A DNA stretch of 64,000 bases from a bacterium (GTDB lineage Bacteria; SZUA-79; Acidulodesulfobacterales; Acidulodesulfobacteraceae): positions 1 to 64,000 of the forward strand of contig JAJYDX010000004.1 in the NCBI GenBank assembly GCA_021777135.1, in the 5' to 3' direction. Positions 1 to 64,000 of this stretch are shown here, in pieces. The notes beneath the pieces were generated by a model that saw nothing but the letters and a program-made list of their open reading frames with translations, ran no database searches and was not told where the DNA came from. The position numbers were made by a program, and so were the translations under genes. Position 1 is the stretch's first letter. The number at the start of each line of letters is the position of its first letter.

Positions 1-139
1 CGGCTACGACCCCGTTTTTATCGTGCCGGAGTTTAATAAAACGGCGGCGCAGATAGGCGCGGAGGAAAAAAACGCAATATCGCACAGGGCGGTTGCTTTC
101 GGAAAAGTTGCCGAGGCGATAAAAACGAAAAGTTCGTAA
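1..139 (+). CDS. rdgB: Non-canonical purine NTP pyrophosphatase (RdgB/HAM1), C-terminal fragment
   Basis: This is the last 45 codons of a gene cut by the window start, read in frame from base 2. It carries the family's C-terminal block: GYDPVF near the start of the fragment, then an EEKN(x)ISHRA segment. These residues help form the base-recognition pocket of RdgB, which hydrolyses (d)ITP and XTP to monophosphates and so cleans the nucleotide pool. The fragment is about 50% G+C by count, clearly above the genes that follow, and uses GCG and GGC codons. Stop is TAA at 137-139. The family call is firm; nothing can be said about the missing N-terminal part. Confidence 0.85.
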   Translation, partial: GYDPVFIVPEFNKTAAQIGAEEKNAISHRAVAFGKVAEAIKTKSS

Positions 140-175
140 TCTCCGCATGAGCGGCGGTAGGATATTTATCGAATT

Positions 176-1552
176 ATGATGGATAAAAAACTTATAAATG
201 AATTTGAAATGCTGCTGGGAAAGGACAGGGTTCTTTCAGAAACCGAAGAACTTCTCTGTTATTCTTACGATGCCACATCGAAGGATTTTATGCCGGACGT
301 CGTCGTGTTTCCGCTTGATGCGGAAGAAATATCAAAGATAGTAAAACTATGCTTAAAGTATAATACCCCGGTCGTAGGAAGAGGTTCCGGTAGCGGTTTT
401 TCAGGGGGAAGTCTGCCTTTAAAAGGCGGCGTCGTAGTTTCGTTTACTAAAATGAACCGAATTTTGGAATTAGATGAAGAAAATATGTTTGTTACCGTAG
501 AACCAGGGATAATAAACGCCGATTTAAAAAATTATCTTTCGGAAAGAGGATATTTTTATCCTCCAGATCCGGCAAGTTACGAATTTTCGACTATAGGCGG
601 CAACGTAGCCGAATGTTCCGGCGGGCCTGCTGCCGTAAAATATGGTGTTACTAAAGATTATGTCGCAGAGCTTGAGGTTATAACTGGAGAAGGCGAAATA
701 ATACATACTGGTTCAAAAGCCGTTAAAAACGTTTCGGGGTACAATCTTACAGAGCTTTTTTCCGGTTCTGAAGGCACGCTTGGTCTTTTTTCCAAGATTA
801 CTCTTAAAATTTTATCTAAACCAGAAGCTAATTCGTTGATTTTAGTATCGTTTAACGATATAAATAACGGATTTAATGCCGCAATTTCTCTACTGAAACT
901 AAGGAATAGACCTTCGATGCTAGAATTTATGGATAAATCATCCATTGAATCGGTTAAGAGTTATTTTAAAAGCGACATAATAAGAATAGAAGGAAATTTT
1001 TTATTTATCATAGAAGCTGATGGTTCTCAGGCAGAGGTAGATAAATCAATAGGCGAATATGAAAAAATATTGAAAGAATTTTCACCTGTTTCTCTTTTTT
1101 CTTCATCTTCTACCGGAGAAAAGAAGGAAATAATGGAAGCAAGAAAGGCTATATCTCCGTCTTTAAGAAAATACGGCGATCTTAAAATAAATAATGATAT
1201 TGCCGTTCCTATAAATAAGATTCCCACAATGCTTTTATTTTTAGAAGAAACGTCAAAATTATATAATATACCCGTAATAAATTTTGGACATTTCGGAGAC
1301 GGTAATATTCACGTTAATATTATGTTGGATAAAAAGGACATTGAGATGGTTAAGAAAGGCGAGAAAGCAAAATATGATATTTTAAAAAAGACGGTGGAAC
1401 TGGGCGGAAGTTTGTCCGGTGAACATGGGATAGGACTAGAAAAAAAAGAATTTATGAAATTAAAATACAGCGATTATTATATGAATATTTTAAAAAATAT
1501 TAAAAAAGCATTTGACCCCCAAAATATCATAAATCCAGGAAAGATATTTTAA
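176..1552 (+). CDS. FAD-linked oxidase, GlcD/lactate dehydrogenase type
   Basis: The 458-residue protein has the PCMH-type FAD-binding fold of glycolate and D-lactate dehydrogenase flavin subunits. Visible motifs are a glycine-rich GRGSGSGFSGGS loop at residues 68-79, NVAECSGGP and VKYGVTKDYV, and near residue 370 HFGDGNIHVN followed by GSLSGEHGIG, which carry the C-terminal active-site histidines. It would oxidise a 2-hydroxyacid and pass electrons to the Fe-S partner encoded 42 bp downstream. Two ATG codons lie in tandem at 176 and 179, so the first residue is uncertain by one. The substrate (glycolate, lactate or other) cannot be told from sequence, so no symbol is given. Confidence 0.88.
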   Translation: MMDKKLINEFEMLLGKDRVLSETEELLCYSYDATSKDFMPDVVVFPLDAEEISKIVKLCLKYNTPVVGRGSGSGFSGGSLPLKGGVVVSFTKMNRILELDEENMFVTVEPGIINADLKNYLSERGYFYPPDPASYEFSTIGGNVAECSGGPAAVKYGVTKDYVAELEVITGEGEIIHTGSKAVKNVSGYNLTELFSGSEGTLGLFSKITLKILSKPEANSLILVSFNDINNGFNAAISLLKLRNRPSMLEFMDKSSIESVKSYFKSDIIRIEGNFLFIIEADGSQAEVDKSIGEYEKILKEFSPVSLFSSSSTGEKKEIMEARKAISPSLRKYGDLKINNDIAVPINKIPTMLLFLEETSKLYNIPVINFGHFGDGNIHVNIMLDKKDIEMVKKGEKAKYDILKKTVELGGSLSGEHGIGLEKKEFMKLKYSDYYMNILKNIKKAFDPQNIINPGKIF

Positions 1553-1594
1553 AAATCCGCTATGAATACAATCTCCATATAAGGAGTTTACTGT

Positions 1595-2896
1595 TTGAAA
1601 GACAGAGTAAAATACAAAAATATAGATAAAAGTTATTTAGACTGCGTTCATTGCGGCAAGTGCCTGTCCGGCTGCCCCTCGTATGTAGCCAATTTAAACG
1701 AGTTTTACAGTCCAAGGGGAAGGGTGCGTTTAATTTTGACCGATGATGCCGATAAGCTTCCATTGAGAGCCCCTAAGGTTTCCGAAACGATGTCTTCATG
1801 TCTTTTGTGTGGAAGATGCGTAAAAATCTGTCCAAACGGCGTTAAAATAGACAAACTTATAATAGATGAAAAAATACGGTTAAATGAATTAACGGGCCAT
1901 GTTTTTTCAATAGATAAATTTGCATTAAAAGCCCTTAAAAATAAAAGAAAAGTTTTATTAAAATCGGCATTGGAAATCGGAAATATTCCCATCATAGAAA
2001 AACTTTCCCGGAGATACGCGCCTAAACCTGAAGGTAAGTCTTTTATTAGTAATAAAGATTTAGCGTTTAACGCAATATTTCCAATAAACGAATCATTAGG
2101 TAAAAACGTCTTTAAAGTCGGATATTTCAGCGGCTGTGTTTTCAATAGCATATATCCGCAAATATCCGTTGATACTATAATTTCACTGACGCAAAACGGC
2201 ATTGATGTTTTTGTCCCAAAAACGCAGGGATGTTGCGGACTGCCCTTTATTTCAAGCGGTGACATAAAATCTTTTAGGGAACTTGCCTTGAATAATGTAA
2301 GGGCGTTTAAAGATAAAGAAATTCATTATATTGTGACGTCTTGCGCTTCATGCGCATATTCCATAAATAAACTTTATCCTTTATATTTTAATGCAAATGA
2401 AGATGAGTATGCCGAAATTAAGCAATTTTCTGAAAAATTACTAAATATATGGTCATTTTTTAAAGAATTAGAAAAAAAAGGCGTTAATATAAAAAGCGGA
2501 GAATTAAAAAAAGAAACTGAAGTTGTTTTTCATGCACCTTGCCACCTTTCAAATATGCCGGAGTTTAAGCCGGCGTCTTCTAACGAAAACTTAATCGGCG
2601 AAGCGGGCTTTATAGCGGATAAAATTAACGGATTGAAATTAAAACCATTAAATCATAATTATTGTTGCGGCAACGGAGGCATGTTTAACATAAGGCATTA
2701 TAATTTATCTAAAAAAATTACAAGCCGTAAGTTTGAAGAAATCAAAGAAGCGTCGCCGCAGGAGGTATTAACTTCATGTTCCGGATGTATGTTTTCGTTG
2801 AAAGACCAGAAAGGAATACTTGAAGGAAGCGAAAGATTGCCCGTAAGGCACTTAATAAGCGTTTATGCCCAGAGTTTAAAAGAATTAAAAGAATGA
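1595..2896 (+). CDS. GlcF-like Fe-S oxidoreductase subunit
   Basis: The 433-residue protein starts at TTG with AAGGAG at 1581-1586. It has two 4Fe-4S motifs of CxxCxxCxxxC type (C17/C20/C23/C27 and C69/C72/C75/C79), followed by two CCG domains containing GCCGLP, CASC, APCH, CCGNGG and SCSGC. This is the architecture of GlcF and of heterodisulfide-reductase D-like subunits, which accept electrons from a flavoprotein such as the upstream neighbour and pass them to the quinone pool or another carrier. Its last 12 bases overlap the convergent kinase gene. Pairing with the GlcD-like gene is well supported; the physiological acceptor is not. Confidence 0.88.
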   Translation: MKDRVKYKNIDKSYLDCVHCGKCLSGCPSYVANLNEFYSPRGRVRLILTDDADKLPLRAPKVSETMSSCLLCGRCVKICPNGVKIDKLIIDEKIRLNELTGHVFSIDKFALKALKNKRKVLLKSALEIGNIPIIEKLSRRYAPKPEGKSFISNKDLAFNAIFPINESLGKNVFKVGYFSGCVFNSIYPQISVDTIISLTQNGIDVFVPKTQGCCGLPFISSGDIKSFRELALNNVRAFKDKEIHYIVTSCASCAYSINKLYPLYFNANEDEYAEIKQFSEKLLNIWSFFKELEKKGVNIKSGELKKETEVVFHAPCHLSNMPEFKPASSNENLIGEAGFIADKINGLKLKPLNHNYCCGNGGMFNIRHYNLSKKITSRKFEEIKEASPQEVLTSCSGCMFSLKDQKGILEGSERLPVRHLISVYAQSLKELKE

Positions 2897-3853
2897 AGCG
2901 GGGTTGACGAGCATCGTTACGGCCATATCCGCTTTTTCTATTTTTACTGGAAGCGTTCCGGCAAACTCTCCGTCGCACTGATAAAATATATATTTATTTT
3001 CCGAGGGATTTAGAGACGACACAGTCATCTTTTTAGCTTTCAAATAAAAGTCTGGGTTGTTCAAATATTTTTTATAAAAAGTCAATGACTTTAAGATGGA
3101 AAAAATAACGCCTGTTCTTCCTTTTACATTTTTTACCAATCTTATATAGAATTTATCTTTTAACGGAGAATTGCCGGGAAATACTTTGAAGGGTCCGCCG
3201 TAGTATCTTATATTTGATACTATAATTTCATTAGCAGTATATTTAATGTTAATTTTAGGCTGTATTTCTCCGCTTTCTGTCCGCCCCGTTTCCTTTATTA
3301 TTTCTAAAGATATGTCGCAAAATTTATAATTTTTAGTCAGTTTAATTATACTAAATATATAACTTATATATTTTATAAAATTATTATATATTTTTTTCTT
3401 ATTTTTTCTTATTTTTTCCTCTATATTTTTAACGATAAAAGCATCGAGCCCGATTCCGGTCATGGCTAAAAAGTATCTATCGTTAGCCTTGCCAAGATTA
3501 ATTTTTACCGGTTCGTATTTATAAATAATTTCATTAAGAGCTTTTTTTAAAGAATAAGGCGTTTTGTTTTCGAGGGCAAAAAGATTTACTGTTCCCATGG
3601 GCAAGTGCGCAATCGGTATATCAGTATAAACTAAATTATTTATAACGTAATTTAAACTTCCGTCGCCTCCAAGCACCAGAACAGCATCGAAGAAATTTAC
3701 AATTTGTTCTTTTTCAATTTTATTTTCAATTATATCTAAAGTGTTAGCCAAGATGCCGTGGTTTTTTAGAAAATTTAAAATATAAAAAAGCTTTTTTTTT
3801 GAAAAACGCCCTGACTTAGGATTGTAAATAATTAATATCTTATTGTAATTCAT
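2885..3853 (-). CDS. Diacylglycerol kinase-like lipid kinase
   Basis: The 322-residue protein belongs to the DagK/LCB5/YegS lipid kinase family. It has an N-terminal NPKSG segment (residues 11-15), the nucleotide-binding GGDGS loop at 62-66 and PMGTVN at 85-90, followed by the beta-rich C-terminal domain with PFKVFPGNSPL and QCDGE. Members phosphorylate diacylglycerol or related lipids at the inner face of the cytoplasmic membrane. The gene is convergent with the GlcF-like gene (12-bp overlap) and diverges from the next gene across about 146 bp. Which lipid is used cannot be decided. Confidence 0.85.
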   Translation of the reverse strand: MNYNKILIIYNPKSGRFSKKKLFYILNFLKNHGILANTLDIIENKIEKEQIVNFFDAVLVLGGDGSLNYVINNLVYTDIPIAHLPMGTVNLFALENKTPYSLKKALNEIIYKYEPVKINLGKANDRYFLAMTGIGLDAFIVKNIEEKIRKNKKKIYNNFIKYISYIFSIIKLTKNYKFCDISLEIIKETGRTESGEIQPKINIKYTANEIIVSNIRYYGGPFKVFPGNSPLKDKFYIRLVKNVKGRTGVIFSILKSLTFYKKYLNNPDFYLKAKKMTVSSLNPSENKYIFYQCDGEFAGTLPVKIEKADMAVTMLVNPASFF

Positions 3854-3999
3854 ATTAATTAATTTTAATAAATATAAAAATTATTTTCAATGTTATTAGC
3901 TTGTTTTAATATCTTGTTAATTTGACTTTACCACAGTGCTTTATTATAATGTTAATGAGTTATAATAATCATTTAACAATACACGTAACTGGAGTTTAT

Positions 4000-5229
4000 A
4001 TGCACCATACAAATACGGGAATAGCAGGCAAAAAAGTTTATATACCATATATGTCCGATGCCGCTTACGCTTTAAGCGCCGCATTCAGGAGATGCGGTGT
4101 AGATTCCTCAGTTATGGACGAGCCTGATGAATCTACCCTTGATTTTGGACTTAAGTTTACGAACGGAAACGAATGTATGCCCTGTTTCGTTACCACCGGC
4201 GATATCATTAAGGTTATAGAAAAACCTGATTTTGATGCTAAAAAATCTGCATTTTTTATGCCGACCTCTCCAGGTCCCTGCAAATTTGGACAATACAATA
4301 GACTTCACGAAATGGTGTTGGATAATCTTGGTTACAACGAAGTTGAGTTCCTGGTCCCAAGCGCCCAGAAATCCTATACCGATTTTATTGGAGACAAAGC
4401 GACTCTTTTCAGGAGAGTGGCATGGCAGGGCTGTGTAGCGGTAGATACTTTAGAAAAGGCTCTTTATAGGGTCAGGCCTTACGAAACCACTAAGGGAGAT
4501 GCGGTTTCCGTCTATAAGGAATGTTTAAATTTAGTTGTAGATGCGACCGAGAGCGGTAAAGATATTTACGATACCATGGAGGTATGTGCCAAGAAGTTTG
4601 GAAAAATACCGAGAAAAGATGAATTACGGCCACTTATAGGCGTTGTAGGCGAAATATTTTTAAGGCTAAACAAATTTACTAATAATTTTACGATAGAAAA
4701 GGTCGAAGCTCTTGGAGGCGAGGTTTCCGTTGTTCCGACATATAAATGGATAACTTTTACTACTTATGAATATACTGTAAATGCTTTTAGAAACAGGAAA
4801 GTAAAAGATATGTTTTTAAGTTTTCTAGTAAATTATTATCAGAAAAAGGATGAAACTGGTATGTTCAGGCCTTTTAAAAAACTACTTAGACATCATAAGG
4901 AAACGAGCATAAAGGAAATACTTTCATATTCCAAAAAATATCTAGATTTATCTTTAGGCGGAGAGGCAATACTTACCGTTGGCGAGTCAGTAGATTTTGC
5001 AAAGAAGGGTTATTCGGGCGTAATAAGCATTCATCCCTTTCACTGCATGCCAGGTTCTATAGTACAGATCGTTTCTAAAAAATTCAGGGAAGACCTTAAT
5101 AATTTTCCCTGGATAAACTTGTGGTTTGACGGACAGGAAAGTACTAATTTAATGCTCAGGCTGGAGGCTTTTATGCATCAGGCAAAGCAGTGGAGAGGGG
5201 GTAAAAATGACTTTTCAGAAGCTGCGTAA
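4000..5229 (+). CDS. 2-hydroxyacyl-CoA dehydratase activase-related protein (COG3581/DUF2229-like)
   Basis: The frame is open from an ATG at 3922, but the ATG at 4000 is preceded by GGAG five bases upstream and gives a normal N-terminus (MHHTNTG), so that 409-residue form is preferred. Conserved cysteine blocks are NECMPC (C59, C62), GPCKFGQYN (C94) and, near the C-terminus, HPFHCMPGSIV. These match the stand-alone halves of large proteins annotated as CoA-substrate-specific enzyme activase-related. Relatives are thought to bind Fe-S clusters; their biochemical role is not established. No ASKHA-type activase ATPase gene lies beside it. The 3' end overlaps the protease gene by 23 bp, implying coupled translation. 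Confidence 0.65.
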   Translation: MHHTNTGIAGKKVYIPYMSDAAYALSAAFRRCGVDSSVMDEPDESTLDFGLKFTNGNECMPCFVTTGDIIKVIEKPDFDAKKSAFFMPTSPGPCKFGQYNRLHEMVLDNLGYNEVEFLVPSAQKSYTDFIGDKATLFRRVAWQGCVAVDTLEKALYRVRPYETTKGDAVSVYKECLNLVVDATESGKDIYDTMEVCAKKFGKIPRKDELRPLIGVVGEIFLRLNKFTNNFTIEKVEALGGEVSVVPTYKWITFTTYEYTVNAFRNRKVKDMFLSFLVNYYQKKDETGMFRPFKKLLRHHKETSIKEILSYSKKYLDLSLGGEAILTVGESVDFAKKGYSGVISIHPFHCMPGSIVQIVSKKFREDLNNFPWINLWFDGQESTNLMLRLEAFMHQAKQWRGGKNDFSEAA

Positions 5230-6304
5230 AAATATATTTTTATTTTTTTGTATTATAATTCCGTTAACTTGTATTTTATCTATTAAACAATCCCGTGCAA
5301 GTAATTATAATTACAATGAAAATGGAAGCGGGTCTGCCGTGGAGAGACTTTTCAATCAACTTAAACCCGGCGTAGTCCACATTGAAGTTTTGGGATATGC
5401 GCGACTTAAAAACGGCGCTATAATGCCTGAAGAAGATATTGGAACTGGGTTTTTTATTAATAAAAATGGGGATATACTTACAAATTTTCATGTAATAGGA
5501 AACGCAGGCAAGATTTATGTAAGTTTTTTAAAATATAAAAACATAAGGGCGAGCATTGTAGGAACCGACCCTATGTCCGATATAGCCGTTATAAAAATAA
5601 AACCGGACGGCAAAATTATAACTCCTTTGACCATGGGTGATTCAAGCAGTTTAAGAGTCGGTGAAAGAGTTGTGGCCATAGGAAATCCCTATAATCTTTA
5701 TCAAACCGTTACAACCGGAATTATTAGCGGACTAAAGAGGTCTCTTTTTTTCCCTTCCGCAAGATTTTACGGCAATATAATACAAACTGATGCAGCGATT
5801 AATCCGGGAAATTCTGGCGGGCCTCTTGTTGACTATAATGGTCATGTTATTGGCATAAATACTGCAAAGCTTGCAAATAACGCTCAAAATATCGGATTTG
5901 CAATCCCCATAAATCTTGCAAAAAAAAATATACCGGCATTAATCAAATACGGAAGGGTTATAAGACCGTGGCTAGGCATAGAAGCTATAAAATTGACGAA
6001 AAGTCTATCAACGCTTCTCGGTATAAAATACGTTAAAAAAGGACTTCTGGTCGAAAAAGTTTTTCCAAACAGTCCTGCTTACAAGGCTGGCATTATAGCC
6101 GGGAACAGGCTTATAGCAATGAAAGATATTAATTATATAATAGGCGGAGATATAATAACAAGATTTGATAACAAAAGCGTAAATTCGTTTTCGCGGCTTG
6201 AAGAGCTTATAAGTACGTTTGCTCCCGGGCAGGTTATTACTCTAAAGGTTCATAGGGGCAATTCAGTAAAATTAGTTAAAGTCAGATTGGCTAGCATGCC
6301 TTGA
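5207..6304 (+). CDS. HtrA/DegP-type periplasmic serine protease with PDZ domain
   Basis: The 365-residue protein begins with a basic n-region (KLRK) and a hydrophobic stretch at 10-25, a signal peptide or anchor. The trypsin-like domain shows a full triad: H95 in NFHVI, D125 in DPMSDIAV and S203 in GNSGGPL. A single PDZ domain occupies roughly 255-362. Such proteins degrade or hold misfolded proteins in the cell envelope. The start ATG lies inside the preceding gene, with a GGGGG-type ribosome-binding site just upstream, so the two are probably translated together. With one PDZ domain it resembles DegS or short HtrA proteins more than two-PDZ DegP. Confidence 0.9.
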   Translation: MTFQKLRKNIFLFFCIIIPLTCILSIKQSRASNYNYNENGSGSAVERLFNQLKPGVVHIEVLGYARLKNGAIMPEEDIGTGFFINKNGDILTNFHVIGNAGKIYVSFLKYKNIRASIVGTDPMSDIAVIKIKPDGKIITPLTMGDSSSLRVGERVVAIGNPYNLYQTVTTGIISGLKRSLFFPSARFYGNIIQTDAAINPGNSGGPLVDYNGHVIGINTAKLANNAQNIGFAIPINLAKKNIPALIKYGRVIRPWLGIEAIKLTKSLSTLLGIKYVKKGLLVEKVFPNSPAYKAGIIAGNRLIAMKDINYIIGGDIITRFDNKSVNSFSRLEELISTFAPGQVITLKVHRGNSVKLVKVRLASMP

Positions 6305-6331
6305 TATAAGTAAATTGCGACAGGGGTTTTT

Positions 6332-6967
6332 ATGTTTTTAACTGAAAAGAAAGATATAAAGGAAATTGACGAAGCATTAAACAAATATAAAAAAGTCGGA
6401 ATTATAGGCTGTGCTTCATGTGCATCCGTCTGCTTGACCGGCGGAAGCAAAGAAGTAAGGGAAATGGAAAAGCATCTTAAGGATTCCGGAAAAGAGGTTA
6501 CGTTTACAATTTCGATTGATGAGCCTTGCGATAAAAGAGTACTAAGGGAAGATATCCGTTTTGTAGAAGACGAAATGAAAAATACGGAGGCTGTTGTTGT
6601 ATTGTCTTGTGGTACAGGCGTGCAGACTATAGGAGAATTTATAGGAAAGAAGACGGTATCAGGAACAGACAGCAAATATATTGCTCAGACCGAACATATA
6701 GGCGAATATAATGCTTTATGTGGAGGATGCGACGAATGCAGATTGAATTTTACCGGAGGGGTTTGTACTATAACTTTGTGTCCCAAAGGCTTGCTGAACG
6801 GTCCTTGCGAAGGGCATAACGGCATTAACTGCGAGGTTTATGAAGATAAGGAATGTGTATTCGTGAAATCTTACGAACTGATGACGAAATATTCAGAAGA
6901 AGAAAATTTACTTAAAATATTCAATCCCCGAGATTACGGCTTATCGGTAAAAAGAACAAAAATATAA
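6332..6967 (+). CDS. metV: MetV-like zinc/cysteine-rich methylenetetrahydrofolate reductase partner
   Basis: The 211-residue protein matches the family annotated as methylenetetrahydrofolate reductase C-terminal domain or MetV. It has an N-terminal GCASCASVC segment and a dense C-terminal cysteine region (CGGCDEC, CTITLCPKG, GPCEG, NCEVY). In acetogens and many anaerobes MetV forms a complex with MetF, the enzyme that interconverts methylene- and methyl-tetrahydrofolate. A SD-like AGGGG lies at 6322-6326. Twenty bases downstream begins a MetF-like gene, which supports the pairing. Whether this serves methyl synthesis or Wood-Ljungdahl-type flow cannot be decided here. Confidence 0.8.
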   Translation: MFLTEKKDIKEIDEALNKYKKVGIIGCASCASVCLTGGSKEVREMEKHLKDSGKEVTFTISIDEPCDKRVLREDIRFVEDEMKNTEAVVVLSCGTGVQTIGEFIGKKTVSGTDSKYIAQTEHIGEYNALCGGCDECRLNFTGGVCTITLCPKGLLNGPCEGHNGINCEVYEDKECVFVKSYELMTKYSEEENLLKIFNPRDYGLSVKRTKI

Positions 6968-6986
6968 CTTAAAAAAAGTAAATAAT

Positions 6987-7730
6987 ATGCGGATAATACC
7001 CCAAATCGAAACCCCTGTTAGTGAAAATTACATAAATTTTGAAGAAAATTTAATTAAACTCATAGATGAAATAAAAAAAACAGAATTAAGTAATATAGAT
7101 ACCGGTCAAAACCTGCCGCAAATAATTATTGAACAAAATTTTGGCGTAAACGGCTTGCTTTTATGCAAAGATTTAAAAGACAAGTATGGTAATGTAAATA
7201 TAGCTTACGCTTTTAATATGAGAGATAAAAACCGTATATCAATTTTGTCAGATTTAATTACTCTTAAGCAGATAGGTATTAAAGATATAATAGCTTCAGA
7301 AGGCTTGCATCCGTTAAAAACTGTTTTTAATGCAGCCAAGCCTGTATATGACTTAGATATTTTAGGCTTAGGTTTAATATTAAAAAGAGGTTTTATGAAT
7401 TACCTCGAACATATCCCAGGTAAAGATACGCAGGATTTTTTTAACCTTGGTGCTGTTGTTGCTTTATCAAGTGCGGTTGACGGCTTGAAGATTAAGAAAC
7501 TTATTAATATCGGAGCAGATAGGTTTATTATAAATTATACCGGTAAAAATTTAGATGAAGATATTATTAATTATATAAAATCGGAAAAAAAAGAAGTTAT
7601 CTTGCTCGTAAAAGAATCTTATATAGGCAATTCATTGGAAAACTTTATTAGAGAAAACGTGAACTTAAACTTAGACGGTATCATAATTAAAATTTTAGAC
7701 GAAAAGACAAATGTTTTTACGCGACAATAA
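6987..7730 (+). CDS. Short, divergent methylenetetrahydrofolate reductase-like protein
   Basis: The 247-residue protein resembles the MetF TIM barrel: an N-terminal QIETP strand with Glu8, a central AFNMRDKNRISILSDL block (residues 75-90, like the CRDRNR segment of MetF) and KPVYDLDILGLG at 118-129. It is some 40 residues shorter than typical MetF. Where MetF normally reads LTGD or LRGD it has ASEG (103-106), so an expected acidic residue near FAD seems displaced. No clear Shine-Dalgarno precedes ATG 6987. Position between metV and iorA supports a redox role with folate; catalytic competence is uncertain. Confidence 0.65.
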   Translation: MRIIPQIETPVSENYINFEENLIKLIDEIKKTELSNIDTGQNLPQIIIEQNFGVNGLLLCKDLKDKYGNVNIAYAFNMRDKNRISILSDLITLKQIGIKDIIASEGLHPLKTVFNAAKPVYDLDILGLGLILKRGFMNYLEHIPGKDTQDFFNLGAVVALSSAVDGLKIKKLINIGADRFIINYTGKNLDEDIINYIKSEKKEVILLVKESYIGNSLENFIRENVNLNLDGIIIKILDEKTNVFTRQ

Positions 7731-7745
7731 AGCAATAATTAAAAA

Positions 7746-9740
7746 ATGGGAAAAAGCAATTTATTTATCAACGGAACTAAAGGCGACAAGGCTATAGTCT
7801 TAGGAAACGAAGCTATAGCGCGTGGAGCTTTGGAAGCCGGTATAGGATATGCTTCTATGTATCCGGGAACGCCCGCCTCAGAAATAATTGCCGTTCTCGA
7901 TAAAAATAAGAAAAACATAGAGAATTTATATACCGAATTCAGCTTAAACGAACATATATCCCTTCACGGCGCCATAGGCGCTTCGTGGTCTGGAATAAGA
8001 TCGCTATGTGCTATGAAAAACGTTGGACTTAACGTTGCAAGCGAACCAGCCCAGTTTCTATCTTATACCGGGGTAAAAGCCGGTTTGGTGCTCGCCATAG
8101 GGTCTGACCCCGGCGCTCCGAGCAGTTCTAATGAGCAGGACGACAGATGGTATAGTCTTCATACATATATGCCTATAATGGAGCCATCGAATATCCAAGA
8201 GGCAAAAGATTTTACTAAAGATGCTTTTGACCTGTCGGAAGAATTTTCTTTTGGAATTGTTTTAATGGCTCCTTCAAGACTATGCCATAATGCGGGAGCC
8301 CTTTATTTTGGTGATTTAAAAAACAGGTCCGGCATCAAGGGAGATTTTAAAAAAGATCCCGAAAACTACCTCAATCTTTTTAATATGGCGGTAAGGAATC
8401 ATACTAAATATTTAGAAAGAAGCGAACTCCTTAAAAAATATCTTGTAGAGTCAAAATTTAATAAGATTATAAACGGAAGTTCATCGAAAATAGGTTTTAT
8501 ATCCTCTGGCGTCATTTACGCTCATTTGATGGAGTCTTTAGACATCCTCGGCGTTTATGACCATAAAATATTAAAATTAGGCCTCACTTTTCCACTGTCT
8601 AACGAACTTCTTGGCAGGTTTTTTGAGGGACTCGATAAAGTAGTAATAGTTGAAGAGGCTGAAGGCTTTTTGGAATTTCAGATTAAAAAAATAGCTTACG
8701 AATTAGGATTTAAAGGTGAAATTCAGGGAAAAAATTTCTTTAAACAGACCGGAGAATTGACTATAGACGATGTTCTCAGCGGGGTAAGCAGATTTCTCGA
8801 AAAACCTCTTCCGGTTTTTTTTGATTCTGCAGTTAAGAAAGATAAAGAATTACAGGATAAACTACCGCAAAGATCTGGAACTTTCTGTATAGGCTGCCCC
8901 CACCGTGCAACTTTTTATTCAATCCTTAAAGCGGTAGGTTTTTCCAATACTGAAGGCAAAGAAAGAGAAGTAGTTATCGCCGGCGACATAGGGTGTTATA
9001 CCCTAGGTCTTCTTCCGCCTTATAACGCAATGGATTTTCTTACATGCATGAATGCAGGTCTTGGCATAGGTCAGGCAATAAGTATTTTCGACAAGAATAA
9101 AAAGATAATTGCTCTTGTCGGCGATTCTACTTTTTATCATTCTGGAATTCCAGTTTTACTTAATGCCGTACAAAACGGCGCGGATATTCTTTATATTATT
9201 CTCGATAACAGCTGGACCGCCATGACTGGGCATCAAAGGACGCCATCGACTCAAAAAGACATTGACGGCAAGTCGTCCTCTAATGCCTTAAATTTGAAAG
9301 ATTTAGTAAAATCCCTCGGCGTTTCTTACGTAAAAAGCCTCGACCCCAACAGCGTAAAAAGATTCGCATCACAAATTAAAAGCGCATTGAAAGAACCCGG
9401 CGTAAAAGTATTAATTGCTAAAAGAGAATGTATTTTGCAGGAAGTCAGAAGAAATAAAATTTTGAATAAAAATATAACTGGACTTACGGAAACAAGCGAA
9501 TCTTTATATGAAATTCAAAAGTCAAGATGCGTAAAATGCAACGAATGTTTTGTTGAACTTGCGTGCCCGGCGATTATTTTAAAAAAAGATGCTGAAACCG
9601 GCGCCGATTACTATCATATAGATAACTCTTCCTGCGTAAAATGCGGCGTATGTTACGAAGTTTGTCCGAACAGCGCGATACGCAAAGTCGAATTTAATAT
9701 TAAGAAGGAACTTAAATTAGAAACAAAAAATTTAAACTAA
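7746..9740 (+). CDS. iorA: Indolepyruvate:ferredoxin oxidoreductase, alpha subunit
   Basis: The 664-residue protein has the domain order of IorA: an N-terminal pyruvate-oxidoreductase domain (MYPGTPASEI, GSDPGAPSSSNEQDDR), a thiamine-diphosphate domain (GDIGCYTLG, GDSTFYHSG, DNSWTAMTGHQ) and a C-terminal two-cluster ferredoxin domain (CVKCNECFVELACP and CVKCGVCYEVCP). It oxidatively decarboxylates aryl pyruvates from aromatic amino acids to aryl-acyl-CoA, reducing ferredoxin; the reverse is possible. The beta subunit follows after 51 bp. No obvious SD precedes the start. Confidence 0.93.
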   Translation: MGKSNLFINGTKGDKAIVLGNEAIARGALEAGIGYASMYPGTPASEIIAVLDKNKKNIENLYTEFSLNEHISLHGAIGASWSGIRSLCAMKNVGLNVASEPAQFLSYTGVKAGLVLAIGSDPGAPSSSNEQDDRWYSLHTYMPIMEPSNIQEAKDFTKDAFDLSEEFSFGIVLMAPSRLCHNAGALYFGDLKNRSGIKGDFKKDPENYLNLFNMAVRNHTKYLERSELLKKYLVESKFNKIINGSSSKIGFISSGVIYAHLMESLDILGVYDHKILKLGLTFPLSNELLGRFFEGLDKVVIVEEAEGFLEFQIKKIAYELGFKGEIQGKNFFKQTGELTIDDVLSGVSRFLEKPLPVFFDSAVKKDKELQDKLPQRSGTFCIGCPHRATFYSILKAVGFSNTEGKEREVVIAGDIGCYTLGLLPPYNAMDFLTCMNAGLGIGQAISIFDKNKKIIALVGDSTFYHSGIPVLLNAVQNGADILYIILDNSWTAMTGHQRTPSTQKDIDGKSSSNALNLKDLVKSLGVSYVKSLDPNSVKRFASQIKSALKEPGVKVLIAKRECILQEVRRNKILNKNITGLTETSESLYEIQKSRCVKCNECFVELACPAIILKKDAETGADYYHIDNSSCVKCGVCYEVCPNSAIRKVEFNIKKELKLETKNLN

Positions 9741-9752
9741 CCCGATGAAGAA

Positions 9753-9773
9753 AATTTTAACGAAGTTAAAATT
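9753..9773 (+). other. AT-rich perfect hairpin between iorA and iorB
   Basis: A nine-base arm AATTTTAAC, loop GAA and a fully complementary GTTAAAATT form a perfect inverted repeat in the iorA-iorB gap. No U-tract follows and the partner gene continues in the same direction, so it is not a convincing terminator. It could be an RNA-processing or stability element; that is a guess. Confidence 0.4.
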
Positions 9774-9791
9774 AAAGTATAGAATTAATTT

Positions 9792-10409
9792 ATGAAAAAA
9801 TTCAACACTGCAATAGTCGGTCTTGGCGGACAGGGCATTATAACTATGGGAACAGTAATGAAAAATGCTGCATTAAGTTCTGATTTGCAGGACGTGTCCG
9901 GTTCCGAAAGAAGAGGCGGCGCCCAGAGAGAAGGCTATGTCGAAACTTTCGTAAAATATATATTTTACGAAAACGAATCCGAAATGAAAGACCCTAGAAA
10001 AAGTATGCACTCTCCTATGATAGAATCCGGGGGAGCCGACGCGCTTATATCCTTAGAGCCATTAGAAACATTAAGGGGTGTCCGTTATATTAACAAAAAT
10101 TCAATAGTAATCTTCAATGAAACTCCTTATATTCCGATAACCGTCAGGATGGGTCAGACCGCATATCCTGAAATTTCTTTTATTTTTTCAGAGCTTAAAA
10201 AAATAACCAATAATATATTTTCTTATGATTTCGATGCGATTTCTGTAGAAAATTTTAGTTCGCTTACGCAAAAGAATATAATTGCGCTAGGCGCTCTATT
10301 TGCTAAAGCAGATATTCCCATAGATGTTTTTGTAATAGAAAATCTTCTGAAAGAAGGGAAAGGCGCCGAAAACAATTTAAAAGCTTTCAATTTAGGTTTA
10401 AAACTGTGA
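9792..10409 (+). CDS. iorB: Indolepyruvate:ferredoxin oxidoreductase, beta subunit
   Basis: The 205-residue protein is the gamma-type (KorC/PorG-like) subunit of 2-ketoacid:ferredoxin oxidoreductases. It opens with a GLGGQGI nucleotide- or cofactor-binding-like turn (residues 10-16) and has the characteristic [13 protein letters not shown] segment. With IorA it forms the enzyme that handles indolepyruvate, phenylpyruvate and related acids. No SD is apparent; a TAGAAT at 9780-9785 lies seven bases before the ATG, so a local leaderless promoter is possible but weak. The last four bases overlap the next gene. Confidence 0.92.
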
Positions 10410-11158
10410 ATGAAACAGAATTAAAGCAATTCCTTAATGATATAAAATCTTTTATAGCCGAAAATGGAGAAAGTTTTACTGTAATGTCTGCCGCTTCCGA
10501 CAAAAAATTATCTACAAAATCAAAAAATTTTATGCAAGATAAAAACGGATTTCTGGATAAAACTGAAAATGCGGTCGAATCGGATTCAAATGCTTCCAAA
10601 TCCGATATATTAAAATTTCTAAAGGATATGAAGATAAACGAGTGCATAAAGTGCAGATTGAGCATTGCGCGAAAGCAAATAGTTTTTGGAGAAGGCAACC
10701 CGGAAAGCAAACTGATGTTTATAGGTGAAGCACCAGGCGCCGAAGAAGACAATACAGGGAGACCTTTTGTAGGAAGAGCCGGACAGCTTCTAACAAAAAT
10801 CGTAGAATCGATAAATCTAAAGAGGGAAGATGTCTATATTGCCAATATAATAAAATGCAGACCTCCAGAAAATAGAAATCCCATGGAAGACGAAATTTCC
10901 CTATGCTCTCCATTTCTTGAAGAACAAATCTCAATAATAAAACCGGAGATAATTTGCACGCTTGGAAAATTTGCTACCGAATTTATTATCGGAAAGGATA
11001 AGGGCGCAATATCTTCAGTAAGAGGAAAGGATTTCGATTATAAAGGCATAACCGTAATACCGACTTATCATCCTTCTTATTTATTGAGGAATCCCGCAGC
11101 AAAAAGGGAAACATGGGAAGATATGAAAAAGATTAGGGCATTATATTTTAAAAATTAA
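10406..11158 (+). CDS. Family 4 uracil-DNA glycosylase
   Basis: The 250-residue protein starts at GTG within a four-base GTGA overlap with iorB. The glycosylase domain carries GEAPGAEED at 108-115, [12 protein letters not shown] and the C-terminal HPSYLLRNP at 222-230. Four cysteines (C80, C83, C151, C167) match the 4Fe-4S ligands of this family. It removes uracil from DNA, the product of cytosine deamination. An N-terminal extension of about 75 polar, low-complexity residues precedes the first cysteine; some relatives have similar extensions, of unknown use. Confidence 0.92.
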
Positions 11159-11220
11159 TTTAAAAAAATAGTGTATAATCTTTATATAATTTTCATATGA
11201 AATATTCTTTTTAAATTATA

Positions 11221-11237
11221 TATAATTTAAAAATATG
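11221..11237 (+). promoter_or_regulatory. Probable -10 element giving a leaderless nfeD-like mRNA
   Basis: A consensus TATAAT at 11221-11226 lies eight bases before ATG 11235, and no Shine-Dalgarno occurs between them. Initiation about seven bases after the -10 would place the transcript start at or within two bases of the start codon. The -35 region at 11198-11203 (TGAAAT) is poor, which lowers confidence. Confidence 0.4.
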
Positions 11238-11690
11238 GCTTATTTAGCTGATTTTTTAATTTTTTTTGCTTTCATATTAGTCATTACGGATTTCTTTGCA
11301 ATGAGTTACGGTGTTTTTACCGCAGCAGGTGCAATTTTTTTTGTCGTCGGAACTGTTATCCTTTTTTCGGTTATGCATGCCGTCCCCGCCTTTTTCATAA
11401 GGATTGTCCTACCAACTTATATTACTTTAACGGTATTCGTTTCTATTTTTGTATATCTCGGGTATAAGGCATATAGGACAAAAGTAAAAATCGGTGAATC
11501 CACTCTAATAAACGAAGAAGGAGAAGTTACAAAAGATATCAGATTAGGAGGAGAAGGCAAAATTATTGTAAACGGCGAGTTGTGGACGGCTTTTTCAGAT
11601 AGTGAAATATTAAAGGGAACAAATGCGGTTATAATAAAAGTGGATAAAAAGCTAAGGCTTAAAGTTAAACCGGCAGGAAATACAAAATAA
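11235..11690 (+). CDS. NfeD-like membrane protein, short form
   Basis: The 151-residue protein has three hydrophobic segments (about residues 5-25, 28-50 and 54-80) followed by a soluble beta-rich domain (about 90-147) containing GEVTKDIRLGGEGKIIVNGELW, typical of the NfeD OB-fold. It lacks the ClpP-like protease domain of long NfeD proteins. Short NfeD proteins are usually encoded beside stomatins and are thought to work with them in membrane microdomains; a stomatin gene follows here 99 bp downstream. Exact function is unknown. Confidence 0.85.
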   Translation: MAYLADFLIFFAFILVITDFFAMSYGVFTAAGAIFFVVGTVILFSVMHAVPAFFIRIVLPTYITLTVFVSIFVYLGYKAYRTKVKIGESTLINEEGEVTKDIRLGGEGKIIVNGELWTAFSDSEILKGTNAVIIKVDKKLRLKVKPAGNTK

Positions 11691-11789
11691 ATTAATCGCT
11701 TCATTTGCTTACTTATAATAGGCTTGAAAAAAATTTTAATGGTCTGTCGTATCGGCATTTGGAGTTTTCTCTAAAAAATTGGGGGTTAT

Positions 11790-12563
11790 ATGGATTCGGG
11801 CGGAATTTTTTTTGCGGTTATAATAATCGTTGCGATAATCGTAATTTTAAATGCGGTAAGAATCATAAACGAATACGATAGAGCGGTTATTTTCAGGTTG
11901 GGAAGGGCAATTAAGGTTAAAGGTCCGGGTCTAATACTTCTGTGGCCGGTTATAGACAGGATGGTCAGGGTAACGCTCAGGATAATTACGCTTGACGTTC
12001 AGCCCCAGGACGTCATTACTAAAGACAACGTTACGTTAAAAATCAGCGCCGTAGTATATTATAAAGTCATAGATCCTCTAAATGCAATAGTTCAGGTTTA
12101 CGATTATAATTATGCCGTTTCTCAGCTGGCGCAGACGACTTTAAGAAGCGTATGCGGTGAAGGAGAACTCGATAAACTCTTATCGGAAAGAGAAAAAATT
12201 AATATGGAGATTCAGGATATATTAGACAAGCATACCGGTTCATGGGGTATAAAAGTTACCGTTGTGGAGCTGAAGCAAATCGACTTGCCACAGGATATGC
12301 AGAGGGCAATGGCAAGGCAGGCGGAGGCGGAAAGAGACAGAAGAGCAAAAATAATAAATGCCGACGGCGAGTTTCAGGCTGCGCAACGCTTAAGCGACGC
12401 GGCTAAAATTATAGCTGAAAATCCTATGGCTCTTCAGTTGCGTTACTTGCAGACCTTAAATGAAATTTCATCGACTAACAACACTACTATGGTTATGCCT
12501 ATACCGCTAGATATAATTAGAGAAGTAGGAAAAAGTTTAAGTAATGGCGGCTCTAAACAATAA
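11790..12563 (+). CDS. Stomatin/slipin-type SPFH domain membrane protein
   Basis: The 257-residue protein has an N-terminal hairpin-type hydrophobic anchor (residues 4-23) and a full SPFH/PHB domain: [33 protein letters not shown] and [17 protein letters not shown] coiled-coil-prone stretch ([19 protein letters not shown]) and a C-terminal oligomerisation segment follow. Slipins form oligomeric membrane scaffolds. GGGGG lies just upstream of ATG 11790. The NfeD-slipin pairing is a widely conserved gene neighbourhood. Confidence 0.93.
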
Positions 12564-12589
12564 CGATGATATAAATAGAGGATTACAAA

Positions 12590-13483
12590 ATGGAAATAGG
12601 AATGATTGGCCTTGGAAAGATGGGAATGAATATGGTATTTAGGCTTTTGGATGGCGGACACAGGGTTGTTGTCTTTAACAGGACCATTTCCAAAGAGGAG
12701 ACGGTTATAAATAAAGGTGCAATAGGTTCAGATTCCGTTAATGAGTTTATGGGAAAACTAGCAACGCCAAAAATAGTGTGGCTTATGGTCCCTGCCGGTC
12801 AGCCTACCGACGATATGCTTAAAGAAGTTATGCAATATACCCAAAAAGGCGACATAATAATAGATGGCGGCAATTCATATTACAAAGATTCTATTAGAAG
12901 GGCAAGGCTATGCGAAGAAAAAGAAGTTAAATTTATGGACTGCGGGACTAGCGGAGGTATCTGGGGATTAAAAAACGGATACTGTTCCATGATAGGAGGC
13001 GAAGAATCAACCTTTACCCATTGCGAACCTATTTTTAAAACTCTTGCGCCTGAAAACGGTTATTTGCATATAGGGCCTCATGGTTCAGGACACTTCGTAA
13101 AAATGGTTCATAACGCCATAGAATACGGTATGATGGAGGCATATGCAGAGGGTTTCGAGATTATGCAAGCCTGCGATTTTGATATAAATCTAGAAAAGGT
13201 TTCCGATTTATGGAACCATGCATCAGTGGTGCGTTCTTGGTTGCTAGAACTTGCGCATAATGCTCTAAAAGAAGACCCGGAGCTTAGTAATCTCAAGCCA
13301 GTAGTAGATGATTCAGGGGAAGGCAGATGGACGCTTCAAGAGGCGATAGATAAAGCGGTTCCTGCGCCGGTTTTGGCTGATTCCGTTTTTATGCGGTTCA
13401 GGTCGAGGCAGGAAAATTCGTTTGCCGCAAGGATGCTTGCTGCGTTAAGACATCAGTTCGGCGGACATCCGGTACATAAATAA
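12590..13483 (+). CDS. gnd: 6-phosphogluconate dehydrogenase (decarboxylating), short form
   Basis: The 297-residue protein is of the short Gnd class (about 300 residues, against about 470 in E. coli). It has the Rossmann motif GLGKMGMN at 7-14, NRT after the second strand (often associated with NADP use), the substrate segment CGTSGG and the catalytic HFVKMVHNAIEYG block. It converts 6-phosphogluconate to ribulose 5-phosphate with CO2 release. The start follows GAGG nine bases upstream. It lies two genes before zwf, forming most of an oxidative pentose-phosphate branch. Confidence 0.93.
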   Translation: MEIGMIGLGKMGMNMVFRLLDGGHRVVVFNRTISKEETVINKGAIGSDSVNEFMGKLATPKIVWLMVPAGQPTDDMLKEVMQYTQKGDIIIDGGNSYYKDSIRRARLCEEKEVKFMDCGTSGGIWGLKNGYCSMIGGEESTFTHCEPIFKTLAPENGYLHIGPHGSGHFVKMVHNAIEYGMMEAYAEGFEIMQACDFDINLEKVSDLWNHASVVRSWLLELAHNALKEDPELSNLKPVVDDSGEGRWTLQEAIDKAVPAPVLADSVFMRFRSRQENSFAARMLAALRHQFGGHPVHK

Positions 13484-13541
13484 TACTAATTTAAAATATT
13501 TTGTCAAATGTACATAATTAATCAATACAAAGGTATTTAAT

Positions 13542-14168
13542 ATGTTTATAGACGTCAGCATGATTATAGAAAACGGCATGCTGCACTGGCCAAGCGATCC
13601 ATCCATAGAAATAGACGATTATTCCGACATCAAAAAAGGCGCTGCAGCCAACAATAGCAAAATTACCTGCGGAGTGCATACAGGAACCCATATGGATGCG
13701 CCTAAACACTTTATCGAGGACGGAGCAGGAATAGATAAATTTAACCTAGATATACTAATAGGTCCGTGCAGGGTAATAGACGTACCAGCCCAAATATCGG
13801 TCATTTCTAAAGAATTTCTTGAGCGCTTAGATATAAAAAAAGGCGACCGAATTCTTTTTAAAACGAAAAACTCTGAATGGATTAATAACGGCGACCGTAA
13901 TTTTCATACAGATTATGTATGCTTAAATTTTGAATCAGCCAAATATATGGTTGAAAAAGGCATCATTCTTGTAGGTATAGATTATCTTTCGGTAGAAGGT
14001 TATCACGTAGGGCATGATACGCACAAAACGCTTCTCGAAAAAGGGATTATTATAATAGAAGGATTAAATTTGTTCAACGTTGCGGCAGGCAATTACAGAC
14101 TTATCGCTCTTCCGGTCAAGATAAAAGATTCTAACGGTGCTCCGGCAAGAGTTATACTGGAAAAATAA
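13542..14168 (+). CDS. Cyclase-family metal-dependent hydrolase
   Basis: The 208-residue protein belongs to the cyclase/KynB-like family (PF04199 type). The signature HTGTHMDAPKH at residues 46-56 supplies metal-binding histidines and an aspartate, and GIDYLSVEG and HKTLLEKGIIIIEGLNL are conserved downstream blocks. Known members hydrolyse N-formylkynurenine, isatin or related amides and ring bonds. No other kynurenine gene is near. The gene lies between gnd and zwf, 22 bp before the chosen zwf start, and no recognisable 6-phosphogluconolactonase is in the window, so lactone hydrolysis is a conceivable but unproven role. Confidence 0.85.
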   Translation: MFIDVSMIIENGMLHWPSDPSIEIDDYSDIKKGAAANNSKITCGVHTGTHMDAPKHFIEDGAGIDKFNLDILIGPCRVIDVPAQISVISKEFLERLDIKKGDRILFKTKNSEWINNGDRNFHTDYVCLNFESAKYMVEKGIILVGIDYLSVEGYHVGHDTHKTLLEKGIIIIEGLNLFNVAAGNYRLIALPVKIKDSNGAPARVILEK

Positions 14169-14190
14169 ATTAAAACAGGAGCGTCGAAAA

Positions 14191-15687
14191 ATGGCTGAGA
14201 TGAAACCTTCTATTATGGTAATTTTCGGTGCGAGCGGAGATCTGGCGCATATAAAAATATTTCCGGCACTATACAGCTTATGGGAGGACGGTTTTTTTCC
14301 GGACAATTTTTTTATCGTAGGTTTTGCAAGAACAAAGCTTAACGACGATGTTTTTAGAAAAACTATTTTTAATTCATTAAACTTAAATTGCAGAAAAAAA
14401 CCTATAGACGAAGACGAATTTACAAACTTTGCTAAACACGTATTTTATTTAGCTTCAAAATATGACGAATATTCAAGTTATGATGCATTAGGCGGCTTTA
14501 TAGGTTCTAAGGCAAAAGAATATAATATGCCTAAAAATGTGGTGTATTACCTTTCAACTCCGCCGAGTGTTTATATTGACGTAATAGACGGCATAAACAA
14601 TGCGAAACTTACATCATCGGAATATAAAGGCGATGGTTTTTCTAGGATAGTTATAGAAAAGCCTTTTGGTTATGACTATGAAAGTGCTAAAAATTTAAAC
14701 GGTAAAATTCTTTCGGTATTTAAAGAAGAAGAAATTTATAGGATAGACCATTACCTTGGAAAAGAAACCGTACAAAATATACTGGCTTTCAGGTTCGCTA
14801 ATGCTATTTTTGAGCCCGTCTGGAATAATAAATTTATTGACCATATTCAAATATCTGCTTTAGAGTCTATAGGAGTGGGCTTCAGGTCTGGCTACTTCGA
14901 TAAAGCCGGCATTATCAGGGATATGATGCAGAATCATATGATGCAGTTATTGTCGTTAGTCGCCATAGAACCGCCACCGCTTCCTGATGCGGACGATTTA
15001 AGAAATGAGAAAGTAAAACTGCTAAAAAGCGTAAGACCATTCAGTTTAAACGATATAAAGAAATATACTGTTAGAGGGCAATATGACAGAGGAATAATAG
15101 GCAACAAGCAGGTTTTAAGTTACAAAGAAGAAGAAGGGGTTCCTCCAGAAACGCTTACCGAAACTTACGTCGCGCTCAAACTTTTTATCGACAATTATAG
15201 ATGGGCTGGAGTGCCCTTTTATTTAAGGTCTGGCAAAAGATTAAAAATACATAAAACCGAGATAGCCATATTCTTTAAAAAATTGCCGTACAGCCTGTTT
15301 GCAAAAGTCGGAATAGAAAATATAAAACAAAATTCTATAATTATAACTATTCAGCCTAACGAAGGTATAGCAATAAATTTCGGCGCCAAAACCCCGGGGT
15401 TCAAGCTGGATATTGAACCGGTAAATATGGTTTTTAACTATAAATCCTCTTTTAAGCTTTCGCCGCCAGATGCTTACGAAAGGCTTATATACGATGTAAT
15501 AGTCGGCGATCAGACCCTTTTTGCAAGATACGACGATATGTTAATCGCATGGCAGTTAATTACATCTATAATTAACGGATGGTCTAAAACAGGAGCACCC
15601 GTCTTTCCAAACTATGAAGCAGGGACATTCGGCCCTGAGGATGCCGAAGAACTTATTAATTCAGACGGAAGAATCTGGAATAATTAG
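14191..15687 (+). CDS. zwf: Glucose-6-phosphate dehydrogenase
   Basis: The frame is open from 14137, but ATG 14191 is chosen because AGGAG lies eight to nine bases upstream and the family N-terminus begins there; this gives 498 residues. GASGDLA at 13-19 is the nucleotide-binding loop, EKPFG follows, and the active-site signature RIDHYLGKE is at 184-192, including the catalytic His-Asp neighbourhood. It oxidises glucose 6-phosphate to 6-phosphogluconolactone. It ends 14 bp from the convergent transketolase gene. The usual K of the DLAK motif is replaced (DLAHIK), a mild deviation. Confidence 0.94.
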   Translation: MAEMKPSIMVIFGASGDLAHIKIFPALYSLWEDGFFPDNFFIVGFARTKLNDDVFRKTIFNSLNLNCRKKPIDEDEFTNFAKHVFYLASKYDEYSSYDALGGFIGSKAKEYNMPKNVVYYLSTPPSVYIDVIDGINNAKLTSSEYKGDGFSRIVIEKPFGYDYESAKNLNGKILSVFKEEEIYRIDHYLGKETVQNILAFRFANAIFEPVWNNKFIDHIQISALESIGVGFRSGYFDKAGIIRDMMQNHMMQLLSLVAIEPPPLPDADDLRNEKVKLLKSVRPFSLNDIKKYTVRGQYDRGIIGNKQVLSYKEEEGVPPETLTETYVALKLFIDNYRWAGVPFYLRSGKRLKIHKTEIAIFFKKLPYSLFAKVGIENIKQNSIIITIQPNEGIAINFGAKTPGFKLDIEPVNMVFNYKSSFKLSPPDAYERLIYDVIVGDQTLFARYDDMLIAWQLITSIINGWSKTGAPVFPNYEAGTFGPEDAEELINSDGRIWNN

Positions 15688-15705
15688 ATAAATATTGATA
15701 TTTAT
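15688..15705. terminator. AT-only palindrome between convergent zwf and tkt
   Basis: ATAAATAT, a two-base loop and ATATTTAT form an eight-base-pair inverted repeat in the short gap between the convergent genes, overlapping the tkt stop region. It lacks G-C pairs and a U-tract, so if it acts as a bidirectional terminator it would be a weak one. Confidence 0.3.
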
Positions 15706-17642
15706 TGCAACTCTTTTTTAACTAATCCGAATAAATCTTCAGGAGATAAGCCTGCCATTTTGTAAAGGTCTTCAGGTTTTCCAGATGAACTGTAAAATCT
15801 TGCGCCCATTTTTTTAAACTTTGTCGAGATGCCGTTTTCGGCGAGCAGGGAGCCTATTGCCGTACCTAAACCAGTTTTAACATTATGGTCTTCTATCGTT
15901 ATTATAAGACCCGTTTTAGCGGCAAGACGCAGATCATCCACATCTATATCGCTAGGGCATGAAACATTTAATAACATAGGGCTAATGCCGTTTTTTTCGA
16001 GCATTTCGCATCCTTTTAAAGCGTGGGGAAGCATATTGCCTGCAGATATTACGGCTACGTCTCTTCCTTTTCGCACTATATCCATTTTACCGTATTTGAA
16101 TTCATATCCACTCCCGAAGAACGGGTTCCCTTTTTCGTCAAGTATGACCGGTATTATAGATCTGCCCATTATAAGTCCGAAATTTCCTTTTTTAGACGCT
16201 ATGTAACGGGTGACCCTATCGGTTTGATTAGGATCTGCCGGCAAAATAACCTTAAATCCAAATATAGAATTTAAAAGCCCGAAGTAGTCGATGCACTGAT
16301 GTGTTTTGCCATCCTCTCCAACGTCTATTCCGCAATGCGTGCATACCACTTTAAGATTAGAAGAATTTATATCGTTTAATCTTTGTTGGTTATAAACTTC
16401 GTCTACTCCAAAAACACCAAAATCGGCAAAAAAAGTAAGTATATTTTCGGTCGATAAAGAACCGGATATTACCGCGGTGTTGTGTTCCTGAATGCCGGAT
16501 TCAAAAAAATTATCGGGAAAAGCCTTTCTGAAAGCACCAGTTTTAACCGAACCTTCGAGGTCGCAATCGAATACGGCAAAAGGGATGTTTTTAAGAGCGG
16601 TTTTTTCTTGATATTTTTTTGCCATATCGTAAAGGGCATTGCCGAAAGCAGACCTGTTGTCGGTATTTTTTTCCCTTGTATATGATATTCCATCATTATA
16701 GTTATGTTCCAGCACAAAGAAGTTTTCTTTTCTTTCTTTTATTGGTTTTAAAGACTGTTTTAAATTTTTCTTATTAATTAGCGCATCGATATTTTCGGGT
16801 TCATTTAGTTCTGCCAGTCCTTTTTTGCAGTCATCGATGCTTAAAGCGGCGCCGTGATATTTAGCCTGATTTTCCATAAAAGATACGCCTTTTCCCATAA
16901 TCGTATTTGCGATAATAGCGACAGGTGAATCAATGCTGTGGGCCTTTTTTATTGCCGAATATATTTCATTAAGGTTATGACCGTCAATTTCAATAATGTC
17001 AAACCCGTCCGCTTCAAAATTTTCTTTTATATTGTCGGGCATTACTTCGGAAATTTTTCCGCCTATTTGAAGCCCATTTTTATCTACTATAACGGTAAGA
17101 TTGTTTAGTTTATATTTTACGGCAAATCTTCTTGCCTCTCCTATCTGCCCTTTTGTTTGCTCCCCATCCCCCATAACACAATAAACGTTATAGTTTAAAT
17201 TATTTAAACGGGAATTTAAAGCAAACCCGCATGCCGCCGAAAGCCCCTGTCCGAGATTGCCGGTATTCCATTCAACTCCAGGTATGGTTTTTTCTACATG
17301 CCCTTCAAAATGTGAACCTGCGGTTCTAAAATGCAGTATTGCATCTTCAGTATCAAAAAAGCCGTAATTTCCAAGAGCTGAATAAACTCCCGGAGTAGTA
17401 TGGCCGTGACTTATGACTATTCTGTCCCTGTTTGCATTAAATGGGTCGTCTGGAAAAACATTACAAAAACCGTATAAGATAGAGTATATATCTATGGACG
17501 ACATTGAGCCGCCCGGGTGTCCGGAAGCGGCCAAAGTAGTCATCCTTAAAATATCTCCTCTACATTTTTTTGTAAAATCGGATAACAATTCAATTTCTTG
17601 TTTAGACAGGCTTTCTCTGTCAAAACCTTTTTTAATGTTCAT
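15702..17642 (-). CDS. tkt: Transketolase
   Basis: The 646-residue protein is a full-length, single-chain transketolase. It has SGHPGG and HGH (79-81), the thiamine-diphosphate motif GDGEQTKGQ (from 158) ending in VDKNG, and in the pyrimidine domain the SGIQEHN segment with the catalytic Glu. It exchanges two-carbon units among sugar phosphates. A TTG six codons upstream is in frame but lies over the GGAGG ribosome-binding site, so ATG at 17642 is preferred (spacing 11). It follows tal on the same strand with a 57-bp gap, and together they provide the non-oxidative pentose-phosphate branch opposite gnd-zwf. Confidence 0.93.
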   Translation of the reverse strand: MNIKKGFDRESLSKQEIELLSDFTKKCRGDILRMTTLAASGHPGGSMSSIDIYSILYGFCNVFPDDPFNANRDRIVISHGHTTPGVYSALGNYGFFDTEDAILHFRTAGSHFEGHVEKTIPGVEWNTGNLGQGLSAACGFALNSRLNNLNYNVYCVMGDGEQTKGQIGEARRFAVKYKLNNLTVIVDKNGLQIGGKISEVMPDNIKENFEADGFDIIEIDGHNLNEIYSAIKKAHSIDSPVAIIANTIMGKGVSFMENQAKYHGAALSIDDCKKGLAELNEPENIDALINKKNLKQSLKPIKERKENFFVLEHNYNDGISYTREKNTDNRSAFGNALYDMAKKYQEKTALKNIPFAVFDCDLEGSVKTGAFRKAFPDNFFESGIQEHNTAVISGSLSTENILTFFADFGVFGVDEVYNQQRLNDINSSNLKVVCTHCGIDVGEDGKTHQCIDYFGLLNSIFGFKVILPADPNQTDRVTRYIASKKGNFGLIMGRSIIPVILDEKGNPFFGSGYEFKYGKMDIVRKGRDVAVISAGNMLPHALKGCEMLEKNGISPMLLNVSCPSDIDVDDLRLAAKTGLIITIEDHNVKTGLGTAIGSLLAENGISTKFKKMGARFYSSSGKPEDLYKMAGLSPEDLFGLVKKELQ

Positions 17643-17699
17643 AATATCAAACGCCTCCAAGAATTTTTAAAAATATGTATTTTTAGTCAAACTAAAGTA

Positions 17700-18851
17700 T
17701 TATACGATATTTGAAATATTTTTGATAGAACTAAGAAGTTTTTCGTAAGCATCTTCAAATGACTTAACACCTTCAAGCTGCAGCTTTTCGCCTGCGGTAT
17801 TTAGATCTATACCGAATTCAGACAATTGACTTATTACTTTAAAAGATTCGTTAAGTTCAATGGAAGCGGTGTCTGGCATTATATTTCCATGGTCGGCTAT
17901 ATGTTCGATAGTTTCATTCGGAAGGGTATTTATAGTGTTTTTGCCTATGAAAGGCTCTACGTATTTTAAATCGTGGTATGCAGGATTTTTTGTACTGGTG
18001 CTGGCAAATAAAAGACGCTGTATATTAGCGCCTTTAGATTTTAATGCTGCAAATTCCGTGCTGTTGAAAACCTCGTTAAATTTATTAAAAATAATTTTTG
18101 AGTTTGCTACGCCGGCTTTGCCCAGTATATTTGATAATTTTTCTTTTTTGTATGGTTCTGCGTCGGCGATTAGATCGTTAAGCAATTTATCGACAAGCGT
18201 ATCGACCCTGCTTATAAAGACGCTTGCCACAGAATGAATGCCGGATAAATTAAATCCGTTTGCCAAAGCAGATTTAAGTCCTTTGATATAAGCGTCGGCA
18301 ACTGCTATATAATGATTCAGCGAAAACATTAACGTTACATTTATATTTATGCCCTTAGATATAAGTATGGGTATAGCTTCTAAGCCTTCTTTAGTGGCAG
18401 GTATTTTAATTAGGACGTTTTTTTCGTTTATAAGGGAAAATATTCTTAGCGCTTCATTTACGGATGTAGAGGTATCAGTTGCTATATCTGGTGAAACCTC
18501 TATGCTAACAAATCCGTCGCTGCCGCCTGATTTTTCATAAACCGGCTTAAGAATTTGAGCGGCAGATTTTATATCTTCTCTAGTAATAGTATCGTAAATT
18601 TCAAAAGACGTTAATTTTTCTTCGGAAAGTTTTTTAATTTTTTCCGGGTATCCGCATTTTCCAGAATTTATTGATTTTTCAAATATTGAAGGGTTAGATG
18701 TAATTCCGGTTATAATTCCGTTTTTAACTAATTTATCGAGATCGCCGGAATCTATCATACATCTCGATATATTGTCCAACCATGGACTTTGACCGAAAGA
18801 CGCCATTTTTTTAAATTTGCTGCTCCCTGAAACTATTAAATCTATATTCAA
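17700..18851 (-). CDS. tal: Transaldolase, long type
   Basis: The 383-residue protein starts at TTG with AAGGAGG eight bases upstream. It carries WLDNISR (24-30), GITSNPSIF (49-57) and the Schiff-base lysine K149 in VLIKIPATKEG, followed by GINVNVTLMFS-like and VASVFISRVDTLVD segments. It transfers dihydroxyacetone units between sugar phosphates. At about 380 residues it matches the cyanobacterial/actinobacterial class rather than the short 220-residue form. Tkt follows downstream; a phosphoesterase gene precedes it with only 26 bp between. Confidence 0.92.
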   Translation of the reverse strand: MNIDLIVSGSSKFKKMASFGQSPWLDNISRCMIDSGDLDKLVKNGIITGITSNPSIFEKSINSGKCGYPEKIKKLSEEKLTSFEIYDTITREDIKSAAQILKPVYEKSGGSDGFVSIEVSPDIATDTSTSVNEALRIFSLINEKNVLIKIPATKEGLEAIPILISKGININVTLMFSLNHYIAVADAYIKGLKSALANGFNLSGIHSVASVFISRVDTLVDKLLNDLIADAEPYKKEKLSNILGKAGVANSKIIFNKFNEVFNSTEFAALKSKGANIQRLLFASTSTKNPAYHDLKYVEPFIGKNTINTLPNETIEHIADHGNIMPDTASIELNESFKVISQLSEFGIDLNTAGEKLQLEGVKSFEDAYEKLLSSIKNISNIV

Positions 18852-18877
18852 GCTTGTAGCCTCCTTAGTTATATTAT

Positions 18878-19249
18878 TCAGTTATTTTTAAAAAAAAGCC
18901 AGTTGTTTTCTCCTGCTTTTGCAAATTTTAATAAAGTATATTCCCCGTTTAATTTATTCCCGTTAAAATAAAATATGTACTTAGTTTTATCTTTTTTTAT
19001 AAGGTTGTATATTCCGCTATCCCAAATTTTAACTTCACCTGCTCCGTAATGCCCTTCAGGTATAACCCCTTCAAAACCGGCATAAGAAAGCGGATGGTCA
19101 TCGACCTTTATGGCAAGATTCTTTTTTCCGTGTTCAAGCGGAGGCTCCTTTGGTAAAGCAAAAGAAGTTAATGCGCCGTTTTCTTCTATTCTTAAATCCC
19201 AGTGAAGATGACTTGCATTATGTTCATGAATTACAAATATTTTATCCAC
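18878..19249 (-). CDS. Stand-alone LigD-type 3'-phosphoesterase domain protein
   Basis: The 123-residue protein matches the phosphoesterase domain found at the N-terminus of ATP-dependent ligase LigD. It has HEHNASHLHWDLR at 8-20 (metal-binding histidines plus the conserved DLR) and FEGVIPEGHYGAGEV at 59-73. In LigD this domain trims 3'-phosphate and 3'-ribonucleotide ends during non-homologous end joining. No polymerase, ligase or Ku gene is nearby; free-standing copies are known in bacteria and archaea. It is the first gene of a probable operon with tal and tkt, an odd pairing. Confidence 0.88.
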   Translation of the reverse strand: MDKIFVIHEHNASHLHWDLRIEENGALTSFALPKEPPLEHGKKNLAIKVDDHPLSYAGFEGVIPEGHYGAGEVKIWDSGIYNLIKKDKTKYIFYFNGNKLNGEYTLLKFAKAGENNWLFFKNN

Positions 19250-19344
19250 TTAAAAATTATATCATAAAATAATTTATGCGGTTAATAGTTGTAATAAATT
19301 TTAGCAATATTATTTTTTATAATTTTATAATATAATGGCATTAA

Positions 19345-19374
19345 TTGATAATAAAATATTTAATAAACTATAAT
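19345..19374 (+). promoter_or_regulatory. Sigma-70-type promoter for the DoxX-like gene
   Basis: TTGATA at 19345-19350, an 18-base spacer and a consensus TATAAT at 19369-19374 lie about 30 bases before ATG 19405. The predicted transcript would have a leader of roughly 24 bases. A second TATAAT at 19331-19336 is an alternative. The region is very AT-rich, so chance matches are likely. Confidence 0.4.
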
Positions 19375-19404
19375 TTAAAGATTGTAATGTTTGACTAAAA
19401 AGAG

Positions 19405-19836
19405 ATGGCCGCTAAAAACTCAAATATCTGGAATGCTTTACTGAGGATATATACAGGTTTATTTTTTCTTTATGCGGTTCACTTTAAGCTTAACCCTGTT
19501 TTTTTTGCCGGTCTTCAAAATAAGCTTATTTATTACGCAAATCATGATCCTTTGTGGTTTTACGGTATATTTTTAAACCGCGTAGCGGTTCCTAATGCTT
19601 TTTTATTTGCAATTTTAATAGTCATGGGAGAGTTGTTTGCCGGTATTTTTTTAACGGCAGGATTTATTACGAGAGCCGCCGCCATCGCCGCAATCTTTTT
19701 AAATTTAAACTATCTGCTTGCAATGTACTGGATAAGTCCGTCACAATTAGGTATTAATCTTACGTTTATAGTATGCGAATTAGTCATAATATTTACTAAT
19801 TCTGGAAAAACGCTCGGATTAGATACATTGTTTTAG
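19405..19836 (+). CDS. DoxX-like integral membrane protein
   Basis: The 143-residue protein has four hydrophobic segments (about 10-30, 58-82, 86-108 and 112-133) and the DoxX-type N-terminal LLRIYTGLFFLYAVHFKL block, plus GELFAGIFLTAGFITRAAA. DoxX/DoxD relatives include subunits of thiosulfate:quinone oxidoreductase and many proteins of unknown role. No sulfur-oxidation partner is adjacent; the gene stands alone before tRNA-His. Family membership is fairly clear, function is not. Confidence 0.7.
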   Translation: MAAKNSNIWNALLRIYTGLFFLYAVHFKLNPVFFAGLQNKLIYYANHDPLWFYGIFLNRVAVPNAFLFAILIVMGELFAGIFLTAGFITRAAAIAAIFLNLNYLLAMYWISPSQLGINLTFIVCELVIIFTNSGKTLGLDTLF

Positions 19837-19921
19837 CCTTAATTGAAAAATATATTTAAATTTATATCAAAATCTGTTAAAATATTATCAACAAAGTTTA
19901 ATCATACCTTTATGCTTATAC

Positions 19922-19998
19922 GGTGGATGTAGCTCAGTTGGTAGAGCCCCGGATTGTGACTCCGGTGGTCGCAGGTTCAAAACCTGTCATCCACCCCA
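19922..19998 (+). tRNA. tRNA-His (GTG)
   Basis: The cloverleaf has acceptor arms GTGGATG (19923-19929) and CATCCAC (19988-19994), with the tRNA-His-specific extra G at 19922 opposite C at 19995. CCA is encoded at 19996-19998. The anticodon loop reads TTGTGAC with GTG as anticodon. It is a solitary tRNA gene. Confidence 0.96.
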
Positions 19999-20055
19999 TT
20001 TAAAACCGCATATATTATAAAGCCGTCCATATAATCATCATAAACAAAAATGGCG

Positions 20056-20712
20056 TTAAATTTTTAACAGTTCGTATTTATTTAACAGCGGTATTAATTT
20101 ATCTGTGCAAAGCCCTAGAATATTATTAAAAGACCCTGTAAAATTTTCTACGATGCCGTTTTCGTCTTGAACACCGTAGCTTCCGGCTTTGTCATAAGGC
20201 GGATATTTATTTATGTATTCAATTATTTCTGCGTCTGTTAAATATTTAATTTTAACAAGCGATTTGTCGATATCTGCTTCGTAAATATTTTTCTTGCGGT
20301 TAATAAGGCTTATCCCGGTATAAACTTCGTGGGTTTTTCCTGAAAGATGTTTTATTATGCGCTTGGCTTCAAAAAAATCTAAAGGCTTTCCGTAAACTTT
20401 TCCGTCAAGGTAAATTAATGTGTCTGCGCCTATGATAAAACTGTTGGGATAGCGGTTTTCAATACTTCTTGCTTTGTCAGTGGCAAGCATCATAATAAAG
20501 TTTTCTATTGAAATGCCGCTGTTTTTTGAATATGCCGGTTCGGTATCAATTTTGTGTTTGACAGAAATAAAATTTAATCCAAGCTTATTAAGAATACTAA
20601 TTCTTCTTTCCGAGGATGAAGCAAGGATTATAGTATTATTTTTTGGATTATCTGCATGCAAAGCCATGAAATATAAAAAATATAGACAAATTATACTTAA
20701 TTCTGAAATCAT
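20056..20712 (-). CDS. maf: Maf-family nucleoside triphosphate pyrophosphatase
   Basis: The protein has the Maf signatures: IILASSSERRISIL near the N-terminus, GADTLIYLDGKVYGKP in the middle and YDKAGSYGVQDENG toward the C-terminus, including the acidic catalytic residues. Maf proteins hydrolyse dTTP, UTP or modified nucleotides and have been linked to septum inhibition. ATG 20712 (218 residues) has a weak AAGG upstream; an internal ATG 15 codons on would give a more typical 203 residues but has no SD. The gene is single and opposite to its neighbours. Confidence 0.88.
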   Translation of the reverse strand: MISELSIICLYFLYFMALHADNPKNNTIILASSSERRISILNKLGLNFISVKHKIDTEPAYSKNSGISIENFIMMLATDKARSIENRYPNSFIIGADTLIYLDGKVYGKPLDFFEAKRIIKHLSGKTHEVYTGISLINRKKNIYEADIDKSLVKIKYLTDAEIIEYINKYPPYDKAGSYGVQDENGIVENFTGSFNNILGLCTDKLIPLLNKYELLKI

Positions 20713-20868
20713 TATAAACCTTAATGAATAATTATGATATATTAATTTAAATAGGGCTTATAAGGTAAAAATAATTAATGAATTCAAAATTTATACTTAT
20801 TAAAGTAATAATTGTAAATTGCTGGATTAAAATAAAGCATAGAATCAATAAAATATCGGAGATTACAA

Positions 20869-22632
20869 ATGAAGGAAATTAAAATAGAAGTTTGGGGCAT
20901 GACATGCGAACACTGTGTTGCCAGGGTCAATAAATTTTTAAAATCTGTAAACGGCATCGTGGAGATAAATACCAGTTTAAAGGAAAATATGTCATATATA
21001 GTCGCAGAAGACGGAACGGATGTTGAAGACATAAAATCGGCAATAGAAGAAGCTGGATATAAGACTGGGAAATATGAAATCGGTAAAAACGTGACCGGTC
21101 ACGATGAACTTTTAGGCGCAAATACCTTATCGTCAAAATTTGACAAGGGGCAGGCATTTATAGAACCGCGCAGCGGACTTTCTGACGGTAACGTAGCCGC
21201 GAACCGGAACGAAAGCCGCGATTACGATATTATTATTATCGGTGGTGGTTCCGCCGCCTTTTCGGCGGCAATATATGCAGCCGAAAAAAACAAAAAAGTT
21301 TGCGTCATAGAAAACTGGGTCATAGGCGGAACCTGTCTTAACAGAGGATGTGTTCCGTCCAAACATTTTCTTGAAGCAGGCAGGATTTTTTATGAACCTG
21401 TTAACAACAGGTATAAAGGTATAAATATAGAACGGAAATCAATCGACATGAAGTCGCTTGTCGAGGAAAAAGATGTACTTTTAACAACTTTAAGACAGGT
21501 AAAATATTACAATGTTCTTGAAGGTTATAATCAAATAAAATTTATTAAAGGAACAGGCAGGTTCATATCAAAAAACGCTGTTGAAATTCTTCCTTCCGAA
21601 ACTGGCGGTCAATCTTATGTTATTTCATCCGAAAAATTTATTATTGCAACCGGTTCCAAAAATAGGATACTTGAAATTCCTGGTCTTGGAGATACAGGCT
21701 ATATGACAAATAACGAACTCTTAGATATTAGCTATATTCCGGAAACGCTTTTAATACAAGGAACGAGAGCGTTGGCACTTGAGTTCGCGCAGATGTTTGC
21801 CAGATTTGGTTCAAAGGTTATTATAATAGGCAGGGCAGACAGGGTTGCGTTGAACGAAGAGCCGGAAATTTCAATAGCGCTGGAAGATATATTAGCAAGA
21901 GAAGGCATCGAAATCTTGCTGGATTCTGAAATAAAGAGATTATATAAGAAAGATGGTGTAAAATATGCTGAAATAGAAACGAAAGGCGTTATTAAGATTA
22001 TTGAATTCAGCGAGTTTTTAATGGCTGCTGGCATCGTAGGGAATTCTACCGAACTTAATCTTGAAGAGGCAGGTGTTGAAGTGGATAGAAACGGTTTTAT
22101 TGTAGTAAATGATGAGTTAAAAACCACGGCGGATAACATTTATGCCGCAGGAGATGTAATAGGTAGAGAGTTTTTTGTAACCGTCGCAGCTTATGAAGGA
22201 AAAATAGCGGCAAGCAATATCTTGGAAGGTACACATATAAAAACCGATTATTCAGCCGTCGCACATACTACTTTTACCGATCCGGAATTTTCTTCCGTCG
22301 GATTAACTGAGGAACAGGTAGTAAAAGCCGGCATAGAATATGAAAAAGTAGTATTTCCCGTTAGCTATATACCAAAGGCGCAGGCAATATTTAAAACGGA
22401 AGGTCTTATAAAGATGCTAGCCGAAAAAAATACCAGAAGAGTTCTTGGAATACACATTCTTGCCCATAACTCATCGGAAACTATACAACAGGCTTCGGTA
22501 TACCTGCAAAATAAATATACAACGGAGGACCTAGGTAAAGAAATAGGCGTTTACCCCACTATGGCTGAAGGACTAAAACTATGCGCTCAAGGTTTTAGCA
22601 AGGATATTAATAAACTAAGCTGTTGCGCTTAA
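20869..22632 (+). CDS. merA: Mercuric reductase with N-terminal heavy-metal-binding domain
   Basis: The 587-residue protein starts with an HMA domain (GMTCEHC at 10-16), a linker of about 50 residues, then a class-I pyridine nucleotide-disulfide oxidoreductase core: FAD motif GGGSAA (125-130), redox pair C156/C161 in GGTCLNRGCVPSK, and AAGDVIG. It ends in vicinal cysteines C585-C586 (SCCA), the tail that delivers Hg(II) in MerA. It reduces Hg(II) to Hg(0) with NADPH. CGGAG lies upstream. No merR, merT or merP is adjacent, so regulation and uptake must lie elsewhere, or it acts on Hg already inside the cell. Confidence 0.9.
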   Translation: MKEIKIEVWGMTCEHCVARVNKFLKSVNGIVEINTSLKENMSYIVAEDGTDVEDIKSAIEEAGYKTGKYEIGKNVTGHDELLGANTLSSKFDKGQAFIEPRSGLSDGNVAANRNESRDYDIIIIGGGSAAFSAAIYAAEKNKKVCVIENWVIGGTCLNRGCVPSKHFLEAGRIFYEPVNNRYKGINIERKSIDMKSLVEEKDVLLTTLRQVKYYNVLEGYNQIKFIKGTGRFISKNAVEILPSETGGQSYVISSEKFIIATGSKNRILEIPGLGDTGYMTNNELLDISYIPETLLIQGTRALALEFAQMFARFGSKVIIIGRADRVALNEEPEISIALEDILAREGIEILLDSEIKRLYKKDGVKYAEIETKGVIKIIEFSEFLMAAGIVGNSTELNLEEAGVEVDRNGFIVVNDELKTTADNIYAAGDVIGREFFVTVAAYEGKIAASNILEGTHIKTDYSAVAHTTFTDPEFSSVGLTEEQVVKAGIEYEKVVFPVSYIPKAQAIFKTEGLIKMLAEKNTRRVLGIHILAHNSSETIQQASVYLQNKYTTEDLGKEIGVYPTMAEGLKLCAQGFSKDINKLSCCA

Positions 22633-22653
22633 TCTTATTTTAAAATTTTTTAT

Positions 22654-23373
22654 TTAAATTTGAGGTCTTTTTCCGAAGATAACCGTTCCAACCCTTACAA
22701 TAGTTGCGCCTTCTTCTATTGCGACTTCAAAATCGCCAGAAGTTCCCATAGATAAAGTATGAAGCTCGTTTTTATAAATATTCTTACGGTTTATTTCTTT
22801 CAGTAACTCTTTAAGCTCTTTGAAGTATTTTCGGTTTTCTTCCGGTTCGTTTACGAGAGGAGGCATTGTCATTAGTCCAAGTAATTGCAAAGAATTATAC
22901 CGCCGTAGTTCTTTAATTATATTTGAAAGCCCTTCACTTTCTACGCCGTTTTTAGTGCTTTCTCCTGCAAGATTAACCTCGATAAGTATATTAGAAACAA
23001 TATTTTTAACGCTCGATTGTTTGTCTATTGTGGCGGCGAGGTCTATATCGTCTACGGAATGAATCAAATCGATTTTGCCAGTGATGTACTTAACCTTATT
23101 TTTTTGAAGATGGCCGATTAAATGCCAAGAAATTTTATTATGACTTTTTATAGTCAATTCTTCGTATTTAGGTAAAAATTCCTGGACGTAGTTTTCACCG
23201 AATACCGTTATGCCGGAATTAAATACTTCTTCAATCTCCACGGGCGTTCTGGTTTTAGAGGCGGCTAAAATAGTTATGTCGGAGAAATTTCTTCCGCTTT
23301 TGTCCGCGGCATTATTAATTTTTATTTTAATATCGTCGATGATTTTTTTGGTATTATGTTCGAAGTCTTTCGT
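22654..23373 (-). CDS. YggS/PROSC-type PLP homeostasis protein with apparent ACG start
   Basis: The protein is an alanine-racemase-fold PLP-binding protein that buffers pyridoxal phosphate. The first standard start, GTG at 23241, would cut off the conserved N-terminal third, including ILAASKT with the PLP lysine (codon at 23254-23256). The reading frame continues upstream through SGRNFSDITILAASKT and reaches a stop at 23374-23376 with no ATG, GTG or TTG. The first codon after that stop is ACG at 23371-23373, exactly eight bases after AAGGGG (23382-23387), giving 239 residues with the lysine at position 40, near the family norm. Downstream motifs include GENYVQE, WHLIGHLQKNK and LSMGTSGDFEVAIEEG. 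Either ACG initiates or an ATG has mutated or been misread. Confidence 0.82.
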   Translation of the reverse strand, partial: TKDFEHNTKKIIDDIKIKINNAADKSGRNFSDITILAASKTRTPVEIEEVFNSGITVFGENYVQEFLPKYEELTIKSHNKISWHLIGHLQKNKVKYITGKIDLIHSVDDIDLAATIDKQSSVKNIVSNILIEVNLAGESTKNGVESEGLSNIIKELRRYNSLQLLGLMTMPPLVNEPEENRKYFKELKELLKEINRKNIYKNELHTLSMGTSGDFEVAIEEGATIVRVGTVIFGKRPQI

Positions 23374-23499
23374 TTATTCTGCCCCTTATTTATTTAATAT
23401 GTTAATGAATATTACGACAAAAAGAGATTATTCTGCAGTTAATTATAGCATATAAATAAAAAGGGTATATCCTAAAATAACCATAATTTAGTTTTTTAT

Positions 23500-23539
23500 T
23501 TGCATAAAATTTTTTAAACAGTTAGAATATGCCACTATG
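23500..23539 (+). promoter_or_regulatory. Promoter for the MFS gene, probably leaderless
   Basis: TTGCAT at 23500-23505, a 17-base spacer and TAGAAT at 23523-23528 form a good sigma-70 promoter. ATG 23537 lies only nine bases after the -10, so the transcript should begin at or one or two bases before it. No Shine-Dalgarno is present between promoter and start. Confidence 0.5.
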
Positions 23540-24790
23540 AAAGAAACCGAAACAAAGACGGAAAAACGCACGGAAAACTCAAGCTCATTGAGTTCGACGG
23601 CTACAACTTTATTGTTAAGCCTTTCGCATTTCTTCTGTCACGTTGCAATATTGACTTACCCGGCTATTTTACTTCTTATAAAAAATAAGTTTCATACTAA
23701 TTATGAAATACTGGGAACAGTTGCCGGAATATATCTTTTTTTATTCGGCGCAGGATCCCTGCCCGTCGGTTTTATAGCCGATAAAATAAGCAAAAAATAT
23801 ATTTTGAGAATATATCTCGGCGGAATGGCTTTTTTTTCTTTTGCCGCTGCTGTTTCTAGTAATTTTTATATGTTTTGCGTTTCTATTATATTCATGGGGC
23901 TTGTTGGCAGTATTTATCATCCTGTCGGGTTGAGTATGATGTCTTTTATCGGAAAAGATAAGCTTAAGGCATTTGCAATCCACGGAATTGCTGGTACGCT
24001 TGGCGTTGCGGTAAGCGCAGCATTTGCAGGTATTACAGGATATTTTTTAGGGTATAATTTTCCTTATTTTATTCTCGGGTTTGTTTTTCTAATACTTTTT
24101 ATCCTGTCTTATATTTTAACTATAAAGGACGGACCTGAAAAAAATTATTTAGAAAACGCAAAGGAAGAGCAAGAAAGATCTTTTAAAGCAGCTTTTAAAG
24201 GCTTTCTGGTAGATTTTTTCCATTTAAATTTAATAATTATTTTTATAGTCGAATTTTTAAACGGTTTTGTTTTTCAAGGGGTTTTTTCGTTTTTACCAGC
24301 ATATGTGGGACTCGAACTTAAGAATTTTTTATTTTTTCATAACCAAGCTGCCGCGGCAGGCGGTTTTTTTGTTACCATTGCTCTAATAATCGGAGTTATA
24401 TTCCAATATAACAGCACGAAGATTACAAAAAATTATAAGCCCCATAGGGCATTTTCGGTATTAGTACTTATAAGCGGAATTTTTCTGTTGGTTTCTGGAT
24501 TAACGCACAATTTTATATTATTTATATCCATACTTGCATTTTCGGCATTTAATTTTTCCATAAATCCAATTTCAAATCTTATGATAAGCCAAAACGCGCA
24601 TCAAAAATACAGGGCTACCGCTTACGGCGTTTTTTTCTTTGCAGGTTTCGGTATCGGCTCAATCGCCGCTCCCGTAGGCGGGATAATTGCGCAGAGACTT
24701 GCCCTTCATTGGATATTTGTTCTGTATGGGCTTGTCCTGACGGCATCATTCTTAATATCTATTGCAATAAAAGATGGAAAATTTGATTAA
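23537..24790 (+). CDS. MFS transporter, fosmidomycin-resistance (FSR)-like
   Basis: The 417-residue protein has about 12 hydrophobic segments after a polar, charged N-terminal stretch of some 22 residues. It shows the MFS loop GFIADKISKKY between helices 2 and 3, and the SIYHPVGLSMMSF and HGIAGTLGVAV blocks typical of FSR-like carriers. Such carriers export drugs or small organic molecules by proton antiport. Substrate is unknown. It stands alone between yggS (opposite strand) and dut. Confidence 0.82.
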   Translation: MKETETKTEKRTENSSSLSSTATTLLLSLSHFFCHVAILTYPAILLLIKNKFHTNYEILGTVAGIYLFLFGAGSLPVGFIADKISKKYILRIYLGGMAFFSFAAAVSSNFYMFCVSIIFMGLVGSIYHPVGLSMMSFIGKDKLKAFAIHGIAGTLGVAVSAAFAGITGYFLGYNFPYFILGFVFLILFILSYILTIKDGPEKNYLENAKEEQERSFKAAFKGFLVDFFHLNLIIIFIVEFLNGFVFQGVFSFLPAYVGLELKNFLFFHNQAAAAGGFFVTIALIIGVIFQYNSTKITKNYKPHRAFSVLVLISGIFLLVSGLTHNFILFISILAFSAFNFSINPISNLMISQNAHQKYRATAYGVFFFAGFGIGSIAAPVGGIIAQRLALHWIFVLYGLVLTASFLISIAIKDGKFD

Positions 24791-24913
24791 TCTGGGATTA
24801 CGATAATTTTTTTATCATCTCTGGCAAAAAGAATACTAAAGAATCTTTTGGGAAATATTCATGTTTTAATAAATACTGTTTTTAGAAAATAAATAATAAA
24901 ATTAAATATAGAT

Positions 24914-25357
24914 ATGGATTCAGCATTTTACAATTTCTATTTAAATGTAGAGCTATTATATCCTTCTTCAGTTATGCCAAAAAGGGCTATTAAAGGAGAT
25001 GCCGGTTTAGATCTTTACGTTTGTGAAAAGACCGATTTACCGCCAGATATTTTGATTTCAGCTCATACCGGCATAAAAATAGAATTTCCGGCGGGCTATG
25101 CCGTAATTATTAAAGAGAAGTCTGGATTGGCTTTAAAAGAAATAGAAATAAAGGCTGGTGTAATAGATCACGAATATAGAGGCGAAATCATAATCTTAGC
25201 TAAAAATAAATCCAAAAATATTATTTCGTTATTACCAGGTCAAAAAATAGCCCAAATGTTAGTGGTTCCTGTATGGATAGGAGAGCCGGAATTAGTTGAA
25301 AAAGTTAATGAGAATACAGACAGAAAAGGTTATGGATTCGGGTCAACCGGGTTATAA
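24914..25357 (+). CDS. dut: dUTP diphosphatase
   Basis: The 147-residue protein contains all five dUTPase motifs in order: AGLDLYV (30-36), EKSGLA, AGVIDHEYRGEI, PGQKIAQM and, at the C-terminus, RKGYGFGSTG. It hydrolyses dUTP to dUMP as a homotrimer, keeping uracil out of DNA and feeding dTMP synthesis. It complements the family-4 uracil glycosylase encoded earlier in the window. No SD precedes the ATG; a TAAAAT at 24897-24902 allows a very short leader. Confidence 0.95.
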   Translation: MDSAFYNFYLNVELLYPSSVMPKRAIKGDAGLDLYVCEKTDLPPDILISAHTGIKIEFPAGYAVIIKEKSGLALKEIEIKAGVIDHEYRGEIIILAKNKSKNIISLLPGQKIAQMLVVPVWIGEPELVEKVNENTDRKGYGFGSTGL

Positions 25358-25393
25358 ATTAATATATTTCCTTAAAATGATAGTATTAAGTGA

Positions 25394-25427
25394 AAAATCC
25401 TATAGCCTATAAAATCCTATAGCCTAA
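25394..25427 (+). repeat. Two tandem 17-bp repeats upstream of the tRNA-tuf promoter
   Basis: Two consecutive copies of a 17-base unit (AAAATCCTATAGCCTAT, the second ending AA) run head to tail and stop eight bases before the -35 box. Sixteen of 17 positions agree. The position suggests an activator site or upstream promoter element; no known factor site is recognised. Confidence 0.6.
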
Positions 25428-25463
25428 AAAAAATGTTGACAAGCAGTTAATAATTTTGATAAT
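25426..25463 (+). promoter_or_regulatory. Promoter of the tRNA-tuf operon
   Basis: A run of eight A is followed by TG and a perfect TTGACA (25436-25441). GATAAT at 25458-25463 gives a 16-base spacer; TAATAT at 25460-25465 would give 18. Transcription would start near 25470, 37 bases before tRNA-Thr. The A8-TG-TTGACAA block recurs exactly before rpsL. Confidence 0.7.
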
Positions 25464-25506
25464 ATTAAAGTTTCTAAATTATTGGATGTTGGGAATTTTT
25501 TGCCTT

Positions 25507-25581
25507 GCTGGCGTAGCTCAATGGTAGAGCAGCTGATTTGTAATCAGCAGGTTGCGGGTTCGATTCCCATCGCCAGCTCCA
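25507..25581 (+). tRNA. tRNA-Thr (TGT)
   Basis: Acceptor arms GCTGGCG and CGCCAGC pair fully, the anticodon loop TTTGTAA carries TGT, the T-arm reads GGTTCGATTCC and CCA is encoded at 25579-25581. First tRNA of a four-gene cluster leading into tuf, in the same order as the E. coli thrU-tyrU-glyT-thrT-tufB operon. Confidence 0.96.
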
Positions 25582-25606
25582 AAATAAATTAAAAGTTTCG
25601 GGTTTA

Positions 25607-25692
25607 GGAGAGGTGCCCGAGCGGCTAAAGGGAACAGACTGTAAATCTGTCGGCGCGAGTCTACGAAGGTTCGAATCCTTCCCTCTCCACCA
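25607..25692 (+). tRNA. tRNA-Tyr (GTA)
   Basis: Acceptor GGAGAGG pairs with CCTCTCC, followed by A and encoded CCA (25690-25692). The anticodon loop CTGTAAA carries GTA. A long variable arm is present, as expected for a class II bacterial tRNA-Tyr. Confidence 0.96.
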
Positions 25693-25759
25693 TCTAAAAA
25701 GATGGACTAGCTAGCTATTAATTTTTATTTTATGTATAAACATATTATGTTTTTTAAAT

Positions 25760-25836
25760 GCGGGAATAGCTCAGTTGGCTAGAGCGTCAGCCTTCCAAGC
25801 TGAGGGTCGCGGGTTCGAATCCCGTTTCCCGCTCCA
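25760..25836 (+). tRNA. tRNA-Gly (TCC)
   Basis: Acceptor GCGGGAA pairs with TTCCCGC; the discriminator is T and CCA is encoded at 25834-25836. The anticodon loop CTTCCAA gives TCC, reading GGA and GGG glycine codons. Confidence 0.96.
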
Positions 25837-25853
25837 AATTTTATTGGTAAGAT

Positions 25854-25928
25854 GCCCATGTAGCTCAGTGGTGGAGCACTTCCTTGGTAAGGAAGAGGCC
25901 ATCGGTTCAATCCCGATCATGGGCTCCA
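25854..25928 (+). tRNA. tRNA-Thr (GGT)
   Basis: Acceptor GCCCATG pairs with CATGGGC, with T and encoded CCA at 25926-25928. The anticodon loop TTGGTAA carries GGT. It lies 43 bases before the first tuf gene and completes the Thr-Tyr-Gly-Thr cluster. Confidence 0.96.
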
Positions 25929-25958
25929 AAAATAAAAATAAAAATGATTAATTTTTCA

Positions 25959-27235
25959 TAGGAGGAACTAAATGTCCAAAGAGAAATTTGACAGATCTAA
26001 GCCACATGTCAACATAGGAACCATAGGTCACGTTGACCACGGCAAAACAACATTAACAGCTGCTATCACCAAGGTTCTTGCAAGAAAAGGACAGGCAACT
26101 TTCAAGTCATATGATCAGATAGACAATGCCCCGGAAGAAAGAGAAAGAGGCATAACGATTGCGACTTCCCATGTAGAGTATCAAACAGATAAAAGACACT
26201 ATGCTCACGTAGATTGCCCGGGTCATGCCGATTACGTAAAAAACATGATAACAGGAGCGGCCCAGATGGACGGAGCAATACTCGTTGTTTCCGCTGCAGA
26301 CGGTCCTATGCCTCAAACCCGCGAGCATATACTATTGGCGCGTCAGGTAGGAGTTCCCTATATAGTAGTATTTTTAAACAAGGTCGATATGGTTGACGAC
26401 CCGGAGCTTTTGGAACTTGTCGAACTCGAAGTAAGGGAGCTTTTAACATCCTATAATTTCCCGGGAGACACTGTTCCGGTAATAAAGGGCTCTGCTCTTA
26501 AAGCTCTTGAAACCGAAGGCGAAAATGAATGGACTCAAAAAATAGTCGATCTTATGAACGCGGTAGATGAATATATACCGGTTCCAAAAAGAGACGTGGA
26601 CAAACCGTTTCTTATGCCAGTAGAAGACGTCTTTTCTATATCCGGCAGAGGAACAGTCGCCACGGGCAGAGTCGAAAGAGGAATAGTAAAAGTCGGCGAA
26701 GAAGTAGAACTCGTAGGAATACTTCCAACATCCAAGACCGTCGTAACAGGCGTAGAAATGTTCAGGAAGCTTCTTGACGAAGGTCAGGCCGGAGACAACA
26801 TAGGCGTTCTTTTAAGAGGCAAGAAAAGAGAAGAAATAGAAAGAGGTATGGTTCTAGCTAAACCAGGTTCCATAACCCCTCATAAAAAGTTTAAAGTCGA
26901 AGCCTATATACTTACCAAAGAAGAAGGCGGACGTCACACTCCGTTCTTCAACGGCTATCGTCCCCAGTTTTATTTTAGGACTACCGACGTTACCGGAGTC
27001 TGCACACTGCCTGAAGGAATCGAAATGGTAATGCCAGGCGATAACGTTGCGATGACCGTAGAACTTATAACTCCAATAGCCGCAGAAAAAGAATTAAGGT
27101 TTGCTATAAGAGAAGGCGGTCATACTGTTGGAGCAGGCGTTATAACAGAGGTCATAGAGTAATTTAAATATAGAAAACATAGAAGGAGGACCGGTTTAAT
27201 CCTGTCCTCCAATAAAGCAAAGGGGTAATAGAAAA
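25959..27235 (+). repeat. Direct repeat copy 1 containing tuf and its 3' flank
   Basis: Identical to 42274-43550 by reading across both: it starts at the ribosome-binding site TAGGAGG, spans the whole tuf gene and ends 73 bases after its stop. The shared 3' flank holds a hairpin (GGAGGAC 27185-27191 with GTCCTCC 27204-27210) and an AAGGGG. Flanking bases differ on both sides. This pattern is expected from gene conversion between duplicate tuf genes. Confidence 0.9.
25972..27162 (+). CDS. tuf: Elongation factor Tu, copy 1
   Basis: The 396-residue GTPase has G1 GHVDHGKT (residues about 16-23), switch [10 protein letters not shown]3 DCPGHADY and G4 NKVDMVD, followed by the two beta-barrel domains that hold aminoacyl-tRNA. 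It delivers aminoacyl-tRNA to the ribosomal A site. AGGAGG precedes the ATG with optimal spacing. The protein is identical to that of copy 2 in the str operon. Here it sits downstream of four tRNAs and before rpmG, as tufB does in E. coli. Confidence 0.98.
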
Positions 27236-27238
27236 ACA

Positions 27239-27388
27239 ATGAGAGAGATAATAACTTTGGCGTGCGGCGAATGTAAACAAAGAAACTATACTACGACAAA
27301 AAATAAAAAAATTTCATCTGAAAAGTTATCCGTAAAAAAATATTGCAAATTTTGTAAAACGCATACTGTGCATAAGGAAACGAAATAA
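27239..27388 (+). CDS. rpmG: 50S ribosomal protein L33
   Basis: The small 49-residue protein has CGEC (C9, C12) and CKFC (C36, C39), the zinc-binding form of L33. The start ATG at 27239 follows AAGGGG only at about 13 bases, a long spacing; that AAGGGG is part of the 3' flank shared with the second tuf. Gene order tuf-rpmG-tRNA-Trp-secE-nusG is standard. Confidence 0.93.
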
Positions 27389-27410
27389 TATTAATATTTG
27401 AATTTAAAAT

Positions 27411-27487
27411 AGGCCAGTAGCTCCAACGGCTAGAGCATCGGACTCCAAATCCGAGTGTTGGGGGTTCGAATCCCTCCTGGCCTGCCA
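27411..27487 (+). tRNA. tRNA-Trp (CCA)
   Basis: Acceptor AGGCCAG pairs with CTGGCCT, discriminator G, CCA encoded at 27485-27487. The anticodon loop CTCCAAA contains CCA. Lies between rpmG and secE as in many bacteria. Confidence 0.96.
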
Positions 27488-27535
27488 GCGTATTTTACTT
27501 TAATGAGAGAAGACATAAATACGGGAATAATAAAA

Positions 27536-27748
27536 ATGAAGAGCAATCCTGTTTTTGGTTTTATAAAAAAAGCAAAGCAGTATTTATATGAAGTAAGGTC
27601 TGAACTAGGAAAAATAGTATGGCCAGACAAGGATAAAGCTACGAAAACCACATACGTAGTAGTAATTTTTATAGTGCTTGTTACAGGCTTTCTGGGTGTT
27701 ATAGACGTCTTTTTTTCTAAAATATTTTCATATTTTTTTCAAATTTAA
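27536..27748 (+). CDS. secE: Preprotein translocase subunit SecE
   Basis: The frame is open back into tRNA-Trp, but ATG 27536 is preferred because GGGA lies nine bases upstream; an ATG at 27503 without an SD is the alternative and would add 11 residues. The 70-residue product has the amphipathic SecE segment EVRSELGKIVWPDK followed by one transmembrane helix (about 40-60). SecE clamps SecY in the Sec channel; SecY is encoded later in the window. Confidence 0.9.
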   Translation: MKSNPVFGFIKKAKQYLYEVRSELGKIVWPDKDKATKTTYVVVIFIVLVTGFLGVIDVFFSKIFSYFFQI

Positions 27749-27791
27749 TATCGATAGCAATATAAATTAAAATTATAAATTAAATAAATTA

Positions 27792-28427
27792 ATGAGCAAA
27801 GAAGAGCAAGAAAAAACGGAAGAAAACATTGAAGCCGGTTCAGAAATAAATTTAGCGGATAAAAGCGGCGGAAATAACGATGAAATTGACGAAATTCCTA
27901 AAAAATGGTATGTAGTTCATACCTATTCTGGTTTTGAGGATAATGTTAAGCTAGCCCTTGAAGAAAGAATTGCTTCGAGCGGCTTTAAAAAATATTTCGG
28001 CGATATAATCGTCCCCAAAGAAGATATAATAGAAAAAACACCTAAGGGCGGGAAAAAAAAGGTAAAAAGAAAATTTTTTCCGGGTTATATTTTCGTAAAA
28101 ATGAATGTAAATACAGATTCATGGCACCTGCTTAAAGCAACGCCTAAGGTTACAGGATTCGTCGGCGATCAATTAAACCCAATGCCGGTTGACGAGTCTG
28201 AGATGGAAAATATAGTAGCGCAAATTACGGAAGGCATCAAAAGACCTAAGGCCAAGATTGAATTTTCTAAAGGAGACGGTGTTAAAATTACGGAAGGTCC
28301 ATTTTCTGGTTTTAACGGCGTGATTAATGAAATAAAACCTGATAAGAGCAAGCTAGAAGTTCTTGTTTCAATATTTGGAAGAGCCACCCCGGTAGAATTA
28401 GATTTTACCCAAGTAGAAAGGAATTAA
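27792..28427 (+). CDS. nusG: Transcription termination/antitermination protein NusG
   Basis: The 211-residue protein has an acidic N-terminal extension of about 35 residues, the NGN domain beginning at KWYVVHTYSGFE (from about 36) with FFPGYIFVKM, and a C-terminal KOW domain containing FSKGDGVKITEGPFSGF. NusG binds the RNA polymerase clamp, reduces pausing and links to Rho or S10. It follows secE and precedes rplK in the conserved order. Confidence 0.96.
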   Translation: MSKEEQEKTEENIEAGSEINLADKSGGNNDEIDEIPKKWYVVHTYSGFEDNVKLALEERIASSGFKKYFGDIIVPKEDIIEKTPKGGKKKVKRKFFPGYIFVKMNVNTDSWHLLKATPKVTGFVGDQLNPMPVDESEMENIVAQITEGIKRPKAKIEFSKGDGVKITEGPFSGFNGVINEIKPDKSKLEVLVSIFGRATPVELDFTQVERN

Positions 28428-28465
28428 TTTGATTTATTAAAATAAATTATTAGAGGAAAAATATT

Positions 28466-28894
28466 ATGGCGGTTAAGAAAATTCAGGCTATGGTAAAATT
28501 ACAAATCGTAGGCGGTAAAGCTAATCCGGCTCCACCTGTCGGTCCTGCGCTTGGTCAGCATGGCGTTAATATAATGGAGTTTTGCAAGCAATTCAACGAG
28601 AAGACGAAATCTCAAGAAGGAACAGTAATACCGGTTGTACTAACAGTCTATGCAGACAGATCGTTCGATTTTATTTTAAAAACGCCGCCGGCCTCTGTTT
28701 TGCTTAAACAGTCCGCAGGCATAGAAAAAGGTTCCAAGGAACCGAACAAAAACAAAGTTGCAGTTTTAACTAAAGCGAAAATAATGGATATCGCAAAGCT
28801 TAAAATGCCAGATCTTAATGCTAATGAAATTGCTCCTGCGATGAAGATTATTGAAGGAACTGCCAGAAGCATGGGCATAGATATTAAAGATTAA
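28466..28894 (+). CDS. rplK: 50S ribosomal protein L11
   Basis: The 142-residue protein opens with the flexible N-terminal domain containing [20 protein letters not shown], and the C-terminal rRNA-binding domain with a TARSMGI end. L11 forms the GTPase-associated centre with the L10-L12 stalk. AGAGGAAAA precedes the ATG. First gene of an rplKAJL set. Confidence 0.97.
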
Positions 28895-28918
28895 ATACTA
28901 TAAGGAGACGATACGGAT

Positions 28919-29626
28919 ATGAAAAAAAGAGGAAAAAAATATATTGATGCATTAAAAAAAGCCGAAATCGATAATAAAAATTTTTCATTAGAAGATGCTT
29001 TCAATATAGTTGTCGATACTCATCACGTAAAATTTGACGAGTCCGTTGATGTTGCAATAAATCTTGGAATAGATGTTAAAAAGAACGACCAACAAGTTAG
29101 AGGTTCAGTCCTGTTGCCTCATGGAACAGGTAAAGAGGTTAAGATTCTTGTTTTCGCCAAGGGCGAAAAAGAACGCGAAGCCCTAGCCGCCGGAGCCGAT
29201 TATGTCGGACAGGAAGATATGATTACAAAAGTTCAGCAGGGATTTATGGATTTTAATAGAGTGGTTGCAACGCCCGATATTATGGCAAGCGTAGGAAAGC
29301 TTGGTAAAATATTAGGCCCAAGAGGATTAATGCCAAACCCTAAAGTAGGCACCGTTACTTTTGAAGTAGGCAAAATAGTAAAAGAACTAAAAGAGGGTAA
29401 AATTGAATTCAAAGCTGAAAAGAATGGAATTTTGCAAGCATCTATCGGTAAAGTTTCGTTTGGACAGTCTAAACTCAAAGAAAATTTTATAGCTCTTATA
29501 GAAACTATAAATAGATTAAAACCAGCTTCGAGCAAAGGCGTATATGTTAAGAAAGTATCTTTATCTTCCACTATGGGTTTAGGAGTCAGCGTAGATACTC
29601 TTAAATTGAGAAATAATTTGATATAA
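28919..29626 (+). CDS. rplA: 50S ribosomal protein L1
   Basis: The 235-residue protein is standard L1 length, with the conserved GPRGLMPNPKVGTV segment and a C-terminal SSTMGLG block. It forms the L1 stalk that handles exiting tRNA and commonly represses its own operon by binding its mRNA. It follows rplK by 24 bp; a structured leader separates it from rplJ. Confidence 0.97.
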   Translation: MKKRGKKYIDALKKAEIDNKNFSLEDAFNIVVDTHHVKFDESVDVAINLGIDVKKNDQQVRGSVLLPHGTGKEVKILVFAKGEKEREALAAGADYVGQEDMITKVQQGFMDFNRVVATPDIMASVGKLGKILGPRGLMPNPKVGTVTFEVGKIVKELKEGKIEFKAEKNGILQASIGKVSFGQSKLKENFIALIETINRLKPASSKGVYVKKVSLSSTMGLGVSVDTLKLRNNLI

Positions 29627-29652
29627 AAAAAATAATATAAAAAATTTAATAT

Positions 29653-29748
29653 CGTCAATGACGGCAGGTATATAAATCCTGCCCAGACAGAAAGAGCCTT
29701 ATTATCCCGATTTTCTTTTAAATTGCTCTTGTTTTGGTTTTATTGACG
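29653..29748 (+). promoter_or_regulatory. L10 leader-like autoregulatory RNA
   Basis: Between rplA and rplJ, CGTCAAT (29653-29659) is perfectly complementary to ATTGACG (29742-29748) and would close a multi-branch structure. Inside are a GGCAGG/CCTGCC hairpin (29663-29683) and AAGAGC/GCTCTT pairing (29692-29697 with 29725-29730). Placement and architecture fit the L10 leader, where the L10-(L12) complex binds and represses rplJL translation. Confidence 0.75.
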
Positions 29749-29787
29749 TATTAGAAAAAATTTAAAAGAAAGGAGGGGAGAAAAAAA

Positions 29788-30306
29788 TTGAAAAAAGAAA
29801 GGAAGAATCAAGAGATTGAATCTCTAAAACATAACCTTGAAACCAATCAGGCGCTTTTTATAAGCAAATATCAAGGATTAAATGTTGAAAAATTCAGTCT
29901 TTTAAGAAGGCAAATGCGCGGTACCGGGGCATTGCTTAAAGTATTTAAGAATACGTTAAGCAAAATTGCTTTTAAGCAGACTTATGCCGAGTCTCTTTCG
30001 GAATTTTTAGACGGACCTAATTTTCTTATATTTACAAATGATCCGCTTGCCGGTTCAAAAGTGCTGTCTAAGTTTGCTCAGGAAAATCCGGATAATATTG
30101 AAATTAAGGCCGGTTTTTACCAAACGGTTCTCGATAAGAGCGCAATTATTACGCTTGCCACACTGCCCACGAAAGATGTTTTAATTGCAAGATTTATGTC
30201 TGTTATTAAATCGCCTGAAATTCGCTTAGTTTTCACCTTGAAATCGCCTGTAATAAAATTAATCAGGACGCTTCAGGCAGTAGAAGCTACAAAAACTGCC
30301 GCATAG
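29788..30306 (+). CDS. rplJ: 50S ribosomal protein L10
   Basis: The 172-residue protein starts at TTG with a strong AGGAGGGG upstream. It shows the L10 N-terminal domain (FISKYQGLNVEKFSLLRRQMR, KVFKNTLSKIA) and a C-terminal helix that anchors L7/L12 dimers. It forms the stalk base and probably controls its own translation through the preceding leader. Confidence 0.96.
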   Translation: MKKERKNQEIESLKHNLETNQALFISKYQGLNVEKFSLLRRQMRGTGALLKVFKNTLSKIAFKQTYAESLSEFLDGPNFLIFTNDPLAGSKVLSKFAQENPDNIEIKAGFYQTVLDKSAIITLATLPTKDVLIARFMSVIKSPEIRLVFTLKSPVIKLIRTLQAVEATKTAA

Positions 30307-30374
30307 GCTAAATTTAAATTAATCCAAATAACATTTAACTTTTAAATATTATTAATATTATCGGAGGAAAAATA

Positions 30375-30764
30375 ATGGCTATAACAAAAGAAGATGTTTT
30401 AAATTATATTGAAAATGTTTCTATAATTGAATTAAACGATTTAATAAAAGCAATTGAAGAAAAATTCGGCGTCAAGGCTGATCAATTCGCTATGGCGGCA
30501 CCTGCCGGCGGCGGTGCTGGAGCTGCGGCTGCACCTGCGCAAGCTGAAGAAAAAAGCGAATTTGATGTTATCCTTGCAAATGCCGGAGCAAATAAAATTC
30601 AGGTTATTAAGGTAGTTAGAGAGCTTACCAGTCTTGGATTAAAAGAAGCTAAAGATTTAGTTGATGGCGCTCCTAAACCTGTAAAAACAGGAGTCAATAA
30701 AGAAGATGCCGAAAAAATGAAAGTTAAGCTTGAAGAAGTCGGCGCTACCGTTGAGGTTAAATAA
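30375..30764 (+). CDS. rplL: 50S ribosomal protein L7/L12
   Basis: The 129-residue protein has an N-terminal dimerisation helix, an Ala/Gly-rich hinge at about 40-57 ([14 protein letters not shown]) and the conserved C-terminal factor-binding domain with [12 protein letters not shown] and [13 protein letters not shown]. It recruits translation GTPases. GGAGG precedes the ATG, and rplJ lies 68 bp upstream. Confidence 0.98.
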
Positions 30765-30813
30765 ATTAAATTATAATTCTATTTAAGTTATAAAAACGGG
30801 AGTTTAAATTTAA

Positions 30814-33800
30814 ATGTCAAAAGCAAAAACGGAATTAAATATAGAAAGTAATAATCCAATAATTTTAAGAAAGAATTTCTCTAAAATTAAGAAGGTCATA
30901 GACAATCCAAACCTACTTGAAGTCCAGAGAAAATCATACGAAAGATTTTTACAAAAAGATTTGCCCCAGGACAAAAGATTGAATAACGGTTTAGAAGGCG
31001 TATTCAAATCTGTATTTCCTATAGAGGGTCTCAATAAAAATTTTTCTTTAGAATTTAAAGGTTATACTATTGGAGAGCCGAAATATAGCATATTTGAATG
31101 TAAACAGAAAGGACAAACCTACAGTTCTTCACTTAAAGTCCTTTTCGATCTTGTAACATTTGAGCCTAATATCAATCAGAGCGACAAAGATTACCAAAAG
31201 GATATTAAGGATATTAAGGAACAGGAGATATATTTCGGCGAAATTCCGTTAATGACGCATAACGGCTCTTTTGTTATAAACGGAATAGAAAGAGTTATCG
31301 TAAGTCAATTACAAAGGTCGCCCGGAGTTTTTTACGACAGCGACAAAATAAGAAGCCATGCGCAGGGTAAACCTTTTTACACTGCCAGGATTATACCTTA
31401 CAGAGGCTCATGGTTAGATTTTGAGTTCGATCAAAGGGATATGGTTTTTGTTAGAATTGACAGAAAGAGAAAATTTCCGGCTACAATATTACTTAAAGCT
31501 GTGGGATATTCAAAAGAAGATATTCTTGGTAGTTTTTATCAGATAGAAACATTTAGAATTCAAGACGGCAAATATTTTAGGAAAATGCCAAAAGATTTCC
31601 TGATTTTTACCAAGGCGCATGAAGATATTGTAAATCCTAAAACCGGAGAAGTTTTAATCAAAAAAAATAGAAGGATTACAAAACATCTTATAAATAAACT
31701 TGAAGAAGCAGGCATTGAATTTTTACCATGTGACGAGTCAGACATTATAGGAAAATATCTTGTCGAGAATGTAAGCAAAGGTAAAGAAATAATTTCAAAA
31801 TCCACTCATGTTGTAACACAGACGCTATTAGAGTCGTTCAATAGCATAGGATTAAATGAGTTTAAAGTATATTTTATAGACAACATAAATGTTTCTTCCT
31901 CGGTCCTTGAGACTATTCTGGCTGATAAGGTGAATACTAAGGAAGAAGCAATTATTGATATTTATAAAAGGATGAGGCCAGGTGAACCACCGAATTTAAC
32001 ATCGGCCACGTCTTATTTTGAAAATATGTTTTTTAATGCTGAAAGATATGATCTTTCGGAAGTAGGAAGATTAAAGATTAACAATAAGTTAAATCTTAAT
32101 AAGAGCCTGAATGACAGAGTATTATCTCCTGACGATATTTTGAACGTTTTAAAATACTTAATGGAACTAAAGGATGGCAGAGGCTCAATTGACGATATAG
32201 ACCACTTAGGCAACAGGAGAGTAAAGTCGGTAGGAGAACTCCTGGAAAATCAGTTCAGGATAGGTCTAGTTAGAATGGAAAGGGCCATTAAAGAAAGAAT
32301 GACTGTTCAAAAGCTTGATTCTCTAATGCCAAATGATTTAATAAATCCCAAGCCTGTAAATTCTTTAATGAAAGAATTTTTTGGTAGAAGCCAGTTGTCC
32401 CAGTTTATGGACCAAACAAATCCTCTTTCTGAAGTTACTCATAAGAGAAGACTTTCTGCTTTGGGACCCGGAGGTTTAACAAGGGAAAGGGCCGGATTTG
32501 AAGTTAGAGACGTTCATCCAACCCACTATGGAAGAATATGCCCGATTGAAACACCTGAAGGTCCTAATATTGGACTTATCGCTTCTCTTTCGTCTTACGC
32601 AAGGGTTAACGAATACGGGTTTATTGAAACGCCTTACAGAAAAGTAAGAGTTGCCGAAAGCGGTGCCGAAGTAACTAATGATGTAGATTTTTTAACGGCC
32701 ATGGAAGAGGAAAAATATGTTATAGCTCAGGCTAACGCCGAAATCGATAAGAACGGCTATCTCAAGCACGAGCTTATTCCTGTTAGGAGAAGCGGAGAAA
32801 CCGTAATGGTTTATCCTAATGAAGTCGATTATATAGACGTTTCTCCAATGCAGCTTGTGTCTGTTGCGACGTCGTTGATTCCGTTTCTTGAGAATGATGA
32901 CGCCAATCGAGCCCTTATGGGATCAAATATGCAAAGACAAGCAGTGCCTTTATTGATGCCGGACCCGCCTATTATAGGAACCGGTATAGAAAGAATAGTA
33001 GCTAAAGATTCTGGTGTTTGCATAACCGCCAATCAAAGCGGTACTATCAGTTATGTTGATTCTAATAAAATTATAATAACCGCCGATGCGGACGACTCGA
33101 ATGCTGGCGGAGGAATTAGCCATGAGTACGACCTTGTAAAGTTTCAAAGGTCAAATCAAAATACTTGCCTTAATCAAAGACCGCTAGTTAAGGTAGGGGA
33201 AAAAGTCGTTTCTGGTCAAATTATTGCAGATGGAACTTCGACTAAAGACGGCGAACTAGCTCTCGGCCATAATGTTCTCGTCGCATTTATGCCATGGAAC
33301 GGTTACAACTTTGAAGATTCAATATTAGTAAGCGAGAAATTATTGCACGAAGACGCTTTTACCTCAATTCATATTGAAGAATTTGAAGTAGCATGTAGGG
33401 AAACAAAATCAGGCAAGGAAGAAATAACATCAGATATTCCCAATATAAGCGAAGATGCCCTAAAGAATTTAGATGAAAACGGAGTCATAAGGATAGGTGC
33501 GGAAGTTAAGGCTCAGGATATATTAGTTGGAAAGGTTACGCCAAAAGGCGAAACAGTTCTTACGCCGGAAGAAAAACTATTAAGGGCAATATTCGGAGAA
33601 AAAGCAAAAGAAGTAAAAGATACGTCTTTAAGAGTGCCGCCAGGGGTTTCTGGCGTAGTAGTCGATATAAGGATGTTTTCTAGAAAAGGGATTGAAAAAG
33701 ATTTTAGGGAAAAAGAAATAGAGGATAGCGAAGTTGCCAATTTTATAAGAGAACTGGAAGAAAAACAGCAGTCTGTTTTAAATAACTCTCTTCAAAAGAT

Positions 33801-34980
33801 GAGGCACCTGATAATCAATAAAAAATCCAAAGCTAATATAACCTTATCATCCGGCCATAAGCCTGTTAATATTAAAAAAGGCGACATCATTAATGAGAAT
33901 ACAGCTTTAAAATTATCTAAAGACGACATATTCAATTTAGAATTTGAAGGCAATGCAAAAAATCTTTATGACAAGTTAAAGAAAATAGATGACGAATCTA
34001 TGGAAGACGTCGATTTATTAAAATCTTATTATGAAGATAAAATAGAAAGAATACAAAGAGGAGACGAGCTCCCACCCGGTGTTCTTAAAACTATAAAAGT
34101 TTATATTGCTATTAAAAGAAGATTGTCGGTCGGCGATAAAATGGCTGGAAGGCATGGAAATAAAGGCGTAGTGTCCAGAATACTGCCGGTTAACGATATG
34201 CCGTTTATGAAAGACGGCAGGATAGTGGATATGGTTTTGAACCCGTTGGGCGTTCCGTCCAGAATGAACGTGGGTCAAGTACTTGAGGTCCATTTAGGTT
34301 GGGCGGCTCATAATCTTGCCATTCAGATAAACAAAATAATAGAAGATAATTTTGGTCCTGAAGCTGTAAGACGTAAATTGCTTGAAATATTCAGCGAGCC
34401 AACGATGATTCATTTTATTAAAGAATTAAAAGATGAAGAAGTTATAGAATTCGCCAAAAAATATAAGAAAGGCGTTTATATGGCGACTCCCGTCTTTGAC
34501 GGCGCAAAAGAAAGCGATATAAAAAATTATCTTAAGTTATCAGGTGTTGAAGAAACAGGACAGGTTACGTTATTTGACGGAAGAACTGGAGAAGCTTTTG
34601 ACAGAAAGGTTACAGTTGGTATTATGTATATGTTGAAATTGCATCATTTGGTTGACGATAAGATACATGCAAGATCTACAGGTCCATATTCCTTAGTTAC
34701 TCAACAGCCTCTTGGAGGAAAAGCGCAATTTGGAGGACAGAGACTTGGAGAGATGGAGGTATGGGCGATGGAAGCATACGGCGCAGCGCATACGCTGCAG
34801 GAATTTCTTACGGTTAAGTCCGATGATTCGGTCGGCAGGACAAGAATGTATGAATCAATCGTAAAAGGTGATACTTCGTTTAAGGTCGGTTTGCCGGAAT
34901 CATTTAACGTTCTTATTAAAGAATTACAAAGCCTTTGCCTCAACGTAGAGCTATTAAAGGAGGGAGAAAATGTCGTTTGA
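30814..34980 (+). CDS. rpoB: DNA-directed RNA polymerase subunit beta
   Basis: The 1388-residue beta subunit carries the rifampicin cluster SQLSQFMDQ at 526-534, with the D, H and S positions of the sensitive form, then [16 protein letters not shown] and [14 protein letters not shown]. The C-terminal part has [15 protein letters not shown] and [14 protein letters not shown] moderately long insert around residues 955-1080 ([11 protein letters not shown] region) corresponds to the lineage-specific beta insert seen in proteobacteria. It overlaps rpoC by 11 bp and supplies the rpoC ribosome-binding site. Confidence 0.98.
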
Positions 34981-37900
34981 TGAAAATTTAGAAGAATATA
35001 ATGATAAAGAAGGCGATAATACGCTTACAGTAAGTCTGGACGATATTTCCGAAGACGAAGAAGAAATAGAATCTGCCGGAGAAAAAGAGTTAGATCTCAA
35101 AAAATTATTTGACGGCTCCAGCAGGGGTAACTTCTTTTTAAACGACCGCGAAGGAATTAAGGACCCGCTTAGTTTTAATTCTATAAAACTCGGTATTGCA
35201 TCGCCTGACGCAATAAAAAAATGGTCCCACGGAGAGGTAAAAAAGCCGGAAACGATTAACTATAGAACATTAAAACCCGAAAGAGACGGGCTTTTCTGCG
35301 CAAGAATTTTCGGTCCAATTAAGGATTACGAGTGCAACTGCGGAAAATATAAAAGAATGAAGCATCGCGGCATAGTATGCGAAAAATGCGGCGTTGAAGT
35401 TATTTCCTCTAAGGTAAGAAGGGAAAGGCTCGGACATATTGAACTTGCTTCTCCCGTTGCCCATATATGGTTTTTCAAAAGTCTCCCATCCAGAATAGGA
35501 AGCATTCTGGATATGACTCTTAAGGACATAGAAAAAATTCTGTATTTTGAAGCATATGTTGTTCTTGAGCCTGGTGACGCATCAAAAATAGGATTAAAAT
35601 ATAAGGATTTAATTAGCGAAGAGAATTATCAAAAAATTCAAAAAGAAGGTTATAATTTTAAGGCTGGAATTGGAGCTGAAGCGTTAAAAGAATTACTCAA
35701 AGGTATAGACATGGAATCCTTGTCTAAAAGCCTTAAAGAAGAGATAGCTATCCTGCCTAACGGTATTAAAAAGAAAAAACTGGCTAAACAGCTTAAGTTA
35801 ATTGAAGCGTTTAGGACATCAGGAAATAAGCCGGAATGGATGATTCTGGACGTTATTCCCGTAATCCCTCCTGATTTGCGTCCATTAGTTCCGCTAGAGG
35901 GAGGAAGATTTGCAAGCTCTGATTTAAACGACTTATATAGAAGGGTCATAAATAGAAATAACAGGCTGAAGAAGCTTATGGAGCTTTCCGCGCCTGAAAT
36001 TATTATTAAAAATGAAAAAAGAATGCTTCAGGAATCTGTTGATGCGCTTTTTGATAACGGAAGACGCGGCAGAGTAATAATGGGGTCCAACAGAAGACCT
36101 CTAAAATCCTTAAGCGATATGCTAAAAGGTAAAACGGGAAGATTCAGACTTAATCTTCTCGGTAAAAGAGTTGATTATTCTGGAAGATCGGTTATAGTTG
36201 TAGGACCGGAACTTAAGCTACATCAATGCGGTCTGCCTAAAAAAATGGCTATAGAACTATTTAAGCCGTTTATATTTAATAAGTTGTTACAAAAAGGCGT
36301 AACCGATACTCTTAAAACTACTAAGAAGCTAGTTGATAAAGAAGCGCCAGAAGTTTTTGACGTTCTGGAAGAGGTTATCAAAGAACATCCGGTAATGCTG
36401 AATAGGGCTCCTACCTTGCATAGGTTGGGAATACAGGCATTTGAACCGATATTAGTTGAAGGTAAGGCAATACATCTTCATCCACTTGTGTGCGCGGCTT
36501 TTAACGCAGACTTCGACGGCGATCAGATGGCGGTTCATGTACCTCTTTCAATTGAAGCGCAGGTAGAAGCAAGAGTCCTTATGATGGCAACCAATAATAT
36601 ATTGTCGCCTGCAAGCGGAAAACCTATTATAGTTCCGTCCCAGGATATAGTTTTAGGTTTATATTATATGACTCGCGAAATGCCTTACGTCAAAGGGGAA
36701 GATAAGATATTCTCAGACCCGGACGAAGTTAAATTTGCTTATGATAACGGACATGCAAGCCTGCATGCGCGTATAAAGGTAAGGATTAATAATAAAATTG
36801 AAACTACAACAGTTGGAAGGGTCATACTTTACGAAATAATTCCTGCTGAGATTCCATTTGATTTAATAAATATAGTAATGTCTAAGAAGGAGATTACAAA
36901 TTTAATAGATTATGCTTTCAGGGTATGCGGTCCAAAAAAGACAGTTATACTTGCAGATAAGTTAAAGTCTATAGGCTACGAGTATTCTACTAAATCTGGC
37001 ATATCTATATGTATAAGCGATATGGAGGTTCCAGCGGAAAAAAATAAGATTATTAAAGTAGCGACAAAAACGGTTGAAGAAATTGAAAACAGTTACAAAG
37101 AAGGTTTAATAACCAACGGCGAGAGATATAATAAAGTCGTAGATACTTGGGCTAATGCCACTGATGAAATCGGGGGCGTTATGATGAATAAATTAGGAAC
37201 CAGCGAATATTCCGATGCAGATAAAAAGAAAAAAATGCTCGGAAAAAGTTTTAATTCTATATATATAATGGCTGATTCAGGTTCCAGAGGTTCAGAAACT
37301 CAAATAAGACAGCTGGCTGGCATGAGAGGTTTGATGGCTAAACCGTCCGGCGAAATTATCGAAACGCCTATAACCGCGAATTTCAGGGAAGGATTAACCG
37401 TATTACAGTATTTCATATCGACTCATGGAGCAAGAAAAGGTTTGGCTGATACGGCTTTAAAAACAGCTAATTCAGGTTATTTAACTAGAAGGCTGGTTGA
37501 TGTTTCACAGGACAATATTATAACCGAAGAAGATTGCGGCGCGATGGACGGCATAGTCGTGTCAACTCTTGTTGAAAGTGGAGAAACGATAGAGCCCATA
37601 GAAGAAAGAATATTAGGCAGAGTCGCTTTGGAAGACATAATTGATCCTTTTTCTGGCGAACTAATAGTAAAGTCCAATGAAGAAATACAAGAATCTCATG
37701 CGAATAAAATAGGAAACGCACATATTGAAAGTGTTAAAATTAGGTCTGTGTTAACTTGTAAGGCTAAAACCGGCGTTTGCGTAAAATGTTACGGTAGAGA
37801 TTTAGCCAGAGGCCATTTGGTTAACATAGGAGAAGCTATCGGGGTTATGGCGGCTCAGTCAATAGGCGAACCCGGAACTCAGCTTACTATGAGAACATTC

Positions 37901-39172
37901 CATGTTGGAGGTACCGCATCCAGGAGAACGGAACAGACAAGTATAGAAAATAAATACGACGGCATAGTTAAGTTTCAGAACCTGAACGTTATCAAAAACA
38001 GAGATAAAGAGTATGTTGTTATGAACAAAAACGGTTCTATAATCATAGTTGATGATTTAGGAAGAGAATTGGAAAAAATTCAACTGACTTACGGTTCTAA
38101 AATTAAAGTTGAACCAGATTCTACCGTTAAGAAAAATACGCTGTTAGCCGATTGGGATTCATATATTAATCCTATAATCTCTGATATATCAGGTAAAATT
38201 AAATACGATGATATTAGGGAAAATGAAACAATGCAGGAACAGGTTGACGAAACCACAGGTTTGTCTAGAAAAGTAATCATAGAGTCCAGGGACCAGACTT
38301 TGAGACCTAAGATAATAATTAAATCAGCGCATCAGGAAAAATCTTATTTAATGCCTATCGGGGCTCATTTGTCTGTGCAGGAAGCAGACGAAGTATTTGC
38401 TGGAGATATAATCGCAAGGATTCCTAGGGAAACAACAAAAACTAAAGATATTACAGGCGGTTTGCCGAAGGTCGTAGAACTTTTTGAGGCAAGAAAACCT
38501 AAGGAATGGGCAGTTATCACGGAAATTAGCGGAAAAGTGTCTTTTGGTCGTGATTTTAAGGGAAAAAGGCGTGTCGTTATTACGCCTCCCCATGGAGAGC
38601 CAAGAGAATACCTTATTCCAAAAGGAAAGCTTGTTAGCGTTCACGAGGGAGATTATGTAAATGCGGGTGAACCCCTGATGGACGGCTCACCAAATCCACA
38701 TGACATATTGAAAGTTCTTGGAGAAAAAGAGCTTGCAAAGTTCTTGGTTGATGAAATTCAAGAGGTTTATAGACTGCAAGGCGTTAAAATTAACGACAAA
38801 CATATTGAAGTTATAGTAAAACAGATGCTTAAAAACGTTAGAATAAAAAATTCCGGCGACTCAAGGTTCCTTGAAGACGAAGTAATAGACAAAAACGCTT
38901 TTGATGCTGAAAACGAGAGGGTAATTGCTGAAAAGGGAATTCCCGCTATTGCCGAACCTGAACTTATGGGTATAACAAAAGCATCGTTGAGCACTGAAAG
39001 TTTTATATCTGCGGCATCATTTCAAGAAACAACGAAGGTATTAACAGAAGCCGCAATTCATTGCAGAGTCGATAATTTGAAGGGACTAAAAGAGAATGTA
39101 ATTATGGGAAGATTAATACCTGCGGGAACCGGTTTTGAAAAATATTCTTATCTTAATGTAGATGAGATATAA
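34970..39172 (+). CDS. rpoC: DNA-directed RNA polymerase subunit beta'
   Basis: The 1400-residue beta' subunit has the N-terminal zinc ribbon (C122, C124, C137, C140), the catalytic NADFDGDQ loop at 512-519 and the second cysteine cluster [11 protein letters not shown]. After the trigger-loop segment [13 protein letters not shown] comes an insert of SBHM type. The start is fixed by AAAGGAGGG inside rpoB, and gives an N-terminal extension of about 50 mostly acidic residues before the point where E. coli RpoC aligns. Transcription likely ends nearby, since a new promoter follows at once. Confidence 0.98.
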
Positions 39173-39177
39173 AATGC

Positions 39178-39216
39178 AAAAAAAATGTTGACAAAAAATT
39201 AATTAAATATTAAAAT
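39178..39216 (+). promoter_or_regulatory. Promoter of the str operon
   Basis: A run of eight A and TG precede TTGACA (39188-39193); after exactly 17 bases comes TAAAAT (39211-39216). The 17-base block from the A-run to ACAA is identical to the one before the tRNA-tuf operon. The start point would fall near 39223, leaving a leader of about 58 bases before rpsL. Confidence 0.75.
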
Positions 39217-39280
39217 CTTAAATTCCACTAATTAATTATAAAAAAGTAATTGTAAATTTTAAAAGACAAAGGGAGTAAAA

Positions 39281-39652
39281 GTGCCTACTATAAATCAGTT
39301 AATCAGGAATGCAAGGAAAAAAGCTGCCGTAAAGACATCTTCTCCGGCATTAAAAGGTTCGCCTCAAAAAAGAGGAGTCTGCGTAAGGGTTTATACTACA
39401 ACCCCTAAAAAACCAAACTCCGCTCTTAGAAAAGTAGCGAGAGTCAAATTAACCAATGGAATGGAAGTCACTACTTATATTCCTGGAGAAGGACATAATT
39501 TGCAGGAACATTCTGTTGTATTAATAAGAGGTGGAAGGGTTAAAGATTTACCAGGCGTAAGGTATCACATAATAAGAGGGGCCTTAGACTGCGTGGGCGT
39601 TAATGGTAGGAAACAGAGTAGGTCGAAATACGGTACTAAAAGAGCCAAATAG
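39281..39652 (+). CDS. rpsL: 30S ribosomal protein S12
   Basis: The 123-residue protein starts at GTG with AAAGGGAG upstream. It contains [17 protein letters not shown] (from 39; K43 and K44) and [14 protein letters not shown], both with the residues of streptomycin-sensitive S12. S12 shapes decoding at the A site. First gene of rpsL-rpsG-fusA-tuf. Confidence 0.98.
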
Positions 39653-39702
39653 ATAAAAAATAAAGTATAGAAAAATAACGTATTAAAGTAAGGAGCGGAA
39701 AA

Positions 39703-40173
39703 TTGTCTCGAAGAAAAAGAGCTGTTAAGAGAGTCGTTGAAGGCGATCCAAAATTCAATGATAAGGTAGTGCAGAAGTTTTTAAATAAACTGATGTATGA
39801 CGGAAAGAAAAGCATAAGCGAAAAAATATTTTACAGTTCACTTGATATCATTTCTGAAAAAACTAAAGACGATGGATTTAAGATTTTTAAACAGGCCATA
39901 GAAAACGTAAAGCCAGTCTTAGAAGTTAAAGCCAGAAGGATAGGCGGCTCAAATTATCAGGTTCCCGTAGAAGTCAGGGCTGACAGAAGATTATATTTGG
40001 CTATAAGATGGATTATCGGTTACGCAAGAGCTAGAAATGAGAAATCTATGGAAGAGAACCTGGCACTTGAGATATTGGATGCGGCAAATAACAGAGGCAG
40101 TTCAATTAAAAAGAAGGAGGATACTTTTAAAATGGCTGAAGCAAATAAAGCTTTTGCTCATTTTAAATGGTAA
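39703..40173 (+). CDS. rpsG: 30S ribosomal protein S7
   Basis: The 156-residue protein starts at TTG preceded by AAGGAG. It has the N-terminal SRRKRA, the beta-hairpin region VGGSNYQVP-like ([13 protein letters not shown]) and the C-terminal [11 protein letters not shown]7 nucleates the 30S head near the E site and often represses the str operon. fusA follows after 11 bp. Confidence 0.97.
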
Positions 40174-40184
40174 GGTGTTTATAA

Positions 40185-42266
40185 ATGGCAGATAAAATAT
40201 CCTTAGACAAGACCAGAAATATAGGTATAATGGCGCACATCGACGCCGGTAAGACCACTACCACTGAAAGAGTTCTGTATTATACAGGAGTCAATTATAA
40301 AATAGGCGAGGTCCATGAAGGAACAGCAACTATGGACTGGATGGAGCAGGAACAGGAAAGAGGAATAACAATTACCTCTGCTGCAACTACCTGTTTTTGG
40401 AAAAATTACAGAATCAATATAATAGATACTCCTGGACATGTTGATTTTACCATTGAAGTCGAGAGGTCTTTAAGGGTATTAGACGGGGCGGTTGCCGTTT
40501 TTGACGGTGTTGCCGGAGTAGAACCTCAATCGGAAACTGTATGGAGACAGGCAGATAAATATAAAGTTCCTAGAATATGTTTTGTCAATAAAATGGACAG
40601 GACGGGCGCAAATTTTTTCAGATGTGTTGATATGATAAGAACAAGGCTTAATGCCGTTCCTGTAGTTATGCAGATTCCTATGGGATTAGAAGAAAATTTT
40701 AAAGGCATAATAGATATTGCTAAGATGAAAGCCTATTTATATAAAGATGAAACTCTAGGTGCAGAATACGATATTATAGAAATACCAGAAGAATATCTTG
40801 CCGATTCTAAAAAATACCATGACGAATTTATTGAAAGAGCTTGCGATTTTAATGATAGTTTAATGGAAAAATATCTGGCTGGCGAAGAAGTAGATGTTGA
40901 ATTGGCTAAAAAAGCTATCAGGCAGGCAGCTTTGGAATTTAAGTTAGTTCCTGTTTTTTGCGGTTCTGCTTTTAAAAATAAAGGCGTTCAACCGCTTTTA
41001 GATGCGATTATTGATTATCTTCCTTCCCCGCTTGACGTTCCGGCGGTTACAGGAATAAATCCTAAAACAGAAAAAGAAGAAATAAGGAATGCATCGGACG
41101 ACGAACCGTTTTCCGCATTAGCTTTTAAAATTGCATCTGATCCATATACCGGTCAGCTTACATATATAAGAGTCTATTCAGGAATACTTACATCCGGCTC
41201 ATACGTATACAATTCCGTAAAAGATTCAAAGGAAAGAATTGGACGACTCTTAAAAATGCACGCGAATAAAAAGGAAGAAATAAAAGAGGTCCATGCTGGA
41301 GATATAGCTGCAGCTGTTGGATTAAGAAATACCACCACAGGCGACACGCTTTGCGATGAAGCAAGCGTAGTAGTATTAGAATCTATGGAGTTTCCTGATC
41401 CGGTTATTTCAGTTGCAATAGAGCCAAAAACTAAGGCAGATCAAGAGAAGTTAGGTTTATCGCTTCAGAAATTAACTATTGAAGACCCTTCATTTAAAGT
41501 TAAAACAGATTTAGAAACAGGGCAGACTATAATTTCTGGAATGGGAGAGTTACATCTTGAAATTATCGTAGATAGGCTGACCCGTGAATTTAAAGTAGAC
41601 GCAAATGTCGGTAAGCCACAGGTTGCATATAAAGAAACAATTAATAAAAAAGTCGAATCTGAAGGCAAGTTTATACGTCAATCAGGCGGAAGGGGTCAAT
41701 ACGGGCATGTATGGCTTGAGATTGAACCGCTGGGTAAAGGCGCAGGTTATGAATTTGTTAATAAAATTAAAGGCGGAGTTATACCAGCAGAATATATACC
41801 GGCAATAAACAAGGGAATCGCCGAGGCTTTAACTACTGGTGTTTTAGCGGGTTATCCTGTTGTTGACGTTAAAGTATCTGTATTTGACGGATCTTTCCAT
41901 GACGTTGATTCGTCGGAGATGGCTTTTAAAATTGCAGCTTCTATGGCTTTTAAAGACGGAGCCAAAAAGGCTTCTCCTGCTCTTCTAGAACCTATAATGA
42001 AAGTTGAAGTTTTAGTGCCTGAAGAATTTATGGGCGATGTTATAGGAGATTTAAACTCAAGAAGAGGAAAGATTTTAAATTTAGAAGCCCGTGCCGGAAT
42101 ACAGGTTATAAATGCCGAGGTTCCTTTGGCTCAAATGTTTGGTTATTCTACTGATTTAAGGTCAAAAACGCAGGGAAGGGCAAATTATACCATGGAATTC
42201 CTTAAATATGAGCAGGTGCCAAAGGTCATATCTGAAGAAATTATTGCTAAATCACAAGGTAAATAG
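40185..42266 (+). CDS. fusA: Elongation factor G
   Basis: The 693-residue translocase has G1 [12 protein letters not shown], switch [13 protein letters not shown]3 DTPGHVDF and G4 NKMDR, then domains II-V with GMGELHLEI and RGQYGHV. It drives tRNA-mRNA translocation and, with RRF, ribosome recycling. It lies between rpsG and the second tuf, as in the classic str operon. Length is standard. Confidence 0.98.
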
Positions 42267-42273
42267 ATATTAT

Positions 42274-43550
42274 TAGGAGGAACTAAATGTCCAAAGAGAA
42301 ATTTGACAGATCTAAGCCACATGTCAACATAGGAACCATAGGTCACGTTGACCACGGCAAAACAACATTAACAGCTGCTATCACCAAGGTTCTTGCAAGA
42401 AAAGGACAGGCAACTTTCAAGTCATATGATCAGATAGACAATGCCCCGGAAGAAAGAGAAAGAGGCATAACGATTGCGACTTCCCATGTAGAGTATCAAA
42501 CAGATAAAAGACACTATGCTCACGTAGATTGCCCGGGTCATGCCGATTACGTAAAAAACATGATAACAGGAGCGGCCCAGATGGACGGAGCAATACTCGT
42601 TGTTTCCGCTGCAGACGGTCCTATGCCTCAAACCCGCGAGCATATACTATTGGCGCGTCAGGTAGGAGTTCCCTATATAGTAGTATTTTTAAACAAGGTC
42701 GATATGGTTGACGACCCGGAGCTTTTGGAACTTGTCGAACTCGAAGTAAGGGAGCTTTTAACATCCTATAATTTCCCGGGAGACACTGTTCCGGTAATAA
42801 AGGGCTCTGCTCTTAAAGCTCTTGAAACCGAAGGCGAAAATGAATGGACTCAAAAAATAGTCGATCTTATGAACGCGGTAGATGAATATATACCGGTTCC
42901 AAAAAGAGACGTGGACAAACCGTTTCTTATGCCAGTAGAAGACGTCTTTTCTATATCCGGCAGAGGAACAGTCGCCACGGGCAGAGTCGAAAGAGGAATA
43001 GTAAAAGTCGGCGAAGAAGTAGAACTCGTAGGAATACTTCCAACATCCAAGACCGTCGTAACAGGCGTAGAAATGTTCAGGAAGCTTCTTGACGAAGGTC
43101 AGGCCGGAGACAACATAGGCGTTCTTTTAAGAGGCAAGAAAAGAGAAGAAATAGAAAGAGGTATGGTTCTAGCTAAACCAGGTTCCATAACCCCTCATAA
43201 AAAGTTTAAAGTCGAAGCCTATATACTTACCAAAGAAGAAGGCGGACGTCACACTCCGTTCTTCAACGGCTATCGTCCCCAGTTTTATTTTAGGACTACC
43301 GACGTTACCGGAGTCTGCACACTGCCTGAAGGAATCGAAATGGTAATGCCAGGCGATAACGTTGCGATGACCGTAGAACTTATAACTCCAATAGCCGCAG
43401 AAAAAGAATTAAGGTTTGCTATAAGAGAAGGCGGTCATACTGTTGGAGCAGGCGTTATAACAGAGGTCATAGAGTAATTTAAATATAGAAAACATAGAAG
43501 GAGGACCGGTTTAATCCTGTCCTCCAATAAAGCAAAGGGGTAATAGAAAA
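42274..43550 (+). repeat. Direct repeat copy 2 containing tuf and its 3' flank
   Basis: Same 1277-bp unit as 25959-27235, in the same orientation and 16,315 bp further on. Identity starts at the ribosome-binding site and ends six bases before the rpsJ start, including the hairpin and AAGGGG of the 3' flank. See copy 1. Confidence 0.9.
42287..43477 (+). CDS. tuf: Elongation factor Tu, copy 2
   Basis: The 396-residue product is identical to copy 1, and the nucleotide sequence also appears identical throughout, including synonymous positions, which points to recent or continuing gene conversion. This is the tufA-equivalent position at the end of the str operon. rpsJ follows 78 bp after the stop, so the str and S10 gene groups are probably transcribed together. 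Confidence 0.98.
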
Positions 43551-43555
43551 TAAAG

Positions 43556-43867
43556 ATGGAAATTCAAAAGATAAGGATCAGGCTTAAAGCATACGATCAT
43601 CGTTTGCTGGACCAATCTGTGACGGAGATAGTTGAAACCGCAAAACTTACAGGTTCTAAAATTAGCGGACCTATACCGCTACCGACTAAAATCAATAAGT
43701 ATTGCGTATTGCGCTCTCCTCATGTTGATAAAAAATCAAGAGAAGAGTTTGAAATGAGAACGCATAAAAGAATTATTGATTTGCTTGAGCCAAATCAGGC
43801 AACTATAGATGCGTTAATGAAATTAGATTTATCATCTGGAATTGATGTAGATATTAAGCAGATTTAA
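43556..43867 (+). CDS. rpsJ: 30S ribosomal protein S10
   Basis: The 103-residue protein has the S10 fold markers [15 protein letters not shown] and a [10 protein letters not shown] loop that reaches into the 30S head. S10 (NusE) also partners NusB in antitermination. The AAGGGG upstream belongs to the shared tuf 3' flank and lies unusually far (about 15 bases) from the ATG. First gene of the S10 block; no separate promoter is evident. Confidence 0.97.
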
Positions 43868-43890
43868 TTGAATCTTGGAGCACTAAAATT

Positions 43891-44538
43891 ATGATAAAAG
43901 CATTAATAGGAAAAAAAATAGGAATGACGCAGATATTTAACGAGGACGGAATGATTGTGCCTGTTACCGTTATAAAAGCTGGTCCATGTACCGTAGTTGG
44001 AAAAAAAATTAAGCAGTCTGATGGATATGATGCGCTACAAATAGGTTTTGAAGAAGCAAAATCTTTTAGATTAAAAAAGCCTATATTGGGAAAATTTACA
44101 AAGAATAATCTAACACCTTTAAAAGTTCTTAAAGAATTTAGAGATTCAGAAATCGACGGCGTTAACATAGGCGACGTGCTTGATATTTCAATATTTAACG
44201 ACGTTGAAGCAGTCTCCATTAGCGGTATTTCAAAAGGTAAGGGATATCAGGGGGTTGTTAAAAGATGGGGGTTTTCTGGCGGAAGAGATACTCACGGTTC
44301 AAACTTTCACAGAGCTCCAGGTTCCATAGGGCAGTCGTCTTATCCATCCAAGGTTTTTAAAGGTTTAAAAATGCCAGGTCATATGGGTATGGACAAGAAA
44401 ACGGTTTTAAATTTAAAAGTTGTCAAAATCGATAAAGATGAAAATATAATGTATGTTAAAGGAGCTGTACCAGGGTCAAATAACAATATTATATATATAT
44501 ATGCCGCAGATAAATCAGGAAGAAAATTACATAAGTAA
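43891..44538 (+). CDS. rplC: 50S ribosomal protein L3
   Basis: The 215-residue protein starts LIGKKIGMTQIF and has GYQGVVKRWGFSGG, HGSNFHRAPGSIG and PGHMG, the loop with the Gln/His region reaching the peptidyl transferase centre. It is one of the first proteins to bind 23S rRNA. It lies 23 bp after rpsJ. Confidence 0.97.
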   Translation: MIKALIGKKIGMTQIFNEDGMIVPVTVIKAGPCTVVGKKIKQSDGYDALQIGFEEAKSFRLKKPILGKFTKNNLTPLKVLKEFRDSEIDGVNIGDVLDISIFNDVEAVSISGISKGKGYQGVVKRWGFSGGRDTHGSNFHRAPGSIGQSSYPSKVFKGLKMPGHMGMDKKTVLNLKVVKIDKDENIMYVKGAVPGSNNNIIYIYAADKSGRKLHK

Positions 44539-44573
44539 AATAATTTTTTAATCTAAAAACAGGAATTTGCATA

Positions 44574-45209
44574 ATGTCTGAAAGCGTAAACGTATTAAAC
44601 ATAAGTAATAAAAATACTGGAAGTATTCCATTAAATGAAGGAATATATTCATATCCCGTTAAGGAATCTTTAATTAAGGAATTTGTTTTATTGACTCTCG
44701 CTAATAAAAGATTGGGATTAGCTTCTACAAAAAATAGGAAGATAGTTTCCGGCGGCGGGATTAAGCCGTGGAAACAAAAAGGAACGGGAAGAGCAAGAGC
44801 CGGTTCTACCAGATCTCCTTTATGGAAAGGCGGCGGAACTATTTTTGGTCCTACAAATGAAAGAAATTACAAAAAAGATATGCCAAAAAAAGCTAGAAAA
44901 GCTGCCGTTAAATCTGCATTGTCTTTTTTATTAAAAGAAGGACGACTTGTTTTTGTTGAAGATTTTGAATTGTCTAATATTAAAACAAAAGAAATGAAGT
45001 CCATATTTGACGGACTCGGAATTAAAAAGGGGCTGCTAATACTACCTGCAATTAATACGGATGATAAAATAATAAAATCTACAAGAAATTTAATGAATTA
45101 CAAAGCTACGAATGTAAATCTATTAAACATAGTAGATTTATTAAAATATGAAAAAGTAATGATTACGATTAAAGCAAATGAAGAACTTGAGAGGAATCTA
45201 GCATTATGA
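44574..45209 (+). CDS. rplD: 50S ribosomal protein L4
   Basis: The 211-residue protein contains the tunnel-lining loop GGGIKPWKQKGTGRARAGS (from about 61) and SPLWKGGGTIFGP. L4 is an exit-tunnel protein and, in E. coli, the S10 operon repressor; no matching S10 leader is visible here because tuf precedes rpsJ directly. The stop overlaps the rplW start by four bases. Confidence 0.97.
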   Translation: MSESVNVLNISNKNTGSIPLNEGIYSYPVKESLIKEFVLLTLANKRLGLASTKNRKIVSGGGIKPWKQKGTGRARAGSTRSPLWKGGGTIFGPTNERNYKKDMPKKARKAAVKSALSFLLKEGRLVFVEDFELSNIKTKEMKSIFDGLGIKKGLLILPAINTDDKIIKSTRNLMNYKATNVNLLNIVDLLKYEKVMITIKANEELERNLAL

Positions 45210-45493
45210 AAGAATTAAATACTGCAATAACAAGAGCGGTTCAATCTGAAAAAAGTTTAAAAAACAGAGAGATAAATAATACCTACGTTTTTAGCGTAAA
45301 TAAGGATGCAAACAAAAAAGACATTAAAGATGCTATAGAAAAGTATTTTAACGTAAAAGTAGAGGATGTCAATACCGTAATTACCAGAGGAAAATTTAGA
45401 AGAGTGGGCAAATATACTGGCAAATTGCCAAATATTAAAAAGGCTTATGTAAAACTCAAAGAAGGACAGAGAATATCTGCCCTGGAAGTATAA
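45206..45493 (+). CDS. rplW: 50S ribosomal protein L23
   Basis: The 95-residue protein has TEKS-like QSEKSLKN, the [19 protein letters not shown] strand-helix and [11 protein letters not shown] loop. L23 sits at the tunnel exit and binds trigger factor and SRP. ATGA overlap with rplD implies coupled translation. Confidence 0.96.
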
Positions 45494-45509
45494 TCGGGAG
45501 AATAGGACA

Positions 45510-46337
45510 ATGCCGTTAAAAAAATATAAACCAACATCTAGCGCTAGAAGGTTTCAAACTGTTTCAGATTTTTCAGAAATTACCAGAGATTTTCCTGAAA
45601 AAAGTCTTCTAGCAAAATATAAAAAAAATGCCGGAAGAAACAATAACGGAAGAATAACGACTAGGCATCAGGGTGGAGGACACAAAAGAAGATATAGAAT
45701 TATTGATTTTAAGAGAGATAAAAGAGAGGTTCCGGCACGCGTTATAGAGATAGAATATGATCCAAACAGATCGGCAAGAATTGCATTATTGAGTTATATT
45801 GACGGCGAAAAAAGATACATATTGTGTCCCGTAGGTTTAAAAAAGGGCGATAATGTTATTTCGTCTGAAAAAGCCGATATACAGCCTGGTAACTGTATTC
45901 CATTAATTAATATACCTGTTGGAACTATGATACACAATATTGAAATGAAGCCAAATTCAGGTGGAAAACTCGTTAGAAGCGCAGGTGCTTATGCAGAACT
46001 TCTTGGAAAAGACGGCGGATATGCACAAATTAAAATGCCTTCAGGGGAGTTTAGAATAGTGCCTGAAAAATGTTGTGCTACAATTGGACAAATCGGCAAT
46101 ATTGAACATGAAAATATTAGCATCGGTAAAGCAGGAAGATCCAGATGGCTTGGAATAAGACCTTCGGTAAGAGGAGTTGCGATGAATCCTATCGACCATC
46201 CTCACGGTGGCGGTGAAGGAAAAACTTCCGGCGGACGTCATCCTGTTACCCCATGGGGCGTACCGACTAAAGGCTATAAGACAAGAAAAAATAAACAGAC
46301 ATCTAAATATATTATCTCTAGAAGAAAAGGAAGATAA
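45510..46337 (+). CDS. rplB: 50S ribosomal protein L2
   Basis: The 275-residue protein contains the [13 protein letters not shown]-terminal block, the SH3-like core and the conserved [17 protein letters not shown] motif with the histidine implicated in peptidyl transferase. It ends in basic RRKGR. Standard length and place. Confidence 0.98.
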
Positions 46338-46376
46338 TTTCTATAAAATTTTAATTATATAATTTAGGAGTTAAAA

Positions 46377-46676
46377 TTGGCTAGGTCTATTAAAAAAGGT
46401 CCGTTTTCCGATAAATCGCTTTTGGAAAAAGTCGAAAAGGCATTTGATTTAAATGACAAAAAAATAATTAAAACATGGTCCAGAAGGTCAACGATTATAC
46501 CTTCAATGGTTGGATTTACTTTTGCCGTGCATAACGGTAAAAAATTCGTGCCGGTTTTTGTTAGTGAAAATATGGTAGGTCATAAACTTGGAGAATTTAG
46601 CGCCACAAGAACTTTTACAATGCATTCTGGAGACAGAAAGGCAAAGGTTAAAACTGGCGGTCAGTCTTCAAAATAA
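46377..46676 (+). CDS. rpsS: 30S ribosomal protein S19
   Basis: The 99-residue protein starts at TTG with TAGGAG upstream, N-terminus ARSIKKGPF. It carries the [14 protein letters not shown] block and [13 protein letters not shown]19 pairs with S13 in the 30S head and contacts the A-site finger. Confidence 0.97.
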
Positions 46677-46693
46677 TCAAAAAGGGGTAGAAT

Positions 46694-47026
46694 ATGGAGT
46701 TTAAAGCAGAAGCAAAATATATAAAGGTGTCTCCTCAAAAAGCAAGATTGGTTGTCGATTTGATTAGAGGGAAAAAGGTTTATGACGCGATTAATATATT
46801 AAAGTTCACTAAAAAGAAATCCGCTAATCCAGTTTATAAGCTTTTACAATCTGCTCTAGCAAATGCATCCTCAACAGGAAGGGTTGATGTGGATAACTTA
46901 ATAGTCAGAAAAATAAACGTCGATATGTCGCTGTCAATTAAAAGGCTTATGCCTAAAGCTATGGGCAGGGGCGCGACTATTAAAAAACGCATGAGTAATA
47001 TAAAAATTGTTCTTGAAGAAATTTAA
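46694..47026 (+). CDS. rplV: 50S ribosomal protein L22
   Basis: The 110-residue protein shows VSPQKARLVVDLIRGKKV and the extended beta-hairpin PKAMGRGATIKKRMSNI whose tip lines the exit tunnel, a macrolide-resistance hot spot. AAGGGG precedes the ATG. Confidence 0.97.
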   Translation: MEFKAEAKYIKVSPQKARLVVDLIRGKKVYDAINILKFTKKKSANPVYKLLQSALANASSTGRVDVDNLIVRKINVDMSLSIKRLMPKAMGRGATIKKRMSNIKIVLEEI

Positions 47027-47040
47027 AACGGAGGTAGATT

Positions 47041-47676
47041 TTGGGGCAGAAAGTTAATCCAATTGGGCTTAGGATAGGAATCAATAAAACATGGGATTCC
47101 GGATGGTATAGCGACAGAAATTACGCGAAGTTTTTACATGCTGATTTGAAGATTCGTGAATTTTTGAAGAAAAAACTATATTCGGCTGGTATATCCAAAA
47201 TAAATATTGGTAGAAAAGCCGAAAAATTAATTATCGATATATCTGCTGCAAGACCGGGTATAATTTACGGAAAAAAAGGGTCTTCAGAATTTGATAATAT
47301 TAAAAATGGCATTGCAAAGATTAATAAATTAAAGGCTAAAGATATTGAGATTAATATATTAGAGGTTAAAAAACCTGAATTAGATTCTGTCTTAGTTGCC
47401 GAAGGTATAGCATCTCAGCTAGAAAAAAGAGTCGCATTTAAAAGAGCAATGAAAAAAAGCGTCACCATGGCATTAAAAAGCGGCGCTAAAGGCATTAAGA
47501 TAACCTGCGGAGGAAGATTAGCCGGAGCGGAAATTGCCAGGACAGAATGGTATCGCGAGGGAAGAGTTCCGCTTCATACATTGAGAGCAGATATAGACTA
47601 TGGAACTTCTGAAGCAAATACTACCTACGGAAAGATAGGCGTAAAAGTCTGGATATATAAAAGAGACGTATTATAA
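47041..47676 (+). CDS. rpsC: 30S ribosomal protein S3
   Basis: The 211-residue protein starts at TTG with CGGAGG upstream, reading [15 protein letters not shown] domain ([10 protein letters not shown] near residue 75) and the C-terminal [19 protein letters not shown] block follow. S3 forms part of the mRNA entry helicase. It overlaps nothing; the gap to rplP is 36 bp. Confidence 0.97.
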
Positions 47677-47712
47677 TTAAAAAAATTAAGTAATACATAA
47701 AGGTGAATAATT

Positions 47713-48126
47713 ATGTTAATGCCCGCTAAAACAAAATATAGGAAACAGATGAAGGGTAGAATGAGGGGAAAGGCTACCCGCGGCAATGCACTTGCATTTG
47801 GCGATTTTGGATTAAAAGTAGTTGAATGCGGTTATATAACTGCAAGGCAGATTGAAGCCGCAAGAATAGCCATGACAAGATTTGTAAAAAGAGGCGGTAA
47901 GGTCTGGATTAGGATATTTCCCGATAAACCTATTACGAAAAAGCCTGCCGAAACCAGAATGGGAAAAGGAAAAGGCTCCGTAGAAGAATGGGTATGTGTT
48001 GCAAGACCGGGATTAGTTTTGTATGAAATGGAAGGAATTCCTAAAGAAGTAGCAAAGGAAGCATTAAGATTGGCATCCCATAAGTTGCCGCTTAAGACAA
48101 CATTTATCGAAAGAGGAGAATTCTAA
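47713..48126 (+). CDS. rplP: 50S ribosomal protein L16
   Basis: The 137-residue protein begins [11 protein letters not shown], has [11 protein letters not shown] and [20 protein letters not shown], the loop that approaches the A-site tRNA elbow. Required for full peptidyl transferase and 50S assembly. AAAGGTG precedes the ATG. Confidence 0.97.
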
Positions 48127-48130
48127 TTAT

Positions 48131-48316
48131 ATGAAATTTAAAGAACTTAATGCAATGAATAATGAAGAACTCAAGGTAAAAGAGTCGGATTTTAGAAAAG
48201 AAATATTTAACCTTTTAGTTCAAAAATCATTAGGCTCATTAGAAAATCCAAAAAGAATTCAAGCCGTAAAAAAATCTATTGCCAGAATTAAAACTATTTT
48301 AAACAATAGGAAGTAG
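48131..48316 (+). CDS. rpmC: 50S ribosomal protein L29
   Basis: A 61-residue two-helix protein with KFKELNAMNNEEL and the conserved C-terminal helix RIQAVKKSIARIKTIL. Lies four bases after rplP. L29 neighbours L23 at the tunnel exit. Confidence 0.95.
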   Translation: MKFKELNAMNNEELKVKESDFRKEIFNLLVQKSLGSLENPKRIQAVKKSIARIKTILNNRK

Positions 48317-48325
48317 GAGACAAAA

Positions 48326-48556
48326 ATGAAAAAAACATTAACGGGCATAGTAACTTCTGATAAAATGGATAAAACTAGGGTTGTTGTAGTTACAGATATA
48401 GTAAAACATCCAGTTTATAAGAAATACGTTAAGAAGGTTAAAAAATTTAAGATTCATGATGAAAAAAATGTTACGCATATAGGCGACAAGGTTGTTTTTA
48501 TCGAAACACGTCCTTTATCTAAGGATAAAAGATGGAATCTTGAGAAGGTTCTTTAA
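48326..48556 (+). CDS. rpsQ: 30S ribosomal protein S17
   Basis: A 76-residue OB-fold protein with [24 protein letters not shown] and the C-terminal [14 protein letters not shown] segment. Early 16S rRNA binder. The start follows AGGAG closely. Confidence 0.96.
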
Positions 48557-48584
48557 TATAATTTAATTACACGGGACTATAACT

Positions 48585-48953
48585 ATGATTCAAATGCAAA
48601 CAGTTTTAAAATCCGCTGATAATTCTGGTGCTAAAAAACTTATGTGTATAAAAGTACTTGGTGGATCCAAAAGGAAATATGCCGGTATTGGCGACATAAT
48701 TGTTGTTTCCATAAAAGAGGCAATTCCTAATTCAAAAGTCAAAAAAGGTGACGTATCTAAGGCAGTTATTGTTAGGACGGTCAAAGAAGTGAAACGTCCA
48801 GATGGTAGTTACATAAGATTTGACAATAACTCGGCTGTATTAATTAATAATCAGAATGAACCGATAGGCACGCGTATTTTTGGTCCGGTAGCAAGAGAGT
48901 TAAGAGCTAAAAAATTTATGAGAATTATTTCATTAGCGCCAGAGGTGTTATAA
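48585..48953 (+). CDS. rplN: 50S ribosomal protein L14
   Basis: The 122-residue protein has [33 protein letters not shown] and [14 protein letters not shown]14 sits at the subunit interface next to L19. First gene of the spc group; the next gene begins two bases after its stop. Confidence 0.97.
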
Positions 48954-48954
48954 T

Positions 48955-49269
48955 ATGACTATAAAATTAAAAAAGAACGATAACGTTACTGTTTTAGCTG
49001 GAAAAGAGAAGGGAAAGTCGGGTAAAATTATTCGCGTTGATAGAGAAAAGAACAGGGTATATATCGAAAAGATAAATATGATAAAAAGGCATGTTAAACC
49101 CAGGAGCGCGCAAGAACCCGGAGGCATAATAGATAAAGAAGCCTCGATAAATATATCTAATGTTGCTTTGTATTGCCCTAAATGTAAAAAAGCAGTACGC
49201 TTCTCAATCAATTTAGATGATAAAGGGAATAAAATTAGAATTTGTAAAAAATGCGGATCTGAAGTTTAA
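48955..49269 (+). CDS. rplX: 50S ribosomal protein L24, zinc-ribbon type
   Basis: The 104-residue protein has a KOW motif (VLAGKEKGKSGKIIRVD) and the RHVKPRSAQEPGGI block. Its C-terminus carries two CxxC pairs (CPKC and CKKC), which suggests a zinc-binding form rather than the cysteine-free E. coli type. L24 initiates 50S assembly. Confidence 0.96.
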   Translation: MTIKLKKNDNVTVLAGKEKGKSGKIIRVDREKNRVYIEKINMIKRHVKPRSAQEPGGIIDKEASINISNVALYCPKCKKAVRFSINLDDKGNKIRICKKCGSEV

Positions 49270-49286
49270 TTTTGGAGGATTGAAAA

Positions 49287-49829
49287 TTGTCAGCAAGATA
49301 TAAAGAATTTTATAAAAATGAAGTAATACCTAGGTTAATAAAAGAAACCGGTTACAAAAATATAAATCAAATACCTAAATTAGAAAAAATAGTTATTAAT
49401 ATGGGTTTGGGAGAAGCAACATCAAATTCAAAAATAATTGAACAATCTGTTGCTGAGTTAAGCAAAATTGCCGGTCAGAAACCTGTAGTTGCAAAAGCAA
49501 AAAAATCCATTGCAGCTTTCAAATTGAAAGAAAATCAGGAAATTGGCTGTTTTGTTACTTTAAGAAGCGATAGAATGTACGATTTTTTTGATAAACTTAT
49601 TAATATATCTCTTCCAAGAGTTAGGGATTTTAAGGGAACTTCTAAAAAGGCATTCGATGGTCGTGGAAATTATACTCTTGGCGTTAAAGAACAGGTTATA
49701 TTTCCCGAAATCAGCTATGAACTTATAGAAAAAATTAAGGGTATGAATATTACTATAGTTACTTCTGCAAAAAATAATGAAGACGGATATAAACTTTTGA
49801 AAAGTTTTAATTTTCCGTTTAGAAATTAG
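49287..49829 (+). CDS. rplE: 50S ribosomal protein L5
   Basis: The 180-residue protein starts at TTG with TTGGAGG upstream. It shows [34 protein letters not shown] and [19 protein letters not shown]5 binds 5S rRNA and contacts P-site tRNA. Confidence 0.97.
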
Positions 49830-49841
49830 GAGATACGAAAT

Positions 49842-50027
49842 ATGGCAAAAAAGTCTATGATTATAAAAGCTGGCAAGGCGCCAAAATTTAAAGTTAGAAT
49901 TCATAACAGATGTCCAATATGCGGAAGACCTAGGGGCTATTACAGAAAGTTTGATATGTGCAGAATATGTTTTAGAACTTATTCCAGCAAAGGACTTATA
50001 CCCGGAGTTACCAAGTCAAGCTGGTAA
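49842..50027 (+). CDS. rpsN: 30S ribosomal protein S14, zinc-binding (type Z)
   Basis: A 61-residue short S14 with zinc ligands C24, C27, C40 and C43 (CPICGRPRG and CRICFR). The long, zinc-free form typical of E. coli is about 101 residues, so this is the ancestral C+ type. AGGAG precedes ATG. Confidence 0.97.
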
Positions 50028-50076
50028 TTAAATTAAATCTATCTTTAATATATATAAGAGAGGAAAAAAAGAAAAA

Positions 50077-50475
50077 ATGAATTACCCGATTTCAGATATG
50101 ATAATTAGAATAAAAAATGCTTATAAGGCAGGTAAAGAAAAGGTTAATATGCCATACTCGGGTTTAAAAGAAAATATATGTGAAATTTTAAAAAGGGAAG
50201 GTTTTATTGAAAATTATTCGGTTGAAAATGTCGAAGATGTTTCAAAAAAAAATATAAATATTAAATTGGCTTACTACGAAAGTAAAAAGCCCACGGTTAT
50301 TGATATTAAAGCGACTAGCACTCCCGGAATAAGATTCTATAAAAAGGCGAAAGATATAAGGGCATATAAAAACGGGTTAGGAATAGAGATATTTTCTACA
50401 TCGTCTGGAATTCTATCTGATGTTGAGTGCAAAGAGAAGAAAATTGGCGGACTTTCATTGTTAAAGGTTTTTTAA
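50077..50475 (+). CDS. rpsH: 30S ribosomal protein S8
   Basis: The 132-residue protein has ISDMIIRIKNAYKAGKEKV, TSTPGIRFYKKAKDI and the C-terminal EIFSTSSGILSDVECKEKKIGG block. In E. coli S8 represses the spc operon by binding near rplE. AGAGG lies upstream. Confidence 0.97.
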   Translation: MNYPISDMIIRIKNAYKAGKEKVNMPYSGLKENICEILKREGFIENYSVENVEDVSKKNINIKLAYYESKKPTVIDIKATSTPGIRFYKKAKDIRAYKNGLGIEIFSTSSGILSDVECKEKKIGGLSLLKVF

Positions 50476-50510
50476 TTAAGATAAACTAAAAATTAAAAGG
50501 TATTGATAAA

Positions 50511-51050
50511 ATGTCCAGAATAGGTAAAAAAATTATTGAAATACCCAAAGAGGTTAAAGTTGAGTTAAATGGCAATATTTTAACTTCTTCAGGTCCGTTA
50601 GGGAAGGTTTCAAAAAAAATTCCGGAAGGAATAACTTTAGAGTTAAATCAATCTGATGTTTCAGTAAAACTTAAGGAAAATAATCCAAATTACGAAAAAT
50701 TTACAGGATTAACAAGAACCATTATTGCTAATGCTATAATAGGTGTCGTGAAAGGATTTTCTAAAGACCTTGAAATCATAGGCGTTGGATATAGGGCTGA
50801 AGTTAAAAATAAAAATCTGGTGCTAAATTTAGGTTTTTCGCATCAGGTTAATTTTATAATTCCTGAAGGTATAAAAATAGTCGTCGAGAAGAATACATCG
50901 TTGAAAATTAGCGGGTTCGATAAAGAACTTGTTGGACTAGTCGCATCTCAGATTAGAGAATTAAAAAAGCCGGAACCATATAAGGGTAAGGGTATTAAAT
51001 ATTCCGATGAAGTCATAAAACGTAAAGTAGGTAAGGCATCAGGAAAATAA
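50511..51050 (+). CDS. rplF: 50S ribosomal protein L6
   Basis: The 179-residue protein contains the two L6 repeats, with SRIGKKIIEIPKEV at the start, GVVKGFSKDLEIIGVGYRA in the middle and PEPYKGKGIKYSDEVIKRKVGKA at the end. It supports the sarcin-ricin loop region. Confidence 0.97.
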   Translation: MSRIGKKIIEIPKEVKVELNGNILTSSGPLGKVSKKIPEGITLELNQSDVSVKLKENNPNYEKFTGLTRTIIANAIIGVVKGFSKDLEIIGVGYRAEVKNKNLVLNLGFSHQVNFIIPEGIKIVVEKNTSLKISGFDKELVGLVASQIRELKKPEPYKGKGIKYSDEVIKRKVGKASGK

Positions 51051-51078
51051 TTAAATTTGAATATAAAAAGGGTTAAAC

Positions 51079-51435
51079 ATGAAAGATAAAATAGAAAAAA
51101 GACTTCGCAGAAAAGCACATATCAAAAAGGTTATGAAAAATAACATTAAACCGCGTTTATGCGTGTTTAAAAGCTTAAATAATATTTATGCGCAGGTTTT
51201 CTCTGTTGACAATAATGTTTTAGCGCAGACATCTTCACTTTCTAAGGAGATAAAAGGTAAGATTAAGGGTCACAGAGGTAATGTAGATGCCGCTAAAATA
51301 GTAGGTAAAGAAATTGCGGAATTATGCAAGCAGAAATCGATAATTGATGTTGCATTTGACAGAAACGGATATATTTATCACGGTAGGGTTAAGGCGCTAG
51401 CCGATGCCGCAAGAGAAAACGGATTAAATTTTTAG
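51079..51435 (+). CDS. rplR: 50S ribosomal protein L18
   Basis: The 118-residue protein has RLRRKAHIKKVMK, RLCVFKSLNNIYAQV and AFDRNGYIYHGRVKALADAARENG. L18 binds 5S rRNA with L5 and L25. SD is AAGGG, 8 bases before ATG. Confidence 0.97.
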   Translation: MKDKIEKRLRRKAHIKKVMKNNIKPRLCVFKSLNNIYAQVFSVDNNVLAQTSSLSKEIKGKIKGHRGNVDAAKIVGKEIAELCKQKSIIDVAFDRNGYIYHGRVKALADAARENGLNF

Positions 51436-51456
51436 TTAAGAATATTGGAGGATAAT

Positions 51457-51942
51457 TTGGAGAGATTAAGCGTTGAAGATTTAAATATTAAGGATAAAGT
51501 TATTCATATTTCAAGAGTTGCCAAAGTTGTTAAAGGAGGAAGAAGGTTTGGTTTTTCAGCTTTAGTTGTTGCCGGAGATCCTGATGCAAATTTTGTTGGC
51601 ATAGGTTTAGGCAAAGCAAAAGAAGTGCCAGAAGCAATCAGAAAAGGAACAGAACAGGCAAAGAAAAATTTAATAAGAGTCAAAGTTCATAAAAATTCAA
51701 TACCACATGAGCAATACGGCAAAAGTGGAGCGGGATATGTATTCATGAAGCCGGCTCCTGAAGGAACTGGTATAATTGCAGGTGGCGCAATGAGAGCAAT
51801 TTTTGAACTTTCAGGCGTAAGAAATGTATACGCAAAGTCTATAGGCTCTTCAAATCCTCACAATGTTGCAAATGCTACTTTGAAATGTATTTCTTCATTT
51901 TTTTATAAAGGCGAATTGGGAAAAAGAAGAAAAAAATCATAA
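51457..51942 (+). CDS. rpsE: 30S ribosomal protein S5
   Basis: A TTG at 51445 is in frame but overlaps the GGAGG ribosome-binding site, so the TTG at 51457, five bases after it, is preferred; this gives 161 residues. It has [38 protein letters not shown], and [19 protein letters not shown], the fidelity-related S5 core. Normally rpmD (L30) follows rpsE; it is absent here. Confidence 0.96.
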
Positions 51943-51974
51943 ATAAATTATCATATAATAGAAATACATAGAAT

Positions 51975-51998
51975 GCGGATAGACTTTAGATTGTCCGC
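51975..51998 (+). other. Hairpin in the rpsE-rplO gap, where rpmD is expected
   Basis: GCGGATA (51975-51981) pairs with TGTCCGC (51992-51998), seven pairs including one G-U, with a 10-base loop. It is followed by CTAAAAAAGAGGAAG rather than a U-tract. It might slow or pause polymerase, or control rplO translation; no known motif is recognised. Confidence 0.45.
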
Positions 51999-52020
51999 CT
52001 AAAAAAGAGGAAGATATTTA

Positions 52021-52455
52021 ATGGTTAATTTAAGCGAATTTGGAAGACATAATAATAAGAAGATTAAAAGGTTAGGAAGAGGTCCCGGCTCAGGACACGG
52101 TCAGACTTCTGGAAAGGGAAATAAGGGTCAGAATGCAAGAGCAGGCGGAGGAGTTAGACCCGGATTTGAAGGCGGTCAAATGCCTTATAGTAGAAGAGTT
52201 CCCAAAAGAGGTTTTAATAATCCGCTTAGAGAACATATAGCAATTATAAATTTTACTGCAATAGAAAATATTAAAAGCGACGAAATAAATATCGATATTT
52301 TAAAAGAAAACGGCATATTAAAGAAAAGCGAAAATAAATTTAAGCTTTTAGGTTCAGGAGAAATTAACCGCAAAATTAGTATTTCTTGCAATAAGATATC
52401 TAAGAACGCAAAAGAAAAGATAGAAAAAATCGGCGGGACCGTAAGGATAATATAA
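52021..52455 (+). CDS. rplO: 50S ribosomal protein L15
   Basis: The 144-residue protein has RLGRGPGSGHGQTSGKGNKGQ and RAGGGVRPGFEGGQMP in its long basic N-terminal extension, then the globular C-terminal domain. AGAGGAAG precedes the ATG. secY begins three bases after its stop. Confidence 0.97.
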   Translation: MVNLSEFGRHNNKKIKRLGRGPGSGHGQTSGKGNKGQNARAGGGVRPGFEGGQMPYSRRVPKRGFNNPLREHIAIINFTAIENIKSDEINIDILKENGILKKSENKFKLLGSGEINRKISISCNKISKNAKEKIEKIGGTVRII

Positions 52456-52458
52456 AGA

Positions 52459-53757
52459 ATGGCGCAAAGTTTTGAAAATTTAGGAAAAATTCCGGAACTA
52501 AGAAACAGAATACTTTATACTCTTTTAATGTTTATAGTATTCAGAATCGGAGTTCACATTACAACTCCCGGTGTCAATCCTGTTGCTTTGTCCCAGTTTT
52601 TTAACGCTTCTAATAGTAATTTATTTGGACTATTCAATATGTTCACGGGCGGAGCGTTAGCCCGTTTTTCTATATTTTCTCTTGGCATTATGCCATATAT
52701 TAGCTCGTCGATTATATTTCAGATGCTTCCAATGGTTATACCTTCTTTAGACAGATTGCAAAAAGAGGGCGAATCAGGAAGAAAAAAATTCATGCAATAT
52801 ACGAGATATGGAACTGTATTGCTATCATTATTTCAGTCTATCGGAATAAGCTATGGAATAGAAGCAATGAGAAGTCCGGAAGGATTGCCGGTTGTAATGC
52901 ATCCCGGAGTAAGTTTTTTAATTATATCGGTTATTGCTCTTACCGCAGGTACTATTTTTGTTATGTGGATTGGCGAAGAAATATCGGAACACGGTATTGG
53001 CAATGGAATTTCTCTTATAATATTTGCTGGAATAGTAGCGGCAATTCCAGGCGCATTTATGAATACTATTAAAATGATACAACTTGGCGAAATTAACATT
53101 ATGCTATTGATTTTAATTGTTGCCTTGATGATTTTGGTAATAGGTTTTATAGTTTTCGTAGAGTCGGCCCAAAGAAGAATACCTATACAGTATGCAAAAA
53201 AAATGGTAGGCAGGAAGTTATACTCGGGACAGACAAGTTATCTTCCGTTAAAAGTAAATACGCCCGGAGTCATTCCTCCTATTTTTGCTATGTCTATACT
53301 TCTTTTTCCTGCGACGATAGCTAATTTTATTAAGATACCGGTATTTGAAAGAATTTCTGAATACTTAAATCCAAACGGAGTTCTTTATAATATAATTTTT
53401 GTTATTTTAATTTTTTTCTTTTGTTATTTTTATACTGCAATTACTTTTAAGGTTGATGATGTTGCCGATGATTTGAGAAAATATGGCGGCAATGTTCCCG
53501 GTATTAAACCTGGAAAATCTACATCATCATTTATAGATAAGATTTTAAACAGGGTTACTTTTATTGGCGCAATATATGTATCTTTAATTTGTCTGCTGCC
53601 TACTATTTTGATTAATAAATTTCATGTTCCTTTTTATTTCGGAGGAACAGGACTTTTAATTGTAGTTGTCGTGGCTATGGACACTATCGTACAGATTCAA
53701 TCTCATTTATTATACAGAAACTATGATAGCCTGCTAAAGAAGGCGTCAAAAAAATAA
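52459..53757 (+). CDS. secY: Preprotein translocase subunit SecY
   Basis: The 432-residue integral membrane protein has ten hydrophobic segments and the SecY signatures FRIGVHITTPGVNP (plug side), MFTGGALARFSIFSLGIMPYI and GIGNGISLIIFAGI. It is the protein-conducting channel with SecE. AAAG is the only SD-like sequence, so translation is probably coupled to rplO. Confidence 0.97.
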   Translation: MAQSFENLGKIPELRNRILYTLLMFIVFRIGVHITTPGVNPVALSQFFNASNSNLFGLFNMFTGGALARFSIFSLGIMPYISSSIIFQMLPMVIPSLDRLQKEGESGRKKFMQYTRYGTVLLSLFQSIGISYGIEAMRSPEGLPVVMHPGVSFLIISVIALTAGTIFVMWIGEEISEHGIGNGISLIIFAGIVAAIPGAFMNTIKMIQLGEINIMLLILIVALMILVIGFIVFVESAQRRIPIQYAKKMVGRKLYSGQTSYLPLKVNTPGVIPPIFAMSILLFPATIANFIKIPVFERISEYLNPNGVLYNIIFVILIFFFCYFYTAITFKVDDVADDLRKYGGNVPGIKPGKSTSSFIDKILNRVTFIGAIYVSLICLLPTILINKFHVPFYFGGTGLLIVVVVAMDTIVQIQSHLLYRNYDSLLKKASKK

Positions 53758-53785
53758 ATATATCTTATAAAAAAAGAGGTAAAAA

Positions 53786-54433
53786 ATGAAAAGTAAAATT
53801 TATATTTTAATTGGACCTCCTGGCGCCGGTAAGGGAACACAGGCTAAGAACATTGCTAATACAAAAGACTTTGTATTGATATCCACAGGCGATTTATTAA
53901 GGGAAAACGTTGAGAAAAAAACTGAATTGGGTCAAATTGCAAAGTCATATATGGATAAAGGCGAATTTGTTCCGATAGAATTAGTTACAAAAATAATTAG
54001 GGCAAGCATACAACAGAATTTGGGAAAGAATGGTTTTTTATTTGACGGTTTTCCTAGAGACCTATCCCAAAACGTTTTACTTGACGAAATGCTTAAAGAG
54101 TTTAATCTTGAGGTAGATAAGGTCATATATATAGACGTTAAGGATGAAGCGATACTAGAAAGACTTACAAACAGGAGAGTTTGCCCAAAATGTAAAAAAG
54201 TGTATCATATGAAATTTAATAAGCCTAAAAAAGACGAATTATGTGATGATTGTGGAGTTGACCTAATAACAAGGGATGATGACAAGCCTGAAGTTATCAA
54301 AAATAGGCTTGTGACTTATCATAAATCTACACATCCATTAGTAGAGCATTTTGAAAAATTAGGCAAAGTAATCCGAATTAACGGAGAAAAATCTCCTAAA
54401 GAGGTTGAAAGCGAAATAATATCTTATATCTGA
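53786..54433 (+). CDS. adk: Adenylate kinase, zinc-LID type
   Basis: The 215-residue enzyme has the P-loop GPPGAGKGTQ (10-19), FDGFPRD (87-92) and a long LID with four zinc cysteines C133, C136, C153 and C156. It interconverts ATP, ADP and AMP. AGAGG is upstream, and the secY-adk-map-infA order is standard. Confidence 0.97.
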   Translation: MKSKIYILIGPPGAGKGTQAKNIANTKDFVLISTGDLLRENVEKKTELGQIAKSYMDKGEFVPIELVTKIIRASIQQNLGKNGFLFDGFPRDLSQNVLLDEMLKEFNLEVDKVIYIDVKDEAILERLTNRRVCPKCKKVYHMKFNKPKKDELCDDCGVDLITRDDDKPEVIKNRLVTYHKSTHPLVEHFEKLGKVIRINGEKSPKEVESEIISYI

Positions 54434-54446
54434 TAAGCCTATAAAA

Positions 54447-55187
54447 ATGGTTAATCTTAAAAGTAAGATTGATATAGAGGGAATAAAACAGGCAGGTGAA
54501 ATTGTAAACAAAGTCTTAAATGTATTGTCGGCCATGACTAAGCCGGGCATGAAAACGATAGAGTATGATACTGTCGCGGAGAATGAGGCAGTATCTTTAA
54601 ATGCAATTCCGGCATTTAAAGGCTATAACGGTTTCCCCTATTCAGTTTGCGTGTCAGTCAACGAAGAAGTAGTTCATGGTTTTCCATCACAGAGAAGATT
54701 GAGGGAAGGAGACATTGTAAGTCTGGATTACGGTATTTATTATAAAGGTTATTATGCCGACGCGGCTGTTACTGTTCCGGTAGGTGAAGTTAATAACTCT
54801 GCTTTAAAATTGATTAATGTTACTAAAGAAGCTTTGAGAATTGGAATTTCAAAAGCGATTTGTGGAAATAAAATTAACGATATTTCAAGCGCTGTTGAAA
54901 AATTTGTATTAGAAAATAAATATTCCGTAGTAAGGGATTTTGTCGGTCACGGGGTAGGATTCAAATTGCATGAAGACCCTCAAGTTCCTAATTATTATAT
55001 AGAAAAGAACGAAGTATTAATTGAAAATGGTATGGTTATTGCAATTGAACCTATGGTCAATGAATTTTCTTATAAAGTAAAGATTAAGGAAAACAGGTGG
55101 ACCGTAATTACCAGAGATAAAGGTTTGTCTGCTCATTTTGAGCATACAGTTGCAATAACAAATGAAGGCCCTCAAATTCTTACTTAG
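54447..55187 (+). CDS. map: Methionine aminopeptidase, type I
   Basis: The 246-residue enzyme has the metal-binding [17 protein letters not shown] (two aspartates), [16 protein letters not shown] (histidine) and AIEPMV glutamate motifs. It removes the initiator methionine from nascent chains. No N-terminal zinc-finger extension is present, so it is type Ia. No strong SD; the start lies 13 bases after adk. Confidence 0.96.
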
Positions 55188-55195
55188 GAAAATTT

Positions 55196-55417
55196 ATGTC
55201 CAATAAAGAAGATTTAATAGAGGTTGAAGGTACCGTTGTTGAGCCTCTTCCAAATGCAATGTTCAGGGTTGAATTGGAAAACGGGTATAAAGTGCTAGCT
55301 CATATATCGGGAAAAATGAGAATGCACTATATAAAAATTCTTGCTGGCGATAAAGTCACGGTTCAGCTGTCGCCTTACGATTTGACTAGAGGGCGGATTA
55401 TATTCAGAGGGAAGTAA
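55196..55417 (+). CDS. infA: Translation initiation factor IF-1
   Basis: A 73-residue OB-fold protein with [22 protein letters not shown] and [15 protein letters not shown], the full IF-1 signature. It occupies the A site during initiation. AGGAAA lies upstream; gap to map is eight bases. Confidence 0.97.
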
Positions 55418-55460
55418 AATATAATATTCAAATATAAAAAAGGAAAAAAAGGAGTCAAAA

Positions 55461-55574
55461 TTGAAAGTAAGGTCATCGGTAAAAAAAATATGTGATAAAT
55501 GTAAAGTTATTAAAAGAAAGGGTGTCGTAAGAATTATCTGCGAAAACCCTAAACATAAGCAACGTCAGGGTTAA
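55461..55574 (+). CDS. rpmJ: 50S ribosomal protein L36
   Basis: A 37-residue protein starting at TTG with AAGGAG upstream. Zinc ligands C11, C14, C27 and H32 (CDKC and CENPKH) define the zinc-binding L36 form. Small size makes it easy to miss; rpsM begins 15 bases later. Confidence 0.95.
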
Positions 55575-55589
55575 TAAGGAGGAATAATT

Positions 55590-55964
55590 ATGGCAAGAAT
55601 TTCAGGAATAGATCTACCTAAGAATAAAAGAATTGAAATTGCGTTAACTTATATTTTCGGAATTGGACGCTCATTATCAAATAGTATTTTAGAAAAAGCG
55701 GGCATAGGAGTTGATATAAAAGTTAAAGATTTAACCGATGTCCAGGTTAATAGCATAAGACAGTTAATAGATAATGAATTCAAGGTGGAAGGCGATTTAA
55801 GAAGAGAAGTACAAACAAATATAAAAAGATTAATTGATATTGGAAGCTATAGGGGATTAAGGCATAAAAAGGGATTACCCGCAAGAGGACAAAGAACTAA
55901 AACAAATGCAAGGACAAGGAAAGGTCCTAGAAAGTCTACTATAGCGGCTGCTAAAGCAAAATAA
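55590..55964 (+). CDS. rpsM: 30S ribosomal protein S13
   Basis: The 124-residue protein has [25 protein letters not shown], an S13-type helix-two-turn-helix, and the C-terminal [21 protein letters not shown] tail that contacts P-site tRNA. AAGGAGG upstream. First gene of the alpha group. Confidence 0.97.
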
Positions 55965-56018
55965 TTCATATAAAATAGTATCTTATTATTAATTTAATAA
56001 AAGTATCAAGGGGTTTAA

Positions 56019-56414
56019 ATGGCAAACGTTAAAAAAAATGCACCAAAAAAGAAGAAAGACAAAAAAAATATTCAAAATGCGATTGCTCATATAAAATCGA
56101 CATTTAATAACACCATAGTAAGCATTACAGATTTAAGCGGAAATGTTCTAGCGTGGGCAAGTTCAGGAACAAGCGGATTTAAAGGCTCTAGAAAAAGTAC
56201 GCCTTATGCCGGACAGGTTGCTGCTGAACAGGCAGCAAAAAAAGTTTCTGATTATGGTGTTGCGAATGTTGAGGTTTATATAAAAGGTCCTGGCGGCGGA
56301 AGAGAGTCTGCTCTTAGGGCTCTTCAAAGTTCGGGATTTAATATAACTTTGATTAAAGACGTAACGCCTATACCTCATAACGGTTGCAGGCCTCCAAAAA
56401 GGAGAAGAGTTTAA
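56019..56414 (+). CDS. rpsK: 30S ribosomal protein S11
   Basis: The 131-residue protein has a lysine-rich N-terminus and the conserved [35 protein letters not shown] and [18 protein letters not shown] blocks. It binds the platform near the E site. AAGGGG precedes ATG. Confidence 0.97.
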
Positions 56415-56493
56415 GATTTTAAATTAAATTTTTTTATTGCGAAATACAGATTAATTCATATATTAAGTAACATTGAAATAATGAGGTGAAAAA

Positions 56494-57120
56494 TTGGCAA
56501 AATATAACGGACCGGTTTGTAAGTTGTGCAGGAGAGAAGGAGGAAAACTTTTTTTAAAAGGCGACAGATGTTTTTCTGATAAATGCGCCTACGATAAAAG
56601 AGAATACGCTCCTGGAGAGCACAAAGGCATAAGAAGAAAATTATCAGAATATGGAGAGCAGTTAAGAGAAAAGCAAAAGTTGAAAAGAACATACGGCCTT
56701 ATGGAAAAACAATTTAAAAAAACATATAGGACCGCCGAAAGAATGAAGGGCATTACCGGAGAGAATCTTCTTTCATTATTAGAAAGAAGACTGGATAATG
56801 CCGTTTACACACTTGGTTTTGCTGTTTCTAGAAAATTAGCAAGGCTTTTAATAACGCATGGTCATTTTTTAGTTAACGGTAAAAAAGTAAATATACCGTC
56901 ATATATATTAAAACCCGGTGAAACAATTACGATTTGCGAAAAAAGTAAAAAATGTGAAATTATAAAAAACTCGTTAGAGTCTGCCGTAAGAAGAACTCGT
57001 CCAGAATATTTTGAAATAAATACAGATGCTTATCAAGGAACTTTAAAAAGCATTCCAGAAAGAGACGAAATTATATCAACGGCAAACGAAAAGCTTATAG
57101 TAGAACTTTATTCTAAATAA
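56494..57120 (+). CDS. rpsD: 30S ribosomal protein S4, zinc-binding type
   Basis: The 208-residue protein starts at TTG with GAGG upstream. Cysteines C9, C12, C26 and C31 form the zinc site of C+ S4. An S4 RNA-binding domain (RLDNAVYTLGFAVSRKLARLLITHGH) follows. S4 often regulates the alpha operon through its mRNA. Confidence 0.97.
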   Translation: MAKYNGPVCKLCRREGGKLFLKGDRCFSDKCAYDKREYAPGEHKGIRRKLSEYGEQLREKQKLKRTYGLMEKQFKKTYRTAERMKGITGENLLSLLERRLDNAVYTLGFAVSRKLARLLITHGHFLVNGKKVNIPSYILKPGETITICEKSKKCEIIKNSLESAVRRTRPEYFEINTDAYQGTLKSIPERDEIISTANEKLIVELYSK

Positions 57121-57153
57121 GATAAGCGCCGAATAATAATTTTTGGAGGCAAT

Positions 57154-58137
57154 ATGAAAAAAAATTGGCTTTCGCTTATTAAGCCAAAGAAGATAGAATT
57201 TGAAAAAGAAACATATACCGATTATTATGGAAAACTAATCGTGGAACCATTAGAAAGGGGCTTTGGAACTACTATCGGTAATGCGTTGCGCAGAGTACTT
57301 TTGTCTTCAATAGTAGGATATAAAATATCGGAAGTTAAGATTGAAGGCGTATCGCATGAATTTTCTTCCGTGCCAGGAGTAACTGAAGATGTTACGGAAA
57401 TTATATTAAATTTAAAAGACATAGATTTTAATATAACTTCTGATGAGCCTGAATCTGTTTATATAGATATTGATAAAGAGGGAGACGTATATGCGTCAGA
57501 TATTAAAACATCCCAAAATGTCGAAGTTATAAACAAAGAAAAAAAAATATTAACAGTTGCTAAAGGCGGTCATTTTAAAGCACAAATGCTTGTTACCGGC
57601 GGAAGAGGATATGTTCCGAGCGAATTTAACATAAGAGAAGACGCGCCAATTGGGACTGTTTCCCTTGACGTTTCGTTCTCTCCGGTTAAGAAAGTTACAA
57701 TGGATGTTTCCTATGCCAGAGTCGGCGGAATTACCGATTATGACAAATTAGTAATGGAAATATACACAAATGGATATATAACACCGGAAGATGCTCTTAC
57801 TTCTGCTTCTTTAATACTGCAGGATCAGATATCTATTTTTGCAACTTTTGAAGAAATGGATCAATTATATGAAAAGAAAGCTCAGCCTGAAACCGAAAAA
57901 CAGTCTGAAAGCCGTGTAAACGAAAATTTATTAAAAAACGTAGATGAACTGGAGCTGTCGGTCAGGTCGGCAAATTGCCTTAAAAATGCAAACATAAAAA
58001 CTATATATGAATTAGTTCAAAAAACTGAAGGCGAAATGCTTAGAACTAAAAATTTTGGAAGGAAATCCCTTAATGAAATAAAAGAAGTTTTATCGACCAT
58101 GGGATTAAGTTTCGGAATGAAATTAGAAGAAAAATAA
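57154..58137 (+). CDS. rpoA: DNA-directed RNA polymerase subunit alpha
   Basis: The 327-residue subunit has the assembly NTD ([21 protein letters not shown], about 33-53) and, after a linker near 240-255, a CTD with [17 protein letters not shown] and [15 protein letters not shown], the UP-element-binding helices. TTGGAGG precedes ATG. The A-rich blocks before the tuf and str promoters would be natural CTD targets. Confidence 0.98.
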
Positions 58138-58166
58138 TTTATCAAATTATATATTCAGAGGTAAAT

Positions 58167-58532
58167 ATGCGTCACGGAAAAATTAAAACGAGATTAAACA
58201 GAACTTCGTCACATAGGGCCGCACTTTTAAGGAATATGGCTTCCTCCCTTATAGAGTTCGAAAGGATTGAAACAACCCTTCCTAAAGCTAAAGTTTTAAG
58301 AAGTTACATAGAAAGGCTTGTTACTCTTGGTAAATTGGACACTACGGCGAGGCGTCGAATTGCTTTCTCCCGCCTAAGAAGCAAGAATGCTACGACAAAA
58401 CTTTTTAAGGATTTAGGACCCAGATTTGCCGATAGGCCCGGAGGATACGTTAGAATTATTAAAACCGGATATAGAGCTGGAGATGCAAGTCCATTGGGAT
58501 TAATAGAATTTATTTCAAAAGAAGCAAAATAA
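58167..58532 (+). CDS. rplQ: 50S ribosomal protein L17
   Basis: The 121-residue protein has [25 protein letters not shown] and the C-terminal [23 protein letters not shown]. Last gene of the ribosomal block; 87 bases separate it from trpE and hold a new promoter. Confidence 0.97.
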
Positions 58533-58600
58533 AGGTCGGCTTTAAATTTAGGAAAAATGTAATTTAATGCAGACATAGACTATGATAAAGAAAAAAAATA

Positions 58601-58622
58601 TGATATAATTCTCTTTATTATG
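58601..58622 (+). promoter_or_regulatory. Extended -10 promoter of the trp operon, probably leaderless
   Basis: TGATATAAT (58601-58609) is an extended -10 (TG-N-TATAAT). ATG 58620 lies eleven bases after it, so transcription should start only about three or four bases before the codon. No Shine-Dalgarno and no clear -35 (TATGAT at 58581-58586) are present. There is no room for a leader peptide, T-box or attenuator. Confidence 0.6.
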
Positions 58623-60146
58623 TCTATATTAAATTACGACGATATCCTTAATACCCCAGATTCATTCAATATTATTCCCCTTATGTATGAAATAAGCGGA
58701 GATATGGATACTCCAATATCCATATTTTCGTCCTTTCAGCATGAACCTTGTTCATTCTTTTTTGAAAGCACTGAAGGCGTTGGGAAATGGGGCAGATATT
58801 CATTTATTTGCTTGAATCCATTGCTAACCTTGCGCCTTTATAAAGAAGAACTTTGCGTCGAGAATTTTACCCGCGGAAAATTAGGATTTAAGGAAAATAT
58901 AAATATAAAAGATTTAAAAGAAGATATTTTTGTATATATAAAAAAAATACTTTCAGAATTCAATATATACAAAAACAATCTTTCAGAAGGTTTTATAGGC
59001 GGACTCTTTGGTTATTTAGGGTATGAGATAAGCGGCCTTATAGAAAAACTGCCCCCTGATAAAGAAGATATTACAGACGTTTACGATTTGTTTTTTATGC
59101 TTCCTAGGGACGTTATAGTCTATGACGGATTCAATCAGGTAATTAAGGTAGTATCTTATATATTCAGAGATAGTTTAGACAAACAAAAGCTTAAAGAGGA
59201 ATATGAAGCAGCGGCTAAAAGAATAAAAGAGATAACCGATATTATAAAAAAAAGAAATTTTACATTAGAAAAAGCCACTGAAATTAAAAATTCAAGTATT
59301 GAAATTATTGACGATACAGACTTCGACGAATTTAAGCAAAAAGTTTTAGCCGCGAAAGAATATATACTCCGCGGCGATATATTTCAAGTGCAAATTTCCC
59401 GCAGAAAAAAAATTGAAAACGCACCGCCCCCGTTTCTTTTTTATAGGGCACTAAGACTTGTAAATCCTTCCCCATACATGTTTTATCTTAAAATTGATGA
59501 TTTTGTGATTACCGGCTCGTCGCCAGAAAATTTAGTTAAGCTGTCGGGCGGCATTATCGAAACAAGACCTATTGCGGGGACTATTAAAAGAGGTGAAAAT
59601 CCTGTCGAAGACGAGTATCTTGCAGGTAAACTTCTTGACGACCCTAAAGAAAGGGCGGAACATATTATGCTTGTAGATTTAAGCAGAAACGATATAGGCA
59701 GAGTATCAAAAAAAGGATCTGTCAAGATTGATAAACTTATGTATATAGAAAAATATTCTCATGTGCAGCACATAGTTACCACAGTACTTTCTGAAATCAA
59801 AGAAGGAGCTGATGCATTTGATTTGCTTAGGGCTTCTTATCCTGCAGGCACTGTTACCGGCGCTCCAAAAGTAAGAGCAATGGAAATAATAAATGAGCTT
59901 GAGAAATCGAAAAGAGGCGTTTATGCCGGAGGCATCGGTTATTTTGGTTTTTTGGAAAACGGTATGTGCAATGAAATGGAATTCTGTATAACTATAAGAA
60001 CGGCACTGTTTAAAAAAAATGCGGCGTACATCCAAGCGGCGGGCGGTATAGTATTTGATTCTACGCCGGAAAATGAATTCGCAGAAACTGAAAATAAATT
60101 AAGGCATCTAATAACCGCCTTTAAAATGACGGAAAGGTTTAATTAA
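58620..60146 (+). CDS. trpE: Anthranilate synthase component I
   Basis: The 508-residue chorismate-using enzyme has the N-terminal FFFESTEG region with E49-S50, corresponding to the LLESxE tryptophan-feedback site, followed by RYSF. The catalytic domain contains RGDIFQVQISRR, GSSPENLV, ETRPIAGTIKRG, EHIMLVDLSRND and ASYPAGTVTGAPKVRAME. With TrpG it converts chorismate and glutamine to anthranilate. Being probably leaderless, the operon may rely on feedback inhibition and a promoter-level regulator. Confidence 0.96.
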   Translation: MSILNYDDILNTPDSFNIIPLMYEISGDMDTPISIFSSFQHEPCSFFFESTEGVGKWGRYSFICLNPLLTLRLYKEELCVENFTRGKLGFKENINIKDLKEDIFVYIKKILSEFNIYKNNLSEGFIGGLFGYLGYEISGLIEKLPPDKEDITDVYDLFFMLPRDVIVYDGFNQVIKVVSYIFRDSLDKQKLKEEYEAAAKRIKEITDIIKKRNFTLEKATEIKNSSIEIIDDTDFDEFKQKVLAAKEYILRGDIFQVQISRRKKIENAPPPFLFYRALRLVNPSPYMFYLKIDDFVITGSSPENLVKLSGGIIETRPIAGTIKRGENPVEDEYLAGKLLDDPKERAEHIMLVDLSRNDIGRVSKKGSVKIDKLMYIEKYSHVQHIVTTVLSEIKEGADAFDLLRASYPAGTVTGAPKVRAMEIINELEKSKRGVYAGGIGYFGFLENGMCNEMEFCITIRTALFKKNAAYIQAAGGIVFDSTPENEFAETENKLRHLITAFKMTERFN

Positions 60147-60152
60147 GAACTT

Positions 60153-60719
60153 ATGGTTTTAGTTATAGATAATTACGATTCATTTACATATAATATAGTT
60201 CAATATATAGGAGAACTGGGTTTCGATACGGTAGTATTCAGGAACGACGCCATAGGTATTTCTGATATTAAAAAAATGAATCCCGAAAAAATTGTTATTT
60301 CTCCGGGCCCTAAATCGCCTGCTGAAGCTGGAATTACTGTGGAAGTCATAAAAAATTTCTATTCGACTATTCCAATACTTGGCGTTTGTCTAGGTCATCA
60401 GGCTATAGGCTACGCATTCGGCGCGGAAATAATAAGAGCCCAAAATGTTATGCATGGAAAAGTTTCAGCTATAAAGCACGATTCATCTTTTATATATAAA
60501 GACGTACCAAGCCCTTTCGAAGCTACGAGATACCATTCCCTAATTATAAATAAAAACAGCCTTCCTGAAATTATAAATATAACCGCGATAAGCTTAGATG
60601 ATAATGAAATTATGGGGATAGAAGTAAAGGGGCATAAAGTTTACGGTGTTCAATTTCATCCTGAATCAGTGCTTACGTCTTACGGTAAACAAATAATAAA
60701 TAATTTCTTATCGATTTAA
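60153..60719 (+). CDS. trpG: Anthranilate synthase component II (glutamine amidotransferase)
   Basis: The 188-residue class-I amidotransferase has the triad C79 (GVCLGHQ), H169 and E171 (VQFHPES). It supplies ammonia to TrpE. It starts six bases after trpE; whether it also serves para-aminobenzoate synthesis as an amphibolic TrpG/PabA cannot be seen. Confidence 0.95.
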   Translation: MVLVIDNYDSFTYNIVQYIGELGFDTVVFRNDAIGISDIKKMNPEKIVISPGPKSPAEAGITVEVIKNFYSTIPILGVCLGHQAIGYAFGAEIIRAQNVMHGKVSAIKHDSSFIYKDVPSPFEATRYHSLIINKNSLPEIINITAISLDDNEIMGIEVKGHKVYGVQFHPESVLTSYGKQIINNFLSI

Positions 60720-60724
60720 AATAG

Positions 60725-61759
60725 ATGAAAGAAAACTTTATTAAAGAACTATTAGAGCGGGTTATTAATAATGTTGATTTAACATCTGAAGAATCGTATG
60801 ATATTTTCAACGCTATATTAAAAGGAAATCTTACCAACGCTCAAATAGCGTCTCTCCTTACATCCTTAAAAATTAAGGGCGAAACTGTTCATGAGATAGC
60901 CGGCGCCGCACTTGCAATGAGAGAAAATGCTTTAGCGATTAACATAAAAGACGAGTATAAATTTTCTTTTATTGATACCTGCGGCACAGGGGGCGATTAT
61001 AAAAATACGTTTAATGTATCGACATGTGCTGCTTTAATTGCTGCAGGTGCAGGAGTTAAAATAGCAAAACATGGAAACTATGCCGTTTCTTCAAAATCTG
61101 GAAGCGCAGATGTATTAAAGGAATTAGGCGTAAATATATCGATAGACGCTGAAAAAGTTATAAAATCGATAGAATACTCGAACATAGGCTTTTTATTTGC
61201 TCCAGGTTTTCATACTGCAATGAAATATGCAGCCCCTGTAAGAAAAGAATTGGGTTTTAAAACTATATTTAATATTTTAGGGCCACTAACTAATCCTTTT
61301 GGCGTAAAAAAGCAAGTAATGGGGGTTTTCTCTGCCGAACTGGCAAAAAAAATAATAAACGTGCTTAAAATATTAGATCATGGAAGAACATTCGTCGTTC
61401 ACGGCAGGGACGGAATGGACGAAATAAGTCTTTCTACCGTAACTGATATTTACGAATTAGATGCTTCAGGCAACATTAAATATTTTGAATTTAATCCTAA
61501 AGAATACGGATTCAACTTTTATGAAGAAGATGAATTTAAATCATTATCGGTTGATTCAAACGCAAAAATTATATATGATATTATCAGCGGAAATAAAAGC
61601 CCCAAGGCAGACCTTGCTATTTTAAACGCGGGATTCGCAATTTTAGTCTCAGGCAAGGTAGACAACTTACACGACGCTTTCAAGGAAGCATGGCATTCCG
61701 TAGAGTCGGGCATGGCGCTAAAATCTTTGCAAAACCTTGTTGAAATATCAAATAAATAA
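60725..61759 (+). CDS. trpD: Anthranilate phosphoribosyltransferase
   Basis: The 344-residue enzyme has CGTGGD (86-91, PRPP binding), NVST (97-100), KHGNYAVSSKSGSAD (from 115) and LGPLTNPF. It joins anthranilate to PRPP. It begins five bases after trpG and is not fused to it, unlike E. coli. Confidence 0.96.
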   Translation: MKENFIKELLERVINNVDLTSEESYDIFNAILKGNLTNAQIASLLTSLKIKGETVHEIAGAALAMRENALAINIKDEYKFSFIDTCGTGGDYKNTFNVSTCAALIAAGAGVKIAKHGNYAVSSKSGSADVLKELGVNISIDAEKVIKSIEYSNIGFLFAPGFHTAMKYAAPVRKELGFKTIFNILGPLTNPFGVKKQVMGVFSAELAKKIINVLKILDHGRTFVVHGRDGMDEISLSTVTDIYELDASGNIKYFEFNPKEYGFNFYEEDEFKSLSVDSNAKIIYDIISGNKSPKADLAILNAGFAILVSGKVDNLHDAFKEAWHSVESGMALKSLQNLVEISNK

Positions 61760-61773
61760 AATAAAATATAACT

Positions 61774-62598
61774 ATGATATTAGACGATATTTTAAAAGAG
61801 AAAACTAAAGAAATAGAAAAGTTCAAAGCGACGATTGATGAGGACGCATATAAAAATAAGGCGTTTTCTACTTTTAACGGATTAAGAAGTTTAAAAAATA
61901 ATTTGAAGCCTAGATCTAACGGCGAGGCTGTTTCATATAGAATTTGCAGTATAATTGCTGAAGTCAAGAAAGCTTCTCCATCAAAAGGGCTGCTATCGGC
62001 AAATTACAAGCCTGAAGAGCTTGCGCCTATTTATGAAAGTGCTGGAGCTAGCGCTATTTCAGTTCTTACAGATAGAAAATTTTTTATGGGCAGACCTTCT
62101 GATATTTTAAAAGTCAGAAATGTCGTAAAACTTCCCGTTCTAAGAAAAGATTTTATAATAGACTCAATCCAGGTTTTTGAATCTAAAATAATAGGAGCGG
62201 ATGCTATTCTTTTAATTATCAAAGCATTGACCGAAGTCCAATATAAAAACCTTCTTGCGCTGGCTTCCGAACTTTCGTTAGAGGTTCTTACCGAAGTAGC
62301 TGATGAAAAGGAACTTGAAACGGCTTATAAATATAATGCCGAGATTATCGGCATAAACAGCAGGGATTTAAGAACCTTCAAAACAGATTTATTTAAAACT
62401 GCCGCTCTGGCAGAAAAAATACCACCTGGAAAATTGATTGTTGCCGAAAGCGGAATAAATGGAAGAGGCGATATAGAAATGCTTATGAAAAGAGGTATAA
62501 ACTCTTTTCTTATAGGAGAAGCCATCGTTACTTCAAGCGATATCGTAAAAACATTGAAAGACTTTTTATTGCCTTATCCCATGAATAACTATATATAG
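61774..62598 (+). CDS. trpC: Indole-3-glycerol-phosphate synthase
   Basis: The 274-residue TIM barrel has IIAEVKKASPSKG (E63, K66, 60-72), PVLRKDFI with catalytic K125, and VAESGI. It closes the indole ring by decarboxylation. Not fused to TrpF. No SD is obvious; gap to trpD is 14 bases. Confidence 0.96.
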   Translation: MILDDILKEKTKEIEKFKATIDEDAYKNKAFSTFNGLRSLKNNLKPRSNGEAVSYRICSIIAEVKKASPSKGLLSANYKPEELAPIYESAGASAISVLTDRKFFMGRPSDILKVRNVVKLPVLRKDFIIDSIQVFESKIIGADAILLIIKALTEVQYKNLLALASELSLEVLTEVADEKELETAYKYNAEIIGINSRDLRTFKTDLFKTAALAEKIPPGKLIVAESGINGRGDIEMLMKRGINSFLIGEAIVTSSDIVKTLKDFLLPYPMNNYI

Positions 62599-62611
62599 AT
62601 TTAAAATTAAT

Positions 62612-63307
62612 ATGTCAGATATTCCAAAGATTAAGATATGCGGTATAACTAATATTAACGATGCCTATAATGCATTAGATATGGGTGCCGACACGATAGG
62701 TTTTGTTTTTTATAAAAAATCAAAAAGATATATTTCTCCTGAAGCCGCAAAAGTAATTATAGAAGAACTTAGAAAAACGGCAGGAAAAAATATAAAAAAT
62801 TTCCTATCTGTTAAAAGAAATATTATAATTACTGGAGTCTTTGTAAACGAAGATCCTGAAAATATTAAAAAAATAGTCAAAGAATTGGATATTGACATAA
62901 TTCAGTTATCAGGAAGGGAGTCTTCAGATTATTTAAAAGAATTGGATATTGATAAAAAATTAATTCTTAAAGCAGTTCATATTAAAGAAGAATCGGATTT
63001 AGATATGATTTATGAGTATAAGAAAGCCGGCGTTAATATTCTTATAGACGCATTCGTGGGAGAAGACGTGTACGGGGGGACTGGCATACCAGTCAACTTA
63101 AATATAATTAAACAATTAAATACACGCGATTTAATTCTAGCGGGCGGGATAGACCCCGATAATATAAAATATATAATTAAATCTATCGGTCCCTACGGGA
63201 TAGACCTTTCTTCAAAAATAGAAGATTTGCCTGGCATAAAGAATTACGATAAGATGGCGTTATTTTTTAAAAATTTCAGGAGAGCTTCATATGAAACTGC
63301 CAGATAA
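62612..63307 (+). CDS. trpF: Phosphoribosylanthranilate isomerase
   Basis: The 231-residue barrel has KICGIT with catalytic C10, [21 protein letters not shown] in place of the usual QLHG, and [10 protein letters not shown] near the phosphate site. At 231 residues it is slightly longer than usual, with an extra segment after residue 45 ([16 protein letters not shown]). Its 3' end overlaps trpB by 17 bp. Confidence 0.93.
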
Positions 63308-64000
63308 TAAAGGTCATTTTGGAGAGTACGGCGGAAGGTATATTTCCGAAACATTAATGCCGGCCGTAATTGAGCTTGAAAAATTTTATAAAAAAATAAG
63401 AAACGATAAAAAATTCATAAAAGAATTCAATTATTATTTAAAAAATTATGTGGGAAGACCAAGCCCTCTGTATCTTGCTAAGAGACTTTCCGAGACGTAT
63501 AAGGCTGATATATATCTTAAGCGCGAAGATTTAAACCACACTGGAGCCCATAAAATAAATAATACTATTGGTCAGGCATTGCTTGCCGTCAAGATGGGCA
63601 AGAGAAGGATTATTGCTGAAACCGGCGCTGGACAGCACGGAGTTGCTACTGCTACCGTTTGCGCTTTATTCGATTTAGAGTGCGAAGTGTTTATGGGTAA
63701 GAAAGATGTAGAAAGGCAGAAGCAAAATGTTTTCAGGATGGAGCTTCTTGGGGCAAAAGTTAATCCTGTGGAATCAGGTTCGCAGACCTTAAAAGACGCT
63801 ATGAATGAGGCGTTAAGGGATTGGATAACTAATATTAAGACTACATATTACATGATAGGTACAGTTGCGGGGCCGCATCCCTATCCTTTAATAGTAAGAG
63901 ATTTTCAATCCGTTATAGGGAAAGAAGTTCTAAAGCAGCTTAAAAAACTACCAGATATTATGATAGCCTGTATTGGCGGCGGCAGTAATGCCATAGGGCT
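63291..64000 (+). CDS. trpB: Tryptophan synthase beta subunit, 5' part
   Basis: The gene is cut by the window end after 236 codons. It starts with [13 protein letters not shown] and has HTGAHKINN with PLP lysine K88, [13 protein letters not shown], and GGGSN just before the end. This is the standard TrpB1 type that pairs with TrpA, so trpA probably follows outside the window. AGGAG lies upstream of ATG 63291 inside trpF. Confidence 0.96.

Follow-up and report, generated by a model that had tools for sequence, protein, structure and literature searches.

The yggS gene and its upstream region

The window, a 64-kb stretch from a genome assembled in 92 contigs (G000), carries a yggS gene on its minus strand with no canonical start codon ahead of its cofactor lysine. 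The features of the locus are as follows.

22654..23373 (-), coding sequence of yggS, encoding a PLP homeostasis protein; 239 aa from ACG, with a match to TIGR00044 and PDB relatives
23371..23373 (-), ACG, putative initiation codon; first codon after an in-frame TAA, kept in the sister species G015 and aligned with the ATG of relatives
23374..23376 (-), in-frame TAA immediately 5' of the ACG, read from the sequence
23254..23256 (-), PLP-binding lysine of ILAASKT; codon 40 of the translation, aligned to the family lysine
23239..23241 (-), GTG, first canonical start, judged not real; codon 45, its product being without strand 1 and the PLP lysine
23382..23387 (-), Shine-Dalgarno-like AAGGGG, 8 nt before the ACG; anti-SD duplex -7.6 kcal/mol
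23442..23450 (-), extended -10 element TGCTATAAT, read from the sequence, without a good -35

The full open reading frame scores 192.5 bits against TIGR00044 (cut-off 106.25), matching profile positions 4-229 of 229 from residue 8 onward, and its PDB relatives include 1w8g (E. coli YggS, residues 5-236 versus 5-229), 6kzw and others. Judged by these matches it is a full-length YggS/PLPHP (TIGR00044, COG0325), for which PLP binding and a role in B6 homeostasis are predicted from family membership. It is the sole gene of its type in the genome; the other Ala_racemase_N match, on contig C54, is a 420 aa open frame that is unmatched in the YggS searches.

The frame opens ACG AAA GAC TTC and closes with the TAA at 22654, 239 codons in all. 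No ATG, GTG or TTG occurs in frame from the TAA at 23376-23374 down to the GTG at 23241, which is five codons past the PLP lysine; the family lysine in strand 1 is present provided that translation starts upstream of that GTG. Re-reading of the minus strand thus agrees with the preliminary description, which had reported an intact N-terminal third and lysine with no canonical start before the GTG, and its warning that automatic annotation would drop the lysine is correct for this genome, the GTG-started product entering TIGR00044 at profile position 42. Initiation at the ACG would give the N-terminal length usual for the family, as had also been proposed, with the lysine at residue 40 as against 36 in E. 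coli (K36, which we take to be the family counterpart of codon 40) and with 1w8g aligned from residue 5. The gap between AAGGGG (23387-23382) and the ACG is exactly 8 nt, as first described.

Within 90 nt upstream of the ACG, the only canonical starts in any frame are ATG 23451 and TTG 23420, each followed by a stop after two codons, and the ATG lies 5' of where the transcript is predicted to start. No ORF in any frame of this 90-nt region runs into yggS, and stops lie between yggS and the same-frame upstream sequence. From the extended -10 element we place the likely transcript start near 23435, which would give a leader of about 60 nt, and the arrangement suggests a monocistronic yggS transcript pointing away from the MFS gene at 23537. 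The leader folds with about the energy expected from its composition (z 0.17), with no sign of an RNA switch. None of the other near-cognate codons in this yggS has an SD match.

The start codon in the sister species and across the genus

The nearest relative, G015, has a YggS protein 67% identical to that of the window, and its gene likewise has no canonical N-terminal start. The two sequences read GGGGGCATAGCAA-ACG-GAA-GAT-TTC in G015 and GGGGCAGAATAA-ACG-AAA-GAC-TTC in G000, with the start codon at the identical position; in G015 the ACG is 8 nt past GGGGG, the same gap as in the window, and the anti-SD duplex is -8.4 kcal/mol. Other near-cognates in G015 have SDs that are weaker or badly spaced. 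The first canonical start in G015 is a TTG, from which the lysine would be retained and about 36 residues lost. At fourfold sites the two genes agree in just 22 of 56 cases, so that synonymous positions are saturated. For codons 2-44, between the ACG and the GTG, dN is 0.22 and dS 1.35, values by which this segment is under purifying selection, and dN/dS for the whole gene is about 0.1-0.17. The ACG match is between two genomes, and at 39% neutral-site identity three matching bases have a chance of about 6%. The neighbourhoods are alike, with maf adjoining yggS in G015 and tuf on the other side in both G015 and the window.

Several other features were observed in these neighbourhoods. In the window a mercuric-reductase-like gene (20869-22632), whose product has what looks by eye like a metal-binding domain at its N-terminus, is located between maf and yggS, and two EF-Tu genes (25972-27162 and 42287-43477) encode identical protein sequences. 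G015 has two tiny uORFs 5' of yggS (locus L004), ATG TTT TGC ATT ATT TAA and ATG GGG GCA TAG, of which the latter is in frame with yggS and ends 3 nt before the ACG.

The comparison took in 16 genomes from the genus and 30 from the family. When codons are counted up to the lysine, the ACG falls on the same codon as the ATG in G003, G023, G025 and G026, making a change from ATG to ACG likely. Within the genus, G001, G003, G004, G005 and G013 have an ATG at the yggS N-terminus. The proposed comparison with relatives therefore has two outcomes: an ATG, which was to mark an error or strain mutation, is absent from the nearest species, which has ACG, and present at the homologous codon of more distant relatives. 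Probably ATG had already become ACG when G000 and G015 diverged, and the ACG has been kept from then on; it is heritable rather than a sequencing error, and on these comparisons yggS very probably starts at it.

Six more loci in the genus (in G006, G007 twice, G009, G012 and G014) have no ATG, GTG or TTG from the upstream stop to the lysine. Their start candidates are ATA (placing the lysine at 37) and ATT or ATC (lysine at 35), behind strong SDs, and these loci probably use AUA or AUU. In their clade, N-terminal dN is well below dS. Mapped on the yggS gene tree the trait requires at least three changes, by which the canonical start is lost several independent times within one genus. Outside the genus all evaluable loci are canonical, comprising 12 in the family and about 77 of 80 in other phyla; in the 80-locus set two loci had no readable motif and two were flagged, L057 having an ATG near the family position and L051 (wrong ORF) being uncounted. 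We also considered the invariant ATA of the sister clade as proof of an ATA start, but it is not decisive, other conserved Ile codons being likewise invariant ATA.

At four of the non-canonical loci (L013, L014, L015 and L018) the ATA shares bases with the stop codon of a HAMP-like gene lying upstream, in the form ATAA or ATAG, whereas in species with ATG (L005, L006, L008, L010 and L017) yggS overlaps the stop of that gene as ATGA. With the HAMP assignment judged by eye, this suggests that the coupling geometry was retained while the start codon changed.

Anti-SD duplexes at the eight non-canonical yggS loci range from -7.5 to -8.4 kcal/mol, and those at the canonical loci of the genus from 0 to -5.8. 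The stronger SDs fit compensation for a weak codon, yet about 27% of 445 genes in G000 have an SD equal to or stronger than that of yggS, and we reject the idea that its strong SD is unusual in itself.

Three further observations concern yggS in these genomes. At L009 (G010) the only canonical start, a GTG, overlaps the SD (AAGGTG), and the spacing is better for an ATT that places the lysine at 35; a non-canonical start may be in use here too. No yggS match was found in G008 (87% complete) or G011 (91% complete), through either loss or an assembly gap. In genus g2 of the family (G016, G017, G019 and G021; L107, L108 and L110-L112) the yggS ORFs are 268-318 aa long and match in two pieces, which suggests inserted sequence near residues 72-79 as numbered in the window protein.

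Genome-wide survey and translation background

The coding signal ahead of the first canonical start, back to the preceding stop, was scored by codon usage for 68 genes of the window and 377 from 400 kb of contig C54 (about 445 in total). The highest score is that of yggS, at 17.8, the 99th percentile of the 377-gene set being 9.2. Two further genes score above 12 (15.8 and 13.7), and both seem spurious: one is the shadow of an ORF on the opposite strand, and the second a stretch before a clear signal peptide. Among these genes the missing start is thus specific to yggS rather than general, and we reject a genome-wide relaxed start code. We note that a perhaps LpxK-like gene, G000:C54:219777-220733 (-), has coding signal for 22 codons 5' of the first canonical start, a TTG, and is possibly a second non-canonical start or a damaged gene.

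The gene for IF3, infC, has no well-placed ATG, GTG or TTG in any of the 15 genomes of the genus where it was found, and instead has ATA behind GGAG:

G000:C60, about 7302-7511 (L123, L196; genus set L113-L127), infC, apparent ATA start

In all 15 genomes infC therefore appears to start with AUA, and a classical IF3-type weak start appears to operate in the genus; annotation probably mis-sets IF3 starts throughout it. We read 44 distinct tRNAs in G000 (of 48 hits; a few may be missing), of which two have a CAU anticodon, one of them initiator-like (CGCGGGG...). The single tRNA with a CGU anticodon is an ordinary tRNA-Thr, and a special initiator tRNA decoding ACG was not present among the 44.

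Probable initiation at ACG and competing explanations

We consider it likely that yggS is functional and is translated from the ACG by genuine near-cognate initiation, helped by a strong SD. The ACG start is favoured because codon and gap are kept in G015, the N-terminal codons are selected, and there is no other plausible start. In the mechanism that we propose, the strong, well-spaced SD would position the 30S subunit over the ACG, the ordinary initiator tRNA (anticodon CAU) would mispair at its middle base, and initiation with formyl-methionine would follow at a low rate. IF3 disfavours near-cognate start codons, and would tune initiation at this one. ACG decoding, low yield and IF3 sensitivity are what we infer for this gene, and from the behaviour of such codons elsewhere it is plausible that the ACG keeps PLP-carrier levels low. 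Of the near-cognates in E. coli reporters, ACG ranks with the weaker ones, at 0.1-1.5% of ATG in one test (PMC6925171); unless initiation is more permissive in this lineage, very little YggS may be made. E. coli YggS has lately been reported to bind RNA (PMC11602438); autoregulation is therefore conceivable, but nothing in the present sequences points to it.

The preliminary description had offered, as an alternative, an ATG changed to ACG by mutation or assembly error. A single base would restore ATG and the assembly is fragmented, but the ACG and its spacing are common to the separate species genome G015 and the N-terminal codons show selection; an error or a mutation private to one strain is effectively excluded. 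That the gene is a decaying pseudogene with a lost start is equally hard to credit: the canonical start is absent, but frame and motifs are intact, dN/dS is low, and a state common to two species is old. Translation might instead begin elsewhere, at an internal near-cognate, from an upstream ORF by frameshift or readthrough, or after C-to-U editing of ACG to AUG, and in-frame ATC and ATT codons do lie downstream (ATC 23343 would put the lysine at residue 30), and G015 has the in-frame ATG GGG GCA TAG just upstream. We regard this group of explanations as improbable, since the internal codons of G000 have no SD and no upstream ORF enters the gene in any frame, same-frame stops intervening; a frameshift from an upstream ORF is ruled out, none being possible in the 90 nt upstream. 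Editing would leave the GGA-ATA relatives unexplained, and we know of no bacterial machinery for such a conversion of ACG to AUG.

Two other readings are compatible with initiation at ACG and concern why the ACG persists. The weak start may have been selected, holding yggS at a low dose with translation answering to IF3 level or growth state. Within one genus the trait recurs in three or more lineages, against 0 of about 89 outside loci; neither species has gone back from ACG to ATG although synonymous sites are saturated; and infC has AUA in the same genomes. All this speaks for selection, as do measured precedents in Staphylococcus (ccpN, cvfC1; PMC13009471) and Streptomyces (sigR; PMC5472188) and the impaired growth of a cyanobacterium overexpressing the family member PipY (PMC10060972). 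However, the five genomes of the genus with an N-terminal ATG indicate that a weak start is not required, and relaxed selection on expression level would look alike; we hold selection to be possible, with some reservation. It is quite possible, although we would not presume it, that trace YggS suffices and start strength is near-neutral, so that ATG decays by drift to near-cognates while the protein stays constrained. The codons differ by lineage (ACG, AUA or AUU), yggS has been lost convergently in Blochmannia (PMC3017870), and G008 and G011 have no match, albeit absences that fit assembly incompleteness; the retention of strong SDs at 8 of 8 non-canonical loci argues against drift. As far as these sequences go, recurrence and non-reversion favour selection, whereas tolerance is favoured by the diversity of codons and by the several members of the genus that have ATG.

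Few bacterial genes start with anything other than AUG, GUG or UUG, and the examples on record (infC, sigR, ccpN) are mostly dose regulators. The infC gene, with an AUU, AUC or AUA start, resembles yggS in having a strong SD before a near-cognate in an otherwise ordinary gene, and its AUA occurs in this genus too; it is autoregulated by its own product, whereas yggS encodes a PLP protein and has ACG. Chloroplast ndhD and psbL have an ACG that is edited to AUG. In such chloroplast starts (PMC9845219) the DNA has ACG at a homologous ATG position, as in yggS, although that is organelle C-to-U editing, of which there is no sign at yggS. Staphylococcus ccpN (AUA) and cvfC1 (AUU) share with yggS a conserved non-canonical start and strong SD in a non-translation gene, and near-cognates with strong SDs there give about 10-30% of AUG in reporters (PMC13009471); those starts were mapped experimentally, have third-position mismatches and belong to other families, whereas the ACG of yggS is a second-position mismatch known from sequence. 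The GUC start of Streptomyces sigR is, like that of yggS, rare, missed by annotation, conserved, and none of AUG, GUG or UUG (PMC5472188). Repression of the sigR start by IF3 was shown experimentally (PMC5472188), whereas for yggS the link to IF3 is putative and comes from the AUA of infC in the same genomes.

Non-canonical starts are thus already a known kind, and what differs here is a rare codon and a new gene. To our knowledge ACG is almost never used as a start by bacteria, and our literature search found no report of a native bacterial ACG start, albeit without proving absence. YggS is a universal B6-homeostasis gene product whose mechanism is still debated. We suggest tentatively, as something we think rather unlikely in its full form, that yggS is naturally initiation-controlled in this uncultured genus, at least three lineages having swapped AUG for ACG, AUA or AUU with a strong SD and so tied PLP-carrier supply to IF3 and growth state. 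If true, bacteria would here have a native ACG start that is conserved. Annotation pipelines will remove the cofactor lysine or the N-terminus from such genes across much of the genus, and a second-position mismatch conserved between species offers a testable case for control of YggS dose.
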